Source of the DNA: Lentzea aerocolonigenes
GTDB taxonomy: Bacteria; Actinomycetota; Actinomycetes; Mycobacteriales; Pseudonocardiaceae
Assembly: GCF_000974445.1 (NCBI RefSeq)
Contig: NZ_BBOJ01000005.1
Location: 248,001 to 312,000 of the forward strand
Length of the DNA: 64,000 bases
Direction of reading: 5' to 3'
How positions within the stretch are numbered: position 1 is the stretch's first letter; each line of letters starts with the position of its first letter. Of the stretch, positions 1-64,000 are shown one piece after another. The notes under the pieces are model-generated. The model saw only the letters and a program-made list of their open reading frames with translations, made no database searches and was not told the DNA's origin. The position numbers and the translations under genes are program-made.

Positions 1-2595
1 TACACGGACACCGAGATCCGGCCCCTGCTGCTGAGCCTGGTCGATCCGCTGGTCGTCGCCGCGCAGGCCGCCGCGGTGTGGCAGGACTTCGTCCTCGAAC
101 TGCCCCACTCGTTGCCGGACGGCACCACGAGGTGGATCCAGCTGCGGGCTTGCGTGTCCGGTAGCGCCACGGCGAGGAGCCTCACCGGTGTCGCCACCGA
201 CGTGACGAAGCGGCACGCGGACCAGCAGGCGCTCGCCGACCTCGCCGACCGCTACCGGTTGCTCGTCGAGCTCAGCCCCGACGCGATCGTGGTCCACGAG
301 GCGGGTGTGCTGACCTACACCAATCCCGCGGGGATCCGCTTCCTCGGCGCGGGCACGGCCGAGGAGCTCATCGGTCGTCCGATCACGGACTTCGTCCATC
401 CCGCTTCGGTGCCGGACATGATGCGCCGGATCACCGGGCTGACCACACCCGGCGCGGCCACCGAACCCTCTGGCGCCACCATCGTGAGGTTCGACGGCGG
501 CACGATCGACGTCGAAGTGGTGTCCGTGCGGACGACGTGGGAGGGCAGGCCGGCCTTCCAGGTGATCCTGCGCGACGTCACCGCGCAAAAGGCCGCAGAG
601 GCCACCCTGCACTACCAGGCGGCACTGGTCGCGCACGTCAGCGACGCGATCATCGCGACCACCGCCGCGGGCGTCGTGACGACGTGGAACCCCGCCGCCG
701 AGACGGTGTACGGCCGTTCGGCGACCGAGGCCGTCGGCAGGCCGGTCTCCTTGCTGGTCGGTGCGCCGCTCGATCCCGCCGCGATCGTGCGCCTGGGCGG
801 CATGGACCGGGCGGTGCACCGGCGTTCCGACGGCACCACCCTCGTCATCAGGGTGTCGGCCGCGGAGATGGACGACGGCTACGTGCTGGTGTGCGCGGAC
901 GAGACCGCGCGGCGCCGTGCGGAGCAGCACTTCACGACAGTCGTCGCCTCACTGGAGGAGGGGGTTCTGGTGGTGGGCCCGACCGGTCTGGTCGAGTCGG
1001 CCAACCCGGCGGTGGAACGGGTCCTCGGCATTCGCGCGGAACGCCTCATCGGATCGCCCACGACCGCGTGCCCGCTCTACGACGAGCGAGGCGTCCGCCT
1101 GCCGGAATCGGAATACCCGTGCGTGCAGACCCGGCGGACCGGTCTGCCGCACAACGGGCGTGTAGTCCGTGTGCACAGGCCCGACGGACAGGACATCTGG
1201 CTGTCGGTGAGCTGCCGGCCGCTCAACCAGGTGAACACGTACCCGGCCTCCGTGGTCATCTCGTTCACCGACATCACCGAGCGCAAGTCGATCGCCGCCC
1301 GTCTCGAGCACGACGCCACCCACGACGGGCTGACGGGACTCGCGAACCGGACGCTGGTCATCCGGCACCTGTCGTCGCGCTCGGGCCCGCTGGCGGTGCT
1401 GTTCGTCGACCTCGACAAGTTCAAGGTCATCAACGACTCGCTCGGACACGCCGTCGGCGACAAGGTGCTGAGGATCATCGGCGAGCGGTTGCAGAGGAAC
1501 GTCCGCGGCGGTGATCTCGTCGGCAGGCTCGGCGGTGACGAGTTCGTGGTCGTCGCCCGCAACATCGCCAGGGCCGACGTGTGCGGGCTCGCCGAGCACC
1601 TGCGGGACGCCGTCGTCGCCCCCCTCTCCGTCGACGGACGGCAGCTGCACATCGACGCGAGCATCGGCATCGTCGTCACCGGTCCCGGTGATGCGCGCAC
1701 CGGCGAGGACCTTCTCCGCGACTCCGACGTCGCGATGTACCAGGCGAAGTCCCAGGGCCGAGGCCGGTACGTGTTCTTCGACGTCGACCTCCGCGAGAAG
1801 ATGCAGCGCCGCCTCCAGCTCGAAGGGGATCTGCGCGAGGCCGCGTCGAACGAGCAGCTCACGGTCGTCTACCAGCCGATCGCGGATCTCAGGAGCGGCC
1901 GGGTGGCGTCCGTCGAGGCGCTCCTGCGGTGGAACCACCCGGTGCACGGGTCGATCTCACCCGCCGAGTTCATCCCGCTGGCCGAGGAGAGCGACCTGAT
2001 CAACCTCGTCGGTGACCACGTCCTGCGGACGACGACCGGGGAGGTCGGCGTGGTGCGTTCCCAGGTCGGGACGGAATGCGACCTGGCGGTGAACCTGTCG
2101 CCGCGCCAGCTCGAGGACCCCCGGCTGGTGACCGCGGTGCAGGACGTGCTGCGCACCACCGGCATCGTCCCGAGCACGCTCTGCCTCGAGATCACCGAGA
2201 ACGCGCTGATGAGGGACCCCGCGGTCGCGGGTCGGACGCTCAGGGCGCTGCGTGAGCTCGGAGTGCGGCTCGCCATCGACGACTTCGGCACCGGTTACTC
2301 GTCTCTGGCCCAGCTCCGCAGGCTGCCGATCGACCAGCTGAAGATCGACAGGTCCTTCGTCTCCGCGTTGGGCGAGAGCCGAGAGGCGGAGGCGATCGTC
2401 GGCAGCATCGTGATGATGGCCCACGCGGTGAACCTCACCGTCGTCGCCGAAGGCGTGGAGACCGAAGAGCAGCTCGACGTGCTGCGCCGACTGGACTGCG
2501 ACAAGGTGCAGGGTTTCCACCTCGGCAGGCCGACCTCGCCGGACCTGCTGCCGGACCGCCTGCCGGAAAGTCAGCCGTCCACGGCGGGCAGGTAG
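1..2595 (+). CDS. PAS-GGDEF-EAL c-di-GMP turnover protein (5' partial)
   Basis: The reading frame is open to the left edge, so the gene begins upstream; GTG at 76 is only the first start codon in view. Visible order: tail of a PAS domain, then further PAS domains (about residues 60-170, 175-280 and 285-410 from that GTG), a GGDEF domain with intact LGGDEF near residue 486, and an EAL domain with VEALLRW near 613, DDFGTGYSS, KIDRSF and VAEGVET. Both catalytic signatures are intact, so it may make and degrade c-di-GMP, though such fusions often keep only one activity. No membrane segment is seen. Its 3' end overlaps the convergent kinase gene by 25 bp. Confidence 0.93.
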   Translation, partial: YTDTEIRPLLLSLVDPLVVAAQAAAVWQDFVLELPHSLPDGTTRWIQLRACVSGSATARSLTGVATDVTKRHADQQALADLADRYRLLVELSPDAIVVHEAGVLTYTNPAGIRFLGAGTAEELIGRPITDFVHPASVPDMMRRITGLTTPGAATEPSGATIVRFDGGTIDVEVVSVRTTWEGRPAFQVILRDVTAQKAAEATLHYQAALVAHVSDAIIATTAAGVVTTWNPAAETVYGRSATEAVGRPVSLLVGAPLDPAAIVRLGGMDRAVHRRSDGTTLVIRVSAAEMDDGYVLVCADETARRRAEQHFTTVVASLEEGVLVVGPTGLVESANPAVERVLGIRAERLIGSPTTACPLYDERGVRLPESEYPCVQTRRTGLPHNGRVVRVHRPDGQDIWLSVSCRPLNQVNTYPASVVISFTDITERKSIAARLEHDATHDGLTGLANRTLVIRHLSSRSGPLAVLFVDLDKFKVINDSLGHAVGDKVLRIIGERLQRNVRGGDLVGRLGGDEFVVVARNIARADVCGLAEHLRDAVVAPLSVDGRQLHIDASIGIVVTGPGDARTGEDLLRDSDVAMYQAKSQGRGRYVFFDVDLREKMQRRLQLEGDLREAASNEQLTVVYQPIADLRSGRVASVEALLRWNHPVHGSISPAEFIPLAEESDLINLVGDHVLRTTTGEVGVVRSQVGTECDLAVNLSPRQLEDPRLVTAVQDVLRTTGIVPSTLCLEITENALMRDPAVAGRTLRALRELGVRLAIDDFGTGYSSLAQLRRLPIDQLKIDRSFVSALGESREAEAIVGSIVMMAHAVNLTVVAEGVETEEQLDVLRRLDCDKVQGFHLGRPTSPDLLPDRLPESQPSTAGR

Positions 2596-4163
2596 ACGTC
2601 GATCGTCGTGCCCTCCCCGACGGTCGAGGAGATGACCAGTTCGCCGCCGTACCGGCGGACTATTCTGTACACAGTGGACAGACCAAGTCCGGTGCCCTGT
2701 CCCACCGGCTTGGTGGTGAAGAACGGATCGAGCACGTGCTCGAGCACGTCCGGCGGAATGCCTTCCCCGGAGTCCACGACGGTGAGCTTGACGTAGCGGC
2801 CCTGTGTGAGCGGACCGGTGTCCGTGTCGACCACGTGGTTGCGGGTGCGCAGGACGAGCGTGCCGCCCGCGGGCATCGCGTCCCGTGCGTTCACCGCGAG
2901 GTTGAGCACTATCTGGCCGAGCTGACCGCTGTCGACGAAGACCCGCCGCAGGCCGGGTTCCCTGTCCTCGACCATCTCGATCATCGAGCTGAGCAGTGGT
3001 ACGAGCAGCGTCTCGATCTCGTCGAGAAACTCGTTGACGTCGACCGGTTCTGGCGCGGCGATGTCGGGCCGCCCGAACGCCAGCAGCTGGGAGATCAGGC
3101 GGCCGGCTCGGGTGCCCGCCCGAACCACGCCGTCGAGGCTCTTGCGCAGGGACCCGGCGATCGCGGAGTCCACGGCGCCGTTCTCCGCGCCCGTCTCGGT
3201 CGTGTCCTGGGCGATGCTCGCGTGGCCGAGGATGGAGGTCAGGATGTTGTTGAAGTCGTGCGCCACACCGCCGGCCAGCTGGCCGAGGCTCTCCAGCCGC
3301 TCGGCCACCCGCAGCCGGTGGTCCAGTTCGCGCTGCCGTTCCTCCGCCCGGATCTTCTCCGTGATGTCGTCGACGACACCGACGCACTGGAGCATCCGTC
3401 CGTGTTCGTCGTACGCGTTGTGCAGGCTGATGTCGAGCCACCGGCCACCGCCGGGGCGTTTGACGGGCCACTGGTTGCGGATCAGTCCGTCCTGCCTGCC
3501 CGCCAGCACCTCGGCGAGTTCGCGGTCGCCCTCCAGGCCGATGGCGGCCTGCCACGCGAGGCCGGTCAGCTGATCCGCCGAGCGACCGAGGATCGTGGTG
3601 AGCCGGGTGTTGACGTTCACCGCGGTTCCCGCAGTGTCGACGAGGAGAATCCCCACCGGGGCCGACTCGGCCATCAACCGGAACTGTTGTTCGCTGCGCT
3701 GTGTCTCGCGGACCTTCTCGACCAGCTTGGTGTTGACGATCCGCAGGTGTTCGCGTGTCAGGCCCTCGTCGATCGGGATCGGCTCGCACGACCGCTCGTC
3801 GTCCAGTTCGGCGTCGATGACCTCCAGCAGCTTGGCGGGATCGTCGGTCTTGGTCACGACGTGGCGGACGCCGTACCCGAGGGCGAGCGGGGCGGCCTCG
3901 TGATCCAGGTAGTTGGCGGTCGCGAAGATCACGGGGACGCCGGCCGTCTCCGGTTTGGCCCGCAGCTCGCGCACGAGCTGGTAGCCGTCCATCCGCGGCA
4001 TCATCACGTCGGTCACCACGAGATCGGGAATCTCGTCGGTGATCCGGTCCAGCGCCTCGACACCGTCGCCGGCCTCCAGCACCCGGTGCCCGTGACGGGT
4101 GAGCAGAGTGCGCATCAGATCGCGGTTGATCGGGAGGTCGTCGACGATCAGGACAGTCGCCAT
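2571..4163 (-). CDS. REC-PAS-histidine kinase
   Basis: 530 residues, no membrane segment. An N-terminal receiver domain has the phospho-acceptor Asp at about 52 (VVTDVMMPRMDGY). A PAS domain follows (about 155-270), then a kinase core with H-box His at about 302 (GGVAHDFNNIL), N-box NLAVNARDAM, and G-boxes DSGEGIPP and GTGLGLSTV. A receiver at the N terminus of a soluble kinase suggests it receives phosphate from another kinase. ATG 4163 is chosen because MATVLIVDD is a classic receiver start. Upstream in the same direction is a stand-alone HPt protein, and across the divergent gap a hybrid kinase, so all three may form one phosphorelay (inference). Confidence 0.93.
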   Translation of the reverse strand: MATVLIVDDLPINRDLMRTLLTRHGHRVLEAGDGVEALDRITDEIPDLVVTDVMMPRMDGYQLVRELRAKPETAGVPVIFATANYLDHEAAPLALGYGVRHVVTKTDDPAKLLEVIDAELDDERSCEPIPIDEGLTREHLRIVNTKLVEKVRETQRSEQQFRLMAESAPVGILLVDTAGTAVNVNTRLTTILGRSADQLTGLAWQAAIGLEGDRELAEVLAGRQDGLIRNQWPVKRPGGGRWLDISLHNAYDEHGRMLQCVGVVDDITEKIRAEERQRELDHRLRVAERLESLGQLAGGVAHDFNNILTSILGHASIAQDTTETGAENGAVDSAIAGSLRKSLDGVVRAGTRAGRLISQLLAFGRPDIAAPEPVDVNEFLDEIETLLVPLLSSMIEMVEDREPGLRRVFVDSGQLGQIVLNLAVNARDAMPAGGTLVLRTRNHVVDTDTGPLTQGRYVKLTVVDSGEGIPPDVLEHVLDPFFTTKPVGQGTGLGLSTVYRIVRRYGGELVISSTVGEGTTIDVYLPAVDG

Positions 4164-4243
4164 GCGCTCATCTCCTGGTACGTCAACGTTTCCGCCACAG
4201 TAGGGACACCGGGACGACGTGCAACTCGATCTTGTGCGGAGCG

Positions 4244-4606
4244 CTACATCCCGGCGGTTGCGCGGGTCGCGCGTGCGTAACCGGTGCGCAGCTCGGCGAC
4301 CACTGCCGCGGCGCCCGCGATGTCGCCCGACTTGAGGCGCGCACTGAGCTCGCCGCAGGAGTCGACCACGTCGACGGCGCCGATGTGGCCCGCGAGACTG
4401 GTCAGATCGTGTGCCTGCTCTCTGGCGGTCTTGCTGTCGCGGGCGGCGACCGCCGCCGCGATGGCGTCGATGTGGCGGGGCGCCGCGGTGCGGAACGCGC
4501 TGAGCACGCGCGCGGCGAGGTCACCGGGTTCCGCCGGGCGGCCGAACCGGAGCTGGGCGAGCCGTTCGGTGATCGCCGAACGCAGTTCCTCATCCGATAT
4601 GATCAT
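4244..4606 (-). CDS. Stand-alone HPt phosphotransfer protein
   Basis: 120 residues. The segment AHDLTSLAGHIGA matches the HPt signature, with the predicted phosphorylated His at about residue 66. The protein is all-alpha, with no other domain or signal peptide. HPt proteins shuttle phosphate between the receiver of a hybrid kinase and a second receiver. Here it lies between a REC-kinase gene (same strand, 80 bp downstream) and a hybrid kinase with two receivers (divergent, about 60 bp away), which makes those two its obvious partners. AAGGG lies about 10 nt before the ATG. Confidence 0.85.
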   Translation of the reverse strand: MIISDEELRSAITERLAQLRFGRPAEPGDLAARVLSAFRTAAPRHIDAIAAAVAARDSKTAREQAHDLTSLAGHIGAVDVVDSCGELSARLKSGDIAGAAAVVAELRTGYARATRATAGM

Positions 4607-4664
4607 GGTGATTCACCCTTGCGGGGTGTGAGCGTTGCAACTTTTCGCACGTACCTTACGCCAC

Positions 4665-7600
4665 ATGGAGTACTCGGCAAGGTCGGCGCTCCGGTCGTCC
4701 CGCATCGTCGGGTCGACCGTGGTGATCGTGATCGCGATTGCCGGCATCACGTTGCTCGGGCACGCCACGGGCGTGCGGATCTTGACGTCGATGGTTCCCG
4801 GCGCCGCCACGACGAGGTCGATCTCCGCGCTGATGCTCGTGTTGCTGGCGTTCGGGTTGTGGTTGATCGCGCCCGCCGCGGCGAGCACGCCGCGCCGGCG
4901 TGCGGGACAGGCGCTCGGTGCGGTGGTGGCGCTGACCGGGGCGCTCGTGGCGGCGGAGTACCTGACCGGGTGGCATTTCGGCGTCGACACGCTGCTGTTC
5001 CCGGCCCGCGCGAGGGAGTGGGCGGTCACCAGCTTTCCCGGACGTCCGTCGCCGCACACCGCGGTGGCGTTCGTGTTGTCGGGCCTCGCACTGGTGTTGA
5101 TGGACACCGACGGTCGACGTGGACACCGGCCTGCCGCCGTCCTGGCTCCGGCCGGCGCTCTCGTTGCCACCACGGCACTGCTCGGGCACGCGTACGGTCT
5201 CACGTACCTCGCCGGTGACTCGAGGGTCGGTCAGATGCCGTTCAACACGGCGCTGTGCCTCATCTTCCTCTCCACCGGCCTGGTGGCGTGCCGTCCGGAC
5301 AGGACAACAGCGAGAGTGTTCCTCGGCGGTGCCGAGGGCGGAGACGTGTTCCGCCAGCTGAGGCTCGCGATGACCGTGTTGTTCGTGCTGTTCGCCTTGC
5401 TGTTGAACGCGGTGGGCGACAAGGACGCCGGCTCCCAGAACGCCGTCATCACCGTGTCCACCGCCGCGACGGTGCTGATCCTCTACGCGGTGTTCCTGCG
5501 AGCCGGGTCCGATTTGGACAGAGCGGGCCGGACACAGCGAAAACTGCTCTCCGAGCTGCGCCGGGAACGCGACTTCAACCGCACGGTGCTGCGGTCGCTG
5601 CGCGAAGGCGTGCTCATCGCCGATCCTCGCGGGAAGGTGCTGGAGGTCAACCCTCGCTGGTGCGAGATCACCGGATATCACAAGGAGAAAGCGGTCGGTG
5701 CCGAACCGCCGTACCCGTGGCTGCCGGCCGGCTCCGGCGCTGTCGCCGAGGACGGCGCGGAGGAGGACGTTCTCCTGTGCCGCCACGACGGCACCGAGAT
5801 CGCCGTTCAGATGACCACCACGAGGGTGTGCGACGAGGAGGGGACCCGGCTGATCGTCAGCAGCTACCGGGACCTCACGTCGCGCAACAAGGCCGAAGCC
5901 GAGCGGCAACGGTCCGCGGAAAGGCTCGACCACTTCTTCGACATCTCGACCGACCTGCTGTGCATCGCCGGCACCGATGGTTACTTCAAGCACCTCAACG
6001 CCGCCTGGGAACGCACGCTCGGCTATACCGCGGAAGAGCTGAAGAGCCGGCCGTACGTCGACTTCGTCCATCCCGACGACGTGGCGAGGACCGCGGCCGA
6101 GAGCGCGGAGCAGGTCGCGTTGAACCGAACCACCCTGATGTTCGACAACCGGTACCGCTGCCGTGACGGCTCCTACCGGTGGCTCACCTGGAACGCGGTC
6201 CCCATCCCGGACGAGGGACTGGTCTACGCGGTGGCTCGCGACACCACGGCACAGCGGGCCGCCGATGACGCCGCCGCACGTCTGGCCGCCATCGTGAAGG
6301 GCACCGACGACGCCGTCATCGGTCAGACCCTCGACGGCATCATCACCAGCTGGAACCCGGCAGCGGAACGCCAGTACGGCTACACCGCCGAGGAAGCTGT
6401 GGGCCGGTCCATCGACCTGATCGTGCCCGCAGGTGAACGCGACGAACTCGGTGGGCTCCTGCAGACCGACGGCGACCAGTCGATCCGGTTGCACGACATC
6501 GTGCGGGTCCGCAAGGACGGCAGCCGCCTGCACGTGGAGGTGAGCGTCTCGCCGATCCGCGACAGCGCCGGTCAGATCGTCGGCGTCTCGTCCATCGCCC
6601 GCGACGTCACCGAGCGGATCAAGGCCGAACAACGGTTCCAGCAGCTCGTCCTCGCCGCGCCGGACGCGATGCTGATCGTTGACGAGCACGGCACGATCGT
6701 GCTGGTCAACGAACAGACCGAACGCCTCTTCGGGTACCGCCGCGACGACCTGGTGGGCCAGTCGATCGAACTGCTGATCCCGGCGCGGTTGCGGCAGAAG
6801 CACATCGGTCACCGGCAGCGCTATCTGCAGGATCCGGTCCACCGCAGGATGGGCACCGGCATCGAACTGGCCGGCATGCGCCACGACGGCAGCCACATCC
6901 CGGTGGAGATCAGCCTCGCACCACTGGACACCGAGCAGGGCACACTCGTCTCGGCTGCGATCCGCGACATCAGCGAACGCCGCGAGGCCGAGCTGAAACT
7001 GGCCGACGCCCGCGACAAGGCGCTCGCCGCCGCGCAGCTCAAAACGCAGTTCGTCGCCATGGTCAGCCACGAGATCCGCACGCCGATGAACGGCGTCATC
7101 GGCCTGACCGACCTGCTGCTCCAAACGCCGCTGGAACCGTCCCAGCGCCGCTATGCCGAGGCGATCCAGACCTCGGGCCGCGCGCTGCTGTCGATCATCA
7201 ACGACATCCTGGACTTCTCCAAGATCGAAGCGGGCAAGCTCAAGCTGATCCACGCCGAGTTCGAACTCGACAGGGTTCTCGAGGAAGTCGTGCAGGCCGT
7301 CGCCCAAGCCGCCCGCGACAAGCACGTCGAAGTCGTCTGCGACTACCCGCCCAACCTGCCCACCGCACTGCGCGGCGACGACGGCAGGCTGCGCCAGGCT
7401 CTGCTCAACCTCCTCGGCAACGCCGTCAAGTTCACCGAGGAGGGCAGCGTGCTGCTGCGCGCGGAACCCCAGGAGGACGACAGCCACCGGGTCACGTTCA
7501 CGGTCCTGGACACGGGCATCGGCATCGCGCCGGAGGACCTGGCTCGCCTCACCGAACCGTTCTCCCAGGCCGACGCCGCCAGCACCCGCAGGTACGGGGG

Positions 7601-8579
7601 TACCGGCCTCGGCCTGACGATCACCAGGCAGCTGGTGGAACTCATGGGCGGAACCCTGGACATGGCCAGCAAGCTCGGGCAGGGCAGCCGCTTCTGGTTC
7701 ACGATCGGCTTCGAGCCGCAGGAACACCCGGCCGCACAACGCACCCGCCTCCCCCTGCGCAGCCACATGACGGGCAACCGGTTGCTGGTGATCGACGACA
7801 ATCCGACCAACCTGCACCTGATCAGCAGGCACGCCAAGGCCTGGGGCATGGACCCGACCGCGGTCTCCGACGGCCTGGCCGGTCTGGAACACCTGCGCGA
7901 AGCCGCACGGACCGACGTTCCGTTCGAGCTGGCGGTGGTCGACCAGCACATGCCCAGCTTCGACGGCGTCGCGCTGATCGACGCCATCGCCGCCGACGCG
8001 GGCATCCCTCCGGTCAAGGTGGTCCTGCTGACCTCCGGCTCGTACCGCGACGACCAGCGCGCCGAGGCCTCGGGCGCGGCTGCCCTGCTGCCCAAACCGA
8101 TCGGCCCGTCCCAGCTCTACAACTGTCTGCTCGAGATCCTCACTCCGGAAACCAGTACGCCGAAGCCGCGTCACCCGGTGGAGACGCCTGCCACCGCGAG
8201 CCGCGGCTTGATCCTGCTGGCCGAGGACAACGAGATCAACCAGATGGTCGCCGTGGAAACCCTCACCATGCTCGGGTACCAGGTGGACGTCGCCCAGGAC
8301 GGGTACGAGGTCCTCGAACTCGCGGACACCAGGCCGTACCTGGCGATCCTGATGGACTGCCAGATGCCGAGAATGGACGGCTACACCGCCACGGCTGAGC
8401 TGCGCAGGCGTGAGCACGGCGGCAGGCGCATCCCGATCATCGCCATGACCGCGCACGCCCTCGCAGAGGACCGCGACCGCTGCCTGGCCGCGGGCATGGA
8501 CGACTACCTCACCAAGCCCATCGACTCGCACAAGCTGCAGCGGACCCTCGACGAGTGGAGTGCGAGCACCCTGGCCTGA
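4665..8579 (+). CDS. Membrane hybrid histidine kinase with four PAS and two receiver domains
   Basis: About 1304 residues. The N terminus has roughly seven or eight hydrophobic segments to about residue 290 (MASE-like sensory membrane region, family not recognised), then a linker and four PAS domains (about 305-415, 425-535, 545-655, 665-775). The HisKA His is near 802 (MVSHEIRTPMNG). HATPase signatures are NLLGNAVKF, DTGIGIAP and GGTGLGLTI. Two receivers follow: the first with acceptor VVDQHMP, the second LAEDNEIN with MDCQMPRMDGY and the conserved Lys in YLTKPID. ATG 4665 is preferred over an in-frame TTG at 4635; neither has a good Shine-Dalgarno. Probably signals through the neighbouring HPt protein. 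Confidence 0.93.
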   Translation: MEYSARSALRSSRIVGSTVVIVIAIAGITLLGHATGVRILTSMVPGAATTRSISALMLVLLAFGLWLIAPAAASTPRRRAGQALGAVVALTGALVAAEYLTGWHFGVDTLLFPARAREWAVTSFPGRPSPHTAVAFVLSGLALVLMDTDGRRGHRPAAVLAPAGALVATTALLGHAYGLTYLAGDSRVGQMPFNTALCLIFLSTGLVACRPDRTTARVFLGGAEGGDVFRQLRLAMTVLFVLFALLLNAVGDKDAGSQNAVITVSTAATVLILYAVFLRAGSDLDRAGRTQRKLLSELRRERDFNRTVLRSLREGVLIADPRGKVLEVNPRWCEITGYHKEKAVGAEPPYPWLPAGSGAVAEDGAEEDVLLCRHDGTEIAVQMTTTRVCDEEGTRLIVSSYRDLTSRNKAEAERQRSAERLDHFFDISTDLLCIAGTDGYFKHLNAAWERTLGYTAEELKSRPYVDFVHPDDVARTAAESAEQVALNRTTLMFDNRYRCRDGSYRWLTWNAVPIPDEGLVYAVARDTTAQRAADDAAARLAAIVKGTDDAVIGQTLDGIITSWNPAAERQYGYTAEEAVGRSIDLIVPAGERDELGGLLQTDGDQSIRLHDIVRVRKDGSRLHVEVSVSPIRDSAGQIVGVSSIARDVTERIKAEQRFQQLVLAAPDAMLIVDEHGTIVLVNEQTERLFGYRRDDLVGQSIELLIPARLRQKHIGHRQRYLQDPVHRRMGTGIELAGMRHDGSHIPVEISLAPLDTEQGTLVSAAIRDISERREAELKLADARDKALAAAQLKTQFVAMVSHEIRTPMNGVIGLTDLLLQTPLEPSQRRYAEAIQTSGRALLSIINDILDFSKIEAGKLKLIHAEFELDRVLEEVVQAVAQAARDKHVEVVCDYPPNLPTALRGDDGRLRQALLNLLGNAVKFTEEGSVLLRAEPQEDDSHRVTFTVLDTGIGIAPEDLARLTEPFSQADAASTRRYGGTGLGLTITRQLVELMGGTLDMASKLGQGSRFWFTIGFEPQEHPAAQRTRLPLRSHMTGNRLLVIDDNPTNLHLISRHAKAWGMDPTAVSDGLAGLEHLREAARTDVPFELAVVDQHMPSFDGVALIDAIAADAGIPPVKVVLLTSGSYRDDQRAEASGAAALLPKPIGPSQLYNCLLEILTPETSTPKPRHPVETPATASRGLILLAEDNEINQMVAVETLTMLGYQVDVAQDGYEVLELADTRPYLAILMDCQMPRMDGYTATAELRRREHGGRRIPIIAMTAHALAEDRDRCLAAGMDDYLTKPIDSHKLQRTLDEWSASTLA

Positions 8580-8689
8580 CCCGCCCGCGGAACACGACCG
8601 GCATCCTCCGAATTCGGGATGCACAGCATCGCGCCGGTCGGCGGTGATTACGTTCGAAGCCCGTGCCCGGCAGCGGAAAGGCATCGCAC

Positions 8690-9484
8690 GTGACCCCACT
8701 GCTGCTCGTCGTCGTGACGCTGCTGGGCCTGCTCGCCGGCTCGTTCCTCACCACGGTCGTCGACCGGGTCCCACGTGGACAGTCGGTGGTCAGGCCGCGG
8801 TCGCGCTGCCGGACGTGCGGCAGTCCTGTCCGGAACCGGCACAACATCCCGGTGGTCGGCTGGGTGGTGCTGAAGGGCCGGTGCGCGGACTGCGGTACGC
8901 GCACCGGCCTGCACAACCCGTTGCTGGAAGCCGGAACGGCGGCGTTGTTCATCGCGATCGCCCGGCGCCTGGCAGACGGACCGCTGCTCAGCGCCCTGCC
9001 CGCGTACCTCTACTTCGCCGCGCTGGGGATCGCGCTCTCGATCATCGACCTGGAACACCACCGGTTGCCGGACGCGCTCGTCCTACCTGCCTACCCGGTC
9101 GTGGCGATCCTGCTCACGGCATCGTCGGTGGTGCGGAACGACTGGTCGTCGCTGGGCCGCGCCGCCGCGGGCGCCGCTGTGCTGTTCGGTTGTTACCTGG
9201 CGCTGGTACTGGCACATCCGCGCGGCATGGGGTTCGGCGACGTCAAGCTGGCCGGTGTCGTCGGGGGCGTGCTGGGCTACCTGTCCTGGTCGGCTCTGGT
9301 TGTCGGTGCCCTCGGCGCGTTCGTGCTGGGTGCTGTCACCGGTGTGGCGATGATGGCGGTGGGACGTGCCGGACGGACGACCGCGATTCCCTTCGGCCCG
9401 TTCATGATCGTCAGCGCGGTCGTGGCGGTGTTCGCCGCCGGGCCGATCGCCGAGGCCTACCTGGCGTTGCTGCGAGCGGTCTGA
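8690..9484 (+). CDS. pilD: Prepilin peptidase (type IV leader peptidase, A24)
   Basis: About 264 residues, polytopic. The two catalytic aspartates of the aspartic prepilin peptidases are visible in IIDLEHHRLPD and GFGDVKLAG. A cytoplasmic loop carries the CRTCG...CADCG zinc-type tetracysteine of the bifunctional N-methylating subfamily. It would cleave and N-methylate the prepilins encoded on the opposite strand. GTG 8690 is chosen over GTG 8663 because GGAAAGG (8675-8681) lies 8 nt upstream and the protein then starts just before the first hydrophobic helix. It ends 3 bp from the convergent pilus operon. Confidence 0.92.
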   Translation: MTPLLLVVVTLLGLLAGSFLTTVVDRVPRGQSVVRPRSRCRTCGSPVRNRHNIPVVGWVVLKGRCADCGTRTGLHNPLLEAGTAALFIAIARRLADGPLLSALPAYLYFAALGIALSIIDLEHHRLPDALVLPAYPVVAILLTASSVVRNDWSSLGRAAAGAAVLFGCYLALVLAHPRGMGFGDVKLAGVVGGVLGYLSWSALVVGALGAFVLGAVTGVAMMAVGRAGRTTAIPFGPFMIVSAVVAVFAAGPIAEAYLALLRAV

Positions 9485-9487
9485 CCG

Positions 9488-11545
9488 CTACCCCGGCGTC
9501 GACCAGCTCAGCACCGCGATCTTCCTGCGGCGGGCCGCGGGAGAGGCGGGATCGGAGTCGAACAACGCGACCCGGCTGCGCAGCGCGGGTGTGCCGGCCA
9601 CCGCGCAACTCGCCGACTTCGGACACACGTAGGCGTCGAGGTACGCGCTCACCCCGAAGCCCGGTGAGTCGTCCGGCACCTCGATGACCGGGCCCGTGTA
9701 GGCGAAACTACCGGTCTCCTTGATCCACACGGCTCTGGCGATCGTGCCGAAGCGGAAGACCTGCTCCGAAGCGTTGTTGAGGGTCAGGTCCACCGCGGCG
9801 AGCGGTGCGTAGGTCGTGCCCTGGACGTAGAACTGGTTGCCCGAGTTGTTCACGGCGGTGATCAGCGCGCAGGTGGAGGAGCCAGAGCCCGTGTAGGGAG
9901 CGGCGACCACACAGCCGCTGGCCGCGCGGAACGCCGGTGGTGTGTAGCTCAGCTCGAGCTGAATCGCGTCGATGTCCTGGGTTTCGTCCACTTTGGAGTT
10001 GGTCGAGGCCGTCACGGCGATCGTCGCGCCGCTGAACGTGCCGGCGTTCACCGCTTTGGCGAGGGAACCGGTGCCCGTCGTGTCGAGCGGGACGGCATCG
10101 GTCCGCCACGACGAGGAGCCGGGTTGGCCTGCCGCGCTGCCCGTCACCGCGGTCGATCCGTTCGGTGTCAAGGAGATCGACAGCGGATCGGTGGCAGCGG
10201 TGTCGGAGTGCCGGTGCACCACCTTCACCGTCGCGGACCTCAACACGGAACCGGCCGGGATCGGCGACGGCGGGGTGAAGCCCTTCACGGTCACCGCACC
10301 GGTGGAGGCATCGCCCTTCTTGTACTTCCACGTCCCGAACGCGGTCCCGTCGGCATCGGCGAACACCGCGGCGTTCGTCGTGCCGAACTGTCCGGCGTCG
10401 GTGACCGTCGTGGGCTTGAGGGCGGTGGCTCCGGACAGCGCGACGGTCGGCGCGGCACCCGAGGTGAGCCCGTACACCGCGACCGGCGGCCTGCTGGTGC
10501 TGTACGTGCCGCAGATCTCCGCCTGTCCGGACTTCACCGCGAACCGGCTGTCACCACCGAAGATGAACTGCACACCGCGGGCGTTGGCGCCGTTGATCGG
10601 GTTGTCGCACGCGCCGGGGATCACCACGCCTGCCGGCGGTACTCCCGAAGCGGCGGTGGGCGTGCCCGCGACCAGGCGGCCGTCGTCGATCGTCCACACG
10701 TTCTCCGACGGCTTGAGCAGCGGGTTGCGGTCGGCGCCACCGTTGCGGAAGTCGAAGTAGTACACACCGGGTTTGAACCACCAGGTGCTGCCCCGGCACG
10801 CGCTGTTGCCCGCCATCATGTCGGTCAGGCCCTTCGCGTCGTCGTAGTGACCCGGTTCGAACACCACGGTCGAGTTCGGTGTCGTGCACGGAGGCAGCGC
10901 TCGCCAGGCAGGAATCGCCGACACCTCGGGCGCGTAGCGGGGATCGTCACCGAGAGCGTTCGCCGCGCTGTAGTTGCACGACGGCGGGGGCGTGCTTTGC
11001 ACAACCCCCGTGCAGGCACCTCGCGCATAAACGGCCGCGTTGGTGTTGAGGGCACCGTTCACGACGTTGAGGCTGGAGTTGGAGAACACGGTGCCGTGCA
11101 CCCTGAACGTGGAGGTCGTCGGCTGCTCGATGCGCACGCCGTCCTCGCCCGGGACCCGGCCGAGGGTGAGCAGCGCCGCGCCCGGCCGGTTGCACTGCGA
11201 CACCGACGGGCAGTGGATCAGCACTTTGGCCGGCTCGCCCGTGCACCTGACCGCCGCCGAGTCCTGGCCGGAGATCAGCGGCAGGGACAGCGTGCTGCTC
11301 GTGCCGAAACACTGCTCGCCGGGTGCTCCGCTGAAGGTGCCGTTGCGCAGCGTGTTGATCGCGGACTTCATCGCGGCGTCCGCGGCGGACGTCGTGGCGG
11401 CCTGGTCCCGCAGAGCCATCGTCGCGCGGAGGTTGGTGTCGGCGAAGGACAGCAGAGCCGACAGGCTCAGCGCGATCACGGTGACGACGACGAGAACGAG
11501 GATCAGCGAGGCGCCGCTGTCGTCGCGGCGCAACCGTCGGATCAT
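9488..11545 (-). CDS. Large PilX-like minor prepilin or pilus-associated protein
   Basis: About 685 residues from ATG 11545, which overlaps the preceding gene by 4 bp. The N terminus is short and basic followed by one hydrophobic helix (SGASLILVLVVVTVIALSLS), typical of type IV prepilin-like and PilX proteins, although the G-F/E cleavage signature is weak. The long Thr/Ser/Asn-rich extracellular part contains many paired cysteines (for example CVVAAPYTGSGSSTCA), suggesting a disulphide-stabilised adhesin or pilus-tip protein. It is last in the pilus operon. The size is far above a normal minor pilin (150-250 residues). Upstream in-frame codons only extend over the neighbouring gene in another frame. 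Confidence 0.78.
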   Translation of the reverse strand: MIRRLRRDDSGASLILVLVVVTVIALSLSALLSFADTNLRATMALRDQAATTSAADAAMKSAINTLRNGTFSGAPGEQCFGTSSTLSLPLISGQDSAAVRCTGEPAKVLIHCPSVSQCNRPGAALLTLGRVPGEDGVRIEQPTTSTFRVHGTVFSNSSLNVVNGALNTNAAVYARGACTGVVQSTPPPSCNYSAANALGDDPRYAPEVSAIPAWRALPPCTTPNSTVVFEPGHYDDAKGLTDMMAGNSACRGSTWWFKPGVYYFDFRNGGADRNPLLKPSENVWTIDDGRLVAGTPTAASGVPPAGVVIPGACDNPINGANARGVQFIFGGDSRFAVKSGQAEICGTYSTSRPPVAVYGLTSGAAPTVALSGATALKPTTVTDAGQFGTTNAAVFADADGTAFGTWKYKKGDASTGAVTVKGFTPPSPIPAGSVLRSATVKVVHRHSDTAATDPLSISLTPNGSTAVTGSAAGQPGSSSWRTDAVPLDTTGTGSLAKAVNAGTFSGATIAVTASTNSKVDETQDIDAIQLELSYTPPAFRAASGCVVAAPYTGSGSSTCALITAVNNSGNQFYVQGTTYAPLAAVDLTLNNASEQVFRFGTIARAVWIKETGSFAYTGPVIEVPDDSPGFGVSAYLDAYVCPKSASCAVAGTPALRSRVALFDSDPASPAARRRKIAVLSWSTPG

Positions 11546-12192
11546 GTCTGCCTCCGCTGGCCGCTGAGCGTCACCGGGTAGGGCGCGGCGCCTCCCGTCT
11601 GGACGGTGAACGAGAGCGTCACCCGCTCGGGCGGCGTGCTGCCCGTGCAGGAACTGGAACAGGTGACCGACACCGTTGCGGGGTCGACGTTGTGAGCGAT
11701 CGCGGTGTCCGACACCGGCGTGGGCGCCGGCCCCGAGCACTTCATCCGCCACAGTTCGGTGGCCGGCCCCACCGGCTTCAGGTAGTAGGCGACGACGTCG
11801 GTCGCGGCCACCGGAGGCGCGGCCGAGGTGTTCCAGTTGTCGGACAGGAAGCGGACGACCGCGACCGGTGTGGCGCTGGTACCGCAGACCGTCGCGCCCG
11901 CGTTGAACGCGGCCGCGGTCTGGACGGACGCCTTGAAGGGCACGGTGCCGGTGGAGTCGACCGCGCCGCTGTAGTCCCGCACGCCGAGCGAGGCGACGTC
12001 ACCCGCGAAGTACGCCGCACTGATCTGTGCGTCGTGCGACAGGACCATCCGCTCGAAGGCGGCGTCCGAGACACGCAGGTAGCCGATGATCGCGTTGGCG
12101 AGCGGTGCGGTGATCACTGCGAGCACCGCGACGGCGATCAGCAGCTCGATCAACGTCACGCCCGCGTCGTGGTGGCGGGTGGTCAGTCGCAC
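11542..12192 (-). CDS. PilW-like minor prepilin
   Basis: 216 residues from GTG 12192, which overlaps the stop of the preceding prepilin gene. It begins with a short basic leader ending DAG, then VTLIELLIAVAVLAVI, the class III/type IV prepilin signature with the conserved Glu five residues after the cleavage point. The C-terminal part is beta-rich with several cysteine pairs (CSGPA, CSSSCTG). It is processed by the prepilin peptidase and assembled as a low-abundance pilin by family analogy. The downstream PilX-like gene starts 4 bp before its stop, indicating translational coupling. Confidence 0.82.
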   Translation of the reverse strand: MRLTTRHHDAGVTLIELLIAVAVLAVITAPLANAIIGYLRVSDAAFERMVLSHDAQISAAYFAGDVASLGVRDYSGAVDSTGTVPFKASVQTAAAFNAGATVCGTSATPVAVVRFLSDNWNTSAAPPVAATDVVAYYLKPVGPATELWRMKCSGPAPTPVSDTAIAHNVDPATVSVTCSSSCTGSTPPERVTLSFTVQTGGAAPYPVTLSGQRRQT

Positions 12193-12650
12193 GGCGGATC
12201 CACTGGCCGGCACGGCTTGCGCAGCGTCAGCACGAGCGTCTCGGTCGCGCGGGCGTCGGCGCTCGTGACCTGAGCTGTGAGCTGCTGCAGCCCGGTGTCG
12301 GCGGAGCACGCCGGCTGCCAGCCGCTGCCGTTCCAGTACCGCATCGAGCCCGGAACGACGGAAACGCTGTAGCCGGCCGGAGCGGTGAAGCCCGCAGGTG
12401 ACGCGTACGCGGACGCCGCGGCGCAGTTCACATAACCGCCGCTGGTCACCGTGGCGTTGATCGCCTCGGCGTAGTTGCGCAGCACCGATCCCGCGGTGGC
12501 CTGCTTGCGGTGGACGTCGGAGACCAGCACGCTGGTGCCGAGCCCGGCCATGACCGCGACGAGCGCCGTTGCCATGATGGACACCGCGACGACCAGCTCG
12601 ATCAGAGTCTCGCCGCTCTCACGCGAGGGTGCCGGGCATTGCGCGGCCAT
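12183..12650 (-). CDS. PilV-like minor prepilin
   Basis: 155 residues from ATG 12650, which overlaps the pilC stop as ATGA. The N terminus ESGETLIELVVAVSIMATAL is a prepilin signature with cleavage after Gly and Glu at mature position 5. The pilin body is short, with Cys residues near the C terminus (CRPVDPPCD) that could close a disulphide loop. It sits between pilC and the PilW-like gene, all with overlapping start/stop codons. The longer open frame upstream of 12650 is shadow sequence inside pilC. Confidence 0.82.
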   Translation of the reverse strand: MAAQCPAPSRESGETLIELVVAVSIMATALVAVMAGLGTSVLVSDVHRKQATAGSVLRNYAEAINATVTSGGYVNCAAASAYASPAGFTAPAGYSVSVVPGSMRYWNGSGWQPACSADTGLQQLTAQVTSADARATETLVLTLRKPCRPVDPPCD

Positions 12651-13855
12651 CACTGGTTCACCTGGTCGAAGACGCCGTACATCGCGGACACCAGTGCGAC
12701 GGCGACGAAGCCGACGATCAGACCCATGACGACGATGACGGCCGGTTCGAACATCGCGGTCAGCTTCTTCAGCTTGTAGTCCAGCTCGCCCTCGTAGTAG
12801 TGGGCGGTGACCTCGAGCTGGGCTTCGAACGTGCCGGTCTCCTCGCCGACGCGCATCATGCGTGCCGCCGTTCCGGGAAACAGGCCGGTCGCGGAGAGCG
12901 GGCCCGCGAGACCCTCGCCCTCGATCATCGCCTCGGCCACGTGGGCCAGTGCGCGCATGAACACCACGTTGCGCAGCGAGTCGGTCGCCACCCTCAAGGC
13001 CTCGGGCAGCGGGACACCGGCACCCGCCATGGAGGAGAGGATGCGGCAGAACCGTTCCACGAGGGCGTACTCGACCGCGATGCCGACGACCGGCACCTTC
13101 AGCAGCAGGTAGTCCCTGGCGTGGCGGCCACCGGGCGTCCTGACGGCGATCAGGTACGAGACGACCAGCGCCACGAGGCCGCCCGCCAGCGCCCACCACC
13201 ACTGGCTGATGAAATCGGTGAACGCGAGCAGGATCCGGGTGGGCAGCGGAAGCGTGGCGTTCATGTTCGCGAAGAAGACCTTGAAGCGCGGCAGGACGAA
13301 ACCCGCGAGGACGGCGACCGTCGCGATCGCCATCAGCACGATCATCGACGGGTACACCAGCGCTGACTTGATCTTCCGGCGTGCCTCCAGATCCCGCTCG
13401 AGGTACCTCGCGAGCTGATCCAGAACGACGTCGAGCTGACCGGTGAGCTCGGCCGAACGCAGAATGCCCCGGTAGAACTCGGGAAAGATCCGAGGGTGGT
13501 TGTCGAGACAGTCGGAGAGCCGGTTGCCGTGTCGCAGGCCCTCCTCCACATCGCTCATCATTCGGCGCACGGAGGGGTTGGAGGCCTCGACGCCGAGGCT
13601 GTGCACCGCGTCGATGATCGGGAGGCCCGCGCGGATGAAGGCGCCGAGCTGCCGCGACAGGTGCATGACCTCCTCGCGTTTGACCCGCTTGGGGGACAGC
13701 TCGACGTCGAGCACGTGTCGCCGCTCGGTGAGTTGAACGCCGCGCAACTGGCGCTCGGACAGCGCTGCCTCGGCCGCCTCCCGGTTGGCGGATCGCTGCA
13801 GGCCGCTCGCCGGCTGACCCTCCGAGTCGATGGCGACGTAGGTGTACTTGGGCAT
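12650..13855 (-). CDS. pilC: PilC/GspF-type inner-membrane platform protein
   Basis: 401 residues from ATG 13855 (MPKYTYVAID), a standard start for this family. It has two repeated GspF domains, each with a cytoplasmic helical part and a membrane segment: LSRQLGAFIRAGLPI and LERDLEARRKIKSALVYPS in the first, FCRILSSMAGAGVPLPEAL and MRVGEETG in the second. The C-terminal helix ends VALVSAMYGVFDQVNQ. It is the membrane platform that couples the PilB/PilT motors to pilus assembly. It begins 1 bp after the pilB stop. Confidence 0.94.
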   Translation of the reverse strand: MPKYTYVAIDSEGQPASGLQRSANREAAEAALSERQLRGVQLTERRHVLDVELSPKRVKREEVMHLSRQLGAFIRAGLPIIDAVHSLGVEASNPSVRRMMSDVEEGLRHGNRLSDCLDNHPRIFPEFYRGILRSAELTGQLDVVLDQLARYLERDLEARRKIKSALVYPSMIVLMAIATVAVLAGFVLPRFKVFFANMNATLPLPTRILLAFTDFISQWWWALAGGLVALVVSYLIAVRTPGGRHARDYLLLKVPVVGIAVEYALVERFCRILSSMAGAGVPLPEALRVATDSLRNVVFMRALAHVAEAMIEGEGLAGPLSATGLFPGTAARMMRVGEETGTFEAQLEVTAHYYEGELDYKLKKLTAMFEPAVIVVMGLIVGFVAVALVSAMYGVFDQVNQ

Positions 13856-13856
13856 C

Positions 13857-15659
13857 TCAGCTCCCCATGACGTAGATGCTGCGCAACACCTCGCTGAGGT
13901 TCGTGACGCCGTCCTCGACCAGGCGGGCCGCATCCTCCTTCAGGGTGCACATGCCCTCGTGCCGGGCGGTCTTGCGGATCTGGTCGTGCGGTGCGCGGTT
14001 CAGCACCATCTCCCGGATCGCGTCGGTGATCTGCATCAGCTCGTAGACCCCGATTCGTTCGAGGTAGCCGGTGCGGGCGCAGAAGTTGCAGCCGGTGCCG
14101 CGGACATAGCCGCTCTTGGGCGTGCGGCCGCCCATCGACTCGTAGAGCGCGAGCTCCTCGGCCGACGGTGTGTACTGCTCGATGCAGTAGCCGCACACCC
14201 GGCGAACGAGGCGCTGGGAGACCACCGCGGTCACCGACGAGGCGACCAGGAACGGCTCGATGCCCATGTCCAGCAGGCGGTGCAAAGCGGACGCCGCGTC
14301 GGTCGCGTGCAGTGACGACAGCACGAAGTGGCCGGTGAGTGCCGCCTGGACGGCGATGCGCGCGGTCTCCACGTCGCGGACCTCGCCGACGAGGATGATG
14401 TCGGGGTCCTGCCGCAGGATCGACTTCAGGCCGCCGGCGAAGGTGATGCCCGCCTGCTCGTTGATCTGGATCTGGTTGATCGACGGGAACACGTACTCGA
14501 CGGGGTCCTCGATCGTCATGATGTTGCGGTCCGGGCTGTTGAGTTCGCGCAGTGAGCCGTACAGGGTGGTGGTCTTGCCACTGCCGGTGGGGCCCGCGCA
14601 GATCACCATGCCGTACGGGGAGCGCAGGAGCGCGCTGTAGCGCGTGGCCGTGGCGTCGTGCATCCCGAGCTGCTCCAGCCGGAACAGCGGCCTGCTCTTG
14701 TCCAGCAGACGCAGCACGACCTTCTCTCCGCCGACGACCGCCGTGGTCGAGACCCGGATGTCCACCTCGCGGTCCTCGACGTCCATGCTGATCTGCCCGT
14801 CCTGCGGGCGACGACGTTCGACGATGTTCATCCCCGCGAGGATCTTGATCCGGCTGACGACCACCGGTCCCATCGACTCGGGCAGGTCGAGCACGTGGTG
14901 CAGCGCGCCGTCGATCCGGTAGCGAACGCGCACGCGGTCCTGCTGGGGCTCGATGTGCACGTCGGACGCGCGGTCCCGCAGCGCCTGCGTGATGATCATC
15001 TGAACGACCTGCACGACGGGAGCGTTCTCGTTCGCCACCACCGTGTCGGCCGCGTCGGCCACCTCCCGGCGCTGCCGGTCCTGCTCCTCGAACGCCTCGA
15101 CCTTCGAGCGGACCCCTGCCAGCGCGCGATAGCTGCGACTGATCGCGGCCATGATGTCCGAGTGCGCGGCCACCTTGGCCTTCACCAGCAGGCCGGTGAC
15201 GTCACCGAGGATCTTGATCGTCGCGGCGGACGGCGCGGCCACGGCGACCACCACCTCGTCGCCGTCGAGCTCGATCGGGATCGCGATCAGGGCGCGTGCG
15301 GTCTCCTCGGCGAGCAGTTCGATCGCGGACGCTTCCGGTGTCACCTCCCGCAGATCCACGACGTCGAGCGAGTGCTGCTTCGCCACCATCTCGGCGAGCG
15401 TTCGCTCGGTGAGGGCACCCTGGTCGACCAGGTACTCACCCAGGCGCTTGCCGCCGGGCTGATGGGCCGCCTCGAGCGCATGGGCCACCTGCTCACGCGT
15501 GGCGAGGTTGGCGTCGATGAGCATCTCGCCGAGCCGGCTTCCACCGGCCACGATCGTCTTGTCCTGCGTGGTCGCCGGCTCCGGTGGTGCCGCGGGGGCG
15601 TGTTTCGGGGTCCCCTCGGGGACTTCCGGGATCGACCGGTTGCGTTTGCCCAGCCTCAT
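13857..15659 (-). CDS. pilB: PilB/GspE-type pilus assembly ATPase
   Basis: 600 residues. It has an N-terminal GspE/MshEN domain (RLGEMLIDANLATREQVAHA), then the secretion ATPase core: Walker A GPTGSGKTTTLYGS near residue 356, Asp box TIEDPVEYVFPSINQIQI, Walker B ILVGEVRD, and His box LSSLHATDA. The tetracysteine zinc site (CGYC...CNFC) near the C terminus distinguishes extension ATPases from PilT. Its start overlaps the end of pilT by 4 bp. It powers pilus extension on the cytoplasmic face of PilC. Confidence 0.95.
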   Translation of the reverse strand: MRLGKRNRSIPEVPEGTPKHAPAAPPEPATTQDKTIVAGGSRLGEMLIDANLATREQVAHALEAAHQPGGKRLGEYLVDQGALTERTLAEMVAKQHSLDVVDLREVTPEASAIELLAEETARALIAIPIELDGDEVVVAVAAPSAATIKILGDVTGLLVKAKVAAHSDIMAAISRSYRALAGVRSKVEAFEEQDRQRREVADAADTVVANENAPVVQVVQMIITQALRDRASDVHIEPQQDRVRVRYRIDGALHHVLDLPESMGPVVVSRIKILAGMNIVERRRPQDGQISMDVEDREVDIRVSTTAVVGGEKVVLRLLDKSRPLFRLEQLGMHDATATRYSALLRSPYGMVICAGPTGSGKTTTLYGSLRELNSPDRNIMTIEDPVEYVFPSINQIQINEQAGITFAGGLKSILRQDPDIILVGEVRDVETARIAVQAALTGHFVLSSLHATDAASALHRLLDMGIEPFLVASSVTAVVSQRLVRRVCGYCIEQYTPSAEELALYESMGGRTPKSGYVRGTGCNFCARTGYLERIGVYELMQITDAIREMVLNRAPHDQIRKTARHEGMCTLKEDAARLVEDGVTNLSEVLRSIYVMGS

Positions 15660-16750
15660 GTCCGCACGCCCGCTCGTGGCCGGGGAGTCGTCTCGACATC
15701 CGAGGGGTGAAGGCTGCGGGTGACCGCTTCTTCGTAGTCGACCTCGCCTGCGACCACCAGTTCGGACAGCGACTGCTCGAAGGTCACCATGCCCTCCCTC
15801 CGGCCGGTGACCAGGGCGTTCCGCAGCTGGTGCGTGCGTCCCTCCCTGATGAGGTTGCGCACCGAGGTGGTCGCGACCAGCACCTCGTGGGCGGCGATGA
15901 GCCCGCCGCCGATGCGTGGCAGGAGCCGCTGGTAGACGATTCCGGTGAGTGCCGCGGAGAGCTGCACGCGCACCTGCGCCTGCTGCTCGGCGGGGAAGGC
16001 GTCGACGATGCGGGCCAGTGCCTGCGCCGTGTCGTTGGTGTGCAACGTCGCGAACACGAGGTGGCCGGTCTCGGCGATGGTGAGCGCGAACCGGATGGAC
16101 TCCAGATCCCTCATCTCACCGACGAGCAGGACGTCGGGGTCCTCCCGCAGTGCGGAACGCAGAGCAGCGGCGAAGGACGCGGTGTCGGTGCCGACCTCGC
16201 GCTGGTTGACGGCCGAGCGCCCGTGCTCGTACACGTACTCGATCGGGTCCTCGATGGTGAGGATGTGGCAGGCGCGGTGGTGGTTGATCTGGTTGATCAA
16301 TGCGGCCAGCGTGGTCGACTTGCCGGAGCCGGTCGGCCCCGTGACCAGCACCAGGCCGTGGTGCCTTCGAGTGAACTCGCGCAGCACGGGCGGTAGGCGC
16401 AACTCCTCCATGGTGGGGATCCGGCTGGGCATCATCCGCAACGCCAACGCGGTACGCCCGCGCTGGCTGAACGCGTTGCCGCGGATGCGGGCGCGGCCAC
16501 TCCATCCGAACGAGAAGTCGTATTCGTGACTCGCTGCCCACGCCGCCGACTGGCTCGGCGTGAGCAGCTCGCCCAGCATCGCCTCCGTGTCCTCGCCAGT
16601 GAGCGCCCGCTGCCCCTCGACGGGGCGCAGCATGCCCTGAACCCTGATCTGGGGCGGCATGCCCGCGGTGAGCAGAAGGTCGGTACCACCGGCGGCGGAC
16701 AACGCTTCGAGCAGCGCGTCGACACGCTCGCGCTGATCATCAACCTTCAC
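15656..16750 (-). CDS. pilT: PilT-type pilus retraction ATPase
   Basis: 364 residues. It has the PilT architecture: N-terminal PAS-like domain beginning with the ASDLHL-equivalent GGTDLLLTAGMPP, Walker A GPTGSGKSTTLA near residue 137, Asp box EDPIEYVYEHGRSAVNQREVG, Walker B VLLVGEMRD, His box FATLHTNDTAQ, and the AIRNLIREG-equivalent SVRNLIREG. The zinc tetracysteine of PilB is absent. It lies between the major prepilin gene (about 50 bp upstream) and pilB (4-bp overlap). Presence of a retraction motor suggests a dynamic pilus rather than a static pseudopilus. Confidence 0.94.
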   Translation of the reverse strand: MKVDDQRERVDALLEALSAAGGTDLLLTAGMPPQIRVQGMLRPVEGQRALTGEDTEAMLGELLTPSQSAAWAASHEYDFSFGWSGRARIRGNAFSQRGRTALALRMMPSRIPTMEELRLPPVLREFTRRHHGLVLVTGPTGSGKSTTLAALINQINHHRACHILTIEDPIEYVYEHGRSAVNQREVGTDTASFAAALRSALREDPDVLLVGEMRDLESIRFALTIAETGHLVFATLHTNDTAQALARIVDAFPAEQQAQVRVQLSAALTGIVYQRLLPRIGGGLIAAHEVLVATTSVRNLIREGRTHQLRNALVTGRREGMVTFEQSLSELVVAGEVDYEEAVTRSLHPSDVETTPRPRAGVRT

Positions 16751-16800
16751 GACAGGCCTCCTGTGCGAGGTGGGTCAACGGACTTCGCGTCACATCGGCG

Positions 16801-17136
16801 TCAGGTGCAGGCGCCGCTCGCGATGACCGCCTTGTCGCTGTTGATCGAAATCGTGTAGCCGTTGTCGGTACGCGGCACCTGCTTGAGGAAGCCCTCCGTG
16901 ACGAGGTCGGTGAGGCTCGCCGCCTTGGTGCCCTTCTTCGCGTAGTAGGCCTCGGCGGCCACTTCGACGTTCTTCTTGTCGGCGAGGCAGGCGGCTTCCT
17001 TGCCCTCGTTGTTGAACGCCTGCACGGCGAACACGGTGACGCCGGCGAGCACGCCGAGGATCACGATGACGATCAACAACTCGATGAGCGTGAACCCGTG
17101 GTCGGCCCGGACAGTCGCTCGACAATCCTGATTCAT
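16801..17136 (-). CDS. Major type IV prepilin
   Basis: 111 residues. The N terminus is a short leader ending DHG, then FTLIELLIVIVILGVLAG, a textbook type IV prepilin signature with Glu at mature position 5. The remainder is a small pilin body with Cys near the helix (AACLADKK) and at the C terminus (GACT), probably a disulphide. It is first in the pilus operon. GAGGAGG at 17142-17148, 5 nt before the ATG, is the strongest ribosome-binding site in the cluster, consistent with a highly expressed major subunit. Confidence 0.93.
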   Translation of the reverse strand: MNQDCRATVRADHGFTLIELLIVIVILGVLAGVTVFAVQAFNNEGKEAACLADKKNVEVAAEAYYAKKGTKAASLTDLVTEGFLKQVPRTDNGYTISINSDKAVIASGACT

Positions 17137-17407
17137 GACGTCCTCCTCGTGAAATCACTTCACTTCCTCGACCGCAGGCACACCGATTCGCCTTGCGTCT
17201 TTTCATGGTCACGGCGGCGAAAGAATCGCGCAGGTCCGGCGGGCGAGATTCATTCATTGGTGCGACAAAGATCTGGTCGCCTCGTGTGTGGACGGCAAAA
17301 TCGTCGTCAATTTTGGGGATGACCGCAGGGTGTGGAAATCTGCACCCGAATTGCACCCGATCTGCAACCGAGGCAGGTGCAGCTCGGCCGGAGTCGCCGC
17401 ATTCGTG
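17137..17407. other. Pilus operon upstream region
   Basis: About 270 bp between the major prepilin and the GGEEF gene, both on the minus strand. It is visibly more AT-rich than its surroundings and should hold the pilus operon promoter. I see no clear inverted repeat or terminator in it. Confidence 0.4.
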
Positions 17408-18469
17408 TCAGCGAACTCTGTCAGCGCGTTTCGTCGTGCACACCCGGTTGCGGCCGTTCTCCTTGGCGCGGTAGAGCGCCTCGTCCGCGTCGTGGAGCAG
17501 GGTCGCGACGTCTTCTGGCTCGTCCGGTTCGAACGCGGCGACTCCGACGCTGAGCGTGACAGAGCTGCCGATGCCGCCGGGGTGCGGTATCCGCTGGGCT
17601 TCCACCGCCGCCCGGATCCGTTCGGCGGTGCGTTCGGCGGAGGCCAGATCCTGGTCAGGCGACACGACGAGGAACTCCTCACCGCCGTACCGGTACACCT
17701 GGTCGCCTCTCCTGATGTTGGTGGTGAAGGCCTCCGCGACCTTGCGGAGCACCTCGTCACCGGCCTGATGGCCCTGGGTGTCGTTGTAGCGTTTGAAGAA
17801 GTCGACATCACAAAGAGCGACGGAGTACCGCGAGTGGTTCCGCACGGCACGCGCGTGAATCGAGCCCAGGTCGTTGCTGAGGGACAACCGGTTGCGGAGT
17901 TGGGTGAGCGGGTCGGTGCAGGCGAGGCGGACGGCCTCGTCGTGCGCGGCCGCGAGGGCGTCGCGGACTTCTTCAAGCGTTCTGATCTGCCTGCCGACGA
18001 GGAGCGCGATGCCGACCACCACCGGCATCATCAGGAAGACGCTGCCGACCACCACATGGGGTTGCTCGTGCAGGATCAGCGGCGCGACGTACGAGACTGT
18101 GCCCAGCGGAGTGGCCGCCCACGTCACCCACTCGGGGAAGTTCAACCCGATCCAGACGAACACCAGCAGGAGGAACGGGGCGGTCCCGCTGACGAAGCCG
18201 CCCATCGCCCACGTCGACACGGCGACGATGGCGAGAGCGGGCACCGACAGGACCGCGGGCCACAGCGGTGTCCATCGCCCCCACGGCAGCAGCCACGCGA
18301 ACGCGGCGCAGATGAGATCGGCCGCACAGATCCCGAGCAGCAACGGTGCCTGATCGGGCAGCGTCAGGATGCCGGGCAACGCCACAACGCCGGCGAGCGC
18401 GAACAACGCACCAGCCTGACGTGCGGCGGCGCGGCGACCCCTCTGGTGCAGCCTTTGCGTGACAGGCAC
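17408..18469 (-). CDS. Membrane-bound diguanylate cyclase (GGEEF)
   Basis: 353 residues. About five or six hydrophobic segments fill residues 15-165, followed by a short coiled linker and a GGDEF domain. The active-site motif is GGEEF near residue 262, and an RxxD inhibitory site (RRGD) lies five residues before it, so product feedback is possible. Substrate motifs DPLTQLRNR and DVDFFKRYND are intact. It should synthesise c-di-GMP at the membrane. Its position just upstream of the pilus operon on the same strand suggests local control of pilus function (inference). Confidence 0.93.
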   Translation of the reverse strand: MPVTQRLHQRGRRAAARQAGALFALAGVVALPGILTLPDQAPLLLGICAADLICAAFAWLLPWGRWTPLWPAVLSVPALAIVAVSTWAMGGFVSGTAPFLLLVFVWIGLNFPEWVTWAATPLGTVSYVAPLILHEQPHVVVGSVFLMMPVVVGIALLVGRQIRTLEEVRDALAAAHDEAVRLACTDPLTQLRNRLSLSNDLGSIHARAVRNHSRYSVALCDVDFFKRYNDTQGHQAGDEVLRKVAEAFTTNIRRGDQVYRYGGEEFLVVSPDQDLASAERTAERIRAAVEAQRIPHPGGIGSSVTLSVGVAAFEPDEPEDVATLLHDADEALYRAKENGRNRVCTTKRADRVR

Positions 18470-18662
18470 GACCCGAGCCTAAGGATGGCCGCCTCGACAG
18501 TTCCTGATCGCCGAGGCGGGTTCCCCGGTAAGTGTCCATTCATCGAATCGACCGGGTGACGATTGCGGCATCGGCATAATTCGATGCTGGTGGTGGTACG
18601 CCCCGGACATTGTCCGCCGCCGCGGGGATTGATCGTCATCGCATTTCCGACAAGGAAATGTC

Positions 18663-18851
18663 CCCGCAGGCCAGAGGTCAGGCGGTCCCGATGCACCTGA
18701 GGGAGTCGTCATCGCGCAGCTCGACTTCGAGATCGGCCACTTGGTGGAGTCCCTGTGGTGGCATCAGCTCCACGAACGGGATCTGGCTCACATGTGGCTG
18801 CGCCGGATCGCCGCCAGGTGGGCCACCTCGTCGAGGACGAAAGTTCCTGAC
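18663..18851 (+). pseudogene. LysR-type regulator C-terminal relic
   Basis: In the frame ending at the TGA 18849-18851 the translation contains ESLWWHQLHERDLAHMWLRR, which closely resembles the last helix of LysR-family effector domains (consensus like LLWHPRLDADPAHRWLR). No HTH or upstream effector domain is found in the same frame, so only the gene tail remains. This is motif recognition only. Confidence 0.4.
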
Positions 18852-19119
18852 GGGCTCGGCGAGGGCGTTCGACGGTGCGGTTTCCGATCTCCAGGATGAG
18901 CGTCGGCGACGGAGGCGCAGCCAGATTCCTGAACACTCGCGAACGGGCGACATCCGCTTCTGTCGCCGAGCGGTTGGCTGAAGTGCAGCAAGTGCTCACG
19001 CCGTGGGAACATCCTGCAGGAACGGCCGGTGCGAGCCCGTAGGCCCGCAGGTGACCGACGGGAACAAGGCCGACTTGGTAAGGCATTTCTGCCGCTGTGC
19101 GCGCCCTCAGGAAGCAGGT

Positions 19120-19332
19120 CTGACCTGCGAAAATGCTTGATCAATCTGGTGCCCCCGGCAGGGCACACAGCAGATGGGAACAGCTCCGACCAGGGGTTTC
19201 TTGAGGGGGCGTCTGGTCGTCGAGCACAGGGTGTCACTCGAGAGGTGTAGTGGAGCAGTTTCGGTTGAGGCTGCCGCAGCGGACGATTCGGCAGGCGATC
19301 AGTCATGATCAGGCGATCTTGTCTGGGTCGAG
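19120..19332 (+). repeat. Dispersed ~210-bp repeat, copy A
   Basis: Aligns with 42040-42255 on the same strand. The core from about 19150 to 19211 is almost identical between copies (containing GTGCCCCCGGCAGGGCACAC and CAGCTCCGACCAGGGG), and the flanks are diverged but still alignable to a common end at GTCGAG. No intact transposase or terminal inverted repeat accompanies it. Nature unknown. Confidence 0.7.
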
Positions 19333-20094
19333 TGATGTCCGCACAGCACCGCCGGTAGGGGCTCCGGCCACGTGAGGCACTGTCGAGGCACCTCGTCAAG
19401 CTGTCTCCAGCCCAGATGATTCGAGAAACGGGTCGGCGACGATGATGATCACCGCGCTCAGGCAGCCGGTCGACCCATGCGGGGCGCAAGCCCAGCGACC
19501 GCGGAGTCAGTCCGGCCAGCACCAGGACCGGGAACAGCCTGCCACCCGCGGTGAGCACGACGTCGCCAAGGCGCTCCAGCCCGGATGGGCGAGCATGCCG
19601 CGGAAGACGTGTGAGCAGCTACCGCCTGGGTACTCCGCGCACGACGAGCCCGGTTCGACGGACTCGGCGGCGACCAGCTTCGCTGGTCAGGCCAGGTCCG
19701 CGCGCGGGTTGAGCAGGCAGCCTCAACGTGGGCCTGGTCGTGCGTGCGCACATGCCGTCCCGGTTCCGTGTGATGGCGCTGGCGCTCGCCTTCGGGTGGG
19801 GTGCTGGCCGTTTGCCGCGCCACGACGGGCCCGACCGAGGACGAGATGGCGGAACAGGCCGAAGACGGCACCTGCCGACGTGATCGCGATCGCCGCCAGC
19901 GCAGCGTCCGATCCCACCCAGAAGGAGCAATCGGGGGTCACCGAGCATCGCCCGACCGGCTGGTTGTCCGTAGACCACCCGCGCGGAACCATCATGATCG
20001 TCCATCACCCGCGGTGCGCGGTGCCCGGACGCTGCCCTGGACCCCGGCGGCCTCATCCGCGCTTCGGCAAGCCGAGTCCAAGGGATCCACCACA

Positions 20095-21066
20095 ATGCCC
20101 CAGCAACAGCCCGTCCCGGCATCTCGACCGGCCGGGCCCGTTTCGCTGAACCGACCCGAACCCCAGCCGCACGGCCTGCCTTCCGAGCACGGGGTCGACG
20201 GGGTCCTCAGCCGCGTGGTGCACGAGCTGTACGCAGCCGGCCTCGACCTGCACACCGTGCTCGGCCTGGTCCCCGGCCACCGGCGCCTCGCCGAGGAACG
20301 GGTGCGGGCCGTCATCACCAGGCTCGACGACACCATCCGCACGATCCACCAGGCCGGAGGACGACTCGCGATGGCGCGAACAGCGCCGCCGATCGACGCG
20401 TTGATCGCGTTGCCCGGTGGCATCGACCTCGGCGGCCACCTGTATGCACTGACGCGGCATTGTGTGGAACTGCTGGGCCTGGCCGCGGCCGCGATTGTGC
20501 TCAACGGTCAGGACGTGGCTGCGTCCGGCCAGGGGGCGGCCACCGCGCGGGAGCTGTGCCGGTTGCAGGAGGGGCCGTGTCACGACACCTGCCGGACCGG
20601 GCAGCCCGTGACGGTCGCCGACCTGGCGGTGACGAGCCGCTGGCCGCTGTTCACCGCACAGGCGCGGACCGCGGGTTTCCAGGTCGTCCACACCCTGCCG
20701 CTCTCCTTCGCCGGCACGTCGCTGGGTGCGTTGGCTTTGTTCAACGCCTCAGCACACGAGCCTTCTGCCGGTGAAGTTCAACTCGCGCAAGGGGTGGCCG
20801 ACTTCGCGGCTGTCGTCGTCACCTTCGACGGGGCGCTGCGTCAGCGCGATTCGCTCGCGGAACAACTTCGGACCGCACTGTTCGACCACGCCGTTGTCGA
20901 ACAGGCCAAAGGGGTTCTGGCCGAACGCCACGGCATCTCCGTCGCCGCGGCCCGCACCGTCATGATCACGCACTCGCACCTGCACGACGCGCACCTGATC
21001 GACACCGCCCAGGCGATCGTCGACGGCGCCGCCGACCTGTCCGACACCGTACGACGGCTTCGATGA
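20095..21066 (+). CDS. GAF-ANTAR transcription antiterminator-type regulator
   Basis: 323 residues from ATG 20095. Residues about 35-90 resemble the end of a DevS-type dimerisation helix (VHELYAAGLDLHTVLGLV). A GAF domain follows (about 110-245, with LCRLQEGPCHDTCRTG and PLSFAGTSLGALALF), then a C-terminal ANTAR domain (VVEQAKGVLAERHGISVAAA). ANTAR domains bind paired hexaloop RNA hairpins and prevent termination. Cys residues in the GAF domain (C-X3-C in GPCHDTC) might serve as a redox sensor. The kinase-like N terminus is unusual. It is first of three ANTAR proteins within 7 kb. Confidence 0.9.
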   Translation: MPQQQPVPASRPAGPVSLNRPEPQPHGLPSEHGVDGVLSRVVHELYAAGLDLHTVLGLVPGHRRLAEERVRAVITRLDDTIRTIHQAGGRLAMARTAPPIDALIALPGGIDLGGHLYALTRHCVELLGLAAAAIVLNGQDVAASGQGAATARELCRLQEGPCHDTCRTGQPVTVADLAVTSRWPLFTAQARTAGFQVVHTLPLSFAGTSLGALALFNASAHEPSAGEVQLAQGVADFAAVVVTFDGALRQRDSLAEQLRTALFDHAVVEQAKGVLAERHGISVAAARTVMITHSHLHDAHLIDTAQAIVDGAADLSDTVRRLR

Positions 21067-21081
21067 CGCCGGTCGCTACGT

Positions 21082-21495
21082 TCAGTCGCCGCCATCCCCG
21101 ACGAACTCGAGCCCGGTGACCAAGTGCGGGCGGATCCGGATCGCCTGGTCCATGTCACCGTCACCCCACGTCCGCAGCATCTGCTCGTAGCGCACCACGT
21201 CGCGAGCATCAGTGACCCACTCGGCGAGACCGGTGACGATCACGCTCCACCCCAGGTGCGTGTGTGGGTCGATCACGTCCGCCTCGTAGGCGACCACCGT
21301 GCCCGCCGGCGCCAGCACCGTCCCGGCCAGGTGGGTGCGGATGATCACCGTGCCGTTGTCGACGATGTGGTTGACCAGCCGGATCGCCGGCAATGCGTGC
21401 TGTGAGAACACCAGGCGGCCGAACGACGTGCTGGCGAGCAGGTGCATCGACTTCGCCTCGGGAAGTTCCCGCAGGTGCCGTGACTCAGCCGCCAT
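21082..21495 (-). CDS. Pyridoxamine 5'-phosphate oxidase-like flavin-binding protein
   Basis: 137 residues. The FMN-binding split-barrel family is indicated by GRLVFSQHALPAIRLVNHIV at the N terminus and GWSVIVTGLAEWVTD in the middle. Such small proteins are common in actinobacterial DevR-, ANTAR- and STAS-type stress clusters, where they bind flavin, F420 or haem; substrate unknown. It is convergent with the GAF-ANTAR gene (15 bp apart). Start ATG 21495 has AGAACC-type weak spacing sequence upstream and no strong Shine-Dalgarno. Confidence 0.82.
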   Translation of the reverse strand: MAAESRHLRELPEAKSMHLLASTSFGRLVFSQHALPAIRLVNHIVDNGTVIIRTHLAGTVLAPAGTVVAYEADVIDPHTHLGWSVIVTGLAEWVTDARDVVRYEQMLRTWGDGDMDQAIRIRPHLVTGLEFVGDGGD

Positions 21496-21792
21496 GAAGG
21501 TTCTCCATCCGTGTCAGCCTGATCTGTCGGCGGTGGCTGTCGAGGCGCGTTGGTGGACCGTGGCGCTGCGGTCCGTGCGGAAGCGCCGCGGACATGATCG
21601 CTGACGGTACCGATGTCGGCACCCGGTAGCGCAAGGCCGCGAGCGGGTTCCGAACACGGTTGCAGCCCCTCGATCTCCTCACCGACCCGGCAGGTGATCT
21701 CGTGCGGCCGGACGTGATGCCGTCCTTGCGCGGCCAGAGAGCTACCGCCGGTGCGGTGGGCATCCAGCAGCCTGTATGCCGAAGAAACTCCG
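21496..21792. other. Non-coding stretch upstream of the DUF5994 leader
   Basis: About 300 bp with only low-complexity shadow frames; I see no gene. It ends at the shared promoter described next. Confidence 0.4.
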
Positions 21793-21819
21793 GTCGATCA
21801 TGAATGGAGGGGAGTAAGG
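21793..21819 (+). promoter_or_regulatory. Shared promoter motif GTCGATC-N14-GTAAGG, copy 1
   Basis: GTCGATC (21793-21799) and GTAAGG (21814-21819) are separated by exactly 14 bp. The same pair and spacing occur at 28981-29007 and 36191-36217 ahead of alignable leaders. This suggests recognition by one alternative sigma factor; which one is not known. Confidence 0.6.
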
Positions 21820-21833
21820 TCGCCCTTGCCGGG

Positions 21834-21918
21834 GACATTTCGCGCGTGAGCTGTCAGCTCAGGCTGTACTCGGCAGACCTGACCGGCTGTTTCTCAGGCC
21901 GGAGACGGGAGTACCGGC
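21834..21918 (+). promoter_or_regulatory. Structured leader with SD-in-loop hairpin, copy 1
   Basis: Aligns with 29021-29109. The final hairpin 21898-21918 has arms GCCGG/CCGGC, a small internal loop, two more pairs and a GGGA apical loop. GGGAG is the only Shine-Dalgarno and lies in that loop, and the 3' arm abuts the ATG at 21919. Opening of the hairpin should therefore gate translation (inference). Confidence 0.6.
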
Positions 21919-22135
21919 ATGACGTCGGTTCCCAGCCTTTCCGTCACCCCACCGGCTGTCACGGCCACCGAGCAGCCTCGGTCTCTGCAGCGATTGCGGT
22001 TGCGACCGAAGGTGCCCACCACGGGGCACGTCGACGAGGTCTGGTGGCAGCGTGGACCTTCGGCCGGGTGAGATTCCGCGGGTGAGCTACACCCTGACCG
22101 AGTGGGACACCGCGCCCCGCCAGGCTCTTCGGGTT
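21919..22135 (+). pseudogene. Truncated, frameshifted DUF5994-like gene
   Basis: A 50-residue frame (21919-22071) begins after the leader hairpin and contains LRLRPKVPTTGHVDEVWWQR, the N-terminal signature of DUF5994 proteins. It then stops, but the next family motif, RVSYTLTEWDTAPR, continues immediately in the +1 frame (around 22082-22125). The central segment between the WW motif and RVSY is also missing, and no DUF5994 C terminus follows. The intact relative at 23393-23941 (minus) shows what has been lost. The retained promoter, leader and hairpin suggest a recent decay or a short expressed peptide. Confidence 0.65.
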
Positions 22136-22436
22136 CTGGTCGAGGACCTGCTCTCCGACGGCATTCGAGACGCCGCTGATTCGGCGTGGGAAGCACGAGC
22201 AGCCGATGACGGGACCTGCGGACGCGAGCGTCCGGCTGCTCCGCGCAGGGCGGGCGTTCGCCACGGTGCCCAGCTCGACGCCGCAATCCCCTGCTTCTGT
22301 CCACAGTGGAGACTCTCGACCCTGTTTCGGGTGCCGGTCGGCAGAGCCCGCGACGTGGTTTCGAATCGACTGCACCAGTTGCCACTCCCACGTCGGCGAG
22401 GACCCCCTGCCGACGTGCAGCCGTTTGAGGGAGACG
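22136..22436. other. Gap between the DUF5994 remnant and the GAF gene
   Basis: About 300 bp. Frames run through it but carry no recognisable domain; it may be the 5' untranslated region of the next gene. Nothing else seen. Confidence 0.35.
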
Positions 22437-23363
22437 ATGGACACACGGCCCAACGGCGAATCCGGCAGCGGCCAGGCGCTGCACTCGATCCTGCGACTCG
22501 CGCAACTGGGGATGGGCGCTGACTTCGCGGTGTTGACCCTCTCGACCGGCACACGCCATCCGGTCGTGCGGGCGGTGGTGGGTGCGGACCTGCTGCCCGG
22601 TGCCGCGGTCGATGCCTCTCGGGCTGACGACCAGCTGTTCCCGGAGTTGGGGAGGTGCGTCTCGGCGCCGCTGCCGGCGGGCACGGGGACGGCGGGCCTG
22701 CTCAGCGTCGGCAGGCTACCCGGCGGGCCACCGTTCACCGAAGCTGACCACGACGACCTGGTCCGCTTCGCCAGTCACACGAGCGCGGTGCTGGAACTCG
22801 ACCGGACGCGCGCCGAACTGGCTGGCATGCAGATCAGCGATCACGTCATCGGGGAGCTGTTCGACCTGTGCATGGGGTTGCAGGGGCTCGTCCCGATCCA
22901 GCCGCGGCCGGAGAACCGGGCTCGGCTCGCCGGGTACGTGCACAGGATGGACGCCCTCGTTCGCCACCTTCGCGCCTGCGCTGCCGGCGAACTTGTCGGC
23001 CACCGGCAGGAGAACCTGCCGCAAAGACTGCTGAGGACGGTCGAGGACCAGTCCGTGGTCTTCGGTCTGCCGGTGCACGTCGACTTCAACGGCAGGCTTG
23101 ATCTTGCCACCGAGCTGTCCGATCGCGTGGTACTGGTCGTCCAGGCCGTTTTGCGCACAGTGGTTCAGCACCCGAACGTGAGCAGCGTGCATCTCCGTGT
23201 CGGAGTGCTGGAAGGCTTCGTCGTTGTCGAGATCATCGACGACGGCCGAGATTCCGACCATGCTGCGATGATCACCCTCCTGGCGGAGTACCGGGGTGTG
23301 CTGAGTCAGTCGGACACCCGTGACGGAGGCACCCACCTCACTTGGACGGAGAGCGTTCAGTGA
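22437..23363 (+). CDS. GAF domain protein with degenerate histidine-kinase-like C terminus
   Basis: 308 residues from ATG 22437, chosen because GAGGGAG lies 4-5 nt upstream. A GAF domain occupies about 10-135 (GMGADFAVLTLST...FASHTSAVLEL). The next segment, DHVIGELFDLCMGLQGL, aligns with the DevS-type HDLVIQRLFATGLQLQ dimerisation helix, but the phospho-accepting His position appears to be Ser. The C-terminal ATPase-like region lacks clear N and G boxes, though VEIIDDGRD may be a relic. It is therefore probably a sensor or partner protein rather than an active kinase. Neighbours are GAF-ANTAR, STAS and DUF5994 genes. Confidence 0.8.
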   Translation: MDTRPNGESGSGQALHSILRLAQLGMGADFAVLTLSTGTRHPVVRAVVGADLLPGAAVDASRADDQLFPELGRCVSAPLPAGTGTAGLLSVGRLPGGPPFTEADHDDLVRFASHTSAVLELDRTRAELAGMQISDHVIGELFDLCMGLQGLVPIQPRPENRARLAGYVHRMDALVRHLRACAAGELVGHRQENLPQRLLRTVEDQSVVFGLPVHVDFNGRLDLATELSDRVVLVVQAVLRTVVQHPNVSSVHLRVGVLEGFVVVEIIDDGRDSDHAAMITLLAEYRGVLSQSDTRDGGTHLTWTESVQ

Positions 23364-23392
23364 TCATCCCTCGCGATGACGCTTCCTGATCG

Positions 23393-23941
23393 TCAGAGGT
23401 GCCCGCCTTCTGTCTCCCAGCGCTCTTCGGCCGGCTCGGCCAGGCGGGCACTGGGAATGAACGCAGGGCTGAAGTGGCCGGTTTCCGGCGGCACACCGTT
23501 GGCCGCCAGGATGTCCGCCACGTTCGCGGTCGAGTCGCGGTCGGCGGCCGATCTGAGCGCCGAGTGCGCGGCCCCTGCCGGGACTCCAGGCGGGACGACG
23601 AGCAGGCTGACCCGCCGATGGTCGGCCCCGATCACCACGACGGTGTGCGGGTCGATCGATCGGAAACCTTCGAACCGGACCGTTCGGCCGCCGATCGGTG
23701 CTTTCCGGGCGACCGCGCCCCAGGTGTCGAGGTGGTAGGAGATGCGGTTGACCGGGCCGACCCACTCGGCGAGCGCGGCGACCAGCTCGGGGAACTCGGC
23801 GGCCGGGTCGTCCGACCAGGGCCACCAGCCGCCGGCGATGGGCCCGCATACCGCCCCGGCCGGCTTCATCCGAAGACGCAACCCGCGGCCGCGCCGGTCC
23901 TCCGGTGCCGTGCGTGCGGGACTGAGCGGCTCCGAGATCAT
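23393..23941 (-). CDS. DUF5994 family protein
   Basis: 182 residues from ATG 23941. Family signatures in order: LRLRMKPAGAVCGPIAGGWW, a Pro/Glu-rich helix EFPELVAALAEWVGPVNRISY, HLDTWGAVARK, VRFEGFRSIDPHTVVVIG and LLVVPPGVPAGAAHSAL. The function of the family is not known; members lie in ANTAR/STAS stress clusters of actinobacteria. It is the only full-length member of four related starts in this window. An in-frame extension upstream of 23941 has no family similarity and the Shine-Dalgarno AGGAG is 7 nt before this ATG, inside a hairpin. Confidence 0.8.
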   Translation of the reverse strand: MISEPLSPARTAPEDRRGRGLRLRMKPAGAVCGPIAGGWWPWSDDPAAEFPELVAALAEWVGPVNRISYHLDTWGAVARKAPIGGRTVRFEGFRSIDPHTVVVIGADHRRVSLLVVPPGVPAGAAHSALRSAADRDSTANVADILAANGVPPETGHFSPAFIPSARLAEPAEERWETEGGHL

Positions 23942-23942
23942 C

Positions 23943-23961
23943 CCGGCGCTCCTGCCTCCGG
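23943..23961 (-). promoter_or_regulatory. SD-in-loop hairpin upstream of DUF5994 start, copy 2
   Basis: On the minus strand: arms CCGG/CCGG, a 2/1 internal loop, two G-C pairs and an AGGA apical loop carrying the Shine-Dalgarno AGGAG, ending 1 nt before the ATG. Same architecture as 21898-21918, 29089-29109 and 34457-34473. Confidence 0.55.
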
Positions 23962-24243
23962 CCCACCCGATGAAGTGATGCCGGGGATTGTTCGTGCGCC
24001 CGAGGCGGCGCCAACGACACCGCGGCACTCGTTCGCCTCTGGTGCCCTTCAGCCTACGCCGAGAAGTTCCAGGCAGCGCGATCACGGCTCCGGCGCGACA
24101 GGTCCTGGACCCGGACTGGCGCTTTGAGCGTCCGAGCGGCCGGCGGGAGGCGCGATGATCGAACGTTTTCCGGACAAGCGAGTACCGTTGCGGGAAAGTG
24201 CCCTGGACCCCGGCATGACGCCATCCGACCAAGGGGCACACCC
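23962..24243. other. Divergent intergenic region
   Basis: About 280 bp between the divergent DUF5994 gene and a small plus-strand gene; it should contain both promoters. The GTCGATC-N14-GTA promoter seen at the paralogous leaders is not found here. Nothing else recognised. Confidence 0.35.
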
Positions 24244-24453
24244 GTGGCGCATCTCGACCAGCCTTCCGTTCCCGCGCCGGTCGCGGGGATCGCCGAACCT
24301 CATCAGAGCACGGTGGCAGCCGTCCTGAGCGCTGCTGGTCTGGGCCTGTTCAGCGCGGCCGAAGCCGAGTTGGCGATCGATCGGATCCGTGCACTCGCGG
24401 CCAGGTATCCAGCGGAAGTCCTGCCGACAAGTCCTGATGGCGCAGTCACGTGA
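24244..24453 (+). CDS. Small hypothetical protein
   Basis: 69 residues from GTG 24244, with AAGGGG at 24231-24236, 7 nt upstream. The product is mostly one long amphipathic helix (STVAAVLSAAGLGLFSAAEA, then a helix with RIRALAARYP), without cysteines, signal peptide or membrane segment. I do not recognise the family. It lies 130 bp upstream of the STAS gene on the same strand and may be co-transcribed with it. Confidence 0.55.
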   Translation: MAHLDQPSVPAPVAGIAEPHQSTVAAVLSAAGLGLFSAAEAELAIDRIRALAARYPAEVLPTSPDGAVT

Positions 24454-24582
24454 CTGCGCCGTCTGCGAACTCGTGGCCTGTGTCGATGGCCAAGTCGCTC
24501 GACCATCCGCGCACGGCTGGGCGCAGCCGGGTCGCGAACAGCCGGCCAGACGCAACGTTGTCCTGATCAAGGAGATGTCCCC

Positions 24583-25047
24583 GTGATGCCGCTCCTCCAA
24601 CGCGCGCCGACAGGCCATTCCGCACAGGAAGCCGCTGACCGGCCCGATGTGGTTGTGATCGCGGTGCGTGGCGAGGTGGACTCGTGCACAAGCCCGCTGC
24701 TGCGCGACCGTCTCCTTGAGCACGTGCGGCCCGCCTGCTCGCAACTGGTGGTGGACCTCACCGGCGTGAGCTTCTTCGGAGCCGCCGGTCTCACCGTCCT
24801 GGTGACCGTCAGGGAGGCGGCGGACGCGGCCGGCGTCAGGCTGTGCCTGGTGGCGGACACACGAGTGGTGCTGCGGCCAATCATGATCACCGGGTTGGAC
24901 GAGGTGATCGACATCTGGCCGGACGTCGACCACGCCCAGCTGCGCCCAGGTGGCGTGGCCGTGTGGATCGTCGATGTATCGCTTGACGATGACGGCCTGC
25001 GGACGGGCTGTGCCGGTAGTGGTGCGCCATCGACGCCGATCGCCTGA
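24583..25047 (+). CDS. STAS-domain anti-sigma-factor-antagonist-like protein
   Basis: 154 residues. The STAS fold is shown by VVVIAVRGEVDSCTSPLLRD and LVVDLTGVSFFGAAGLTVLV. In SpoIIAA/RsbV proteins the loop reads DSSG, with the second Ser phosphorylated by the anti-sigma kinase; here it is GAAG, so the usual phospho-Ser is missing. It may therefore act constitutively or as a non-switchable binding module. GTG 24583 has AAGGAG 8 nt upstream; ATG 24586 is an alternative. The C terminus extends about 35 residues beyond the domain. Confidence 0.85.
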   Translation: MMPLLQRAPTGHSAQEAADRPDVVVIAVRGEVDSCTSPLLRDRLLEHVRPACSQLVVDLTGVSFFGAAGLTVLVTVREAADAAGVRLCLVADTRVVLRPIMITGLDEVIDIWPDVDHAQLRPGGVAVWIVDVSLDDDGLRTGCAGSGAPSTPIA

Positions 25048-25208
25048 AGGTGGTTGCTCAAACGCAGAACGAGCAGCTCGGAAGGACTCTGGTCCGAGGC
25101 GATCCGCCGGCTTGGAGCGAAGTCGCCAGGGTACAGTCCACTGTGGAGGGTCGTGGCTGCGCCGGCTCGACAGCGTGCCAGCGCTCCTGTTCTGGCCGCT
25201 GTGTCTTT

Positions 25209-25958
25209 CTACTCGTGTGGCCGGGGTTTGCTGGTCCTCATCAGTCCGGCGACCTGAGGTGACCTCGCGATCACCTGCTCCGCGACGTCCGACAGCAGTT
25301 GGTTGTTGTTGCGGGCGTAGGTCCGCATCAGGGAGAACGCGTCCGCGACGTCGATCTGCAGGCGTTCGGTCAGGATGCCCTTGGCCTGCTCGATGACGAC
25401 GCGGCTGTTGAGCGCGTTCTGCAGCTGTTCGGTGACCATCTCGCTGTGCCGCAACGCACGGAACTGGAGGATGCTGATCGTCGCGACGTTGGCGAAGGAC
25501 TGGGCCAGCTCGACCGCGTCCTCCGGGATGGTGCCGGGCGAGGTCCGGAACAGGTTCAGCGCGCCGATGATCTGCTCACGCAGTCGCATCGGCACCGCGT
25601 GCACGGCGGAGAAGCCCTGTTCGCGCGCCGCGAGCGTGAACCGGGGCCAGCGCTGCGGCTCCTGGGCCAGGTCGTCGCACGCCACCGGCCGCCCGGTGCG
25701 GAAGCAGTCCAGGCAGGGGCCCTCCTCGTCCTGCAGCTGGAACAGCTCCAGCATCCGGGCCTGCTCGGTGGACGCGGCCACCAGGCTCAGCGCACCCCGC
25801 TGGTCCGCCAGCAGGATCCCGACCGCGTCGACCTCCAGCAGCTCGGCGCAGCGTTCGGTCAGGGTGTGCAGGAAGTCGATGGCGTCGAACCCCAGCACGA
25901 GCGTGCCCGCCAGCTCGACGAAGGTCCGAGCGATCCGCCGGTCCAACACGTGACTCAC
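25209..25958 (-). CDS. GAF-ANTAR regulator
   Basis: 249 residues. A GAF domain (about 30-165; LQDEEGPCLDCFRTGRPVAC and AVPMRLREQIIGALNLFR) is followed by an ANTAR domain (VVIEQAKGILTERLQIDVAD, then ARNNNQLLSDVAEQVI). It contains the same C-X2-C cluster after EEGP as many sensing GAF domains. Its start overlaps the stop of the next upstream GAF-ANTAR gene by 4 bp, so the two are translationally coupled and probably function together on ANTAR RNA targets. Confidence 0.92.
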   Translation of the reverse strand: MSHVLDRRIARTFVELAGTLVLGFDAIDFLHTLTERCAELLEVDAVGILLADQRGALSLVAASTEQARMLELFQLQDEEGPCLDCFRTGRPVACDDLAQEPQRWPRFTLAAREQGFSAVHAVPMRLREQIIGALNLFRTSPGTIPEDAVELAQSFANVATISILQFRALRHSEMVTEQLQNALNSRVVIEQAKGILTERLQIDVADAFSLMRTYARNNNQLLSDVAEQVIARSPQVAGLMRTSKPRPHE

Positions 25959-26692
25959 CTCTGTTTCTCATGGTTGGTATCCGGGGTGAATCTCAGTCTG
26001 CGCGCGACCACGTCGGACGCCACCTCGGACAGGCGACGGCCGGTGAGGAACGCGTGGGCCCGCAACCGCAGGAACGCCTCACCGAGATCGGTGTCCAGCT
26101 GCACCGACACCATCCCGGTGGCCTGGTGCACCACCGCCCAGCGGCGATCCGGCTCGGAATGCGGCAGGTCGGCGGCCTCCGGTGTCGGCAACGTCGCGGA
26201 CCGGTCGAGCAGCAGCGTTGTCGCCGTGTCCGCGAAGAGCAACGCGTCCGCGAGCTCGTCCGCTGACAACGGGCCGGCGGCGTCCCGGCAGATCTCCAGG
26301 GCGCCCAGCGCGATCGCCCCGAGCGTGAGGGGGATCACGAAGGCCGCCGCCACCCCGGCCGCGACCGCGGCGGGCGCGAACACGGGCCATCGCCGCGTGC
26401 TCCACCCGTCGGCCAGGTCGGATGCGAGCACCGAGCGGTTCTGCCGCACGGCCTCCGCCACGGGCCCTTCGCCCATCGTCACCTGCAGCTCGGCCAGGTA
26501 GTCGCCCGCAGGGCCAACGACCTCGAGGGGTTGGGACGCGCCGGCGAGGTAGACCGCGACGCCGACGGCGTCGAGGCCGGTCCGGCAGGCAAGGCAGACG
26601 TGGCGGACACCGACTGGTTCCTGGTCGGCCGCGGCGATCTCGTTGATCACCAGAAGTAGATCGAGGTGCCGATTCGTGCCCACGTCGGTCAC
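25955..26692 (-). CDS. GAF-ANTAR-like regulator
   Basis: 245 residues. The GAF domain (about 20-160) includes MGEGPVAEAVRQNRSVLASD and IPLTLGAIALGALEICRD. The C terminus VVHQATGMVSVQLDTDLGEA fits an ANTAR helix pair, with RLSEVASDVVARRLRF closing the domain. It is first gene of a coupled pair with the downstream GAF-ANTAR protein. Start ATG 26692 fits the GAF N terminus; no strong Shine-Dalgarno is visible. Confidence 0.87.
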   Translation of the reverse strand: MTDVGTNRHLDLLLVINEIAAADQEPVGVRHVCLACRTGLDAVGVAVYLAGASQPLEVVGPAGDYLAELQVTMGEGPVAEAVRQNRSVLASDLADGWSTRRWPVFAPAAVAAGVAAAFVIPLTLGAIALGALEICRDAAGPLSADELADALLFADTATTLLLDRSATLPTPEAADLPHSEPDRRWAVVHQATGMVSVQLDTDLGEAFLRLRAHAFLTGRRLSEVASDVVARRLRFTPDTNHEKQR

Positions 26693-26777
26693 TCCTCGCC
26701 ATCGTGATCTCGTGGGACGACTCTAGCCCTTCGCACACCGGGGTGGCGGAGTGCGGGCGGCTCCGACGGCGACGGTG

Positions 26778-27755
26778 TCAGCGTTGCCGCGGCGGTGGAC
26801 CGGCGAAAGCGGCGATGCGCGCGGCGAGTTCCCGCGCGCCGGAGTGCGAGCGGTGGTGCTCCGCGTGCCTGCCGAGCGGGCGTATGCGGTCACGGACGCG
26901 CGCCGAGGCCAGCTGTTCGGCGGATGCCAGCGCTCGGAGTCCGATGGCAACGCCATGATCAAGATCCCTGTTGATCAGGTGGTTGATCGACAGCAGGATG
27001 AGGCTGAACGCGCGGCTGCGGGCCCAGTCGTCGCCGTAGCCGTCGACAGCTTCGGTGAGCAGCGGAATCGCGTCCGCGGTGTGGTGAGCGTTCACCGTGA
27101 GGGCCAGATCGGTGTGGATGGCGCCGATCATGGCCGACAGATCGGTCTCGGTGAAGAACCTGGCCCAGGCAGGCACCTCGGTGTGATCGGCGGCCGCGAA
27201 GTGGCCCCGGCCGCGGTCGAGCACGGCGAGTGCCTGATCACCGTCGCCTTTCCGCGCGTGGGTCCACGCCGAGTTCACCGACAGGATGCCGGCCGCGATC
27301 CCGTCGCCCGGTCCCGCCGCGGCGAGCAGGCCCAGCTCGAAGTAGTCCAAAGCCTCGTCGAGGCTCTCGTGGTGCAGGCACACGCGTCCGAGCCGGTAGG
27401 AGATGTTGGCGACCAGGCTGTCGTTCCGGCCCCATCCCGCGAGCGCCAGCGCCTGGGCGAAGTGCACACGGGCGCTGCCGGCCAGGCCGGCGTCGAAGGA
27501 CACCCAGCCGGCGAGGTTGTACAGGTCGCCCAGCGCAACGTACAACCGCCGTCGTACGTATTCGGCGGAGGAAGCCTCGAGCATCAGCCGCCCGTTTCCG
27601 ATCAGGGCACCTACCGCGTCGAGGCAGACATTCCCGCCTTGCCGGTGGTCTACGAGGCGCAGGGCATCCGTGTCCGCCTCCAACCGCTCCACGTCGGGCA
27701 GACCGATCGTGTTCGGTGCACTTTTCGCGCCAGGAAAGAAATCCGGGGTCGCCAT
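26778..27755 (-). CDS. TPR-domain protein, transcriptional-regulator type lacking its HTH
   Basis: 325 residues from ATG 27755 (AGGAGT 6 nt upstream). The sequence matches the C-terminal TPR module of actinobacterial NsdA/BldD-neighbour XRE-type regulators: LYVALGDLYNLAGWVSFDAG, then ISYRLGRVCLHHESLDEALD and further helix pairs to the C terminus. The usual N-terminal XRE HTH is absent, so it is either a stand-alone TPR partner or an N-terminally truncated regulator. An open frame upstream to 27851 does not add an HTH. Confidence 0.8.
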   Translation of the reverse strand: MATPDFFPGAKSAPNTIGLPDVERLEADTDALRLVDHRQGGNVCLDAVGALIGNGRLMLEASSAEYVRRRLYVALGDLYNLAGWVSFDAGLAGSARVHFAQALALAGWGRNDSLVANISYRLGRVCLHHESLDEALDYFELGLLAAAGPGDGIAAGILSVNSAWTHARKGDGDQALAVLDRGRGHFAAADHTEVPAWARFFTETDLSAMIGAIHTDLALTVNAHHTADAIPLLTEAVDGYGDDWARSRAFSLILLSINHLINRDLDHGVAIGLRALASAEQLASARVRDRIRPLGRHAEHHRSHSGARELAARIAAFAGPPPRQR

Positions 27756-28164
27756 GGCGGCACTCCTGATAGCCGGTACCGAAGAAGTGGGCGCCGCCGG
27801 GGTCCAGGGCGGAAGGAACACGCGTCGATGTGACTTGACCACTGTCAACATAGCTGAGCACGTCAGCGGCCGCTGCCACCGAACGGGGCGGCAGCAGACG
27901 GGTGAACGGACTGACGAGGAACGAAGGCAGGGAGATCATTCAGGCAGACGATGCTGCCCTGCCAGGTGTGAACCGGCGACGGGTGCCCGACAGGGCAGCC
28001 GACCCCGGCTTGCCGAACGGGCACGGTCGACCGAGGAGCGGTCTATCATCTGCGGTGATCAGGGTTCCCGGCTTGGCGCCCCAGGTCGTCAGCCGGGTGG
28101 TCATTCGACCGCTCTGGACCTCGGCGGTGCCCACTTCTCCCATTCGCATGCCAGGAGAGTCGCC
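27756..28164. other. Gene-free gap between divergent genes
   Basis: About 400 bp. It separates the TPR gene from a small plus-strand operon and should hold both promoters. I see no domain-bearing frame and no strong hairpin. Confidence 0.35.
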
Positions 28165-28329
28165 GTGGCCGTTCCCGATCCTCGTCCCGCACCCCGACGG
28201 CCAGGCATCCTCCAGGCGACCAACCACCTCGTCGAGGGAGATCTCGACCGTGCGGCGGACATCGGCTTCCGCGCCGGAGCAAGGGAACCGTCCGCGCCGA
28301 TCGCCGCTCCGGTCTGGCGGCTCCCGTGA
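28165..28329 (+). CDS. 54-residue TPR-tail-like small protein
   Basis: Starts at GTG 28165 with AGGAGAG (28153-28159) 5 nt upstream. The product contains LQATNHLVEGDLDRAADIGF, clearly similar to the last repeat of the neighbouring TPR regulator (INHLINRDLDHGVAIGL). Its TGA overlaps the GTG of the next gene (GTGA), so the two are translationally coupled. It could be a relic kept for coupling, or a short functional peptide. Confidence 0.5.
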   Translation: MAVPDPRPAPRRPGILQATNHLVEGDLDRAADIGFRAGAREPSAPIAAPVWRLP

Positions 28330-28565
28330 ACAACCCGCTGCCCTGGCGGGCGCTGTCGGTGCTGTCGGACACCGAGCGCGAGATTCTGCGGCTTCGTGTC
28401 GTCACGGGGCTCTCCGCCGAGCAGGTGGCCGCCCTGCTGGGGTGCAGCCCGGAAGCCGTGCGCCTCAGCCAGCATCGCGCCCTTGATTTGCTGCGCGACG
28501 AACTCATCGCTCGCAAGGACAGTTCCGAGGACAACGGCCATGGGGATGGGAGCGGGAGAAGCTGA
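28326..28565 (+). CDS. Small sigma-factor region-4-like HTH protein
   Basis: 79 residues. LSDTEREILRLRVVTGLSAE followed by QVAALLGCSPEAVRLSQHRA and LDLLRDEL is a sigma-70 region 4 helix-turn-helix. There is no region 2, so it cannot act as a complete sigma factor; it may bind the flap or -35 elements, or modulate another sigma factor. GTG 28326 overlaps the previous stop and has no Shine-Dalgarno of its own, supporting coupling. Confidence 0.7.
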   Translation: MNNPLPWRALSVLSDTEREILRLRVVTGLSAEQVAALLGCSPEAVRLSQHRALDLLRDELIARKDSSEDNGHGDGSGRS

Positions 28566-28980
28566 GGGTGCTAGGCCGACGCGTCTGACCGGGTCCGTCG
28601 TCATGTCGTCCTCCTTGAGGATCGTTACCCATTCCGCGATCCTGGATCACCATAAGAGTCCTTTTTGGACAGATGTGGGATCCGGGAAGCCGCGATGTCG
28701 TCGACCAGCTACGGCCGCAGGAACGGTCGTTCGGTGGTCGGCACCTCTGTCGTCCGCATCGGTGCGCTCGTGTCGGGTGCTCCGTTCGAGGTCGCGTGCG
28801 CGCCTGGTTGAGGGAAATCGTGGTAACCGGCAAGTCGAATCGAGATCATGTGATCTTCCGAATTCGTGCGAGTTGCCGCCGGCTTACGCGTTCGTGATAT
28901 TTTGTGCCCAGCACTTTCGGGGCGGCAGAAATGGCTTCACCTGCGATGTTCGGTGACGTGAAGATCATTCTGTGTATTTT
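28566..28980. other. Gene-free gap upstream of DUF5994 leader copy 3
   Basis: About 415 bp with lower GC than its surroundings and no credible coding frame. Nothing recognisable before the shared promoter at 28981. Confidence 0.35.
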
Positions 28981-29007
28981 GTCGATCTTCGCGGAATTGG
29001 TGTAGGG
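28981..29007 (+). promoter_or_regulatory. Shared promoter motif GTCGATC-N14-GTAGGG, copy 2
   Basis: GTCGATC at 28981-28987 and GTAGGG at 29002-29007, same 14-bp spacing as at 21793 and 36191. The preceding TGTATTTT also resembles the GGTATTTC ahead of the 36191 copy. Confidence 0.6.
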
Positions 29008-29020
29008 TTGATTTTGTCGG

Positions 29021-29109
29021 GAACCCCTCGCATGTGGGCGGTCAAGCTCACGTCGTACTCGGCGAAAACTCAACCGGCCGTTTCTCCGGCCGGGGACGGG
29101 AGTCCCGGC
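29021..29109 (+). promoter_or_regulatory. Structured leader with SD-in-loop hairpin, copy 3
   Basis: Alignable along its length with 21834-21918. The hairpin 29089-29109 pairs GCCGG-GAC with GTC-CCGGC around a GGGA loop, with one bulged G; a mismatch in copy 1 is a G-C pair here. The Shine-Dalgarno GGGAG is in the loop and the 3' arm touches ATG 29110. Confidence 0.6.
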
Positions 29110-29403
29110 ATGATGCGGGCAGCCCACCTTTCCGTCGCCCCACCGGCCAACCCGGCCTCTGGGTGCGGCCGGCGTTCGCCACGCACTGTGCTCGCCGAGT
29201 TGGGTGACGTCGTCTGGCTGAGCTACTACCACCTCGTCGACCGATGGCGCCGAACTCGGCTCGACGGATTCATCTCACGTCCCGTGCACACCATCGACCT
29301 CGCCACGCTGGACGGACACCGCCGCACGGTGCCCGCGCGCCAGGGCCGGGTCGCGGTGCACGTGCTGCACCTGGACGGTCACCTCCCGGATCGGGTGTGC
29401 TGA
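29110..29403 (+). CDS. Short DUF5994-like protein
   Basis: 97 residues. VVWLSYYHLVDRWRRTRLDG and ISRPVHTIDLATLDGHRRTV correspond to the central and C-terminal DUF5994 motifs (RISYHLDTW, GFRSIDPHTVVVIG). The N-terminal LRLKPKAP...WW motif and the C-terminal LVVPP region are missing, and the first 18 residues resemble those of the truncated copy at 21919. So it is a shortened, possibly degenerate family member that keeps promoter, leader and start. The glycosyltransferase gene starts 60 bp downstream on the same strand. Confidence 0.55.
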   Translation: MMRAAHLSVAPPANPASGCGRRSPRTVLAELGDVVWLSYYHLVDRWRRTRLDGFISRPVHTIDLATLDGHRRTVPARQGRVAVHVLHLDGHLPDRVC

Positions 29404-29463
29404 CCACTCGTCAGCACAGTCCACAGTGGAGCGTCTGCGTCCGCCTACCCGAAAGGCCCCTTC

Positions 29464-30597
29464 GTGGTCCGCACTTACGGTTTTCTGAGCACGTATCCAC
29501 CCACGCAATGTGGCCTCGCCACCTTCACCGCGTCACTCCTGCGCCACCTGACCTCCGCGTCGCCGGGAAGCACGGGCCGAGTGGTCCGTGTTCTCAACGA
29601 ACCCGACCATGAACCGGTGGTCACCACGCAAGCCCGGACGGTGCACCACATGGTTCCCGGCGCTGTCGTTGAGGCGGCCGATGTGCTCAACCGCTGCGAC
29701 CTGGTCGTGGTGCAGCACGAGTACGGCATCTACGCCGGCCGCGACGGCGAGGACGTGCTGGGCGTGCTCGCCCGGCTGCGGGTCCCGGTGATCATCGTGC
29801 TGCACACGGTGCTCACCGCGCCCACCCCCGGCCAGCGGCAGATGCTCGAACATGTCGTCGGGTACGCCGACGCCGTGGTGACCATGTCCGAGGCCGCGCG
29901 GCAGCGGCTCGTCGACGGCTACGCCGTGGAGCGGCCAGGTGAGGTCGTCGTCATTCCGCACGGTGCGCTTCCCGTCGAGCCACCCGCTCACGATCCGTCC
30001 GCCGACCGGCCGGTGATTCTCACCTGGGGTCTGCTGGGGCGCGGCAAGGGCATCGAGTGGGGCATCTCCGCACTGGGTGAGCTGCGCGATCTGAGACCCC
30101 GTTACGTGGTGGCCGGCCAGACCCATCCCAAGGTGCTGGCGCACGAGGGCGAGCTCTACCGCGGCAACCTGCGCGACCGCGCGGCCGCGTTCGGTGTCGC
30201 GGACCTGGTCGAGTTCGACCCGGCCTACCGCGAGGCCGACGCGCTGGCTGAGCTGGTCGGCCAGGCCGATGTCGTCCTGCTGCCCTACGACTCCTCCGAG
30301 CAGGTCACGTCCGGCGTGCTGGTCGAAGCCCTGGCCGCCGGGAAACCAGTGGTGGCGACCGAGTTCCCGCACGCGGTCGAGTTGCTGGCGGACGGCGGCG
30401 GGCTGCTGGTGCCCCACCGCGATCCGGTCGCCATCGCCGCGGCGCTGCGGCGGGTGCTGACCGAACCGGGACTCGCGGCCGCGATGAGCGACCGTTCGGC
30501 CAGTCTCGCCCCGGTGCTGAGCTGGTCGTCCGTCGCCGACCGGTATCACCGCCTGGCAGAGCGACTGCTCGCCGCCCGAGTCGTCGTGACCACGTGA
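29464..30597 (+). CDS. GT-B glycosyltransferase (GT4-like)
   Basis: 377 residues. The N-terminal LSTYPPTQCGLATFTASLLR is the donor-side signature seen in GT4 proteins of this type, and the C-terminal Rossmann domain has WGLLGRGKGIEWGI, VLLPYDSSEQVTSGVLVEAL and KPVVATEFPHAVELL, with the usual E-x7-E element. It transfers a sugar from an activated donor; acceptor unknown. It is first gene of a three-gene operon coupled by 4-bp overlaps with a six-hairpin protein and a GH130-like protein, a known actinobacterial grouping for mannoside-type glycan metabolism (inference). GTG 29464 has AAAGG upstream. Confidence 0.88.
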   Translation: MVRTYGFLSTYPPTQCGLATFTASLLRHLTSASPGSTGRVVRVLNEPDHEPVVTTQARTVHHMVPGAVVEAADVLNRCDLVVVQHEYGIYAGRDGEDVLGVLARLRVPVIIVLHTVLTAPTPGQRQMLEHVVGYADAVVTMSEAARQRLVDGYAVERPGEVVVIPHGALPVEPPAHDPSADRPVILTWGLLGRGKGIEWGISALGELRDLRPRYVVAGQTHPKVLAHEGELYRGNLRDRAAAFGVADLVEFDPAYREADALAELVGQADVVLLPYDSSEQVTSGVLVEALAAGKPVVATEFPHAVELLADGGGLLVPHRDPVAIAAALRRVLTEPGLAAAMSDRSASLAPVLSWSSVADRYHRLAERLLAARVVVTT

Positions 30598-31604
30598 CCG
30601 GCCCGAGCTTCACCCACCTGATCCGGCTCAGCGACGACACAGGCCTGTACGAGCACGCCGACGGTCCGCTGCCCCGCCGGGAACACGGCTACTGCCTGGA
30701 CGACGTCGCCCGCGGCCTGGTCGTCCTGTGCCGCGAGCCGGAGCTGTCCGCCGAGCTGGTCGTCCTGGTTGAGCGCTATCTCGCCTTCACCGCTCACGCG
30801 CAGGCCAACAACGGACAGTTCCACAACCGACTTGGTGCCGACCGCGGCTGGCGGGACGAGCCGGGGTTGGGTGACTGGTGGGGACGCGCGTTGTGGGGGC
30901 TGGGCACCGCGGCCGCCCGCTGCCCGGTGCCCTGGATCCGCCAGGCAGCACTGGCCGTCTTCGAAAGAAGTGCCCATCGCCGGCCGTCATCGGTGCGGTC
31001 GATGTCCTTCGCGGCGCTTGGCGCCGCCGAGGTGCTGGGTGCGGTTCCCGACCACGCGCTCGCCGCCAAGCTCCTCGGTGACGTCGCCGCACACGTCGGC
31101 GAACCGCGCGCGGCCCCTGAGTGGCCGTGGCCCGAGCACCGGTTGTACTACGCCAATGCCGTGCTGCCCGAGGCGCTGATCGCCGCAGGCCAGCTCCTCG
31201 ACGATCCCCAGGTCCGCGATGACGGCCTGCGACTGCTCGACTGGCTGTTGACCGTCGAGTCCCACGAGGTCCACCTCTCACCCACCCCGGCAGGTGGCTG
31301 GTGCATCGGCGAACCTCGCCCGGCGTTCGACCAGCAACCCATCGAGGTCGCAGCGCTCGCCGACGCCTGTGCCCGCGCCCACCAGGTCACCGGCGACCTG
31401 AGGTGGCAGGCCGGTGTCCGCCGCGCGGTCGCGTGGTTCGACGGCGACAACGACCTCGGCCTGCCCATGCGCGACAAGGAGACCGGCGGCGGTTACGACG
31501 GACTCACGCACGACGGCCCCAACCTCAACCAGGGCGCCGAGTCGACGCTGGCGCTGATCTCCACTCTGCAACACGGCCGCACTCTGCTGGGGAGCAACGG
31601 ATGA
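30594..31604 (+). CDS. (Alpha/alpha)-toroid glycosidase-like protein
   Basis: 336 residues. Repeated helical hairpins with aromatic and acidic loops (HGYCLDDVARGLVVL, GDWWGRALWGLGTAA, LYYANAVLPEALIAAG, FDQQPIEVAALADACARA, LNQGAESTLALISTL) indicate a six-hairpin toroid like those of glycoside hydrolases and lyases. I cannot assign a GH family. Its GTG start overlaps the upstream glycosyltransferase stop, and its stop overlaps the next ATG, so it is made with both. Probably processes the same glycan. Confidence 0.7.
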   Translation: MTGPSFTHLIRLSDDTGLYEHADGPLPRREHGYCLDDVARGLVVLCREPELSAELVVLVERYLAFTAHAQANNGQFHNRLGADRGWRDEPGLGDWWGRALWGLGTAAARCPVPWIRQAALAVFERSAHRRPSSVRSMSFAALGAAEVLGAVPDHALAAKLLGDVAAHVGEPRAAPEWPWPEHRLYYANAVLPEALIAAGQLLDDPQVRDDGLRLLDWLLTVESHEVHLSPTPAGGWCIGEPRPAFDQQPIEVAALADACARAHQVTGDLRWQAGVRRAVAWFDGDNDLGLPMRDKETGGGYDGLTHDGPNLNQGAESTLALISTLQHGRTLLGSNG

Positions 31605-33064
31605 ACGCCGGCATCGCTCGCACCGCGCTGCGGCTGCGGCCGGATCCGCGCCGCGTCATCGCCAAGCTGTTCGTGCCGGGAGAGGAGCGGCCCGAGCACG
31701 AGTCGCGGTCCGCGGCCGTGATCCGGCGGGTGATGGCACTGGACGAGGCGACGGTGTGCGCCGCGCTGGATCGCACGGTCCTCATGTTCGCGGGCAGGCA
31801 TCGGGACGTCCGGGCGATCTTCGCCGACCACTTCGCGAGCGTCAGCCACCGCCTGGCCGCGGGGGTCGAGCTGTCCGAGTCCCGCAAGCTGCTCATCGGC
31901 GCGTACTTCACGCACGAGTACGCCATCGAGGGCGCCGCGCTGTGCAACCCCTCGCTGGTCGCCCACCCCGACCAGAGCGGGACGTCGCCGGGACAGCTGC
32001 GATTCGTGCTCAGCGTGCGCGGCATCGGCGAGGGTCACCTGTCCTCGATCGGCTTCCGCACCGGGTTCCTCGCTCCGGGCGGTGCGCTCACCGTCGACCC
32101 GCCACCGAACGTCGTCACCACGGGCCTGCACCAGCAGGCGGTGTACGAAAAGAGCCTCTTTCAGGGCAAGCTCGCCGAGTTCGGCCACGACGACGAGGTC
32201 TCCGCCGTGCTGAACCGGTGGCTGCCCGCACGGTTCACCGGCGCCGAACTGGACCTGGTGCTGGCCGACCTGCACCCGAGCCTGGTCGCCCGCCAGGAAG
32301 CCCACCGAACAGTCGAGCTGATCCGGTGGATCGCCGCGTGCAACTACACCTCGCAGTTCCCGGACGACACCGTCATCAGCGGGCGGGTCCTCTGGCCGAC
32401 CGGCCCGTCCGAACGCCACGGCATGGAGGACGCCAGATTCGTGCGCTTCACCGACGACGACGGCGAACAGACCTACTACGCCACCTACACCGCCTACGAC
32501 GGGGTCGATGTCGCGCCACAACTGTTGCAGACCAAGGACTTCCGCACCTTCCACGTCACGCAGACGACTGGCTCGGCCGCTCGCAACAAGGGCATGGCCC
32601 TGTTCCCCCGGAAGATCGGAGGCCGGTTCGCGGCGTTGACGCGCGGGGACGGCGAGAGCTCGGCCGTGGTGACCTCCGACGACATCAGGACCTGGAACGG
32701 GGCCCGGCCCGTGCAGGTGCCCGGCCGGGACTGGGACCTCGTGCAGGTCGGCAACTGCGGTTCGCCCATCGAGACTCCCGAGGGCTGGCTCGTGCTGACC
32801 CACGGCGTCGGCCCCATGCGGGTCTACTCGATGGGCGCGATGCTGCTCGACCTCGACCACCCCGAACGGGTGCTGGCGACCCTGCCCCAACCGCTGCTGC
32901 TGCCCACCGCCAGCGAGCGCGACGGCTACGTGCCCAACGTCGTCTACTCCTGCGGCGCCCTGCTGCACGACGACACGCTGGTGATCCCCTACGGTGCGAG
33001 CGACGCCTCCATCGGCCTGGCGACCACGTCACTGCGCGGCCTGATGGCCGCCCTGACCGGGTAA
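31601..33064 (+). CDS. GH130-like glycosidase or mannoside phosphorylase
   Basis: 487 residues from ATG 31601 (ATGA overlap with the upstream gene). The five-bladed propeller features of GH130 are seen: YEGAALCNPSL-equivalent IEGAALCNPSLVAHP, HGMEDARFVRF, the DFRTF segment, RNKGMALFPRKIGGRFAALT, and a C-terminal GCPPIET-like NCGSPIETPEGWLVLTHG. GH130 enzymes phosphorolyse or hydrolyse beta-mannosides; which one cannot be told from sequence alone. The 3' end overlaps the convergent desaturase gene by 36 bp. Confidence 0.8.
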   Translation: MNAGIARTALRLRPDPRRVIAKLFVPGEERPEHESRSAAVIRRVMALDEATVCAALDRTVLMFAGRHRDVRAIFADHFASVSHRLAAGVELSESRKLLIGAYFTHEYAIEGAALCNPSLVAHPDQSGTSPGQLRFVLSVRGIGEGHLSSIGFRTGFLAPGGALTVDPPPNVVTTGLHQQAVYEKSLFQGKLAEFGHDDEVSAVLNRWLPARFTGAELDLVLADLHPSLVARQEAHRTVELIRWIAACNYTSQFPDDTVISGRVLWPTGPSERHGMEDARFVRFTDDDGEQTYYATYTAYDGVDVAPQLLQTKDFRTFHVTQTTGSAARNKGMALFPRKIGGRFAALTRGDGESSAVVTSDDIRTWNGARPVQVPGRDWDLVQVGNCGSPIETPEGWLVLTHGVGPMRVYSMGAMLLDLDHPERVLATLPQPLLLPTASERDGYVPNVVYSCGALLHDDTLVIPYGASDASIGLATTSLRGLMAALTG

Positions 33065-34108
33065 CGCGAGCCTCAGCACGCGCTTCCAGACGCTGGCGGT
33101 CTGCTGTAGCAGCGGCCCGGTGGCGTACGGCAGGCCGAAGCGTTCGCAGAGCGCGCGCACTCGCGGCGCGATCTCGGCGTACCGGTTGCTCGGCAGGTCC
33201 GGGAACAGGTGGTGCTCGATCTGGTGGCTGAGGTTGCCGGTCATGAGGTGGAACAACGCGCCGCCGTCGATGTTCGCCGACCCCGCCAGCTGACGCAGGT
33301 ACCACTCGCCGCGGCTCTCGCCGTCGAGCTGGTCCTCGGTGAAAACCACTGTGCCGTCAGGGAAGTGACCGCAGAAGATGATCGTGTGCGTCCACACGTT
33401 GCGGATCGTGTTCGCTGTCAGGTTCGCGAGCAGCGTCGTCAGGAACGACGGCCCCGACAACAACGGGAACGCGACGTAGTCCTTGATCACCTGACGGCCG
33501 GCCTTGCCGAGGACACCGCGCAACTCGGTCAGGGCCTCGCGCCAGCTCTTCTCGCCACGCCAAGCACGTTCGAGCTCGACGTCATAGATCGTGATGCCCC
33601 ACTCGAAGAACATCGCGAGCGCAACGTTGTAGAACGGCTGCGCGAGGTAGACGGGGTGCCACGGCTGCTCCGGGTGGATGCGCAACGCGCTGTAGCCGAT
33701 GTCGCGATCCTTGCCGAGCACGTTGGTGTACGTGTGATGCACGAAGTTGTGCGAGTGCTGCCACGCCTTCGCCGGTGTCGCGAAGTCCCACTCCCAGGTG
33801 GTGGAGTGGATCTTCGGATCGCACATCCAGTCCCACTGACCGTGCAACACGTTGTGGCCGATCTCCATGTTCTCCAGGATCTTGGCGGTGGCCAGCGCCG
33901 CGGTACCCACCAGCCAGGCCGGCGGCAGGACCGACACGAACAACAGCGCCCGCCCGCCGGCCTCCAAGCCCCTCTGAACGGCGATCACCCGCCGGATGTA
34001 CCGCGCGTCGTTCTCACCGCGGGCGGCTGTCACCTCGTCGCGGATCCGGTCCAGCTCCCGGCCGAAGTCGTCGATGTCGCACTCGGTCAGCCGTTCGGTC
34101 GTCGTCAT
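33029..34108 (-). CDS. Membrane fatty-acid desaturase (DesA3-like)
   Basis: 359 residues from ATG 34108 (MTTTERLTE). The three iron-ligand histidine boxes are HNVLH, HSHNFVHH and HQIEHH, in the order of acyl-CoA/acyl-lipid desaturases, between hydrophobic segments. It introduces a double bond into membrane-derived acyl chains at the cytoplasmic membrane. Upstream is a palindrome (34184-34199) likely to be its operator. A longer open frame from 34381 crosses that palindrome and is not the gene start. Confidence 0.92.
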   Translation of the reverse strand: MTTTERLTECDIDDFGRELDRIRDEVTAARGENDARYIRRVIAVQRGLEAGGRALLFVSVLPPAWLVGTAALATAKILENMEIGHNVLHGQWDWMCDPKIHSTTWEWDFATPAKAWQHSHNFVHHTYTNVLGKDRDIGYSALRIHPEQPWHPVYLAQPFYNVALAMFFEWGITIYDVELERAWRGEKSWREALTELRGVLGKAGRQVIKDYVAFPLLSGPSFLTTLLANLTANTIRNVWTHTIIFCGHFPDGTVVFTEDQLDGESRGEWYLRQLAGSANIDGGALFHLMTGNLSHQIEHHLFPDLPSNRYAEIAPRVRALCERFGLPYATGPLLQQTASVWKRVLRLALPGQGGHQAAQ

Positions 34109-34183
34109 GCGCTGCTCCCACAGGTCGATCTCGACCGCGCCGGCAGCCGCCGGCACGCAGGCTTGAACGAGACCCAACCTACG

Positions 34184-34199
34184 CCTACGTAACCGTAGG
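34184..34199. promoter_or_regulatory. Inverted-repeat operator CCTACG-TAAC-CGTAGG
   Basis: A perfect 6-bp inverted repeat with 4-bp spacer lies 75 bp upstream of the desaturase ATG. A second overlapping half-site (ACCTACG at 34178) also pairs with CGTAGGT. This resembles sites bound by TetR-family lipid regulators of actinobacterial desaturase genes; the regulator is not in the immediate vicinity. Confidence 0.6.
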
Positions 34200-34277
34200 T
34201 ACCGGTTGCGCGGGTTTCCTGCCGGTGAACTGTTCGTCCTTGCCTCCGAAGTTCTGGTCTCAAGGCCTACTGGAGTA

Positions 34278-34454
34278 TCACCACGGTCGCTTGGCCGGAG
34301 CGACAAGCGCTGGAACATCGATGACCGGGTCGGTCGACAGTGGTCGCCAGCTCCCGGCGAAGTGTCTGTCGGACATCGCATCCGGTTTCAGGGGCAACCT
34401 CAGACCGTGTTGCACGAGCAATGTGTCAGTGGTGCAGAGCGGATCCGAGATCAT
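34278..34454 (-). pseudogene. Truncated DUF5994-like gene (N-terminal part)
   Basis: 58 residues from ATG 34454. MISDPL, then LRLPLKPDAMSDRHFAGSWR and DVPALVA align with the first third of the full-length DUF5994 protein at 23393-23941 (MISEPL, LRLRMKPAGAVCGPIAGGWW, EFPELVA). It then stops; no later family motif follows in any frame before the desaturase operator region. The SD-in-loop hairpin upstream is retained. Confidence 0.6.
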
Positions 34455-34456
34455 CT

Positions 34457-34473
34457 CGGCGCTCCCGCCTCCG
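34457..34473 (-). promoter_or_regulatory. SD-in-loop hairpin upstream of DUF5994 start, copy 4
   Basis: Minus strand: CGG/CCG pairs, a 2/1 internal loop, two G-C pairs and a GGGA apical loop carrying the Shine-Dalgarno GGGAG, ending 2 nt before ATG 34454. Same geometry as the other three DUF5994-type starts. Confidence 0.5.
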
Positions 34474-34677
34474 GCTGAACCAGCCGGGTCTTCTGATGCG
34501 TCCAAGGCGACACCGGCTTGACCGCCGGTGCTACGACATGCCTTCGACAACTCCATCCTACGCTGCTCCAGCCGCAGGACGGGTTCGAAGATGCCGCCAC
34601 AGCCGTTCCCGGCCAAGCGGGGTGAGAGTCCACAAAGGACCAATTCGAGGGAGATGGCTGTGTGTCGTGCCTGAGGC

Positions 34678-35346
34678 TCAACGCAAGTCGGAAGCGATCA
34701 GTCCGGCGGCCAGCAAGGCCGCGCTCACCACTGCGCCGAACACCTGGACCGCCACCAGCCGTCGCCGGGCTCCCCGGGCGAACGCCAGGTTCACCGCGAC
34801 ATGCGCGGAGGCGGTGACCAGCACCCACCACGACCCCGTGGCCAGGAGCAGGGAGGCGCCGAGGTGGAATGCGGTCGTCGTGATGCCGCGGACGCCGCCG
34901 TGCGCGGGATGCGTGCTGACGAACCCGCCCTCTGACCTCAGTTGTTCCGCCGCTCGGCGTCCAACGGGCCGGCTGAACCGTGCCAGGTGTGCGGCCAGGA
35001 CGAAGACGAGCTCTGCCAGCGCCCAGCCGAAGCCCGCCCAGAGCGCGGGGATGTATCCGCCGGCGACGACCAGCACAAGTGCGAGCCGGGCGACTTCGTC
35101 CGTGACCGCTGAGGTTGCCGCGAGGATGGTGCGGCTGCGGTCGGGGTCGTGCAGCCTGCCCGCTGAGGCGAGCGCCGGCAGCCGCGCCGCCAGTGCGACC
35201 AGCCACCCGAGAACACCCAGGAGTGCCGCACCTGCGTCCGAGATACCGAACAGCACCACCAACGCGGCCGCGAGCAGCACGAGAACGGCCGACATCACGG
35301 CGGCGCCCGCCCGGATCCTCCCGCTGACCCGCGCCGGAGCCGTCAC
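34678..35346 (-). CDS. Integral membrane protein, unknown function
   Basis: 222 residues with about six hydrophobic segments (for example AAVMSAVLVLLAAALVVLFG, ALWAGFGWALAELVFVLAAH, TTTAFHLGASLLLATGSWWV). Conserved-looking polar residues lie in loops (HDPDRSRT, THPAHGG). I do not recognise the family; it might be a small channel or lipid-modifying membrane protein. It sits alone between the DUF5994 fragment and the HPF-like gene. Confidence 0.65.
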   Translation of the reverse strand: MTAPARVSGRIRAGAAVMSAVLVLLAAALVVLFGISDAGAALLGVLGWLVALAARLPALASAGRLHDPDRSRTILAATSAVTDEVARLALVLVVAGGYIPALWAGFGWALAELVFVLAAHLARFSRPVGRRAAEQLRSEGGFVSTHPAHGGVRGITTTAFHLGASLLLATGSWWVLVTASAHVAVNLAFARGARRRLVAVQVFGAVVSAALLAAGLIASDLR

Positions 35347-35548
35347 GGGTTGTTCTTCGCCTGCTGGTCGAGTGATGACCCCACGCTACTTGTCACCGGC
35401 ATGCTCGGCACGGTCGGCGGGCTTCCCTTCGGTTCTCGGGTGACGACGCCGCGACCCACCGGCACACCCGACCTCTCTGTCCATTGTGGAGTAATGGCCG
35501 GGTGCGCAGGTGGCCGTTGCGGTAGCGATCGGCGCCTGTGCCGCTGAA

Positions 35549-35932
35549 TCAGCCGAGTTCGGGCGGTGTCGGGACGGAGCGCAACGCACGGTTGCTGCGT
35601 GGCTCGGTGCGGGTCTTGGTCTCGCCGACCTGACGGATCAGTTCATCGCGGACCTCGTTCAGCGCCGCGGGGAGGCGTCGCTGCGACGAGGTGGCGACGA
35701 GGTGCAAGCGATGGTCGCGGCTGATCCAGCACTGCAGGACGACGTGTTGCTCGGCACCCTCGCGGTCCTTGAGGCTGATCTCCAGGTCGATTTCGTCGTC
35801 GCGATATGACCGCAGACGAGAGCCGAGCGCGGCCAGGCGGTCCACGACCCAGTCGCGTTCGGACGCGTGGAAGCCGGCGGCGAGGTGTAGTCGCTGTGCG
35901 ATCACTGAAGCATCTTCGGGAGTGGTGTTCAT
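35549..35932 (-). CDS. Ribosome hibernation promoting factor-like protein
   Basis: 127 residues from ATG 35932. The fold of the HPF/RaiA N-terminal domain is suggested by LHLAAGFHASERDWVVDRLA, IDLEISLKDREGAEQHVVLQ, HRLHLVATSSQRRLPAALNE and a final helix. There is no long-form C-terminal dimerisation domain. It would bind the 30S subunit and stop translation in stress (family knowledge). An upstream extension to GTG 35977 is possible, but a short reading frame with its own strong Shine-Dalgarno overlaps this ATG, favouring 35932. Confidence 0.7.
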   Translation of the reverse strand: MNTTPEDASVIAQRLHLAAGFHASERDWVVDRLAALGSRLRSYRDDEIDLEISLKDREGAEQHVVLQCWISRDHRLHLVATSSQRRLPAALNEVRDELIRQVGETKTRTEPRSNRALRSVPTPPELG

Positions 35933-35955
35933 GCGTTGTCGCTGACGGTGCTCAC
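35929..35955 (-). CDS. Eight-codon leader peptide overlapping the HPF-like start
   Basis: GTG 35955 begins an 8-residue frame (MSTVSDNA) whose TGA overlaps the ATG of the HPF-like gene as ATGA. AGGAGAG at 35962-35968 is 6 nt upstream of this GTG, while the HPF-like ATG has no Shine-Dalgarno of its own. Translation of the gene is probably coupled to this leader. Confidence 0.45.
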   Translation of the reverse strand: MSTVSDNA

Positions 35956-35977
35956 TGAAATCTCTCCTCATGACCAA

Positions 35978-36190
35978 GGTGAACCGCCTGCCAAGGGGCG
36001 ACGGAAGCTGGTCTCAGGCGTAGGGCTGAAGTCGTCGAAATAGCCCGCTCCGCACACCATAGGCCGGAGTGTGAGCTATTACCTGAAATTTGCGTGAGAA
36101 TCCGTTGAGGTCGCGGAACAGTGCGGCGTCATCACGTTCGACCTGGTGCTGGGTGTGCGGTCGGCGACAAAAGTAATTTGAGGTATTTCA
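35978..36190. other. Gene-free, comparatively AT-rich gap
   Basis: About 210 bp between the divergent HPF-like gene and the promoter at 36191. No coding frame; it should include the HPF-like promoter. Confidence 0.35.
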
Positions 36191-36217
36191 GTCGATCTCG
36201 GACGAAGAGGCGTAGGA
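36191..36217 (+). promoter_or_regulatory. Shared promoter motif GTCGATC-N14-GTAGGA, copy 3
   Basis: GTCGATC at 36191-36197 and GTAGGA at 36212-36217 with 14-bp spacing, as at 21793 and 28981. Here it precedes a 51-residue gene instead of a DUF5994-like gene. Confidence 0.6.
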
Positions 36218-36233
36218 TTGATTTGTCGAGAAC

Positions 36234-36300
36234 ATCTCGCACCTGAGCGGTCGTTTTCGGTCGAGACCGGCCTGACGCCGGTCCCTCACGAATCCAGCGC
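36234..36300 (+). promoter_or_regulatory. Diverged leader copy with a strong hairpin
   Basis: The first part (GAACATCTCGCACCTGAGCG) aligns with the leaders at 29021 and 21834, then diverges. A perfect 7-bp hairpin GACCGGC-CTGAC-GCCGGTC lies at about 36269-36287. No Shine-Dalgarno is in this loop; the gene starts 100 bp downstream. Confidence 0.5.
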
Positions 36301-36384
36301 GCCATGGGCCGCCGACGCCGGTGAGCACTTGTTCTCCTCGAACGCCCTTCATCCCCAAGCAGCACAGTCGAGAGAGTGGAAGAG

Positions 36385-36540
36385 ATGACAGCATCGACCT
36401 TCATGTCCCTGTACGAGCGCAGGCTCAAGCTGGTTCAGGACACCCTGACGGAGCATTCCGAACTCAGCGCCACCTCCGCACGGGCTCTCGCCGTGCGCGT
36501 GCTGGGCGCGCTGGACCACATCCCCGAGCGAGTGCGTTGA
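36385..36540 (+). CDS. Small helical protein, unknown family
   Basis: 51 residues from ATG 36385 to TGA 36540, too short for ordinary ORF cut-offs. The sequence is two amphipathic helices: FMSLYERRLKLVQDTLTEHS and ARALAVRVLGALDHIPERVR. A weak GGAAGAG lies directly upstream. Similar short helical proteins occur near stress regulators in actinobacteria as far as I recall; no function known. It is under the same type of promoter as the DUF5994-like genes. Confidence 0.55.
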   Translation: MTASTFMSLYERRLKLVQDTLTEHSELSATSARALAVRVLGALDHIPERVR

Positions 36541-36771
36541 TCGAGCAACGGACTGAGCACTCGTGAGCGCCTGCCGCCTGGGTTCGGCCCGGTCTTGACC
36601 GGGATGAGCAACCCTCGTGCGAGGCGGACCTCAACCTTCGAACGCCCAGCGGCCCAGCCGGTTTGCGACCGGCGTGGCAGGGAACTCCGAGCAGAGGCGG
36701 GCAGACCCTGCCAACTCACCGATGACCCCGGACCCCGGCGTCGGAAACCGACCCTGGAGGTGCGGACGTTG

Positions 36772-37932
36772 GTGAGCACCGACCACGGTGACGTGCCGCC
36801 TGACCGGAGTCCGATTCCCGCGGTGCTGAGAGTCAGCGCGGCGGTGAGCTGGCGCTTTCTCGTCGTCGTCGCGGCTCTTTACGTCGTCGGTGTCATCTTC
36901 AGCAGGCTGGCCGCACTGGTCGTGCCGCTCGCGATCGCGCTGCTGCTGGCCGCCTTGCTCGCACCGGCCGTCGATTTCCTGATGGCGCACCGGGTTCGCA
37001 GAGGTCTCGCCACCGCGCTCGTGCTGGTCGGCGGACTGCTCCTGCTCGGCGGGATGCTGACCTTCGTCGTGGTGACCTTCGTCAACGGCGTGCCGGACCT
37101 GGCAGCGCAACTGGCCCGCGGCATCGACACGATCTCCGGCTGGCTCGTCAACGGCCCGCTGCGGCTGAGCGAGACGCAGCTGCGCGACTTCGTCGATCGG
37201 ATCGTGAAAACCCTGCAGGACAACCAGTCCGGCATCACGACGGGCGCCATCACCACCGCCGCGACAGTCGGTGAGACCCTCGCCGAGATGCTGCTGGTGC
37301 TGTTCGCGCTCGCGTTCCTCCTCTACGACGGTCCCCGGATCTGGCAGTTCCTCATCCGCGTCGTTCCCGACGGACCGCGCAGGCGGGTCGACGTCGCAGG
37401 CCGGCGCAGCCTCGCCGCACTGGTGAGTTACGTCCGCGCCACCGGAGCGGTCGCGGTGGTCGACGCGATCGGCATCGGCATCGGACTGGCCGTGCTGCGC
37501 GTGCCCCTGGCGGTTCCGCTCGCGGCGCTGGTGTTCATCTGCGCATTCGTTCCGATCTTCGGTGCGGCGGTGGCCGGTGCCGTCGCCGTCCTCATCGCAC
37601 TCGTCGCGAACGGTCCCCTGACCGCGGTGATCGTCCTGATCATCGTCATCGCGGTGAACCAGCTGGAAAGCCACATCCTGCAACCGTTCCTGCTCGGCCG
37701 CGCGGTGAAGCTGCACCCGCTCGCGGTGGTGCTGGCCATCGCGGCCGGCCTGCTCGTCGCGGGCATCGCGGGCGCACTGCTCGCCGTTCCCCTGCTGGCG
37801 GTGCTCAACTCCGCGATCCGCTCCCTGCGCAGCGAAGCGGACGAACATGTGACACCTGGCGACGTGCACACCAGCCAACCCGAGGAGTCCGGACCGGACG
37901 AACCCGGCCTGGACACCGAAGCCGAGAAGTGA
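36772..37932 (+). CDS. AI-2E family transporter (PerM/TqsA-like)
   Basis: About 386 residues with eight hydrophobic segments. Family features: FSRLAALVVPLAIALLLAAL near the N terminus, LLYDGPRIWQFLIRVVP in the central loop, and the conserved C-terminal NQLESHILQPFLLGRAVKLH. Members export small molecules such as AI-2 or act as Na+/Li+ antiporters; substrate unknown here. Start: GGAGG at 36756-36760 is 8 nt before TTG 36769 and 11 nt before GTG 36772; either is possible, and the longer frame to 36595 is unlikely. The acidic C-terminal tail is cytoplasmic. Confidence 0.9.
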   Translation: MSTDHGDVPPDRSPIPAVLRVSAAVSWRFLVVVAALYVVGVIFSRLAALVVPLAIALLLAALLAPAVDFLMAHRVRRGLATALVLVGGLLLLGGMLTFVVVTFVNGVPDLAAQLARGIDTISGWLVNGPLRLSETQLRDFVDRIVKTLQDNQSGITTGAITTAATVGETLAEMLLVLFALAFLLYDGPRIWQFLIRVVPDGPRRRVDVAGRRSLAALVSYVRATGAVAVVDAIGIGIGLAVLRVPLAVPLAALVFICAFVPIFGAAVAGAVAVLIALVANGPLTAVIVLIIVIAVNQLESHILQPFLLGRAVKLHPLAVVLAIAAGLLVAGIAGALLAVPLLAVLNSAIRSLRSEADEHVTPGDVHTSQPEESGPDEPGLDTEAEK

Positions 37933-37976
37933 ACCCCCACGACCGCTCATCGCGGCTATGCACCCGGAGCAGCTAC

Positions 37977-39017
37977 ATGACCTCAACGCACGACACCCTC
38001 ACGAACACAGATGGCCCAGCTCGCGGCAGTGACTTCGCCCGCCTCACCACGGAACTCAAGGCCGCCGGCCTGCTGGATCGGCGACGCGGCTACTACCTGC
38101 TGCGGATGACCGCCAATGCGCTGCTGCTCGGCGCGATCACCGTGACGTTCGCGATGCTGGGCGACTCCTGGTGGCAACTGGTCACGGCAGCCGTCCTGGC
38201 CGTCGCCTCGACTCAGCTGGCCTTCATCGGGCACGACGCCGGGCATCGGCAGATCTTCGCCAGCCATCGCCACAACGATGTCGTGGGGCACCTGCACGGC
38301 GGCCTCACCGGCATCAGCTACCAGTGGTGGGTGGCCAAGCACAACCGCCACCACGCCAACCCCAACCACGAGGACCACGACCCGGACATCGAGATCCACG
38401 CGCTCGCGTTCAGCCGCGCACAGGCCACCCGGAAACGCGGCCTGTACAGCTGGATCACCAAGCACCAGGCGTTCCTGTTCTTCCCGCTGCTGCTGGCGGA
38501 AGCCGCCGTGCTGCGCATCTCCGGCCTCGTCGCGTTGTGCCGCAACGAACTGCGCAACCCGTGGCGCGAAGCCGCACTCCAGATCCTGCCGATGATCGCC
38601 TACCTGGCGGCGGTGTTCCTCGTGCTGTCACCTGCGAAGGCAGTCCTGTTCATCGCCGTGCACCAAGGCCTGATGGGCGTCTACCTGGGCTGCTCGTTCG
38701 CGCCGAACCACAAGGGAATGCCGATCATCGCCAACGGTCAGCGCCTCGACCACCTCCACAAGCAGGTGCTCACCTCCCGCAACGTCACCGGCGGCCGCTG
38801 GGTCGACGCCCTGCTCGGAGGCCTCAACCACCAGATCGAACACCACCTCTACCCGCACATGCCCCGCCCCAACCTGCGGCGCGCACAACCCGTCGTCGAG
38901 AGCTTCTGTCTCCGGCACGGCATCCCCTACAGCAAAACCACCCTGCGCCGCTCCTACGCCCAGGTACTCCGCCACCTGTACGACGCCGGCGCGCCGCTAC
39001 GCCATCCGGCACGCTGA
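37977..39017 (+). CDS. Membrane fatty-acid desaturase (acyl-lipid type)
   Basis: 346 residues from ATG 37977 (GGAG 9-10 nt upstream). Histidine boxes HDAGH, HNRHH and HQIEHH lie between paired hydrophobic segments, as in acyl-lipid desaturases. It is a second desaturase 4 kb from the first, on the other strand, with different box spacing, so a different position or substrate is likely. It begins 45 bp after the AI-2E transporter gene and may share its transcript. Confidence 0.92.
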   Translation: MTSTHDTLTNTDGPARGSDFARLTTELKAAGLLDRRRGYYLLRMTANALLLGAITVTFAMLGDSWWQLVTAAVLAVASTQLAFIGHDAGHRQIFASHRHNDVVGHLHGGLTGISYQWWVAKHNRHHANPNHEDHDPDIEIHALAFSRAQATRKRGLYSWITKHQAFLFFPLLLAEAAVLRISGLVALCRNELRNPWREAALQILPMIAYLAAVFLVLSPAKAVLFIAVHQGLMGVYLGCSFAPNHKGMPIIANGQRLDHLHKQVLTSRNVTGGRWVDALLGGLNHQIEHHLYPHMPRPNLRRAQPVVESFCLRHGIPYSKTTLRRSYAQVLRHLYDAGAPLRHPAR

Positions 39018-39183
39018 ACCGTTGCCCTCCGATGCTGACCAGTCCAACGGGACAGCAGTGCCCACCACAGCGGCGTTGGGACGCTCCGGAGGCCGCGCTT
39101 CCCTTCTCCGGCCGTGGCCGGTGCGACGCGACCGCTTCGATCTCGTCGCCGCTCGAAGTCCGGGACGCGGCCACGTGACCACG

Positions 39184-39780
39184 TCAGTTCTTGGAGGCGG
39201 CACTTCCGCCGTCGAGTACCGCCAGCGCGTTGCGGATGCCCTGCTCCAGGAGGTCGTCGGCGAGTTGCCGGTCGGTCAGAGCACGTGACAGCTGCAACGT
39301 GCCGACCATCAGGGCGTAGACGCTGAGAACCGCGGTGTGAGCCGACTGCGGATCAGATGGTGCGAGGCGGGCGGCGAAGTCGTCGATGATCGCGAGCATG
39401 CTGTCGGTGTAGGCCTGTCTGGTCGGGTCCCCGCACCGGCTGATCTCGTCGAGCAGGGCCGCGGACGGGCAGCCTTCCTCTGGATGGTCGCGGTGCTCGG
39501 GGGAGAGGTACGCGCGGACGATCTGCTCCACTCCGGCGCGGCCGGGTGCGACGGCCGCGAGTTGCTCGCGCTGGTCGCGCAGCTGGTCGGAGACCGCGGT
39601 GGCGACCAGGTCCTCCTTGGACTCGAAGTGCGCGTAGAAGGCGCCGTTGGTCAGTCCCGCGTCCGCCATGAGCGTGGCGACCCCGGAGCCGTCGATGCCG
39701 CTGCGCTTGAACCGGCGGCCCGCGGTCTCGATGATCCGCTGTCTCGTCGCCAGCTTGTGCTCTTTGCCGTATCGCGCCAT
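39184..39780 (-). CDS. TetR-family transcriptional regulator
   Basis: 198 residues from ATG 39780 (GGAGGAG 4-7 nt upstream). The N-terminal HTH reads RQRIIETAGRRFKRSGIDGS followed by MADAGLTNGAFYAHFESKED, a typical AcrR/TetR DNA-binding domain. The ligand domain contains a conserved C in EEGCPSAAL as in the YjdC/TetR_C group. It is divergent from the SDR-stub/oxidoreductase/hydrolase operon, with two copies of a direct repeat between them, so it probably represses both. Confidence 0.93.
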   Translation of the reverse strand: MARYGKEHKLATRQRIIETAGRRFKRSGIDGSGVATLMADAGLTNGAFYAHFESKEDLVATAVSDQLRDQREQLAAVAPGRAGVEQIVRAYLSPEHRDHPEEGCPSAALLDEISRCGDPTRQAYTDSMLAIIDDFAARLAPSDPQSAHTAVLSVYALMVGTLQLSRALTDRQLADDLLEQGIRNALAVLDGGSAASKN

Positions 39781-39808
39781 GTGCTCCTCCGCTGCCCGCC
39801 CAATGTTA

Positions 39809-39825
39809 GTACGATCATAATCTAA
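39809..39825. promoter_or_regulatory. TetR operator half, copy 1
   Basis: GTACGATCATAATCTAA. Matches 39871-39887 in 15 of 17 bases, in the same orientation, in the divergent gap between the TetR gene and its target operon. It overlaps the likely TetR-gene promoter. Confidence 0.55.
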
Positions 39826-39870
39826 ATCCGTTGGTTCTCTTGCCCTGGACCCCTGTCTCATCTTATGGTC

Positions 39871-39887
39871 GTACGATCGTAATCCAA
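39871..39887. promoter_or_regulatory. TetR operator half, copy 2
   Basis: GTACGATCGTAATCCAA, preceded by TGGTC so that CGTACGATCG forms a near-palindrome. It lies 16 bp before the ATG of the SDR stub and would overlap that operon's promoter. Confidence 0.55.
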
Positions 39888-39902
39888 TGGCTGGAGGCCA
39901 CG

Positions 39903-40052
39903 ATGACAACAGCACCGCCTGTAGCCGGCGACGAGTCGGTCAGCGCCGTCGTGGGCCAGGTGCTCGAACGTTTCGGGCGCCCCGACGTCCTGGTGAACAA
40001 CGCCGGAGTCGGCGCCAACGGCGTCCGCAAGCTCAACCGGATGGCGGGCTGA
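39903..40052 (+). pseudogene. SDR-family remnant (49 residues)
   Basis: ATG 39903 has GGAGG 7 nt upstream and follows the TetR operator directly. The product contains GQVLERFGRPDVLVNNAGVG, the classical NNAG segment of short-chain dehydrogenases, but lacks the N-terminal cofactor-binding TGxxxGxG and the catalytic YxxxK region. The remnant was probably created by an internal deletion that kept promoter, start and stop. It ends 1 bp before the oxidoreductase ATG, so its translation could still drive the next gene. Confidence 0.7.
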
Positions 40053-40053
40053 C

Positions 40054-41058
40054 ATGCGGGCGTTCATCGTCGATCGCTACGGGAAGAGCGGCAACACCCT
40101 GCGGGCCGGTGACGTGCCGGAGCCGGAGGTGGGTGAGCACGACGTGCTGGTCCAGATCCACGCCGCAGGCGTCAACGCCCTGGACGCCAAGATCAGGGAC
40201 GGGGAGTTCAAGCTCGTCCTGCCCTACCGCCCGCCGTTCGTCCTGGGAAACGACGTTGCCGGTGTCGTGATCCGGATCGGTGCCGGGGTGCGGAAGTTCA
40301 AGCCCGGTGACGAGGTCTACGCACGACCGGACAAGGACCGGATCGGCACCTTCGCGGAGCTCATCTCCGTCAACGAGGACGACCTGGCGTTGAAGCCGAA
40401 GCGACTCACGATGGAGGAGGCGGCCGCCGTCCCGCTGGTCGGCCTGACCGCCTGGCAGGCGCTGGTCGAGATCGCCGGCCTGCGCAAGGGGCAGAAGGTC
40501 TTCATCCACGCCGGTGCCGGCGGCGTCGGCACGTTCGCGATCCAGCTGGCGAAACACCTGGGCGCCACGGTGGCCACGACGACCAGCGCGGCCAACGTCG
40601 ATCTGGTCAAGCGGCTCGGCGCCGACGTCGTGATCGACTATCGCAAGGACGACTTCGAAACCGTGCTGCACGACTACGACGTGGTGCTGAACAGCCTCGA
40701 CAACGAGACGCTCAAGAAGTCCCTGCGCGTGCTGAAGCCCGGTGGCAAGCTCATCTCGATCTCCGGCCCGCCGGACCCCGCCTTCGCCGGGGAGATCGGC
40801 AAGCCCTGGATCCTGCGGCCGATCACGCGCGTTCTGAGTCATCGGATCAGGAAAGCCGCCCGACGTCGCCAGGTCAGCTACTCGTTCCTGTTCATGCGAG
40901 CCAGCGGGAAGCAACTGAGCGAGATCACCTCGCTCATCGACGCCGCGATCATCACACCGGTCCTGGACCGGATCTTTCCCTTCGAGTCGACCAACGAAGC
41001 CATGGCGTACGTCCAAACAGGACGCGCCAGGGGCAAGGTCGTCGTCAAGGTCAAGTAG
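40054..41058 (+). CDS. Zinc-independent medium-chain NADP(H) oxidoreductase
   Basis: 334 residues. MDR fold with N-terminal GroES-like domain (VLGNDVAGVVIRIGAGVRKF) and Rossmann site VFIHAGAGGVGTFAIQLAKH. The zinc-binding residues of alcohol dehydrogenases are absent, which fits quinone- or enone-reductase types. It starts 1 bp after the SDR stub and is followed 18 bp later by an alpha/beta hydrolase, so all are controlled by the divergent TetR regulator. Confidence 0.9.
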   Translation: MRAFIVDRYGKSGNTLRAGDVPEPEVGEHDVLVQIHAAGVNALDAKIRDGEFKLVLPYRPPFVLGNDVAGVVIRIGAGVRKFKPGDEVYARPDKDRIGTFAELISVNEDDLALKPKRLTMEEAAAVPLVGLTAWQALVEIAGLRKGQKVFIHAGAGGVGTFAIQLAKHLGATVATTTSAANVDLVKRLGADVVIDYRKDDFETVLHDYDVVLNSLDNETLKKSLRVLKPGGKLISISGPPDPAFAGEIGKPWILRPITRVLSHRIRKAARRRQVSYSFLFMRASGKQLSEITSLIDAAIITPVLDRIFPFESTNEAMAYVQTGRARGKVVVKVK

Positions 41059-41076
41059 AACCCTGAGGAGACTGTC

Positions 41077-41919
41077 ATGACCGTGATCACCGCTTACAAG
41101 GACGCCCCGACCAAGGCCATCGACATCGGCGGAGCGACGTTCGCCTACCGGGAACTCGGTCCGGACGGCGGCACGCCGGTGATCTTCCTCAACCACCTGG
41201 CCGCGGTGCTGGACAACTGGGATCCCCGTGTCGTCGACGGCATCGCGGCGAGGCGCCGGGTGATCACCTTCGACAACCGCGGAGTCGGCGCTTCACAGGG
41301 CAGGGCACCACGCTCGGTGGCCGCGATGGCACACGACGCCGTCGCCTTCATCCGAGCACTTGGCCACGACCGGATCGACCTCCTCGGATTCTCGTTGGGC
41401 GGCTTCGTCGCGCAGGTGATCGCTGAGGAGGAACCGCGGCTGGTCCGCAGGATGATCCTCGCGGGCACGGGGCCGGCCGGCGGCGAGGGCATCGACAAGG
41501 TCACGCCGGTCACTCTGCTCGACAGCCTGAAAGCCGCGTTGACCTTCAAGGATCCCAAGGAGTACCTCTTCTTCACCCGGACGGCCAACGGCCAGGCGAC
41601 GGCCAGACAGTTCGTGAACCGGCTGAAGGAACGAACGGACAACCGCGACAAGCCGATCTCCGTCACGGCGTTCCGCAACCAGCTCAAGGCCATCCACGAC
41701 TGGGGCCGGCAGCAGCCCTCCGACCTGTCAGTCATCCAGCAGCCGGTCCTGGTGGCCAACGGTGACCACGACAGGATGGTGCCGAGCAGCAACTCGGCAG
41801 ACCTGGCCCGGCGCCTGCCCCACGCCCACCTCACGCTCTACCCCGACGCCGGACACGGCGGCATCTTCCAGTACCACGACGAGTTCGTCGCCGAAGCTCT
41901 GGCGTTCCTCGAATCGTGA
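41077..41919 (+). CDS. Alpha/beta hydrolase
   Basis: 280 residues. Nucleophile elbow GFSLGG, acidic residue in NGDHDRMVP, and catalytic His in DAGHGG complete a triad; the oxyanion segment LNHLAAVLDNW lies after the first strand. It belongs to the esterase/haloperoxidase-like alpha/beta hydrolases; substrate not predictable. GAGGAG lies 10 nt before ATG 41077. It is the last gene of the TetR-controlled operon; a strong terminator hairpin lies 80 bp downstream. Confidence 0.92.
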   Translation: MTVITAYKDAPTKAIDIGGATFAYRELGPDGGTPVIFLNHLAAVLDNWDPRVVDGIAARRRVITFDNRGVGASQGRAPRSVAAMAHDAVAFIRALGHDRIDLLGFSLGGFVAQVIAEEEPRLVRRMILAGTGPAGGEGIDKVTPVTLLDSLKAALTFKDPKEYLFFTRTANGQATARQFVNRLKERTDNRDKPISVTAFRNQLKAIHDWGRQQPSDLSVIQQPVLVANGDHDRMVPSSNSADLARRLPHAHLTLYPDAGHGGIFQYHDEFVAEALAFLES

Positions 41920-42001
41920 CTGGGTGCTGCTCTTCCTCAGCGCTGCCGCTGATCGGCAGACCTGGACGGCACGAACCTGCGCACCTCATCCAGCAACAAA
42001 T

Positions 42002-42033
42002 GAGCCCGGTAGCAACCCATCGCTACCGGGCTC
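42002..42033 (+). terminator. Transcription terminator hairpin
   Basis: A perfect 12-bp stem, GAGCCCGGTAGC/GCTACCGGGCTC, with an 8-nt loop, 80 bp after the hydrolase stop. There is no U-tract, which is common for actinobacterial terminators. Confidence 0.8.
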
Positions 42034-42039
42034 AACTAT

Positions 42040-42255
42040 CCTGACCTGCAGAAACGCTTGATCAAATCGGTGCCCCCGGCAGGGCACACAGCAGATGGGA
42101 ACAGCTCCGACCAGGGGTTTCTTGAGGGGGCGGTTGGTCGTTGAGCACCGCGTATCGCTCGATCGGAGTAGCGGGCCGGTCTCGGCTCAGCTTGCCGGTG
42201 ACGACGAGCCGATGCCGGGGAGTCGCGCGTGATCTGGCGGTCTCCTCTGTGTCGA
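42040..42255 (+). repeat. Dispersed ~210-bp repeat, copy B
   Basis: Second copy of the element at 19120-19332, same strand; near-identical core 42068-42130 and diverged flanks. It lies between the terminator of the chromosomal-type operon and the SpdB-like gene, i.e. at the apparent left edge of the accessory island. Confidence 0.7.
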
Positions 42256-42385
42256 GCCGTGTTCAGGCGGTGGACGCCTTGCGGCGGACCGCTCTGCAGG
42301 GCCTCCGAGATCACGCTCCGTACTAGTTCAGCTCGAACACGTCGTGCTGCGCGACGTGCCCGGCCAGACCTGCCGTTGTGAAGGC

Positions 42386-42421
42386 GGCCCCGCCGGGTGC
42401 GTCACCACCCACGGCGGGGCC
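42386..42421 (+). promoter_or_regulatory. Very strong hairpin upstream of the SpdB-like gene
   Basis: GGCCCCGCC pairs perfectly with GGCGGGGCC, with GGGTG/CACCC extending the stem inward. It lies 20 bp before the Shine-Dalgarno AAGGAGGG of the next gene. It may be a terminator of incoming transcripts or an mRNA-stabilising 5' hairpin. Confidence 0.55.
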
Positions 42422-42455
42422 TTGACCCCCACCCTGTAAGGAGGGCGAGGACCCA

Positions 42456-43298
42456 ATGAGCGACGCTACAGAAACCGCACGTTCAGGCGAGGCTTGGCTT
42501 CCGCCCAATGGCGGAGTGACTCAGCATGCGACCGATCCGGCAACAGTTGTCCGCACCGTCACTGTGATCATGGGCGTCGTCGTCGCCCTCACCTTCCTGT
42601 TTGGCTTCGGCAACGTCCTCAATCTGGCGCTCCGGCTTGGCGTGCCCGCCTGGGTCGCACCGCTCGTGGCTCCTGCGGTTGATCTTTCAATCGTTGGGCT
42701 GTTGCTCGGCACGCGGCATCTGGCGCTCACCGGTGCTTCGCCGGAGGTGCTGCGGCCTGCTCGCCGACTGCTGATCTTCGCGAGCGTGGTCACGCTCGCG
42801 CTGAATGTGGCAGAGCCTCTGGTCGCGGGCGAGTTTGGTAAGGCGGCGTTCGACGCGGTAGGGCCGCTCCTGTTGATCGGTTGGTCAGAGGTCGGCCCTG
42901 GCCTCTTGCAAGCGATTGGCGCCACGAGTCGTGTGCCGGTCGTACGCGAAGTCGATCGGCCTGAGCCAGCTGTCGATGCGGACTTGGATGATGGCGCGCC
43001 GGAGACGGGGCCCGAACTCGAAGTGGACATCCCGCAGCAAGGTGAGGAGCGAGCAGTCGTTGGGCGCACGCCGGAGGCTCTCTTGGCTCAGGCCCGGCGA
43101 GAAGACGCGGCTCACCGTGCGGCTCACCAGAAGCCGATATCCGCTGACACGTTGCGCGTCCGGCTCAGGGTAGGGGCCACTCGGGCCCGTCAGCTCGTCA
43201 AGATCGTCCGGTCCGAGTTCGAGGAGCAGGTCGCCGTCCAGCGAGCCATGGGTGATGTGGTGAACGAAATGGAGGAGGCAACCATCATGGCTGCATGA
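42456..43298 (+). CDS. DUF2637/SpdB-like integrative-element membrane protein
   Basis: 280 residues from ATG 42456 with AAGGAGGG about 8-12 nt upstream. Four hydrophobic segments (VTVIMGVVVALTFLFGFGNV, APLVAPAVDLSIVGLLLGTR, LLIFASVVTLALNVAEPLVA, FDAVGPLLLIGWSEVGPGLL), then a long hydrophilic tail ending in an HTH-like KPISADTLRVRLRVGATRAR. This layout is typical of the DUF2637/Spd proteins of actinomycete plasmids and integrative conjugative elements. No integrase, excisionase or TraB is seen nearby, so it is probably a leftover of such an element. Confidence 0.75.
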   Translation: MSDATETARSGEAWLPPNGGVTQHATDPATVVRTVTVIMGVVVALTFLFGFGNVLNLALRLGVPAWVAPLVAPAVDLSIVGLLLGTRHLALTGASPEVLRPARRLLIFASVVTLALNVAEPLVAGEFGKAAFDAVGPLLLIGWSEVGPGLLQAIGATSRVPVVREVDRPEPAVDADLDDGAPETGPELEVDIPQQGEERAVVGRTPEALLAQARREDAAHRAAHQKPISADTLRVRLRVGATRARQLVKIVRSEFEEQVAVQRAMGDVVNEMEEATIMAA

Positions 43299-43368
43299 AC
43301 CGATCGTGTAGTGGCCTGGAACGGCCGTTCCTTGCTGGTCTTTCGCCGCGGTTGTCGATGCGGGGCAG

Positions 43369-44076
43369 CTAGCGAGGAATCTGCCAGATCTGTTGGTTCG
43401 CCGGATCCCAGTACCAGCGTTCTACGGCGGCAGTCCACAGGTACGGCAGTTCAGGTACGTCGACAATTTGCGGATGACCGGGCTGTCCGGGAGCTGCCGA
43501 CATGCCGTGATGATCGACGAAGACGGTGCGCCGGACCAGCGCAGTGGGCTGCCACTGCGGGTCGCCGACGAGGATCACAGGAACAGCGTTGGAGGGAAGC
43601 TGTAGGGCGGGGTTGTCGGGTGGCACGGGGATACGCCACTCGCGCTCGTGCAGCCAGTCCGATCGGTTGGCCCCGGCCTCGAACCGTACGGCCCAGCCGC
43701 GCAGCTCCGCCGGTAGCGTCGCCAGCTGCTCGGTGCGGGCGTACCAGACGGGCCCGCCGCCGAGGTCGTACACGGTCTGCCGTTGCAGAAGCAGGCCCCA
43801 CGGCGGCCACTGACGATGCGACAGCAGCCAGCGCAGATGGTCCAGCGGGCTTTCCGAGAGACACACCATCGGCGAGTCGGAGCCGAACGGCGCGAAGCCT
43901 CGGATTTGACCTTCCCACAGGATGTTGTGCAGCCGCTGCCACGGCTGTAGGTCCCGGATCGTCTGGGGCACTGTCGGCGTTATGGCTGCGGAGCTTGGCC
44001 GCCCGCAGAAATGGATCAGGAACTCGAACTGCGCCGGGCCTGCGGCGCCGAGCAATCCCGGCGGTTGCATCGTCAT
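43369..44076 (-). CDS. AbiGi-like protein, putative partner of the HEPN protein
   Basis: 235 residues. The pattern LHNILWEGQIRGFAPFG, MVCLSESPLDHLRWLL, WGLLLQRQTVYDLGGGPVWY and HEREWRIPV resembles the AbiGi group (short-term arrest or abortive-infection proteins), where a conserved CFTE/P motif is followed by GG-PV-Y; the match is by eye. ATG 44076 overlaps the stop of the ApeA-like HEPN gene by 4 bp, so the two are stoichiometrically coupled. No membrane segment. It could be the antitoxin, sensor or an ADP-ribosyl-transferase-fold effector. Confidence 0.6.
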   Translation of the reverse strand: MTMQPPGLLGAAGPAQFEFLIHFCGRPSSAAITPTVPQTIRDLQPWQRLHNILWEGQIRGFAPFGSDSPMVCLSESPLDHLRWLLSHRQWPPWGLLLQRQTVYDLGGGPVWYARTEQLATLPAELRGWAVRFEAGANRSDWLHEREWRIPVPPDNPALQLPSNAVPVILVGDPQWQPTALVRRTVFVDHHGMSAAPGQPGHPQIVDVPELPYLWTAAVERWYWDPANQQIWQIPR

Positions 44077-45458
44077 CCGACCACGCCGGCAGCCGCGGGT
44101 GGGTGTGACAGCTCGCTCAGCACCAGGTGAAGAGCCCGGCCGACCACGAGCCCAAGGTCCTCAACGAACCGGGCGAGGTCTTCGGTGGTTGCTCCACAGA
44201 GGAGTGTCATCGATCGGCGGACAGGGTGGTCGCCGTGAACTTCCGCGTTCCGCAACCAGTAGGCAGCCTTGACGAACCGCTCTACCTGCTTGCGCCCGAC
44301 GTTCAGCAGCGGGTCGTCTGCCAGCAACCGCGCAGCGTTCGCAGCCGCGGGCGCGCCTTTCTGCGGCCCCTCGGTCCCGTGTCGCTTGAGGAACAGGGCT
44401 TCGCAGCAGATGACGAGGTCGATGAGCCGGTCCTCTGGCTGGGCCTTGGAACCGGCGAACACGAATCGACGTAACGCCACTTGCAACGACCGGTCCTCTC
44501 GAACCACTCGGTTCCCGAGCATCTCGTACACCTCGCGGACAGCCTCGACCTGCTCGTCGGTGAGCACCTGGGTCGGCCGGCTGATGTCGGCCGCGACCAC
44601 GGCCAGCAGGGCAGCGCTTCCGTCCACCGTCGGTGGGAAGTCGTCGTCGTGCTGGGCATGGATCGGACGCGTGGCCACAACAGAGCCACCGCACACGATC
44701 CGCAGGGAAGTGACCAGCCGCTGTGCCGGTTCCTCCAGCTTCGGGAAGTCGGGAGCTTGTGGCTGCTCGGGCATCCCCTGTTTGTACGACAGGACCGGGT
44801 AGCCCTGCTCCCGCATCACGGCCCACTGGTGAAACCGGGAGACCTGCACGCTGTTGGGGCCGCTGCTGAACTCCGCCGGTACCGCCAGGACCTGGATGGC
44901 CCGGCTGACCTGGCGGTCAGTCATCGGGCGCAGGACCACACCATCGGCCAAGGCGATGTCGGTCATGCTCGACGTGAAGCCGTTGAGCGGGACGAACTCG
45001 ACGAAGCGAATGGTGTCGGACCGCAGGCCAGCATCCAGTCGGTTGAACTGGAACTCGAACGCCGCCTCGTCGAACTCGTACGAGCAGCTGGCGATGATCA
45101 TGGGTTCGAGCAGGTGCTCCACCAAGAGCCAGTCGAGCGGTCGCTGATTCAGCGAGAACTCGGTGCCGACCATGGTGTCGAGACGAGTGCCCAGGACGGG
45201 ATCCGCGTCGATCGCCTCGCGAACGGCGGTCATCTCGGCGAAGGTGCTCAGCCAGCCGACGACGGTGACCCACTCGGGCATGTGCCAGGCATTGGGCCGC
45301 AGTGCGACGAAGGACTCTTGGCCATATCTCCACCAGTTCCGCAGGTCCGCCATCGCGCCAACCCGTGGGGCGCCGTCGCGTTCCGCCAGGTCACGCAGCG
45401 CGGCAACGAGCAACGCGGCAACAGCGTTTCGGATCTTGTCTCGCGTAGGTGACTGCAT
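44073..45458 (-). CDS. ApeA-like HEPN-domain protein
   Basis: 461 residues from ATG 45458. The C-terminal domain has LIDLVICCEALFLKR, a Arg-rich middle (NAARLLADDPLL) and YWLRNAEVHGD, i.e. the R-x4-H HEPN ribonuclease motif in the arrangement of ApeA-type anti-phage proteins. The long N-terminal part resembles the ApeA N-terminal domain only in length and layout. Expected to cleave tRNA or other RNA on phage infection (family inference). It is upstream of and coupled to the AbiGi-like gene; 145 bp further upstream is the GHKL ATPase gene on the same strand. Longer frame to 45743 has no family content. Confidence 0.75.
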   Translation of the reverse strand: MQSPTRDKIRNAVAALLVAALRDLAERDGAPRVGAMADLRNWWRYGQESFVALRPNAWHMPEWVTVVGWLSTFAEMTAVREAIDADPVLGTRLDTMVGTEFSLNQRPLDWLLVEHLLEPMIIASCSYEFDEAAFEFQFNRLDAGLRSDTIRFVEFVPLNGFTSSMTDIALADGVVLRPMTDRQVSRAIQVLAVPAEFSSGPNSVQVSRFHQWAVMREQGYPVLSYKQGMPEQPQAPDFPKLEEPAQRLVTSLRIVCGGSVVATRPIHAQHDDDFPPTVDGSAALLAVVAADISRPTQVLTDEQVEAVREVYEMLGNRVVREDRSLQVALRRFVFAGSKAQPEDRLIDLVICCEALFLKRHGTEGPQKGAPAAANAARLLADDPLLNVGRKQVERFVKAAYWLRNAEVHGDHPVRRSMTLLCGATTEDLARFVEDLGLVVGRALHLVLSELSHPPAAAGVVG

Positions 45459-45603
45459 CGGCCCCGTACCTCGCCGTCGACGTCCTGCTCGCAGAGGACC
45501 GGTCTGGCGCGAGCCGCACAGAATACAGTCGGTGTCCGCTGAGGACACGCGAAAATCGTCCGGCGCGTCGGCTTGCCGGCAGGCCCCGGAACACGGCGGA
45601 ACG

Positions 45604-47562
45604 TCATTCGGCCTCGTCGGCAGAGGACAGCGCTGGGATGAACTCCGCGTGCTTGCGATGGAGGTAGGCGCGGCTGGTCTGGTCCGTGGAGACCAGTTCC
45701 AGCGCCGAGCGGAACGCCTGCACCCTCCGGTCAGCCTGATCAAGCAGTTGTCCCCAGGTCACGACCCAGATCCGGTAGCGGGGATTGTTGGTGGTCAGGC
45801 CAGGTCGTGCGGGGTCGCTGTACAGGTTGCGGACCGCGTCGTCGACCTCGGTACCGACCAGCCAGAAGTCCCAGTCGTGCGGCGCGCCCACGACCTCCGG
45901 ATGGGCCGTGATGGCGGACGCGTAGTTGTTGACCTGCCCGAACTCGGTCATGGTGAGTCGCATCGGGCGCTTGAGCTCGACGACCAGGTGCCGGGTGCGC
46001 TCGCTCTCGGGCAGGGCACGGGAGAACACCATGTCCACCCGCCCCCGCTTGCCGGACGGCAGCTTCACCGGGTTCGAGGCGAACTCCACGTCGCCGCGTT
46101 CGGTGATCAGTGTGCGCACGACGCGGGTCAGCCCGGTCTCCGAGAGCGCCAGGCTCCACTCGTCGCCGAAGACCCACGGCTCGTTCACCAGCATCGGGTG
46201 GAGCTGGTCGACCTCGCGGAACACGGTCTTGGTCTCGTCGGCGTACAGCAGCCCGCGCAGCCCGTGCAGGAAGTCGGAGCGGTCCGCGATCGTCTGCGAG
46301 GCCCGGACGATTGAGGTCAGTTTGGTGCGTTCCAGCAGGTCGAACAGGACTTCCTGTTCGTCGTCGCTCAGGTCGAGCACCGCGTTCAGGATGCGGTTCG
46401 TGCGCGTGGGCTCGGCACGGGTGGCCTCCTGGAGCAGCCGCAGGGACAGCTTCTTCTGCTTGACGTCCCGACCGATGGCTGGGCTGGCCACCACCGCGAC
46501 GATGTCGAAGATCTCCCGCTCCACCTCCTCGGCGGCGCTGCGCGGCTCTCCGTGGTAGGGGTACACCCCTTCGGCCTTCCACTCAGCGAGGATGCTGCCC
46601 TTCTGCTCGTCCAACCGGCGGTTCAGGTAGTCAGCGAGCGCGCGTTGCGCGACCGCGAGCAACTCACCGTGCCGGATATCGGGTACGTGAAGGTCTGCCG
46701 GGCCCATCAGGTCGGGGTCGCGGAACCCTTCCCACTGCAGGTAGGCGGTCCAGTGGATCGGTGCCGGCGGCATGCGGCCGAGCTTGTGTTCGGTGACAAC
46801 TCCACCGCGTTCGTCACACAGATACAGGGTCTTGGACCGCATGTCGGCCGACCACTCGACAACCCGCAGTCGAGGGCGACCCTTTCCGTGCAGCGTTGCC
46901 GGATCGAGGTCCAGGTCGAGATCGACGTCGTGCGTGATGTGGGTCTGCGGGTTGAGGTGATGGCCGCAGTACTGCACCTTGACCTCGGGGAGCGCCAGCA
47001 GGGACGCCGCCAACCGCGCGGTCAAGGGCAGCTGGATCTCTCCGTCGACCAAGCTCGCGACCCGCGAAGTCTGCCGGGCTTCCATGCGAACGGTCGTGCC
47101 GGTCGGGCCGCTGGTTGGCCGCGGGCCGTCGAACGTGAATTCGTTCGGCGCGCTGCGGTTTCCGTGGATCACCGTCTCGCTGAAGGTGTCGCCATCGGCC
47201 GACACCGACCGCCACTCGACGCGCTCCGCGATGCCGTAGGCGAGGAAGCGGCCACGACCGAGCTGGCCATGCAGCGGTCGGTTGATGTTCGGGGAGAACC
47301 GACCGGTCCGTTTCCACGACTCGCCGTGGGTCAGAAAGAAGTCCGAAACTTGGTCATGGGGCATCCCGTGCCCGTCGTCCCAGACAACGATCTCCTCGGG
47401 CCCGTCGAGGCCACCGATGGCGACCGTCGTCTCGACGTTCATCGCCTCCGCGTCGAGGGCGTTCCAGATCAGCTCGGCGAGGATGTCGACCGGGCTCGCG
47501 CGCTCCACATACCCCAGGATCGTGTCCCGGCCCGCGCGTACCTGCTTGGTCTCCACCGCCAC
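45604..47562 (-). CDS. GHKL (HSP90-like) ATPase fused to a PD-(D/E)xK-like nuclease motif
   Basis: 652 residues. N terminus: AELIWNALDAEA (N box), WDDGHGMP (G1 box) and GRGRFLAYGIAERVEW (lid/G2), the Bergerat-fold ATPase of MutL/MORC/HSP90. Near residues 510-545, GRVDMVF...HLVVELKRP has the D...ExK spacing of PD-(D/E)xK nucleases. The middle part is helical and unassigned. ATP-gated nuclease activity against phage DNA is plausible. It is divergent from the Gabija-like pair across 180 bp. Codon use is like its neighbours. No transmembrane segment. Confidence 0.75.
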   Translation of the reverse strand: MAVETKQVRAGRDTILGYVERASPVDILAELIWNALDAEAMNVETTVAIGGLDGPEEIVVWDDGHGMPHDQVSDFFLTHGESWKRTGRFSPNINRPLHGQLGRGRFLAYGIAERVEWRSVSADGDTFSETVIHGNRSAPNEFTFDGPRPTSGPTGTTVRMEARQTSRVASLVDGEIQLPLTARLAASLLALPEVKVQYCGHHLNPQTHITHDVDLDLDLDPATLHGKGRPRLRVVEWSADMRSKTLYLCDERGGVVTEHKLGRMPPAPIHWTAYLQWEGFRDPDLMGPADLHVPDIRHGELLAVAQRALADYLNRRLDEQKGSILAEWKAEGVYPYHGEPRSAAEEVEREIFDIVAVVASPAIGRDVKQKKLSLRLLQEATRAEPTRTNRILNAVLDLSDDEQEVLFDLLERTKLTSIVRASQTIADRSDFLHGLRGLLYADETKTVFREVDQLHPMLVNEPWVFGDEWSLALSETGLTRVVRTLITERGDVEFASNPVKLPSGKRGRVDMVFSRALPESERTRHLVVELKRPMRLTMTEFGQVNNYASAITAHPEVVGAPHDWDFWLVGTEVDDAVRNLYSDPARPGLTTNNPRYRIWVVTWGQLLDQADRRVQAFRSALELVSTDQTSRAYLHRKHAEFIPALSSADEAE

Positions 47563-47742
47563 AGCTTACGGATCAGTGAGCGCTCCGCCAGGCTTCCGAC
47601 GTGCCCGTCTCCTCGGCCCACTGGGTCCGCCCGGCGTGGCCACAGTGTGTCGGACGAGAGTGGCCAGCGGTTGCTGTTACATGACACCACCCGAACGTGT
47701 ACTTGCACGTCCCAGCCTCGCGGCGGGCAACTAGCCTGCGGT
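47563..47742. promoter_or_regulatory. Divergent promoter region of the two defence operons
   Basis: 180 bp between the GHKL gene (minus) and the OLD-type ATPase gene (plus). It is the only gap wide enough for promoters of both operons. No clear operator palindrome is visible. Confidence 0.4.
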
Positions 47743-49539
47743 ATGCGTGTTCGGCAGTTGCGTATCTCGTCGTTCCGAGGTTGGCGAGAACTGGAGTTGC
47801 GAGCAGGACAACACGCCCTGGTCGTCGGCGAACCCCGAGCGGGCAGAAGCGACCTCATCGAGGCGCTTCGTCGGGTACTTGACCCGGACTCGACACGAAC
47901 CCCACCCAACGAGTTCGACGTGTACCTCGCTGCGCCCGACGACAGTGATCCTGGCGCCGAGGTCGAGGCGGACACCACCGATGCCGAGGAAGAACCTGCC
48001 GACGGCGACACCGAGATCGACATCCGCTCCGCCGAGATCGAGGTCGTGCTCTCCGACCTCGGCGAGGTACTCGAACAGCACTTCTTCCGTCGGCTCGAAC
48101 TGTGGGATGCCGAAGACGACGTGCTTGTCGAAGCATCCGCAGCCGAGGACCTGGACGAAGAGCGCCACGAGCTGGTGTTGCGACTGTGCTACCGGCTGCG
48201 TTGGAACCCCGAAGAGGGCGTGGGCGAGCACTGGGTGGACTATCCGAAAACGTCGGATCCCGACGACGAGAACTACGACCGGGCCCGCCGTCCCGACCGG
48301 AGCATGCTGCCGTTCATCGTCCTGATGCCCGGCCATCCCTTGACCCTGCGACCTGGCAGCGCCTTCCGTGAGCTGCTGAACTTGGGCGGCGACGACCTGG
48401 CCACCGCGCTGCAGGCGCTCTCCTCGGCGGTCGACAGCGCCACCGACGGGCTCAGCGCGACCGAGGCAGTCAGCGCCGTGCTGGACGACGTCTTCGAGCC
48501 CGTCCGGGGCACACTCGACATCGACGCCGACACCGCGATTGCGGACATCGTCAACTTCCGCGCCGAGGGCGGCTCGGTGGCAGGGCTCCTTCGAGCGCTC
48601 CAGCCAGCGTTGCGGCTCGGATCCCCGGAAGCGCTGCCCCTCCGCCGCCACGGGTCCACGACCTCTGCGGTGCTGGCGGCGGCGGAAGCCCTCGTGGTCG
48701 CCTCCCAGGCAGGCGCGGTCGTCGTGTGCGATGACTTCGGCGACCAACTCGACGCCGGTGCCGCCGAACATCTGGCACGCGAACTGCGAACCGCGTGCGA
48801 TCAACTGTGGATGTCAACTCGGCGTCCGGAAGCAGCACGCGCGTTTCGTCCCGAGGAGATGGTGCGGCTGTCGCTGCGAACGAGCGAACGTACCGCTCAC
48901 CAGATGGTGCCGCCGTCCGACAAACGCGAACTCGGCGTGGTGCGGCAACTCCACCTGCAGTTGCTCCCCGCCATGAGCAGCCGAGCGATCGTCGTGTTCG
49001 AAGGCCGTCACGACGTCGCAGCCCTGACCGCCATCAGCCAACGGCGCGCCGGCAAGCCGTCGCCTGCAGCGTACGGAGTCCGGTTCGTTGAAAGCGAAGG
49101 ACACACCGAGATCGTCAAGATCTGCAGGCTGGCGCGCCAGCTCGGCTTCCGGGTGATCGCCGGCCTCGACTTCGACAAGCCCGGCCAAGGCGCGGACATC
49201 TCCTTCACCGACGCGCAGCAGGTCGCCGATGACGTCATTCGACTGCCCGAACGATTCGCCATCGAGATGGCGCTCGTGCACGGAATCCCACGGCAGAGCC
49301 TGCTCGACGCGTTCACAGAACTGGACGAACAGTGGCAGCTCGGCTTGGCTGGCATGGACCAGCTCAATGACCGAGACCTGGAGAAGCGCCTCGCGAAGGC
49401 TCTGCACAAGTCCGGAGTGCACGCTCAGTACGTGTATCTGCTGTCCGGAAAGGCGCCCAAAGTCGCTATCCGATTCCTTGACCAGGCGGTGGAACTCGCG
49501 AGAGGGACGGTCACCGGGCCGGTGACGTTGACCGCATGA
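47743..49539 (+). CDS. GajA-like OLD-family ATPase with TOPRIM domain
   Basis: 598 residues from ATG 47743 (MRVRQLRISSFRGWRELEL, the OLD/RecF-type start). The Walker A loop reads GEPRAGRS, with Arg in place of the invariant Lys. A large acidic insertion follows (residues ~60-110). The Walker B-like strand VVVCDDFGDQLD has Asp-Asp instead of Asp-Glu. C-terminal TOPRIM: VVFEGRHDVAALTAI and GLDFDKPG (E and DxD). It is coupled by an ATGA overlap to the UvrD-like helicase, the GajA-GajB arrangement. The degenerate ATP site suggests nucleotide sensing without hydrolysis or regulation by the partner. Confidence 0.82.
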   Translation: MRVRQLRISSFRGWRELELRAGQHALVVGEPRAGRSDLIEALRRVLDPDSTRTPPNEFDVYLAAPDDSDPGAEVEADTTDAEEEPADGDTEIDIRSAEIEVVLSDLGEVLEQHFFRRLELWDAEDDVLVEASAAEDLDEERHELVLRLCYRLRWNPEEGVGEHWVDYPKTSDPDDENYDRARRPDRSMLPFIVLMPGHPLTLRPGSAFRELLNLGGDDLATALQALSSAVDSATDGLSATEAVSAVLDDVFEPVRGTLDIDADTAIADIVNFRAEGGSVAGLLRALQPALRLGSPEALPLRRHGSTTSAVLAAAEALVVASQAGAVVVCDDFGDQLDAGAAEHLARELRTACDQLWMSTRRPEAARAFRPEEMVRLSLRTSERTAHQMVPPSDKRELGVVRQLHLQLLPAMSSRAIVVFEGRHDVAALTAISQRRAGKPSPAAYGVRFVESEGHTEIVKICRLARQLGFRVIAGLDFDKPGQGADISFTDAQQVADDVIRLPERFAIEMALVHGIPRQSLLDAFTELDEQWQLGLAGMDQLNDRDLEKRLAKALHKSGVHAQYVYLLSGKAPKVAIRFLDQAVELARGTVTGPVTLTA

Positions 49540-51179
49540 CCACGACGCACCGGTTCCGCCCCATCGGCAAGCAACGCGACGTCCGCGACAGCGAGGCACC
49601 GACACTTCTCGTCCTCGGAGGCGCCGGTACCGGCAAGACCGTCACCGCCGCGGCGGCGGCCCGCACACACCTGCTCCGACGAGACGCGGACGCTCCCGCT
49701 GGCGTCGCTCGTGATCGTGCGCTGTTCTTGACTTTCAGCCGAACTGCGGTGACACAAATCCTCGGGCGCAGCAAGGGAATCCTCCGTGACGTCGCCGACC
49801 GGGTGGACGTGCTGACGTTTCATGGGCTGGCGTGGCAACTGGTATGCGACTTCGGTCGCTATGTCGGCCACAGCGAACGCCCCACGCTGCGTGGCGAAGC
49901 GGAAAGCAAACTGTTCCAAGAAGACCCCACTGTCTTGTCCTACAACGACTTGCTTCCCGAAGCTCTCAAGATCTTGCGCCTGCCGCACATCGGCCCGCTC
50001 GCGCAACGCCGGTGGTCCCTTGTGGTCTGCGACGAGTTCCAGGACACCGACAGCGAACAGTGGACCTTGCTCGAACGCCTTACGGAGGTTGGCAACCGGC
50101 TGCTGCTCCTCGGCGATCCCAACCAGATGATCTACGACAAGATCCCCGGTCGAAGGGGCGTCGGCCCTGAAAGGCTCGCCGCGGCGGTCGCACGGCCAGA
50201 CGCCATGCAGATTCCTTTGCCGCTCGGCTCGTATCGTGATCCAACTCAGCTGTTGCCCACCGTGGCCGAGGCAGTGCGCCAGCGAAACTTCACCCATCCG
50301 TCCCTTGCTGAAGCCCTTGCCAACGGAAGACTTCGCGTCGTGACCGGAGTCGACACCCATCCTGCGACCGATGAGGTATGCGCTGCGATCGACGAGAGTC
50401 GCGAGCGAGGAGCAAGCACATTCGGAATCTTCTTGCACGGCAACGAACCCACGGCCGCCATGTCCGCCGCACTCACCGAACGAGGAGTCGACCACGTCGC
50501 TGTTGGCCTCTCCGAGAGCTACGGAGAAGCGCTCAGCACCTTCATGATGATGATGCAGTTCGCCGCCGGCACCACCGCTTGGGACTACGTTTTGGTGCGG
50601 ATGGCCGTCTTCTACACCTCTACCGTCCGGAGCAAGTACGCCCCAGACTTGGCGTTCATTATCGGCAGAGGACAAGCCGAAGGTCTGCTTGCTACCAGGC
50701 TGGACGAACTCCGTGTCGCGCTATCGGACGCGCCTGACCTTGACGCCGCCGCTCACATCGCGGCCACCGGCTGGCCGGCGCTGGGACTCAACCGCGGCCA
50801 TCGGCAGTGGCGTCGAGCCGCCGCCGAAGTGATCCGGCTGATGGCCGTGTCCGGTCACGTGCTCGATGCCGTCAGTCGCCAAGTCGAGACGATGCGGATG
50901 GAGTCCTTCACCGACGTCGACGCTGGCGACCAGGCTGCCGTCCAGGTGATGAATCTCCATCAGACCAAAGGACGCGAGTCCGACGCCATCGTGGCCGTCT
51001 TCCGTACCAACGACTATTACGGCAACGAGTCCGAGCCATTCGAGAGTGCGAGCAGGCTGCTGTACGTAGTGCTGACGCGAGCACGCCAACGAGTCACCTT
51101 GCTGTTGCCCAACAGTCCACACCAGCTCGTCGCACCGTTCGTCGCTCTGACGGGACGCTACGGCGTCACCTCGACCTAA
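49536..51179 (+). CDS. GajB-like UvrD/Rep helicase
   Basis: 547 residues. Superfamily 1A motifs: Walker A VLGGAGTGKTVTA, Ia TFSRTAV, Walker B VVCDEFQDTDSEQW, III LLGDPNQMIYDK, V MNLHQTKGRESDAIVAVF, VI LLYVVLTRARQRVTLL. It is shorter than UvrD and lacks most of the 1B/2B insertions, like GajB. ATG 49536 overlaps the ATPase gene stop by 4 bp. The pair fits a Gabija-type system that degrades or nicks phage DNA when nucleotides are depleted (family knowledge). Its end overlaps the convergent HNH gene by 4 bp. Confidence 0.87.
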   Translation: MTTTHRFRPIGKQRDVRDSEAPTLLVLGGAGTGKTVTAAAAARTHLLRRDADAPAGVARDRALFLTFSRTAVTQILGRSKGILRDVADRVDVLTFHGLAWQLVCDFGRYVGHSERPTLRGEAESKLFQEDPTVLSYNDLLPEALKILRLPHIGPLAQRRWSLVVCDEFQDTDSEQWTLLERLTEVGNRLLLLGDPNQMIYDKIPGRRGVGPERLAAAVARPDAMQIPLPLGSYRDPTQLLPTVAEAVRQRNFTHPSLAEALANGRLRVVTGVDTHPATDEVCAAIDESRERGASTFGIFLHGNEPTAAMSAALTERGVDHVAVGLSESYGEALSTFMMMMQFAAGTTAWDYVLVRMAVFYTSTVRSKYAPDLAFIIGRGQAEGLLATRLDELRVALSDAPDLDAAAHIAATGWPALGLNRGHRQWRRAAAEVIRLMAVSGHVLDAVSRQVETMRMESFTDVDAGDQAAVQVMNLHQTKGRESDAIVAVFRTNDYYGNESEPFESASRLLYVVLTRARQRVTLLLPNSPHQLVAPFVALTGRYGVTST

Positions 51180-52084
51180 GCACCACCCGCGCCGCGGCTA
51201 ACGCGCCGCCGAATTTCGGCTGCCGTGGCCAACATTGCGTTGAGGCGTTCCTGAGTCATGCCCGGCTCCCAGATCGGCAGGGTCAGCGCCGACATCCATT
51301 CGCCTTCAACGCGATCTCCCGCCTCGGGCAGAGCATAGGCACGGAAACGGCGTGGCACGCGGGCGTGCTCCTTGATGATCTGCGTGATTCCCCCTGCGAC
51401 GGTGGGAATGTGCGCCGGCCACGCGGCGCTCGATTTTCCTTCAAGCCGCCGCGATGGAAAGTACAGCGAGTCATCCCGCGGGAACTGGTAGCACGGATAG
51501 GCCGATGCGTCGACATCGAAATCGATGCCGACAGCCCCGACCGTGGCAGCAACAAGTCCTTCGTTGACGACCTCCACTCCCAAGTACCGTTCCGCATCGG
51601 GGGCTGAGACCGTGGTGGTCGCCAGGCCCGAAAGCGGGATCGTCATCCACGTCAGTCCAAAGTGGATCATGCCGACCGGTTGAACTGTAAGCTTCACCTC
51701 GACCAAGGCGGCGAGAGATCGCTCGACGTGCTGCGCGATCTGAGCAAGCTGGTCGTCGGACAGCTCCCTGTTCATGCCGTCAGCGACCTGGCGGGCTTTC
51801 CAATCGAGAAGCTCCTCGACGGAGTAGGTCGACTCGTGGTCATCGACGGCCTTGTGGTGCTTGCCGCACAACAGAAGCAGGTTCTCCTCGGAATTGACCG
51901 ACTCATAGCCGACCACATGGCGCGGACCGCCGGGCGACCCCGACCTGATGTGCGCGATCTCAGCGACAACCGTGAGATGTCCGCGGTCCTCAAAGATCAG
52001 AGTCTCAGGACACGTTGGGTACGCGCATCGGGTCGCCCGCCCGAACAGGATCTTGATGGTCTTCTCCGAGTACGTGCGCTTCAC
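51176..52084 (-). CDS. HNH endonuclease-like protein with C-terminal unknown domain
   Basis: 302 residues. N-terminal HNH: RCAYPTCPETL, VVAEIAHIRSGSPGGPRH, ENLLLLCGKHHKAVDDH, with the structural Cys pair and the H-N-H residues present. The remaining two thirds (from ~110) form a beta-rich domain without recognisable motifs, perhaps for target recognition. Similar HNH plus unknown-domain proteins occur as solitary defence nucleases. It is convergent with the helicase gene and 25 bp before the first rlmN-derived fragment. Confidence 0.82.
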   Translation of the reverse strand: MKRTYSEKTIKILFGRATRCAYPTCPETLIFEDRGHLTVVAEIAHIRSGSPGGPRHVVGYESVNSEENLLLLCGKHHKAVDDHESTYSVEELLDWKARQVADGMNRELSDDQLAQIAQHVERSLAALVEVKLTVQPVGMIHFGLTWMTIPLSGLATTTVSAPDAERYLGVEVVNEGLVAATVGAVGIDFDVDASAYPCYQFPRDDSLYFPSRRLEGKSSAAWPAHIPTVAGGITQIIKEHARVPRRFRAYALPEAGDRVEGEWMSALTLPIWEPGMTQERLNAMLATAAEIRRRVSRGAGGA

Positions 52085-52109
52085 GCCGAAACCCTAGCCA
52101 ACCCCGGCG

Positions 52110-52347
52110 ACCTCAGGTCTTGAGCAACAAGTAGACCCCGACAGGCCATCGCTGTCCCGGATCTATGGCCACCTTCTCGGTGGCGGGCACAATTGCGCCT
52201 CCGACCGTGCGGTGGCCGACGCGATCATGGCCGGTGGAGCGGGAGTTCGTGCGGCGGGTGCGGGAGCAGGGTGTCGAGTGCACCGTGCGTGACACGCGTG
52301 GGCAGGAGATCGCCGCTGCCTGCGGCCAGCTCGCCGCCGAGGGTTAG
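52110..52347 (+). pseudogene. Mosaic of methyltransferase 5' fragment and rlmN 3' end
   Basis: 52110-52230 matches the start of the methyltransferase gene at 60079-60200 (reading [20 protein letters not shown] in the original frame), and from about 52234 the sequence switches to the 3' end of rlmN ([39 protein letters not shown] at 52345-52347). The junction falls at GATCATGGCC-GGTGGAGC. The fused frame joins an out-of-frame part of the methyltransferase gene to the correct rlmN frame. No start codon context is convincing, so it is a recombination scar. Confidence 0.8.
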
Positions 52348-52384
52348 AACCCGCTGAGGTTCACCTGGGAAACCGATCGACCCG

Positions 52385-53041
52385 GTGCAATCTGTGGCTC
52401 ACACTTCTACGGTGACCGAGTGGTTTGAGCTTCCGACGCCCCCGTGGCCGAACTCTGAGGCTGATCTCCTTGCAGGCGGTGATGATTGGTGGTTCGTCGC
52501 CTGCATGGATTGGCCTCGCGACGCTTGGATCGGCTACATCGAGGGGTACCGGAAGGCAGCCGGCTTGATGCTCGCGCGAGTGGCCGAGACAGGACGCGAT
52601 CAGGACTATCTCGTCTACCCCTTCCTGATGTGCTGGCGCCAGCATATCGAGCTTCAACTCAAAAACCTGATCATCCAGTGCACACGCTACAAGGATGAAG
52701 AGGTTGACTTCCCTCGCACGCACAAGCTCGAAGTGCTATGGCGCAAAGCGCGGAAGCTGTTGAACGAGGTATACCCGGACGACACCGCCGCCATCGACGA
52801 CGTCGAGCGTCTGCTGCTTCAGCTTCAGGCCTGTGACCCCACTTCGGAGCACTTCAGGTACCCGGTTGCGAAGGATGGGTCGCCTACCCTCGGAGCGCTT
52901 CCGCGAGTCCACATGCGCCTGTTCCAGGAGGCGATGGAGGGTGTCGCGACCTACCTCGACGCAACTGACACAGGACTTCGCGAGAAGATCAATTCTCGGG
53001 ACGACTACCGTGCGGCGATGTACGACATGTACGGTCAGTGA
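52385..53041 (+). CDS. HEPN-like helical protein, first of a pair
   Basis: 218 residues. Predicted all-helical with RQHIELQLKNLIIQCTRYKD in the first half, followed by HKLEVLWRKARKLLNEVYPD, an arrangement seen in many HEPN-superfamily and abortive-infection proteins; the strict R-x4-H motif is not clear. No membrane segment. Probable start GTG 52385 (GTG 52394 is an alternative); no strong Shine-Dalgarno. It is followed 20 bp later by a protein with a clear R-x4-H motif, so the two probably act as one system. Confidence 0.55.
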   Translation: MQSVAHTSTVTEWFELPTPPWPNSEADLLAGGDDWWFVACMDWPRDAWIGYIEGYRKAAGLMLARVAETGRDQDYLVYPFLMCWRQHIELQLKNLIIQCTRYKDEEVDFPRTHKLEVLWRKARKLLNEVYPDDTAAIDDVERLLLQLQACDPTSEHFRYPVAKDGSPTLGALPRVHMRLFQEAMEGVATYLDATDTGLREKINSRDDYRAAMYDMYGQ

Positions 53042-53061
53042 CGGCAGCCTGAGAGGCAAGT

Positions 53062-53907
53062 TTGCGAAACACAGCGGTTGTTGAGTTCGCTGCCTACCGT
53101 CAGTACGAAGCGACGCGTGCCGAAGCCAACAACGCCATGATGGGACTCCTCGCGGGTGCAAAACTGGCGGCCCACATGCTGAAGCTCACTGAGGGTTCCC
53201 AGCGGTTGTTGCCTGAGGTTTTTCCGCAAGTCGAGCACATCGAGCGCGTCAACCTTACCAGCGAGGCGGCGCGCGCGATTCTGGTTGATGCCGACTCACA
53301 TCTAGGTGCGATGAGCGTTCCTTACGCCCTCGCGCTGCACGAGGATTTCCTCAAGACCTGTCTGGAACTGCTCGAAGTAGCCGGCAAGTGCGCGAGGAAT
53401 ACTGCGAGAGACTCGAAGCTCGCGACTCAACACGGCCTTATCGAGACGGCGACCGGACGAGCCTTCAGCCCGGACAGCCTGATCCAGCTCTCGACGATCA
53501 GGGTGATGCGAAACTGCGTCATTCACGAGGGTGGCCGGGTCAGTGGTGCACTGGTCAACAAGTTGGGATCATGGACTACGCAAATCGAGGCTGCTTGGGA
53601 GAAGGTTGCCGGCACGAGTCCCCGGGGCCTCCAGGTTGGCGATCCAGTCACCTTCGGGCATGGCGAGTTGGTGCTTACGTTGGCCGTGACGAAGCGACTG
53701 GCGCGTGAAGCGAACGGGATGCTTCTGGGAGCCATCCCGAAGGCGCAATGGGCCGACCTGGTCATCGACGACATGATCGCCTCAACGAAGAACGCGATGA
53801 AACGGTCTGATGTGGCCAGGAGAGCGCAGGGGCTTGCGCGACACCACTACTCGGCCGTGGGGCTCGACGAGCAAGACATCCTGAATGCGATCGCGCGTCG
53901 AACGTGA
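53062..53907 (+). CDS. HEPN-like protein with R-x4-H motif
   Basis: 281 residues, predicted helical. IRVMRNCVIHEGG near residue 150 has the RNxxxH signature of HEPN ribonucleases, preceded by a helix with polar residues as in that fold. The rest has no recognised domain. It would be the effector or a regulated RNase of the pair with the upstream 218-residue gene. Lies between an rlmN fragment upstream and a terminator downstream. Codon use resembles its neighbours. Confidence 0.6.
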   Translation: MRNTAVVEFAAYRQYEATRAEANNAMMGLLAGAKLAAHMLKLTEGSQRLLPEVFPQVEHIERVNLTSEAARAILVDADSHLGAMSVPYALALHEDFLKTCLELLEVAGKCARNTARDSKLATQHGLIETATGRAFSPDSLIQLSTIRVMRNCVIHEGGRVSGALVNKLGSWTTQIEAAWEKVAGTSPRGLQVGDPVTFGHGELVLTLAVTKRLAREANGMLLGAIPKAQWADLVIDDMIASTKNAMKRSDVARRAQGLARHHYSAVGLDEQDILNAIARRT

Positions 53908-54276
53908 CCTGGCCCGCAAAACGAAGAACGGGTCTGCCGCGATGCTGCGGTAGACCCGTTCCCGGAAGGAAAAGAGGGGCTCTGCTACTTGAGCTACGCG
54001 CCCCGTAAGGCGGCCAGGACTCGCACCTGGATCTCCCTGCCACTGTGGAACCTCTGGCTATGAGCCAGTAGGGCCGAACCCAGCTCCTGTTCACAGATTA
54101 ACATGCGGTCTGGTGTGGGCCGGTCACATGGAGGGTGTGACCTGCATCTCGGTTGTGACTGCGGCGGATTCGACGTCGCGGCAAGTGCTGTCTCGCCGGC
54201 GTTTTGCCTGGTCAGGCCATCTCCAGTGATCTTTGTAAACGGTAGGGACGGGCGAACCTCTAGCAATTTATCGCCG
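53908..54276. other. Gap with terminator, tRNA-like fragments and unknown DNA
   Basis: About 370 bp. Contains the terminator at 53927-53960. At 53975-54085 (minus strand) there are tRNA-like pieces, such as a D-arm-like AGCTC...GAGC element next to GGGGCGC and a T-arm-like CCAGG-N7-CCTGG hairpin, but they do not assemble into one tRNA. The rest up to the rlmN fragment is featureless. Confidence 0.4.
53927..53960 (+). terminator. Terminator-like hairpin
   Basis: AACGGGTCT/AGACCCGTT forms a 9-bp stem, continued by CCGC/GCGG after one mismatch, 20 bp after the HEPN gene stop. Confidence 0.75.
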
Positions 54277-54567
54277 AAGACCGGCCGCCGTGTCTCGATC
54301 GAGTACGCGTTGATCCGGGACATCAACGATCAGGGCTGGCGTGCCGATCTGCTTGGCAAGAAGCTGCGCAAGCAGCTCGGGCGGCTGGTGCACGTGAACC
54401 TGATCCCGTTGAACCCGACTCCGGGCGGCAAGTGGTACGCGTCGCCGAAACCGGCGGAGCGGGAGTTCGTGCGGCGGGTGCGGGAGCAGGGGGTCGAGTG
54501 CACCGTGCGCGACACGCGTGGGCAGGAGATTGCGGCGGCCTGTGGACAGCTCGCGGCCGAGGGATGA
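54277..54567 (+). pseudogene. rlmN 3'-end fragment B
   Basis: About 96 codons encoding the C terminus of RlmN (23S rRNA/tRNA adenine-C2 methyltransferase): [20 protein letters not shown], then [40 protein letters not shown] and [11 protein letters not shown] with TGA at 54565. The radical SAM Cys motif and everything before are missing. Upstream sequence in the same frame (to 54103) has no RlmN similarity. Shares high identity with fragment A over their common part. Confidence 0.85.
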
Positions 54568-54581
54568 TTACGCCGGCCGCC

Positions 54582-55907
54582 TCACATTTCCTGAGGCAAG
54601 TCAGAATGCTGTGGGAAGGCCTGAAGGAGGACTGTCAGTATATGTCGCATTCCGGTCCAATCAGAGTGCTTGACCTCTTCCGGGTTGGCGCGACATTTAG
54701 CCAGCTTGGCGCGAAATGATTTTTGAATGCCATGCTTGTCTGACACTTCGCCTTGGTAGCGACTGATGCTCTGAATAAACGAGCGCCATTGAACGGGTAG
54801 CAGATTGCCCGTGGCGTCAGTTAAGACATCGCGTCCTAGGTAGAGTTCGATACTTCCTGCTAGTCCGTTTATGTCAGCAAGCTCTTGAGTGCCATTTGGG
54901 TGCTCGGCCGTAGGCGGTCCAAGTGTTGGATATCTTCGCAATTCGTCTAGGTTGGGGTACTGTGTAACAACAATATTTGCCGGTAGCTTGAACTTTGTGA
55001 GCGGTTGCATTGCGTCAACTGCCGCGGAATCATTATCGAAGATTGCTACCACTCGGTTTGCGATGCCGGCTGCAGCGAAGGACTTGACGAGTCGGGCTAA
55101 AGCTCCGGCTCCGCCTTCGGGGCGCGCGTCATAGTCCAGAAATTTGATGAGGTCGGTTAGATGGGGGAACAGTAGCTCCAAGCTCGCAGCTAGGAACTCG
55201 GCGTCGGTACGACCTTCGGTTAGTACAATGACTGGTGCATGTGAGCCTGAATTCGCCTGCAATGCCGACAATGACTGTGAGGCAAGTGTGTCGGGATCGC
55301 CATAAATCCAGTCCTCCTCCACGAGATCAGTAACGTCGAGCCGTACCTCGCTGTCTGGGTACACAAGGAGCACGGCGCGGAGCGCGTGCGGCGGGAACCA
55401 CTCCACAACCTGTCCAAGAAGCCAGTCGATGCTGCCGATCTCTGATCGAAACGTGCTCGGAGGTCGGTCGTGGTCGCTATGGTCCATGCCTTGGTCTTCT
55501 TTTGCGGCTATGGCGCGGTCGAGCCAAAGCTGTGGTGTAAGTTGATCGAGGGCAGCATCTTCGGCTTCCAGTCTGGCTCTATATTCATCGCTCAGGCCGG
55601 AGGGCAAGTTCGAACTGTGCCTGTGTCGACCTTCACCATGTAGAAAATATTCGAGAAGTTCTGCGACGGTGTCCGCAGTGATTCCGAGAGCGTCGAGTCG
55701 TTGGGCAATGACTCGACCGTCGGCGCGAAACTCATAGACATCGACAAGTTCCGCCCCGCTCCCCTCTTCGTTGTAGTACTCGTTCCATGGAACCTGGTGC
55801 TTGACCAGCATGTCGTCGCGGAACGCTGCCAAGAGCTCTTGATCGATGCCATCGCGCAAGCGATTCACGACCAGAGTGCCAACCGACAGCGTCCCGTAGT
55901 AGCTCAC
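54582..55907 (-). CDS. HEPN/Toprim-type protein
   Basis: 441 residues. The N terminus MSYYGTLSVGTLVVNRLRDG resembles the HEPN/Toprim-associated N-terminal domain. A TOPRIM domain in the second half has VIVLTEGRTDAEFLAASL (Glu) and VVAIFDNDSAAV (DxD). It lacks the ATPase domain of OLD proteins. The base composition is visibly lower in GC than neighbouring genes, with many AT-ending codons, a sign of recent transfer. It is convergent to rlmN fragment B and preceded on the other side by fragment C. Probably a stand-alone nuclease-type defence gene. Confidence 0.75.
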   Translation of the reverse strand: MSYYGTLSVGTLVVNRLRDGIDQELLAAFRDDMLVKHQVPWNEYYNEEGSGAELVDVYEFRADGRVIAQRLDALGITADTVAELLEYFLHGEGRHRHSSNLPSGLSDEYRARLEAEDAALDQLTPQLWLDRAIAAKEDQGMDHSDHDRPPSTFRSEIGSIDWLLGQVVEWFPPHALRAVLLVYPDSEVRLDVTDLVEEDWIYGDPDTLASQSLSALQANSGSHAPVIVLTEGRTDAEFLAASLELLFPHLTDLIKFLDYDARPEGGAGALARLVKSFAAAGIANRVVAIFDNDSAAVDAMQPLTKFKLPANIVVTQYPNLDELRRYPTLGPPTAEHPNGTQELADINGLAGSIELYLGRDVLTDATGNLLPVQWRSFIQSISRYQGEVSDKHGIQKSFRAKLAKCRANPEEVKHSDWTGMRHILTVLLQAFPQHSDLPQEM

Positions 55908-55962
55908 AGCTGAGATGTTACGGCTGTGGCTGTTGGGCCACGGTTCTCGCTTATCTCCGATG

Positions 55963-56050
55963 GGTTCGCTCGGGTTGAGGCACAGCGTGTGACGTGCATG
56001 GTGAGGGACACCCGCGGTCAGAGGATCGCGGCGGCTTGCAGCCGAAGGCT
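55963..56050 (+). pseudogene. rlmN 3'-end fragment C (diverged)
   Basis: The frame reads GFARVEAQRVTCMVRDTRGQ RIAAACS, matching the RlmN C terminus ([25 protein letters not shown]) but with more substitutions than fragments A and B, so from a different donor or older. The frame runs on past the normal end (RRLITVSLM). Confidence 0.7.
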
Positions 56051-56115
56051 GATCACGGTCAGCCTGATGCGTGATGTTGAGCGGGTCGTCCCATCCGCGC
56101 GACTAGTCTGTTGCA

Positions 56116-56931
56116 GTGTCATCCGAGCGGTCAGGCCCCAAGTCATCCAAGTGGTCCCCTGATGCGCGCTTGAGGCTGGTCAACGAGCTGGCGGACCGAA
56201 CAGGGTCGTTTAGCGAGAGCTTCTTCGACGCGCACGGACTTGGTTCGGCCTACCGCGATGCCGGCAAGTACACCAACAAGAAGGCGCGGATCAATGCTGC
56301 GCTGCATGCTGCACAGCTCCGCGGCGACGTGACCAAGGTTCTCGATGCTGCGCGGGCGTATCTTGGCGGTCAGTCAGTTGATCAAGACGAGTCGGCTGGC
56401 CCTGTTGATCAAGGGGATTTGCTCGTGGCGTCAGACAAGCTGTTCATCAGTCATGCCTTCGCGGATAAAGCACTGGCAGACCTTCTGCGTGACACGCTCG
56501 TCCTTGCAGGCGTCCCGGAAGGCCGCATCTTCTACTCGTCGGATCGTCGTACTGGCATCCCGTCAGGTACGGACGTTGGTACACATCTGCGGCAGTCGCT
56601 GCGTGAAGCCGGTCTAGTGGTTGAGCTGCTGACCGAAACGTTCTTCTCGCGGTCGATGTGTCTCATGGAGCTTGGCGGTGCGTGGGCACTCGGCCTCCCG
56701 ACGTATCCGATTGTCGTACCGCCGCTGACTCGTGACGAAGCGGTGAGGCAGATCGGGAACGTGCAGATGGGCCTCCTTGGCGATGACGTGCAGATCAGTG
56801 AGGTGTTCGACGAGTTGCACGATCGACTTACGGACGACCTGGATATCCGGACGAAGGCCACGAGTTGGAACCGCGTCGTCGGTGGCTTCCGGGATCAGCT
56901 TCCGTTGAAGCTGCGAGCAGCAGCGCCGTAG
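56116..56931 (+). CDS. TIR-domain protein
   Basis: 271 residues from GTG 56116. The TIR domain spans about 105-240: KLFISHAFADKALADLLRDT, IFYSSDRRTGIPSGTDVG, VELLTETFFSRSMCLMELGG, with the predicted NADase Glu in CLMELGGAW. The N-terminal ~100 residues are helical and lack a known sensing domain. As bacterial TIR proteins often deplete NAD+ in infection, it is a candidate abortive-infection effector. The gene starts about 70 bp after rlmN fragment C. No partner gene is coupled to it. Confidence 0.8.
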   Translation: MSSERSGPKSSKWSPDARLRLVNELADRTGSFSESFFDAHGLGSAYRDAGKYTNKKARINAALHAAQLRGDVTKVLDAARAYLGGQSVDQDESAGPVDQGDLLVASDKLFISHAFADKALADLLRDTLVLAGVPEGRIFYSSDRRTGIPSGTDVGTHLRQSLREAGLVVELLTETFFSRSMCLMELGGAWALGLPTYPIVVPPLTRDEAVRQIGNVQMGLLGDDVQISEVFDELHDRLTDDLDIRTKATSWNRVVGGFRDQLPLKLRAAAP

Positions 56932-57025
56932 AGCCAGAAGCATGAAGCAGCAGGTAGAGGCGTTGTAAAACGGTAGGCAGCGGCGACCCGCTGTCAACAT
57001 CACGACGGTCCTGGTCTCACCCTCG

Positions 57026-57349
57026 TTGAGCCCGATGACGACCCCCGCCGCACGGATCGCACGCGAGGACGGTCCGGCGCCCGAGGTCGATGTCATCGTC
57101 ATCCACACCGCCATCCCGCGCCTCCGCCGCGCGCTTGACCGGCTGGACCTGCCCGACGACGGACCGACCATGGCTCCGAACGACCTGTACAGCGAGATCA
57201 TCGTCGGCCGCGTTCGGTGCCCTACATATACGCGCCGCGAGGTCGCGAAGATGGATCGCCTGGTGGAGCGCCTGGCGGCCGACATCGCGCCGGTGACCGA
57301 CCTGGACGTGCTGATTGCTCAGGTTGAGTCGAGTACCGCCCGCGTGTAG
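57026..57349 (+). CDS. Hypothetical protein
   Basis: 107 residues from TTG 57026 (or ATG 57035). The composition is charged and helical; HTAIPRLRRALDRLDLPDDG and TYTRREVAKMDRLVERLAAD are the visible helices. No known domain, no Shine-Dalgarno of quality. It may be the upstream partner of the DUF6236-like gene 100 bp downstream, or a spurious frame. Confidence 0.4.
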   Translation: MSPMTTPAARIAREDGPAPEVDVIVIHTAIPRLRRALDRLDLPDDGPTMAPNDLYSEIIVGRVRCPTYTRREVAKMDRLVERLAADIAPVTDLDVLIAQVESSTARV

Positions 57350-57450
57350 CGCCGTGCGGCGCTGTGTGTGGTCGATCTCCTGAGCGACCACGCCGGCCAA
57401 GTGACGACCGCGTTTGGCGCAACGAGAACCGCCTCGGATGCGTTGTCTCC

Positions 57451-58542
57451 ATGAACGGACTTCACGCGAGGTTAAGGCGGCTGATGCGCGAGCTTCTTTA
57501 CATCCCCGATGTCAACCCGCCTGAGCAGGTCCTCAATCATGCGATACTGTATCGAGACAGCATCTCGACCTTCGTTCCGGATGACACCGGGGCATATCTG
57601 GCGGATCGCACCAAATACGCATTTGATGCTGGAATCTTCCAGCCACGCCTTATCGCCTCCGCCTTGAGTGATGAATCAGTCAAGGCGGAGGCGTTGACCT
57701 TGATGCGCCGGTGCGTCATGGAGTGTAACGAAGCTGGCAACTTTATGCGCGTGCTGAGCACAGCGCCTCCCGACAAATTGCGGGAGTCGGCGGCTCAATT
57801 TGGCGGAATGCTCCGCTACTCCTTCGAATTTAACGGTGCGGACGTTAAGTGGGGCGATATCCTTGCCGAGATCATCGGAGATGAGGAATGGAGACGTCCT
57901 GTAGCTTCCCTTGAGGACCAGGGTCTTCCTCTCGTGTTGTTGGGCAGCGAGTCGTCCACGATGCTGCTAGGGGTGGCATTTGCGGTAGCTGAGAAGGCCC
58001 GGAAAGATTGCGCATCCCCACTCGTTCTGCCGGTCTACCCTGAGGGAGTCTCGGACTGCTTGCCGGATGACTTCTCGGGGGAGGCGCGCAAGCATCTATT
58101 TGCGCGTGTCGACGTTGGTCAATTTCTTCCTCAGCCTCCCCTGGGTGCCGAAACCGCTTCGGTCATTGCGTTCAGGCAGCGTTACGAGGACGAACGACGA
58201 CGCCTGGTACTAGCGGTCGAACGTTTGGTTAAAGAGGCTGCCCGGGCTCACGGATCAGATGAGTCCGCTGATATCGCACGCGACGTGCGTGAAGAGTTGT
58301 CTGCAGCGCTCGCTGATGTGGAGCGAGCTGGACGGCGCAGATTCGGAGGCTGGCTTCGCCGTGCGGCATGGTTCACCGTTGCATCCGGCTTGGGCTCGGT
58401 TGTGGCGGGTCCTGCCGGTGCGGCAGGAGGATCACTAGCAGTCAACTGGGCTTCGAACCGGCTGCCAGACGGCTCCAGAGAGAGTGATTACCGCTACCTC
58501 TACCGGGTCCAAGGGGCACTCGATGAATTCATCCGTTCTTGA
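57451..58542 (+). CDS. DUF6236-like protein with C-terminal hydrophobic hairpin
   Basis: 363 residues from ATG 57451; GTG 57364 would add 29 residues without similarity. LLYIPDVNPPEQVLNHAILY and AGIFQPRLIASALSDE resemble the N-terminal region of DUF6236 proteins, which are frequent in defence-type islands (by recollection). Near the C terminus WFTVASGLGSVVAGPAGAAG forms a hydrophobic hairpin, possibly membrane-associated or pore-forming. Lower GC than the flanking chromosome. Function unknown. Confidence 0.6.
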   Translation: MNGLHARLRRLMRELLYIPDVNPPEQVLNHAILYRDSISTFVPDDTGAYLADRTKYAFDAGIFQPRLIASALSDESVKAEALTLMRRCVMECNEAGNFMRVLSTAPPDKLRESAAQFGGMLRYSFEFNGADVKWGDILAEIIGDEEWRRPVASLEDQGLPLVLLGSESSTMLLGVAFAVAEKARKDCASPLVLPVYPEGVSDCLPDDFSGEARKHLFARVDVGQFLPQPPLGAETASVIAFRQRYEDERRRLVLAVERLVKEAARAHGSDESADIARDVREELSAALADVERAGRRRFGGWLRRAAWFTVASGLGSVVAGPAGAAGGSLAVNWASNRLPDGSRESDYRYLYRVQGALDEFIRS

Positions 58543-59050
58543 GGTCGCGCCTCCGCCGATCAATGCGGCGAGACGCCGCAGTCGGACGTCATGATCGAAG
58601 ACCCGACTAGTGCCAGGGAGATCAGCCATGGCCGACAGCGGACGCGCGCAACGTCCCTGTCGCCGGGTGCTCGCCGAGGATGCGGGCGTTCGCGCGTGAG
58701 TGCTCGACGTGCCGGCGCACCGCGTGATCTTCGACGGCGGCCGGTCGGGCTCGTTTCGCCGCTATGTTGAGATCCCGGCTGTACCGGAACTGTTCCTGTA
58801 GATACTGGGAGAAGGTGTGCCCGTTCTCGTACGGCTCACCCAGTCACTTCCCAGCCTCGTCACGGCGAGGCTGATCAAACTTCTGCGACATCGCCTCGAC
58901 GTACTTGGTCGCGAAGAGGTAGCTCATGCCTCCGGACGGTAGTCGCTTGTTTGCTCGCGTGCGCACCGTCCGACGCAGGTCACAGCCATGCGCACTGTCC
59001 GTAGTGGACTGAACCCAAACAACTTCCAGTGCTCATCCGCAGTGGCGTGA
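58543..59050. other. Gap with a broken gene
   Basis: About 500 bp. Contains a minus-strand gene remnant (58622-58927) described separately. No other frame is credible; some palindromic and promoter-like sequence appears near 59050. Confidence 0.4.
58622..58927 (-). pseudogene. Interrupted ORF with in-frame TGA
   Basis: ATG 58927 to TGA 58622-58624 is a 102-codon frame with one internal TGA at 58844-58846 (codon 28). Before it: MSYLFATKYVEAMSQKFDQP; after it: GHTFSQYLQEQFRYSRDLNI. Both parts have coding-like composition, and the frame is otherwise open. Most simply a nonsense mutation. I do not recognise the family. Confidence 0.5.
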
Positions 59051-59066
59051 TCGAACGTATGTTCGT
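59051..59066. promoter_or_regulatory. LexA/SOS box-like palindrome
   Basis: TCGAACGTATGTTCGT fits the actinobacterial LexA box TCGAAC-N4-GTTCGA in all but the last base. It lies 12 bp before the ATG at 59078, where it would cover the promoter. Confidence 0.65.
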
Positions 59067-59077
59067 ATTCTCGCGTC

Positions 59078-59383
59078 ATGTTCCTCCCCGCTCACCGCTG
59101 GGAAGACAACGACCCCGTTCACGGCTCCCGCCGGAAGACGCTGGCGGTCGAAGTCAACCTCCGCGGCGTTTTCCCCGAAGATCCCAACTCGGGTGTCGTG
59201 GTGCCCGATGGTCTGGATGTGGACCGCGTTGTCCGTGGACTCACCTACGGATGGTGGGACAGCCTGAACGGCGGCCACCTCGTCGTGGTCAACTACTCGA
59301 TCCCGTTCGCTGACCCGCACCTGAAACCGCTCCAACTCAACGATCAGGTCCTGTCCTCGCGATGGGTTCGCACGGTGCGCTAG
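59078..59383 (+). CDS. Hypothetical protein behind an SOS box
   Basis: 101 residues from ATG 59078. LAVEVNLRGVFPEDPNSGVV and VVRGLTYGWWDSLNGGHLVV suggest a small beta-rich fold; no family recognised. There is no Shine-Dalgarno, so it might be leaderless from the SOS-box promoter. Its end overlaps the convergent 125-residue gene by 47 bp. An opposite-strand frame over the same DNA lacks coherent structure. Confidence 0.5.
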   Translation: MFLPAHRWEDNDPVHGSRRKTLAVEVNLRGVFPEDPNSGVVVPDGLDVDRVVRGLTYGWWDSLNGGHLVVVNYSIPFADPHLKPLQLNDQVLSSRWVRTVR

Positions 59384-59714
59384 CCGGCGCGTCATGGCCG
59401 CCTGCTGAATACGGGCCTCGCTGCGGGCGACGGAGAACGAGATCCAGGTAGACCTCTTCGGACAGTTCGGCACTGGCAGGAGCGGGTGTCATGGCGGTCA
59501 GTCGCCAGGAGTGTCCAGCGTCGTCTGTGGCGCAGGCGAGGCAGCTGATATGAGCTTCACCGTCGTGTACGACCGCCTTGAACTGAGAGTGTCCGAGTGT
59601 GTGCCGGCCGAGCTTGCACTTCGAAGGCAAAAGGGCCACCGGCCGTCCGGTCGAGTCGTACCTGTAGGTGAGCGTGCCGTCCATTTGGGACGGTGCGAGA
59701 AGCTGCCGGTCCAT
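59337..59714 (-). CDS. Small protein with Cys/His zinc-type motif
   Basis: 125 residues from ATG 59714. DGTLTYRYDSTGRPVALLPS is followed by KCKLGRHTL and HISCLACATD: a C...H...C-x2-C set fitting a zinc ribbon. Similar small proteins with a TYRYD core occur in actinobacterial accessory regions as far as I recall; function unknown. A LexA-box-like palindrome lies 24 bp upstream (59738-59753). The C-terminal tail is disordered and Pro/Ala rich. Confidence 0.55.
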   Translation of the reverse strand: MDRQLLAPSQMDGTLTYRYDSTGRPVALLPSKCKLGRHTLGHSQFKAVVHDGEAHISCLACATDDAGHSWRLTAMTPAPASAELSEEVYLDLVLRRPQRGPYSAGGHDAPASAPCEPIARTGPDR

Positions 59715-60053
59715 GAGGCGAGAACCTATCACCGCCTTCGTACATACGTTCGATCCGACGCGTGCGGCGCACAAACTGACCCGGCTCGCACGCTCGGTAC
59801 CACCCGCGTGAGTGACCACGACCGTGCTGGAAGGAGTGCTCAGGCGGGGTACCGCCGCATGGACGCCTCACGAACGCCTCGGTCGCGCTCTGGTCCGGAT
59901 CTTCCTGCCACCGGTCTAATCACCGACACCAATCGGCTCGGCCGACTTAGGGCAGTGCGGTTGAACCGCTAACTCGTCAGGTCGCCGGAGTTGGCCAGAC
60001 ACACGACGAGTCGGGTCGTGGTGGCGCGGCGGGCGGGGGAGAAGATCACGGTG
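59715..60053. other. Gap with LexA-like box
   Basis: About 340 bp; the only element seen is the second LexA-box-like palindrome at 59738-59753. No credible coding frame. Confidence 0.35.
59738..59753. promoter_or_regulatory. Second LexA-box-like palindrome
   Basis: On the minus strand TCGAACGTATGTACGA, sharing the centre CGAACGTATGT with the box at 59051-59066 and deviating from the LexA consensus in one base. It precedes ATG 59714 by 24 bp. Confidence 0.5.
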
Positions 60054-60890
60054 ATGACGATGTATGACGGCGCGTCAGGTCTTGAGCAGCAAGTAGACCC
60101 CGACAGGCCATCGCTGTCCCGCATCTATGACCACCTGCTCGGCGGCGGGCACAATTTCGCCGCCGATCGTGCGGTGGCCGACGCGATCACGGCCGTGGTG
60201 CCGCACTACGAGGTGTTCGTCCGTGCGAACCGCGCCTTTGTACATCGCGCGGTGCTACACATGCTCACCGCAGGGATCGAGCAGTTCCTCGACCTGGGCG
60301 CGGGTCTGGGCGGCGTTCGCCACGTGCACGAACTCGCTCAAGCCGAGCGGCCCCAGGCCCGCGTTGTCTACGTTGACCGCGATCCCGTGGCCGTTGCACG
60401 TCTCAGCCTGATCGCGCCCCAGGCTTATCCGGGAATCGGCGTGCTCGAAGCGGACCTGCGGCACGTCGACGAGGTGCTCGACCATGTTGTGACCGCTCAG
60501 ATACTCGATCTGACCCGCCCAGTGGGCGTGGTGGCCGGGTCAGTGTTGCCTTGCCTGCCCGACGCCGAAGAAGTGGCCGCTACCTTGGCCGGGTACCACG
60601 AACGACTGGCGCCCGGTTCGCTGTTGGCGGCCTCACACACCGACGCCACGCTGCTGGGGCACGAGCTGGCCGCTGCGGTCGAAGCCCGGCTCGCCAGGGC
60701 CGGGATCACGCTCGTGCACCGGAACCGACAGCAGTTCGCAGCGCTGCTGGGTCCGTGGCAGCCGCACCCGGACGGCGTGGTGCCGACCGGCTTGTGGCGG
60801 CCAGACGGCCTCGCCCCGCCCCTGCCGGAGTCCTTGTGGGGCAACGCCGTTCTGGCCGGCCATGGCCACGAGCCAGCAGGACCTGCGTGA
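60054..60890 (+). CDS. SAM-dependent methyltransferase (DUF574/Methyltransf_19 type)
   Basis: 278 residues from ATG 60054 (GGGGAG 14 nt upstream; GTG 60051 also possible). [25 protein letters not shown] is the family's opening signature; the SAM site is FLDLGAGLGGVRHVHELAQ and VVYVDRDPVAVARL. The family is abundant in actinomycetes and its substrates are largely unknown. The gene overlaps the STAND NTPase gene by 4 bp (GTGA). A 5' fragment of a close relative is fused to an rlmN end at 52110-52230. Confidence 0.85.
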   Translation: MTMYDGASGLEQQVDPDRPSLSRIYDHLLGGGHNFAADRAVADAITAVVPHYEVFVRANRAFVHRAVLHMLTAGIEQFLDLGAGLGGVRHVHELAQAERPQARVVYVDRDPVAVARLSLIAPQAYPGIGVLEADLRHVDEVLDHVVTAQILDLTRPVGVVAGSVLPCLPDAEEVAATLAGYHERLAPGSLLAASHTDATLLGHELAAAVEARLARAGITLVHRNRQQFAALLGPWQPHPDGVVPTGLWRPDGLAPPLPESLWGNAVLAGHGHEPAGPA

Positions 60891-63007
60891 AAAAGGCCGT
60901 GCACCGCAACACCGTGTCCGGAACGGTCTATGGCCAGGTTGTGCAAGCCCGCACGGTCACCGCCGACACCATCGTTCTGAACTCTTCCGAGCGCCGCGTA
61001 CTGGTGCCTCGACAGCTTCCGCCGCCCACGCGCACGTGGGTCGACCGCGCGGACGAACTGGACCGGCTGGACCGCTTGCTCACGACGGCGGACCCGACTC
61101 GCGTCGTGGTGACTGGCCTGGGCGGTGTCGGCAAGACCGGCTTGGCGGTGCGGTGGCTCGACGCGCATCACGAGCTCCACCCCGACGGCGTACTGCACAC
61201 CGACCTCAACGGCTGGAGCGGTCACCTGCCGCCGGTCACCGGCCAGGTCCTGGCCGGATGGCTCCGGGCGCTCGGTGTCGCCGCCGACGACCTGCCGGGT
61301 GAGGCTGCCGAACTGATCGGGCTGTACCGGACCGTGACCGCCGGCAAGGCGATCGCAGTGCTCGTCGACAACGCCCGCTCCGCCGAGCAAGTGCGGCCCC
61401 TGATACCCGCCACGACGCGCGGCACGATCCTGGTAACCAGCCGCCGCAGGCTCACCGGTCTGGCTCTCGCGGGCTTCCGTCACCTCGACCTCGGCTGCTT
61501 CCCCGCGGCCACCGGCGCTGCACTTCTGGCCAGCTTGCTCGACGAGGACCGACAACCTCTCGGCGAGGACCTGCTCCACGCGCTGGCCGCCCGCTGTCAC
61601 GGGCATCCGCTGGCCTTGACCATCGCCGGGGCCCACCTCTCCGCGCATCCCCAACGCGACCCGGCACGCCTGATTGCCCGCCTGACCCGCCTCGCCGAGG
61701 CGTCCGCCGCTGGGGACCCGTACGAGCTATCCATCGAAGGAGTGCTGCAGATGACCTATGAAGACCTTGACGCCACCACTGCCCGGCTCTACCGGAGCCT
61801 GGCCGAGCACCCCGGTCCTGAGTTCACCGCCGAGCCGCTCGCCGCCGGGCTCGGAGTGCCGGTCACCGAGGTTGAATGCGGGCTCGCCCGGCTGGTGGAG
61901 GCCAACTTGGTTACCGAGACCGGGGACGAGCGCTACCGGCCGCACGACGTCGTGGGCGAGCACATGCGGGCCTTGGCCGGCGAGGATGACCAAACTGAGC
62001 GGCTGGCGGTGCGGCGCCGGATGATCGACTGGTATCTGCGGCGCGCGGCGGAAGCCGACAAGGTCATCAACCCTTTCCCACGTCGATTCAGCGACGTCTA
62101 CGTCGGCCTGGACACGGGCGTGTTCGCCGACGCCAAGGCCGCTTTGGACTGGGCCGAGATCGAACGCACCAACATCCTCGCGGCTCAACAGGCCGCCGCG
62201 GACCAGGGCTGGACGGAGCTGGTGTACCAGTTCGGCGAGGTTCTGTGGAATGCGCTGCGCCCCAACTACACCGCGGGTGAGCTGGTGCGCTCGCAGGTCC
62301 TCGGGGCCGATGCCGCCGCCGACGCCGGGCACATCCTGGAGGTCGTCTGCCGCATCCGGCAGGGTTTCGGCGAGACCAACCTCGGCGACCACGAGGCGGC
62401 CATCGTCACCTGCACCATCGCCGTCGAACGTGCTGCTGAACTCGGCGACCCGTGGCTGCAATCCGGCGCGTTGTCCACCCGCGCCCGCGCCCACCTCAAA
62501 GCCGACGATCCGCGCGCTGCGCTGCCGGATCTGCACCGGGCCCTGGAATTCGCCGAGGAGATGAACGACGCCCGCAGCATCGCATTGCGGCACCGCCGCC
62601 TCGGCGAAACCGCCCTGCACCCCAAGATCGCCGACGCCCGGCTCGCACTCCACCACCTGCGGCTGGCGGCGAGCATGTTCACCGGCATCGGGGACGACAT
62701 CGGCCACGCCCGCACCGTCCTGCACCTGGCGCGGGCTCTGACCCTCAACGGGCAAGCGGCCGAGGCGGTGTCCGAACTGGTCGCGATCGAGCAGACGGTG
62801 CGCGACTACGGCTCGGTCGGCTACCTCGCCGACCTGTGCACCGCGCTCGGCGAGGTCCACGTCGCGCTCGGCGACACCGCCGAGGCCCGCCGCCACTACG
62901 GCCAGGCTATCGACTGCTACACCGCCGCCGGCCCCGGCGCAGACAAGAGCAAGGCCGCCGTCATCGACCGGCGCGACGCGCTCGGTTGCGACCAACCGAC
63001 CGCCTGA
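60887..63007 (+). CDS. STAND NTPase (NB-ARC) with TPR repeats
   Basis: 706 residues from GTG 60887, which overlaps the methyltransferase stop. N-terminal NTVSGTVYGQVVQARTVTAD is a beta-hairpin motif common ahead of actinobacterial STAND ATPases. The NB-ARC core has Walker A TGLGGVGKTGLA, Walker B KAIAVLVDNA, sensor ILVTSRRRLTGL, and GHPLALTIAGAHL. A winged-helix-like part follows, then TPRs (about 390-690). No nuclease or TIR effector is fused, so the partner methyltransferase or downstream gene may be the effector. The family includes regulators and anti-phage sensors. Confidence 0.87.
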   Translation: MKKAVHRNTVSGTVYGQVVQARTVTADTIVLNSSERRVLVPRQLPPPTRTWVDRADELDRLDRLLTTADPTRVVVTGLGGVGKTGLAVRWLDAHHELHPDGVLHTDLNGWSGHLPPVTGQVLAGWLRALGVAADDLPGEAAELIGLYRTVTAGKAIAVLVDNARSAEQVRPLIPATTRGTILVTSRRRLTGLALAGFRHLDLGCFPAATGAALLASLLDEDRQPLGEDLLHALAARCHGHPLALTIAGAHLSAHPQRDPARLIARLTRLAEASAAGDPYELSIEGVLQMTYEDLDATTARLYRSLAEHPGPEFTAEPLAAGLGVPVTEVECGLARLVEANLVTETGDERYRPHDVVGEHMRALAGEDDQTERLAVRRRMIDWYLRRAAEADKVINPFPRRFSDVYVGLDTGVFADAKAALDWAEIERTNILAAQQAAADQGWTELVYQFGEVLWNALRPNYTAGELVRSQVLGADAAADAGHILEVVCRIRQGFGETNLGDHEAAIVTCTIAVERAAELGDPWLQSGALSTRARAHLKADDPRAALPDLHRALEFAEEMNDARSIALRHRRLGETALHPKIADARLALHHLRLAASMFTGIGDDIGHARTVLHLARALTLNGQAAEAVSELVAIEQTVRDYGSVGYLADLCTALGEVHVALGDTAEARRHYGQAIDCYTAAGPGADKSKAAVIDRRDALGCDQPTA

Positions 63008-63025
63008 ACCACGAACAGGAGCGAA

Positions 63026-63040
63026 CGGCGTAAGACGCCG
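63026..63040 (+). terminator. Short hairpin after the STAND gene
   Basis: CGGCGT-AAG-ACGCCG, a 6-bp stem with a 3-nt loop 19 bp after the stop codon. A weak terminator candidate. Confidence 0.45.
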
Positions 63041-63239
63041 ACTCGTCAACGGCGTCAGGAACCGAAGATCGCCGGAGGCAAGCCTGTCCGGTTGTGCATC
63101 AGCGGAATCTGCGGCGAAGGTCTTGGATGAGGCTGATCGCAGCTGACGGTGCGTTGCCCAGCGAAGGCTCCCGGCCGCACACCGTGCCTCGCGGCTGGCT
63201 GTCGGGCGGACACCGTCACGATCAAGGCGACATGAGCGG

Positions 63240-64000
63240 ATGTCCCGCTCAGCCGCTCGCGGCATCAAGGCAGCGTGCGGAACCGTCGATGGGCAGAAGG
63301 TGGAAGCACTCGCAGCGGGAAGTCGTACCGAGCAGGTCAACGCTCCGGTCGGGGTCTACGTGGACTTCGAGAACCTGGTCTGCGGCGCGGGCCGAGGGCT
63401 AGCTGGTCGCGCCAACCCGGTGCCCTACGCGGCCATTACCCGGCTGTGCCGCGACTACGGCAACGCGGTCATCCGCCGCGCATACGCGGACTGGGCAAAT
63501 CCACAGTTCGGGCGCTACCAGCAGGACCTGGCGATGAACGGTGTCGACCTGATCCAGGTGGCACGCTTCGGCACCGCCCGCAAGAACGCCGCCGACATCC
63601 GCATGGCGGTCGACGCGATGGAAACGCTGATCACCCATCCCGAAGTCAGTGTGTTCGTGCTGGTCGCCGGCGACGGCGACTACACCCCGCTGGTGCAGCG
63701 GCTGCGGGAGTTCGGCAAGCACGTCGTCGGTGTGGGCACCGAGGCCAACGCTAGCCCGCGGTTGGTGTCGGTGTGCTCGGAGTACAAGTACTGGGGCACC
63801 CTGGTCGCTCAGGCCCAACCCGAGCCCGGCGATCATCTAGCCGACGAGTTCGACATCAACACCGCCGAGAACCTGTTGGTCACGGTGATGGAGCAGTCCA
63901 CCGTCGCCACCCCGACAGCTGCATGGGTGAAGAGTAAGATGATCTCCCTCGACCCGGCGTTCGACGAGCGCAACTACGGCTGCCGCAGCTTCCGCGACTT
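63240..64000 (+). CDS. NYN-domain RNase with OST-HTH/LOTUS domain (3' partial)
   Basis: The frame is open from ATG 63240 (or GTG 63300) to the right edge. NYN/LabA nuclease motifs: GVYVDFENLVCGAG, NAADIRMAVDAM, and VLVAGDGDYTPLVQ with the acidic residues of the PIN-like site. The segment NLLVTVMEQSTVATPTAAWV KSKM is the start of an OST-HTH/LOTUS RNA-binding domain, which continues past the edge. It would cut structured RNA (family inference). It lies 230 bp downstream of the STAND gene on the same strand and may be part of the same system. Confidence 0.82.
   Translation, partial: MSRSAARGIKAACGTVDGQKVEALAAGSRTEQVNAPVGVYVDFENLVCGAGRGLAGRANPVPYAAITRLCRDYGNAVIRRAYADWANPQFGRYQQDLAMNGVDLIQVARFGTARKNAADIRMAVDAMETLITHPEVSVFVLVAGDGDYTPLVQRLREFGKHVVGVGTEANASPRLVSVCSEYKYWGTLVAQAQPEPGDHLADEFDINTAENLLVTVMEQSTVATPTAAWVKSKMISLDPAFDERNYGCRSFRD

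What the first reader, a model, noticed from the sequence alone, without database searches (positions are those of the whole stretch)
52110..56050. rlmN 3'-end fragments separate defence modules
Three pieces of the RlmN C terminus lie at 52234-52347, 54277-54567 and 55963-56050, all on the plus strand, each between a different accessory module (HNH | HEPN pair | HEPN/Toprim | TIR). Fragments A and B are close relatives, C is more diverged, so they came in separate events. A simple model is repeated capture of modules at the 3' end of rlmN, each bringing a replacement end, making rlmN an exchange hotspot for anti-phage genes.
Basis: partly seen in the sequence, partly recalled or inferred. Interest (0 to 1): 0.8.

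Follow-up and report, generated by a model that had tools for sequence, protein, structure and literature searches.

The report
Toxin and defence cassettes docking at rlmN
The fragments look like scars of small mobile cassettes, often toxin-antitoxin or anti-phage genes, that in this bacterial family splice into one point inside the housekeeping gene rlmN, rebuild it with a second half they carry, and leave the host's old half behind.

Summary
The rlmN fragments are real (A 92%, B 89%, C 77%); this genome's intact rlmN is on another contig. In the family (named hits: Pseudonocardiaceae) at least 24 of 297 genomes carry displaced rlmN 3' pieces: 21 downstream of rlmN, 3 elsewhere, including this window.

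Many displaced copies start at codon ~191 behind a conserved ~18-bp arm (GTTGTAA...); arm plus core: 18 pattern sites in 15 of 297 genomes. In G076 the working gene is a chimera: 8/540 mismatches to a genus-mate in its 5' half, 109/559 in its 3' half; the displaced copy has 8/559. The switch lies in about 6 bp. G263 and G150 agree, less strongly.

In 9 of 13 genomes whose cargo I scanned it includes toxin-antitoxin or defence genes; three other insertions, G076's included, hold almost none. No recombinase among 28 cargo proteins.

The window reads as a relic of three cassettes (helical pair; HEPN/Toprim-like; SpbK-like TIR) away from rlmN.

Repeated capture with replacement ends is supported, corrected: the dock is codon ~191 and the HNH gene is not part. 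Recombinase unknown. Known logic, apparently undescribed variant.

The parts
52119..52232 (+). Truncated piece of a PF04672-type methyltransferase gene, fused to fragment A across 3-4 shared bases (left border of the array)
   Evidence: Read by eye; the intact paralog at 59991-60890 is PF04672, E=8.1e-59
52230..52347 (+). Fragment A: rlmN codons ~343-380 and stop
   Evidence: 105/114 identical to own rlmN; 94.7-95.6% to its five best matches among genus rlmN genes
52385..53041 (+). Cassette 1 cargo, gene 1 (218 aa, weak HEPN hit); its listed start lies 38 bp after the stop of A
   Evidence: Pfam HEPN E=0.099, below cut-off; model pLDDT 41
53062..53907 (+). Cassette 1 cargo, gene 2 (281 aa, no family hit)
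   Evidence: No hit in Pfam, PADLOC, PHROGs or NCBIfam; relatives in 10 of 294 family genomes including its own
54233..54259 (+). Right-end arm of cassette 1 plus crossover core, running into rlmN codons ~191-196
   Evidence: loose scan; it misses the stricter class II pattern by an indel; aligned with 18 others
54277..54567 (+). Fragment B: displaced rlmN codons 285-380 and stop; codons ~197-284 missing
   Evidence: 261/292; tblastn 93.75% over 96 aa; groups with genus g1 in a tree (100/100)
54582..55907 (-). Cassette 2 cargo: 441-aa HEPN/Toprim-like protein; its end lies 15 bp after the stop of B
   Evidence: Pfam HEPN_Toprim_N E=0.0014, 19.1 bits, below its cut-off of 25
55971..56045 (+). 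Fragment C: rlmN codons 351-375, decayed; no arm found in front
   Evidence: tblastn 68%, E=6.6e-5; blastn 43/56; arm scan of the window
56116..56931 (+). Cassette 3 cargo: TIR protein of the SpbK kind
   Evidence: PADLOC spbK E=5.8e-23; PDB 9phb SpbK E=3e-8; Pfam TIR_2 4.7e-6, 27.5 bits, just below its cut-off of 28
56963..56989 (+). Right-end arm of cassette 3 (class II, 0 mismatches), followed by a degenerate GEPLAN-like stretch to ~57001 (scar D)
   Evidence: no significant rlmN similarity past the arm

Best explanation
In this actinobacterial family rlmN is a docking gene for small mobile cassettes. A cassette consists of a spare rlmN 3' half (codons ~191-380 and stop), cargo (often one toxin-antitoxin or defence module, sometimes lost) and an ~18-bp right-end arm beginning GTTGTAA.

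Shown: in G076, and with weaker statistics in G263 and G150, the working gene is native up to codon ~190 and foreign after it, and a native 3' half stands downstream. In many genomes the displaced half starts right after the arm. In G076 the switch lies within about 6 bp of the core GGGnGA.

Inferred: a site-specific recombinase supplied in trans, most likely a tyrosine integrase of an actinomycete integrative element, crosses the cassette core with the rlmN core, so the gene is interrupted and restored in one step. Repeated events stack cassettes and leave a ladder of old 3' ends.

Inferred: the window is the relic of three such stacked cassettes (helical gene pair, HEPN/Toprim-like, SpbK-like TIR), carried away from rlmN by an illegitimate join to a methyltransferase fragment.
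For: Chimerism: G076 intact gene vs G127, 8/540 mismatches in the 5' half and 109/559 in the 3' half (Fisher 2.3e-25), displaced copy 8/559; maximum-chi-square break at -559, 0 of 500 shuffles as high. G263 breaks at -562 (0/500) and G150 at -562 (8/500); their displaced copies are nearer to a genus-mate than the intact 3' halves (Fisher 1.8e-4 and 3.3e-8). Of 72 within-genus background pairs (not independent) 1 has its top break in -575..-545. AU tests reject one clade of genus-mates plus intact plus displaced 3' halves for G263 (p=0.006) and G150 (p=0.007), but not genus-mates plus displaced half alone (0.25, 0.115). The 3' halves of G150, G150_d1, G263 and G040 group at 98/89, and with G247 at 100/92.

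Arm: class I pattern 9 sites in 8 of 297 genomes, reversed-pattern control 0; class II 9 sites in 8 of 297, control 1. In 19 aligned sites similarity begins at the G before TTGTAA; upstream only weak biases remain. G150 shows a ladder whose farthest copy is native. In G076 and G149 VapC- or MazF-type genes follow the displaced half, as stacking predicts.

Cargo: VapC/PIN, MazF, ParE, Gp49 plus HTH, AbiEi, QatC plus RmrA-like, RHS.

Precedent: an AICE inserted in Streptomyces rlmN with 11-nt repeats (PMC9513070, two passages read).
Against: No recombinase, relaxase or transposase family among 28 cargo proteins scanned by Pfam; many small ORFs were not scanned, and serine recombinases were not searched for genome-wide. 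In the three complete genomes examined the tyrosine recombinase nearest to rlmN lies about 10, 14 and 16 kb to its 5' side, where xerC usually lies (recalled).

G076, the clearest case, has no cargo: 46 bases between rlmN stop and arm; G149 has 43 and G032 42. G252 and G078 have no ORF of 45 aa or more above my coding-score limit in the interval.

G032 and G149 cannot be decided (no close relative); G238 breaks at -556 (15/500) but its displaced copies are no nearer to its mates. For G076 the AU test on the 3' half does not reject (p=0.058 without G038; 0.153 with it), and its 5' half held with all four genus-mates is rejected (0.006), because G038 lies elsewhere. The 3'/5' mismatch ratios of G263 and G150 lie within the background range; only G076 stands far out. 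In the 3' tree G165, G150's genus-mate, is next to the mixed-genus group (93/91), and G263 and G247 also pair in the 5' tree (88/87). G014's two 3' halves are 99.8% identical, which also fits a local duplication. In the window A and C carry no arm. Why the array is away from rlmN is a guess.
Confidence: 0.7

Rival explanations
1. Ordinary homologous recombination: DNA carrying an rlmN 3' half plus cargo enters and recombines anywhere in the shared ~570 bp, with the junction arm inherited from one old event.
For: A 570-bp homologous stretch is present on both partners; G014's two halves are 99.8% identical; displaced copies would start behind the arm in this model too.
Against: Random crossovers predict breaks spread over the 3' half. 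G076, G263 and G150 break at -559, -562 and -562, and G238 at -556; in G076 it is within about 6 bp. One of 72 background pairs breaks there.
Confidence: 0.14
2. Site-specific, but run by a chromosomal recombinase (XerC/XerD, or a resident serine recombinase) rather than by an integrative element's integrase.
For: No recombinase among 28 cargo proteins; the tyrosine recombinase nearest to rlmN lies about 10, 14 and 16 kb to its 5' side in the 3 complete genomes examined.
Against: That neighbour is where xerC usually lies (recalled), so its nearness may mean nothing; the arm was not compared with a dif site here.
Confidence: 0.1
3. Plain segmental duplications of rlmN followed by decay, with toxin-antitoxin genes present by chance.
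For: A small genome carries a tandem rlmN duplicate (G740); G014 looks like a duplication; three displaced copies follow almost no cargo.
Against: Does not explain a foreign working half with a native displaced half or the shared arm in different genera. Outside the family only 6 genomes of the class-wide draw had two matches, and none of the 4 followed is a displaced 3' end.
Confidence: 0.06

Closest known systems
Actinomycete integrative and conjugative element AICE03 of Streptomyces sp. RLB3-6, inserted in rlmN (PMC9513070, two passages read)
   Same: Actinobacterial element in the same gene; short (11-nt) direct repeats; divergent integrase and excisionase reported
   Different: A conjugative element whose family is defined by TraB; where in rlmN it sits was not visible to me; no toxin-antitoxin cassettes or stacked 3' halves in the passages read
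Staphylococcal cassette chromosome (SCC) at rlmH (recalled; related papers seen only as listings and abstract starts)
   Same: Mobile cassettes docking in an rRNA methyltransferase gene, restoring it, stacking in tandem with remnant attachment sites
   Different: SCC inserts at the extreme 3' end and encodes serine recombinases; here ~190 codons are replaced and no recombinase was found in the cargo scanned
Cis-mobilizable elements (CIMEs) that accrete at integration sites (recalled; review PMC5704250 seen as listing and abstract start)
   Same: Recombinase-free segments bounded by attachment sites, moved in trans, stacking at one gene
   Different: Usually decay products of larger elements; here small units with a long gene-restoring half
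Integron gene cassettes (recalled)
   Same: Small cassettes, often toxin-antitoxin, in ordered arrays moved by a recombinase in trans
   Different: No integron integrase in the cargo scanned, attC not tested; each unit carries half of a housekeeping gene

Membership tests
Gene-restoring site-specific integrative elements | Fixed insertion site shared by unrelated insertions | tested here: met
   18 pattern sites in 15 of 297 genomes; rlmN codons from ~191 follow the arm at the aligned sites, except a later part of rlmN in G191 and a degenerate stretch at window D
Gene-restoring site-specific integrative elements | Crossover in a short core, with the target gene restored by the element's end | tested here: met
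   G076 within about 6 bp; G263 and G150 agree with weaker statistics
Gene-restoring site-specific integrative elements | Element encodes its integrase | tested here: not met
   No integrase among 28 cargo proteins scanned
Gene-restoring site-specific integrative elements | Excised circle | not testable with these tools
   Needs reads or PCR
AICE | traB, rep and int modules | tested here: not met
   No such family among the 28 cargo proteins scanned
Staphylococcal cassette chromosome | Ccr serine recombinases and insertion at the rlmH 3' end | tested here: not met
   Target is rlmN codon ~191; no recombinase in scanned cargo
Integron cassette array | attC sites and a linked integron integrase | tested here: inconclusive
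   No integrase in scanned cargo; folding of the arm as attC was not tested
CIME | Recombinase-free, bounded by attachment sites, mobilised in trans | tested here: inconclusive
   First two are seen as far as scanned; mobilisation is not testable here

The most novel reading that the evidence does not exclude
A housekeeping gene serves as an integron-like platform: single toxin-antitoxin or defence modules are natural cassettes, each sealed by its own spare half of rlmN, and a recombinase supplied in trans shuffles them at one 6-bp point inside the conserved GMGEP codons. Only cassettes that rebuild a working rRNA methyltransferase are tolerated, so the gene itself proofreads each integration, and relics of the array seed defence islands elsewhere in the genome, as in this window.
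Probability: 0.3. Interest if true: 0.85.

Novelty: new variant of a known kind. Interest (0 to 1): 0.72.

Why it matters
How lone toxin-antitoxin and small defence modules move between bacteria without a transposase or integrase of their own is an open question. Here their junctions are preserved: a fixed dock, a conserved arm and the displaced native half, which give the direction and order of events. It also shows a core rRNA methyltransferase gene being rebuilt from foreign halves, and gives a sequence tag (the GTTGTAA arm with the GGGnGARCC core) for finding unannotated cassettes. In what six searches of an open-access library listed (one search listed 10 of 646 papers) I saw no description of it; the AICE in Streptomyces rlmN is the closest.

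Tried and rejected
Phages and viruses as carriers: tblastn of the rlmN 3' half against 50,697 phage records matched 26 records, each under 60% identity, 23 of them over at least 80% of the query. In plasmids, three Actinobacterial records head the listing (30 of 247 records shown); the one followed is a whole rlmN in its usual neighbourhood. The arm patterns have no exact match in viral contigs. A viral-contig search with the 3' half gave one locus at 39% identity, not followed.

Palindrome search across the order: my pattern had the wrong spacer length; hits are no more frequent than the control's and are discarded. A palindromic attachment site looked tempting by eye but differs between the two arm classes; not claimed.

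Relatives of the second helical gene: 10 of 294 genomes counting this one. The 9 other loci, each reaching about 1.5 kb beyond the match, show no convincing rlmN fragment (best tblastn E=0.061) or arm, so that cargo is not tied to rlmN.

Structure prediction of the two helical genes: pLDDT 38 and 41, useless.

Not displaced ends: second matches of G177, G221, G279 and G283 are distant 34-36% paralogs; those of G632, G783 and G636 are 36-41% paralogs and G740 has a whole tandem copy. G618 and G661 were not followed.

tRNA-like stretch at 53975-54038: 24 bits against a cut-off of 69; ARAGORN finds no tRNA.

How the 24 of 297 was reached: 24 genomes had more than one match; 4 were dropped as paralogs and 4 added from the arm searches (G165, G204, G207, G291). 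It is a lower bound, since one search scored at most 17 candidates a genome. G158 is included although its rlmN is split over contigs; G291 rests on the arm and a weak remnant.

Full report
What was checked. The window is a stretch of contig C51 of a 10.7-Mb actinobacterial genome. Comparing the genome's own rlmN with the window confirms three same-strand pieces of its 3' part: A 52230-52343 (105/114), B 54278-54569 (261/292) and C 55983-56038 (43/56). A reversed-gene control gives one hit at E=0.059. The intact gene, 380 codons, lies on contig C43, so the pieces are not beside rlmN in this assembly.

Relatives at rlmN. In 24 genomes of the genus every genome has an rlmN, and two besides ours (G014, G001) carry displaced rlmN 3' pieces within about 1.4 kb downstream. 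The bases just after the stop codon fall into many types among the 24; PIN-domain toxin genes start within 330 bp of the stop in four of them (G001, G011, G002, G019). In G014 the gene is followed by an antitoxin-like gene and a MazF-type toxin, then by a second copy of rlmN from codon ~191, 99.8% identical and itself broken by an inversion; in G001 by a VapC-type cassette and a shortened rlmN end. Over the family (297 genomes drawn) 24 genomes showed more than one match to the C-terminal 96 residues; four of these are distant paralogs. Adding four found through the arm (G165, G204, G207, G291) gives at least 24 of 297 with displaced pieces: 21 downstream of rlmN (up to 12.5 kb) and 3 away from it (this genome, G056, G133). 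G158 is counted although its rlmN is split over contigs, and G291 rests on the arm and a weak remnant. In a class-wide draw of 296 genomes (two of them of this family) 6 outside the family had two matches. Four were followed and none is a displaced 3' end; G618 and G661 were not followed.

A fixed dock. In G014, G150 (two copies), G263, G238, G076, G032 and G149 the displaced copy begins at codon ~191, in the conserved GMGEP motif about 561-571 bases before the stop, and a short non-rlmN arm beginning GTTGTAA precedes it. G042 has a degenerate arm at the same place, and in G191 the arm is followed by a later part of rlmN. Other displaced copies (G001, G040, G044, G078, G099, G252) start later and show no arm by pattern, as decayed ones would. 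Two versions of the arm plus core were searched with up to two mismatches: class I has 9 sites in 8 of 297 genomes and no control hit; class II has 9 sites in 8 of 297 and one control hit; together 18 sites in 15 genomes. An exact scan of 84,980 species found class I in five contigs only: Longimycelium, Actinophytocola (two), Actinokineospora and Actinocrispum, all Pseudonocardiaceae. In 19 aligned sites the similarity begins at the G before TTGTAA (17 of 19); inside the arm it is partly built in by the patterns, but upstream, where nothing was imposed, only weaker biases remain. Hence an end, not a gene.

The working gene is a chimera. For G076, the nearest relative by the 5' half (G127) differs at 8 of 540 positions there but at 109 of 559 in the 3' half, while the displaced copy differs at 8 of 559. 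The maximum-chi-square break is at -559, with 0 of 500 shuffles reaching it. Base by base, the intact gene matches the genus consensus from -594 to -560 and departs from -559 on; the arm-side departure is at -566. The switch is therefore confined to about six bases, GGGCGA. G263 breaks at -562 (0/500) and G150 at -562 (8/500); their displaced copies (in G150 the farthest one) are closer to a genus-mate than the intact 3' halves (Fisher 1.8e-4 and 3.3e-8). G238 breaks at -556 (15/500), but its displaced copies are not closer to its mates. Of 72 background pairs within genera, which share genomes and include G165 and G133, one has its top break in that interval. In the tree of 3' halves G076_d sits with G127 (100/95) and G150_d3 with G134 (100/96); the 3' halves of G150, its middle copy, G263 and G040 group at 98/89, and with G247 at 100/92. 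AU tests reject one clade of genus-mates plus intact plus displaced halves for G263 and G150 (p=0.006, 0.007) and do not reject genus-mates plus the displaced half (0.25, 0.115).

Against it. For G076 the AU test on the 3' half does not reject (0.058 without G038; 0.153 with it); its 5' half with all four genus-mates is itself rejected (0.006), because G038 lies elsewhere. For G263 and G150 the 3'-to-5' mismatch ratio is within the background range, so their case rests on break position, displaced copies and trees. G165, G150's genus-mate, lies next to the mixed-genus group (93/91), and G263 and G247 also pair in the 5' tree (88/87). G032 and G149 have no close relative to decide them. In the window's own genus 0 of 59 strong breaks fall in -575..-545, though 23 of 59 fall in the next bin, -550 to -501.

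Order of events. In G150 a ladder of copies follows rlmN. The farthest is native; the middle one resembles the foreign half of the working gene. In G076 and G149 VapC-type genes, and in G149 also a MazF-type gene, stand behind the displaced half. That is what repeated insertion at the same point would leave.

Cargo. Of the 13 genomes whose cargo was scanned by Pfam, 9 have toxin-antitoxin or defence hits: PIN/VapC (G150, G044, G001), MazF-type (G150, G014, G042), ParE-type (G191), Gp49 plus HTH (G040), AbiEi (G165, PADLOC 1e-84) and QatC plus an RmrA-like M78 protein (G263). The others hold an RHS protein with PA14 (G247), DUF5956 and proteins without a clear hit (G238), a lectin, an HTH-TPR protein and others (G207), or a glycosyl hydrolase family 25 protein and others (G291). 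None of these 28 proteins matches a recombinase, relaxase or transposase; many small ORFs were not scanned. G076, G149 and G032 hold almost nothing, 46, 43 and 42 bases between stop and arm, and in G252 and G078 no ORF was listed. So cargo is common, not universal. In the three complete genomes examined the tyrosine recombinase nearest to rlmN lies about 10, 14 and 16 kb to its 5' side, where xerC usually lies (recalled).

The window read in this light. From left to right: a methyltransferase fragment fused to rlmN end A; 38 bases after its stop a pair of helical genes; then an arm (54233) and rlmN codons ~191-196, a deletion, and end B; 15 bases after its stop the end of a HEPN/Toprim-like gene; a decayed rlmN end C; a TIR gene of the SpbK kind (PADLOC 5.8e-23, PDB 9phb 3e-8); then a perfect class II arm (56963-56989) with degenerate codons after it. 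This is the anatomy of three stacked cassettes with rlmN itself missing on the left. A and B resemble genus rlmN genes, so the stack was probably built within the genus. G056 shows a similar remote pair of rlmN ends around a small gene, about 2.1 Mb from its rlmN, so the window is not alone.

Mechanism and its status. Supported by data: a fixed dock, a shared arm, a gene-restoring foreign half, a displaced native half, stacking, and frequent toxin or defence cargo. Inferred: a site-specific recombinase acting in trans. A precedent is an AICE in Streptomyces rlmN with 11-nt repeats and its own integrase (PMC9513070, two passages read). Not known: the enzyme, the excised form, and how the window's stack left rlmN.

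Relation to known systems. It works like SCC at rlmH or CIME accretion at integrative-element sites (both recalled), but an element-encoded recombinase was looked for in the cargo scanned and not found, and it replaces about 190 codons rather than a short tail. What six searches of the open-access library listed holds no description of it that I saw.

Noticed in passing
about 47743-51179 (+), 51176-52084 (-) and 45604-47562 (-): Gabija pair (PADLOC GajA 1.3e-29, GajB 1.3e-40) next to an HNH gene (PDC-M68A 2.2e-25) and a HATPase gene with a type II restriction hit (3.1e-9): a defence neighbourhood beside the array.
   Followed up: partly
53975-54038 (-), by eye to about 54090: tRNA-like or Y-RNA-like stretch behind the helical gene pair; Rfam YrlA 24 bits, far below its cut-off of 69, and ARAGORN finds no tRNA.
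   Followed up: partly
L106 5911-6656: In G056 two rlmN 3' ends lie about 2.1 Mb from rlmN and flank a small gene whose product looks secreted: a second remote array, in another genus.
   Followed up: partly
L107 6431-6515 (-): A short remote rlmN 3' piece in G133, 71% over 85 bases, without a recognisable cassette.
   Followed up: partly
L205, L206, L102: Elements of about 9-12.5 kb in one genus carry giant ORFs (RHS by Pfam in G247) and, in G207, also a second copy of the 89-aa gene that follows rlmN, so the mobile piece can include more than rlmN.
   Followed up: partly
60551-63007 (+): Large gene with a weak hit to DpdH (E=0.0034, PADLOC), downstream of the intact PF04672 methyltransferase.
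   Followed up: no
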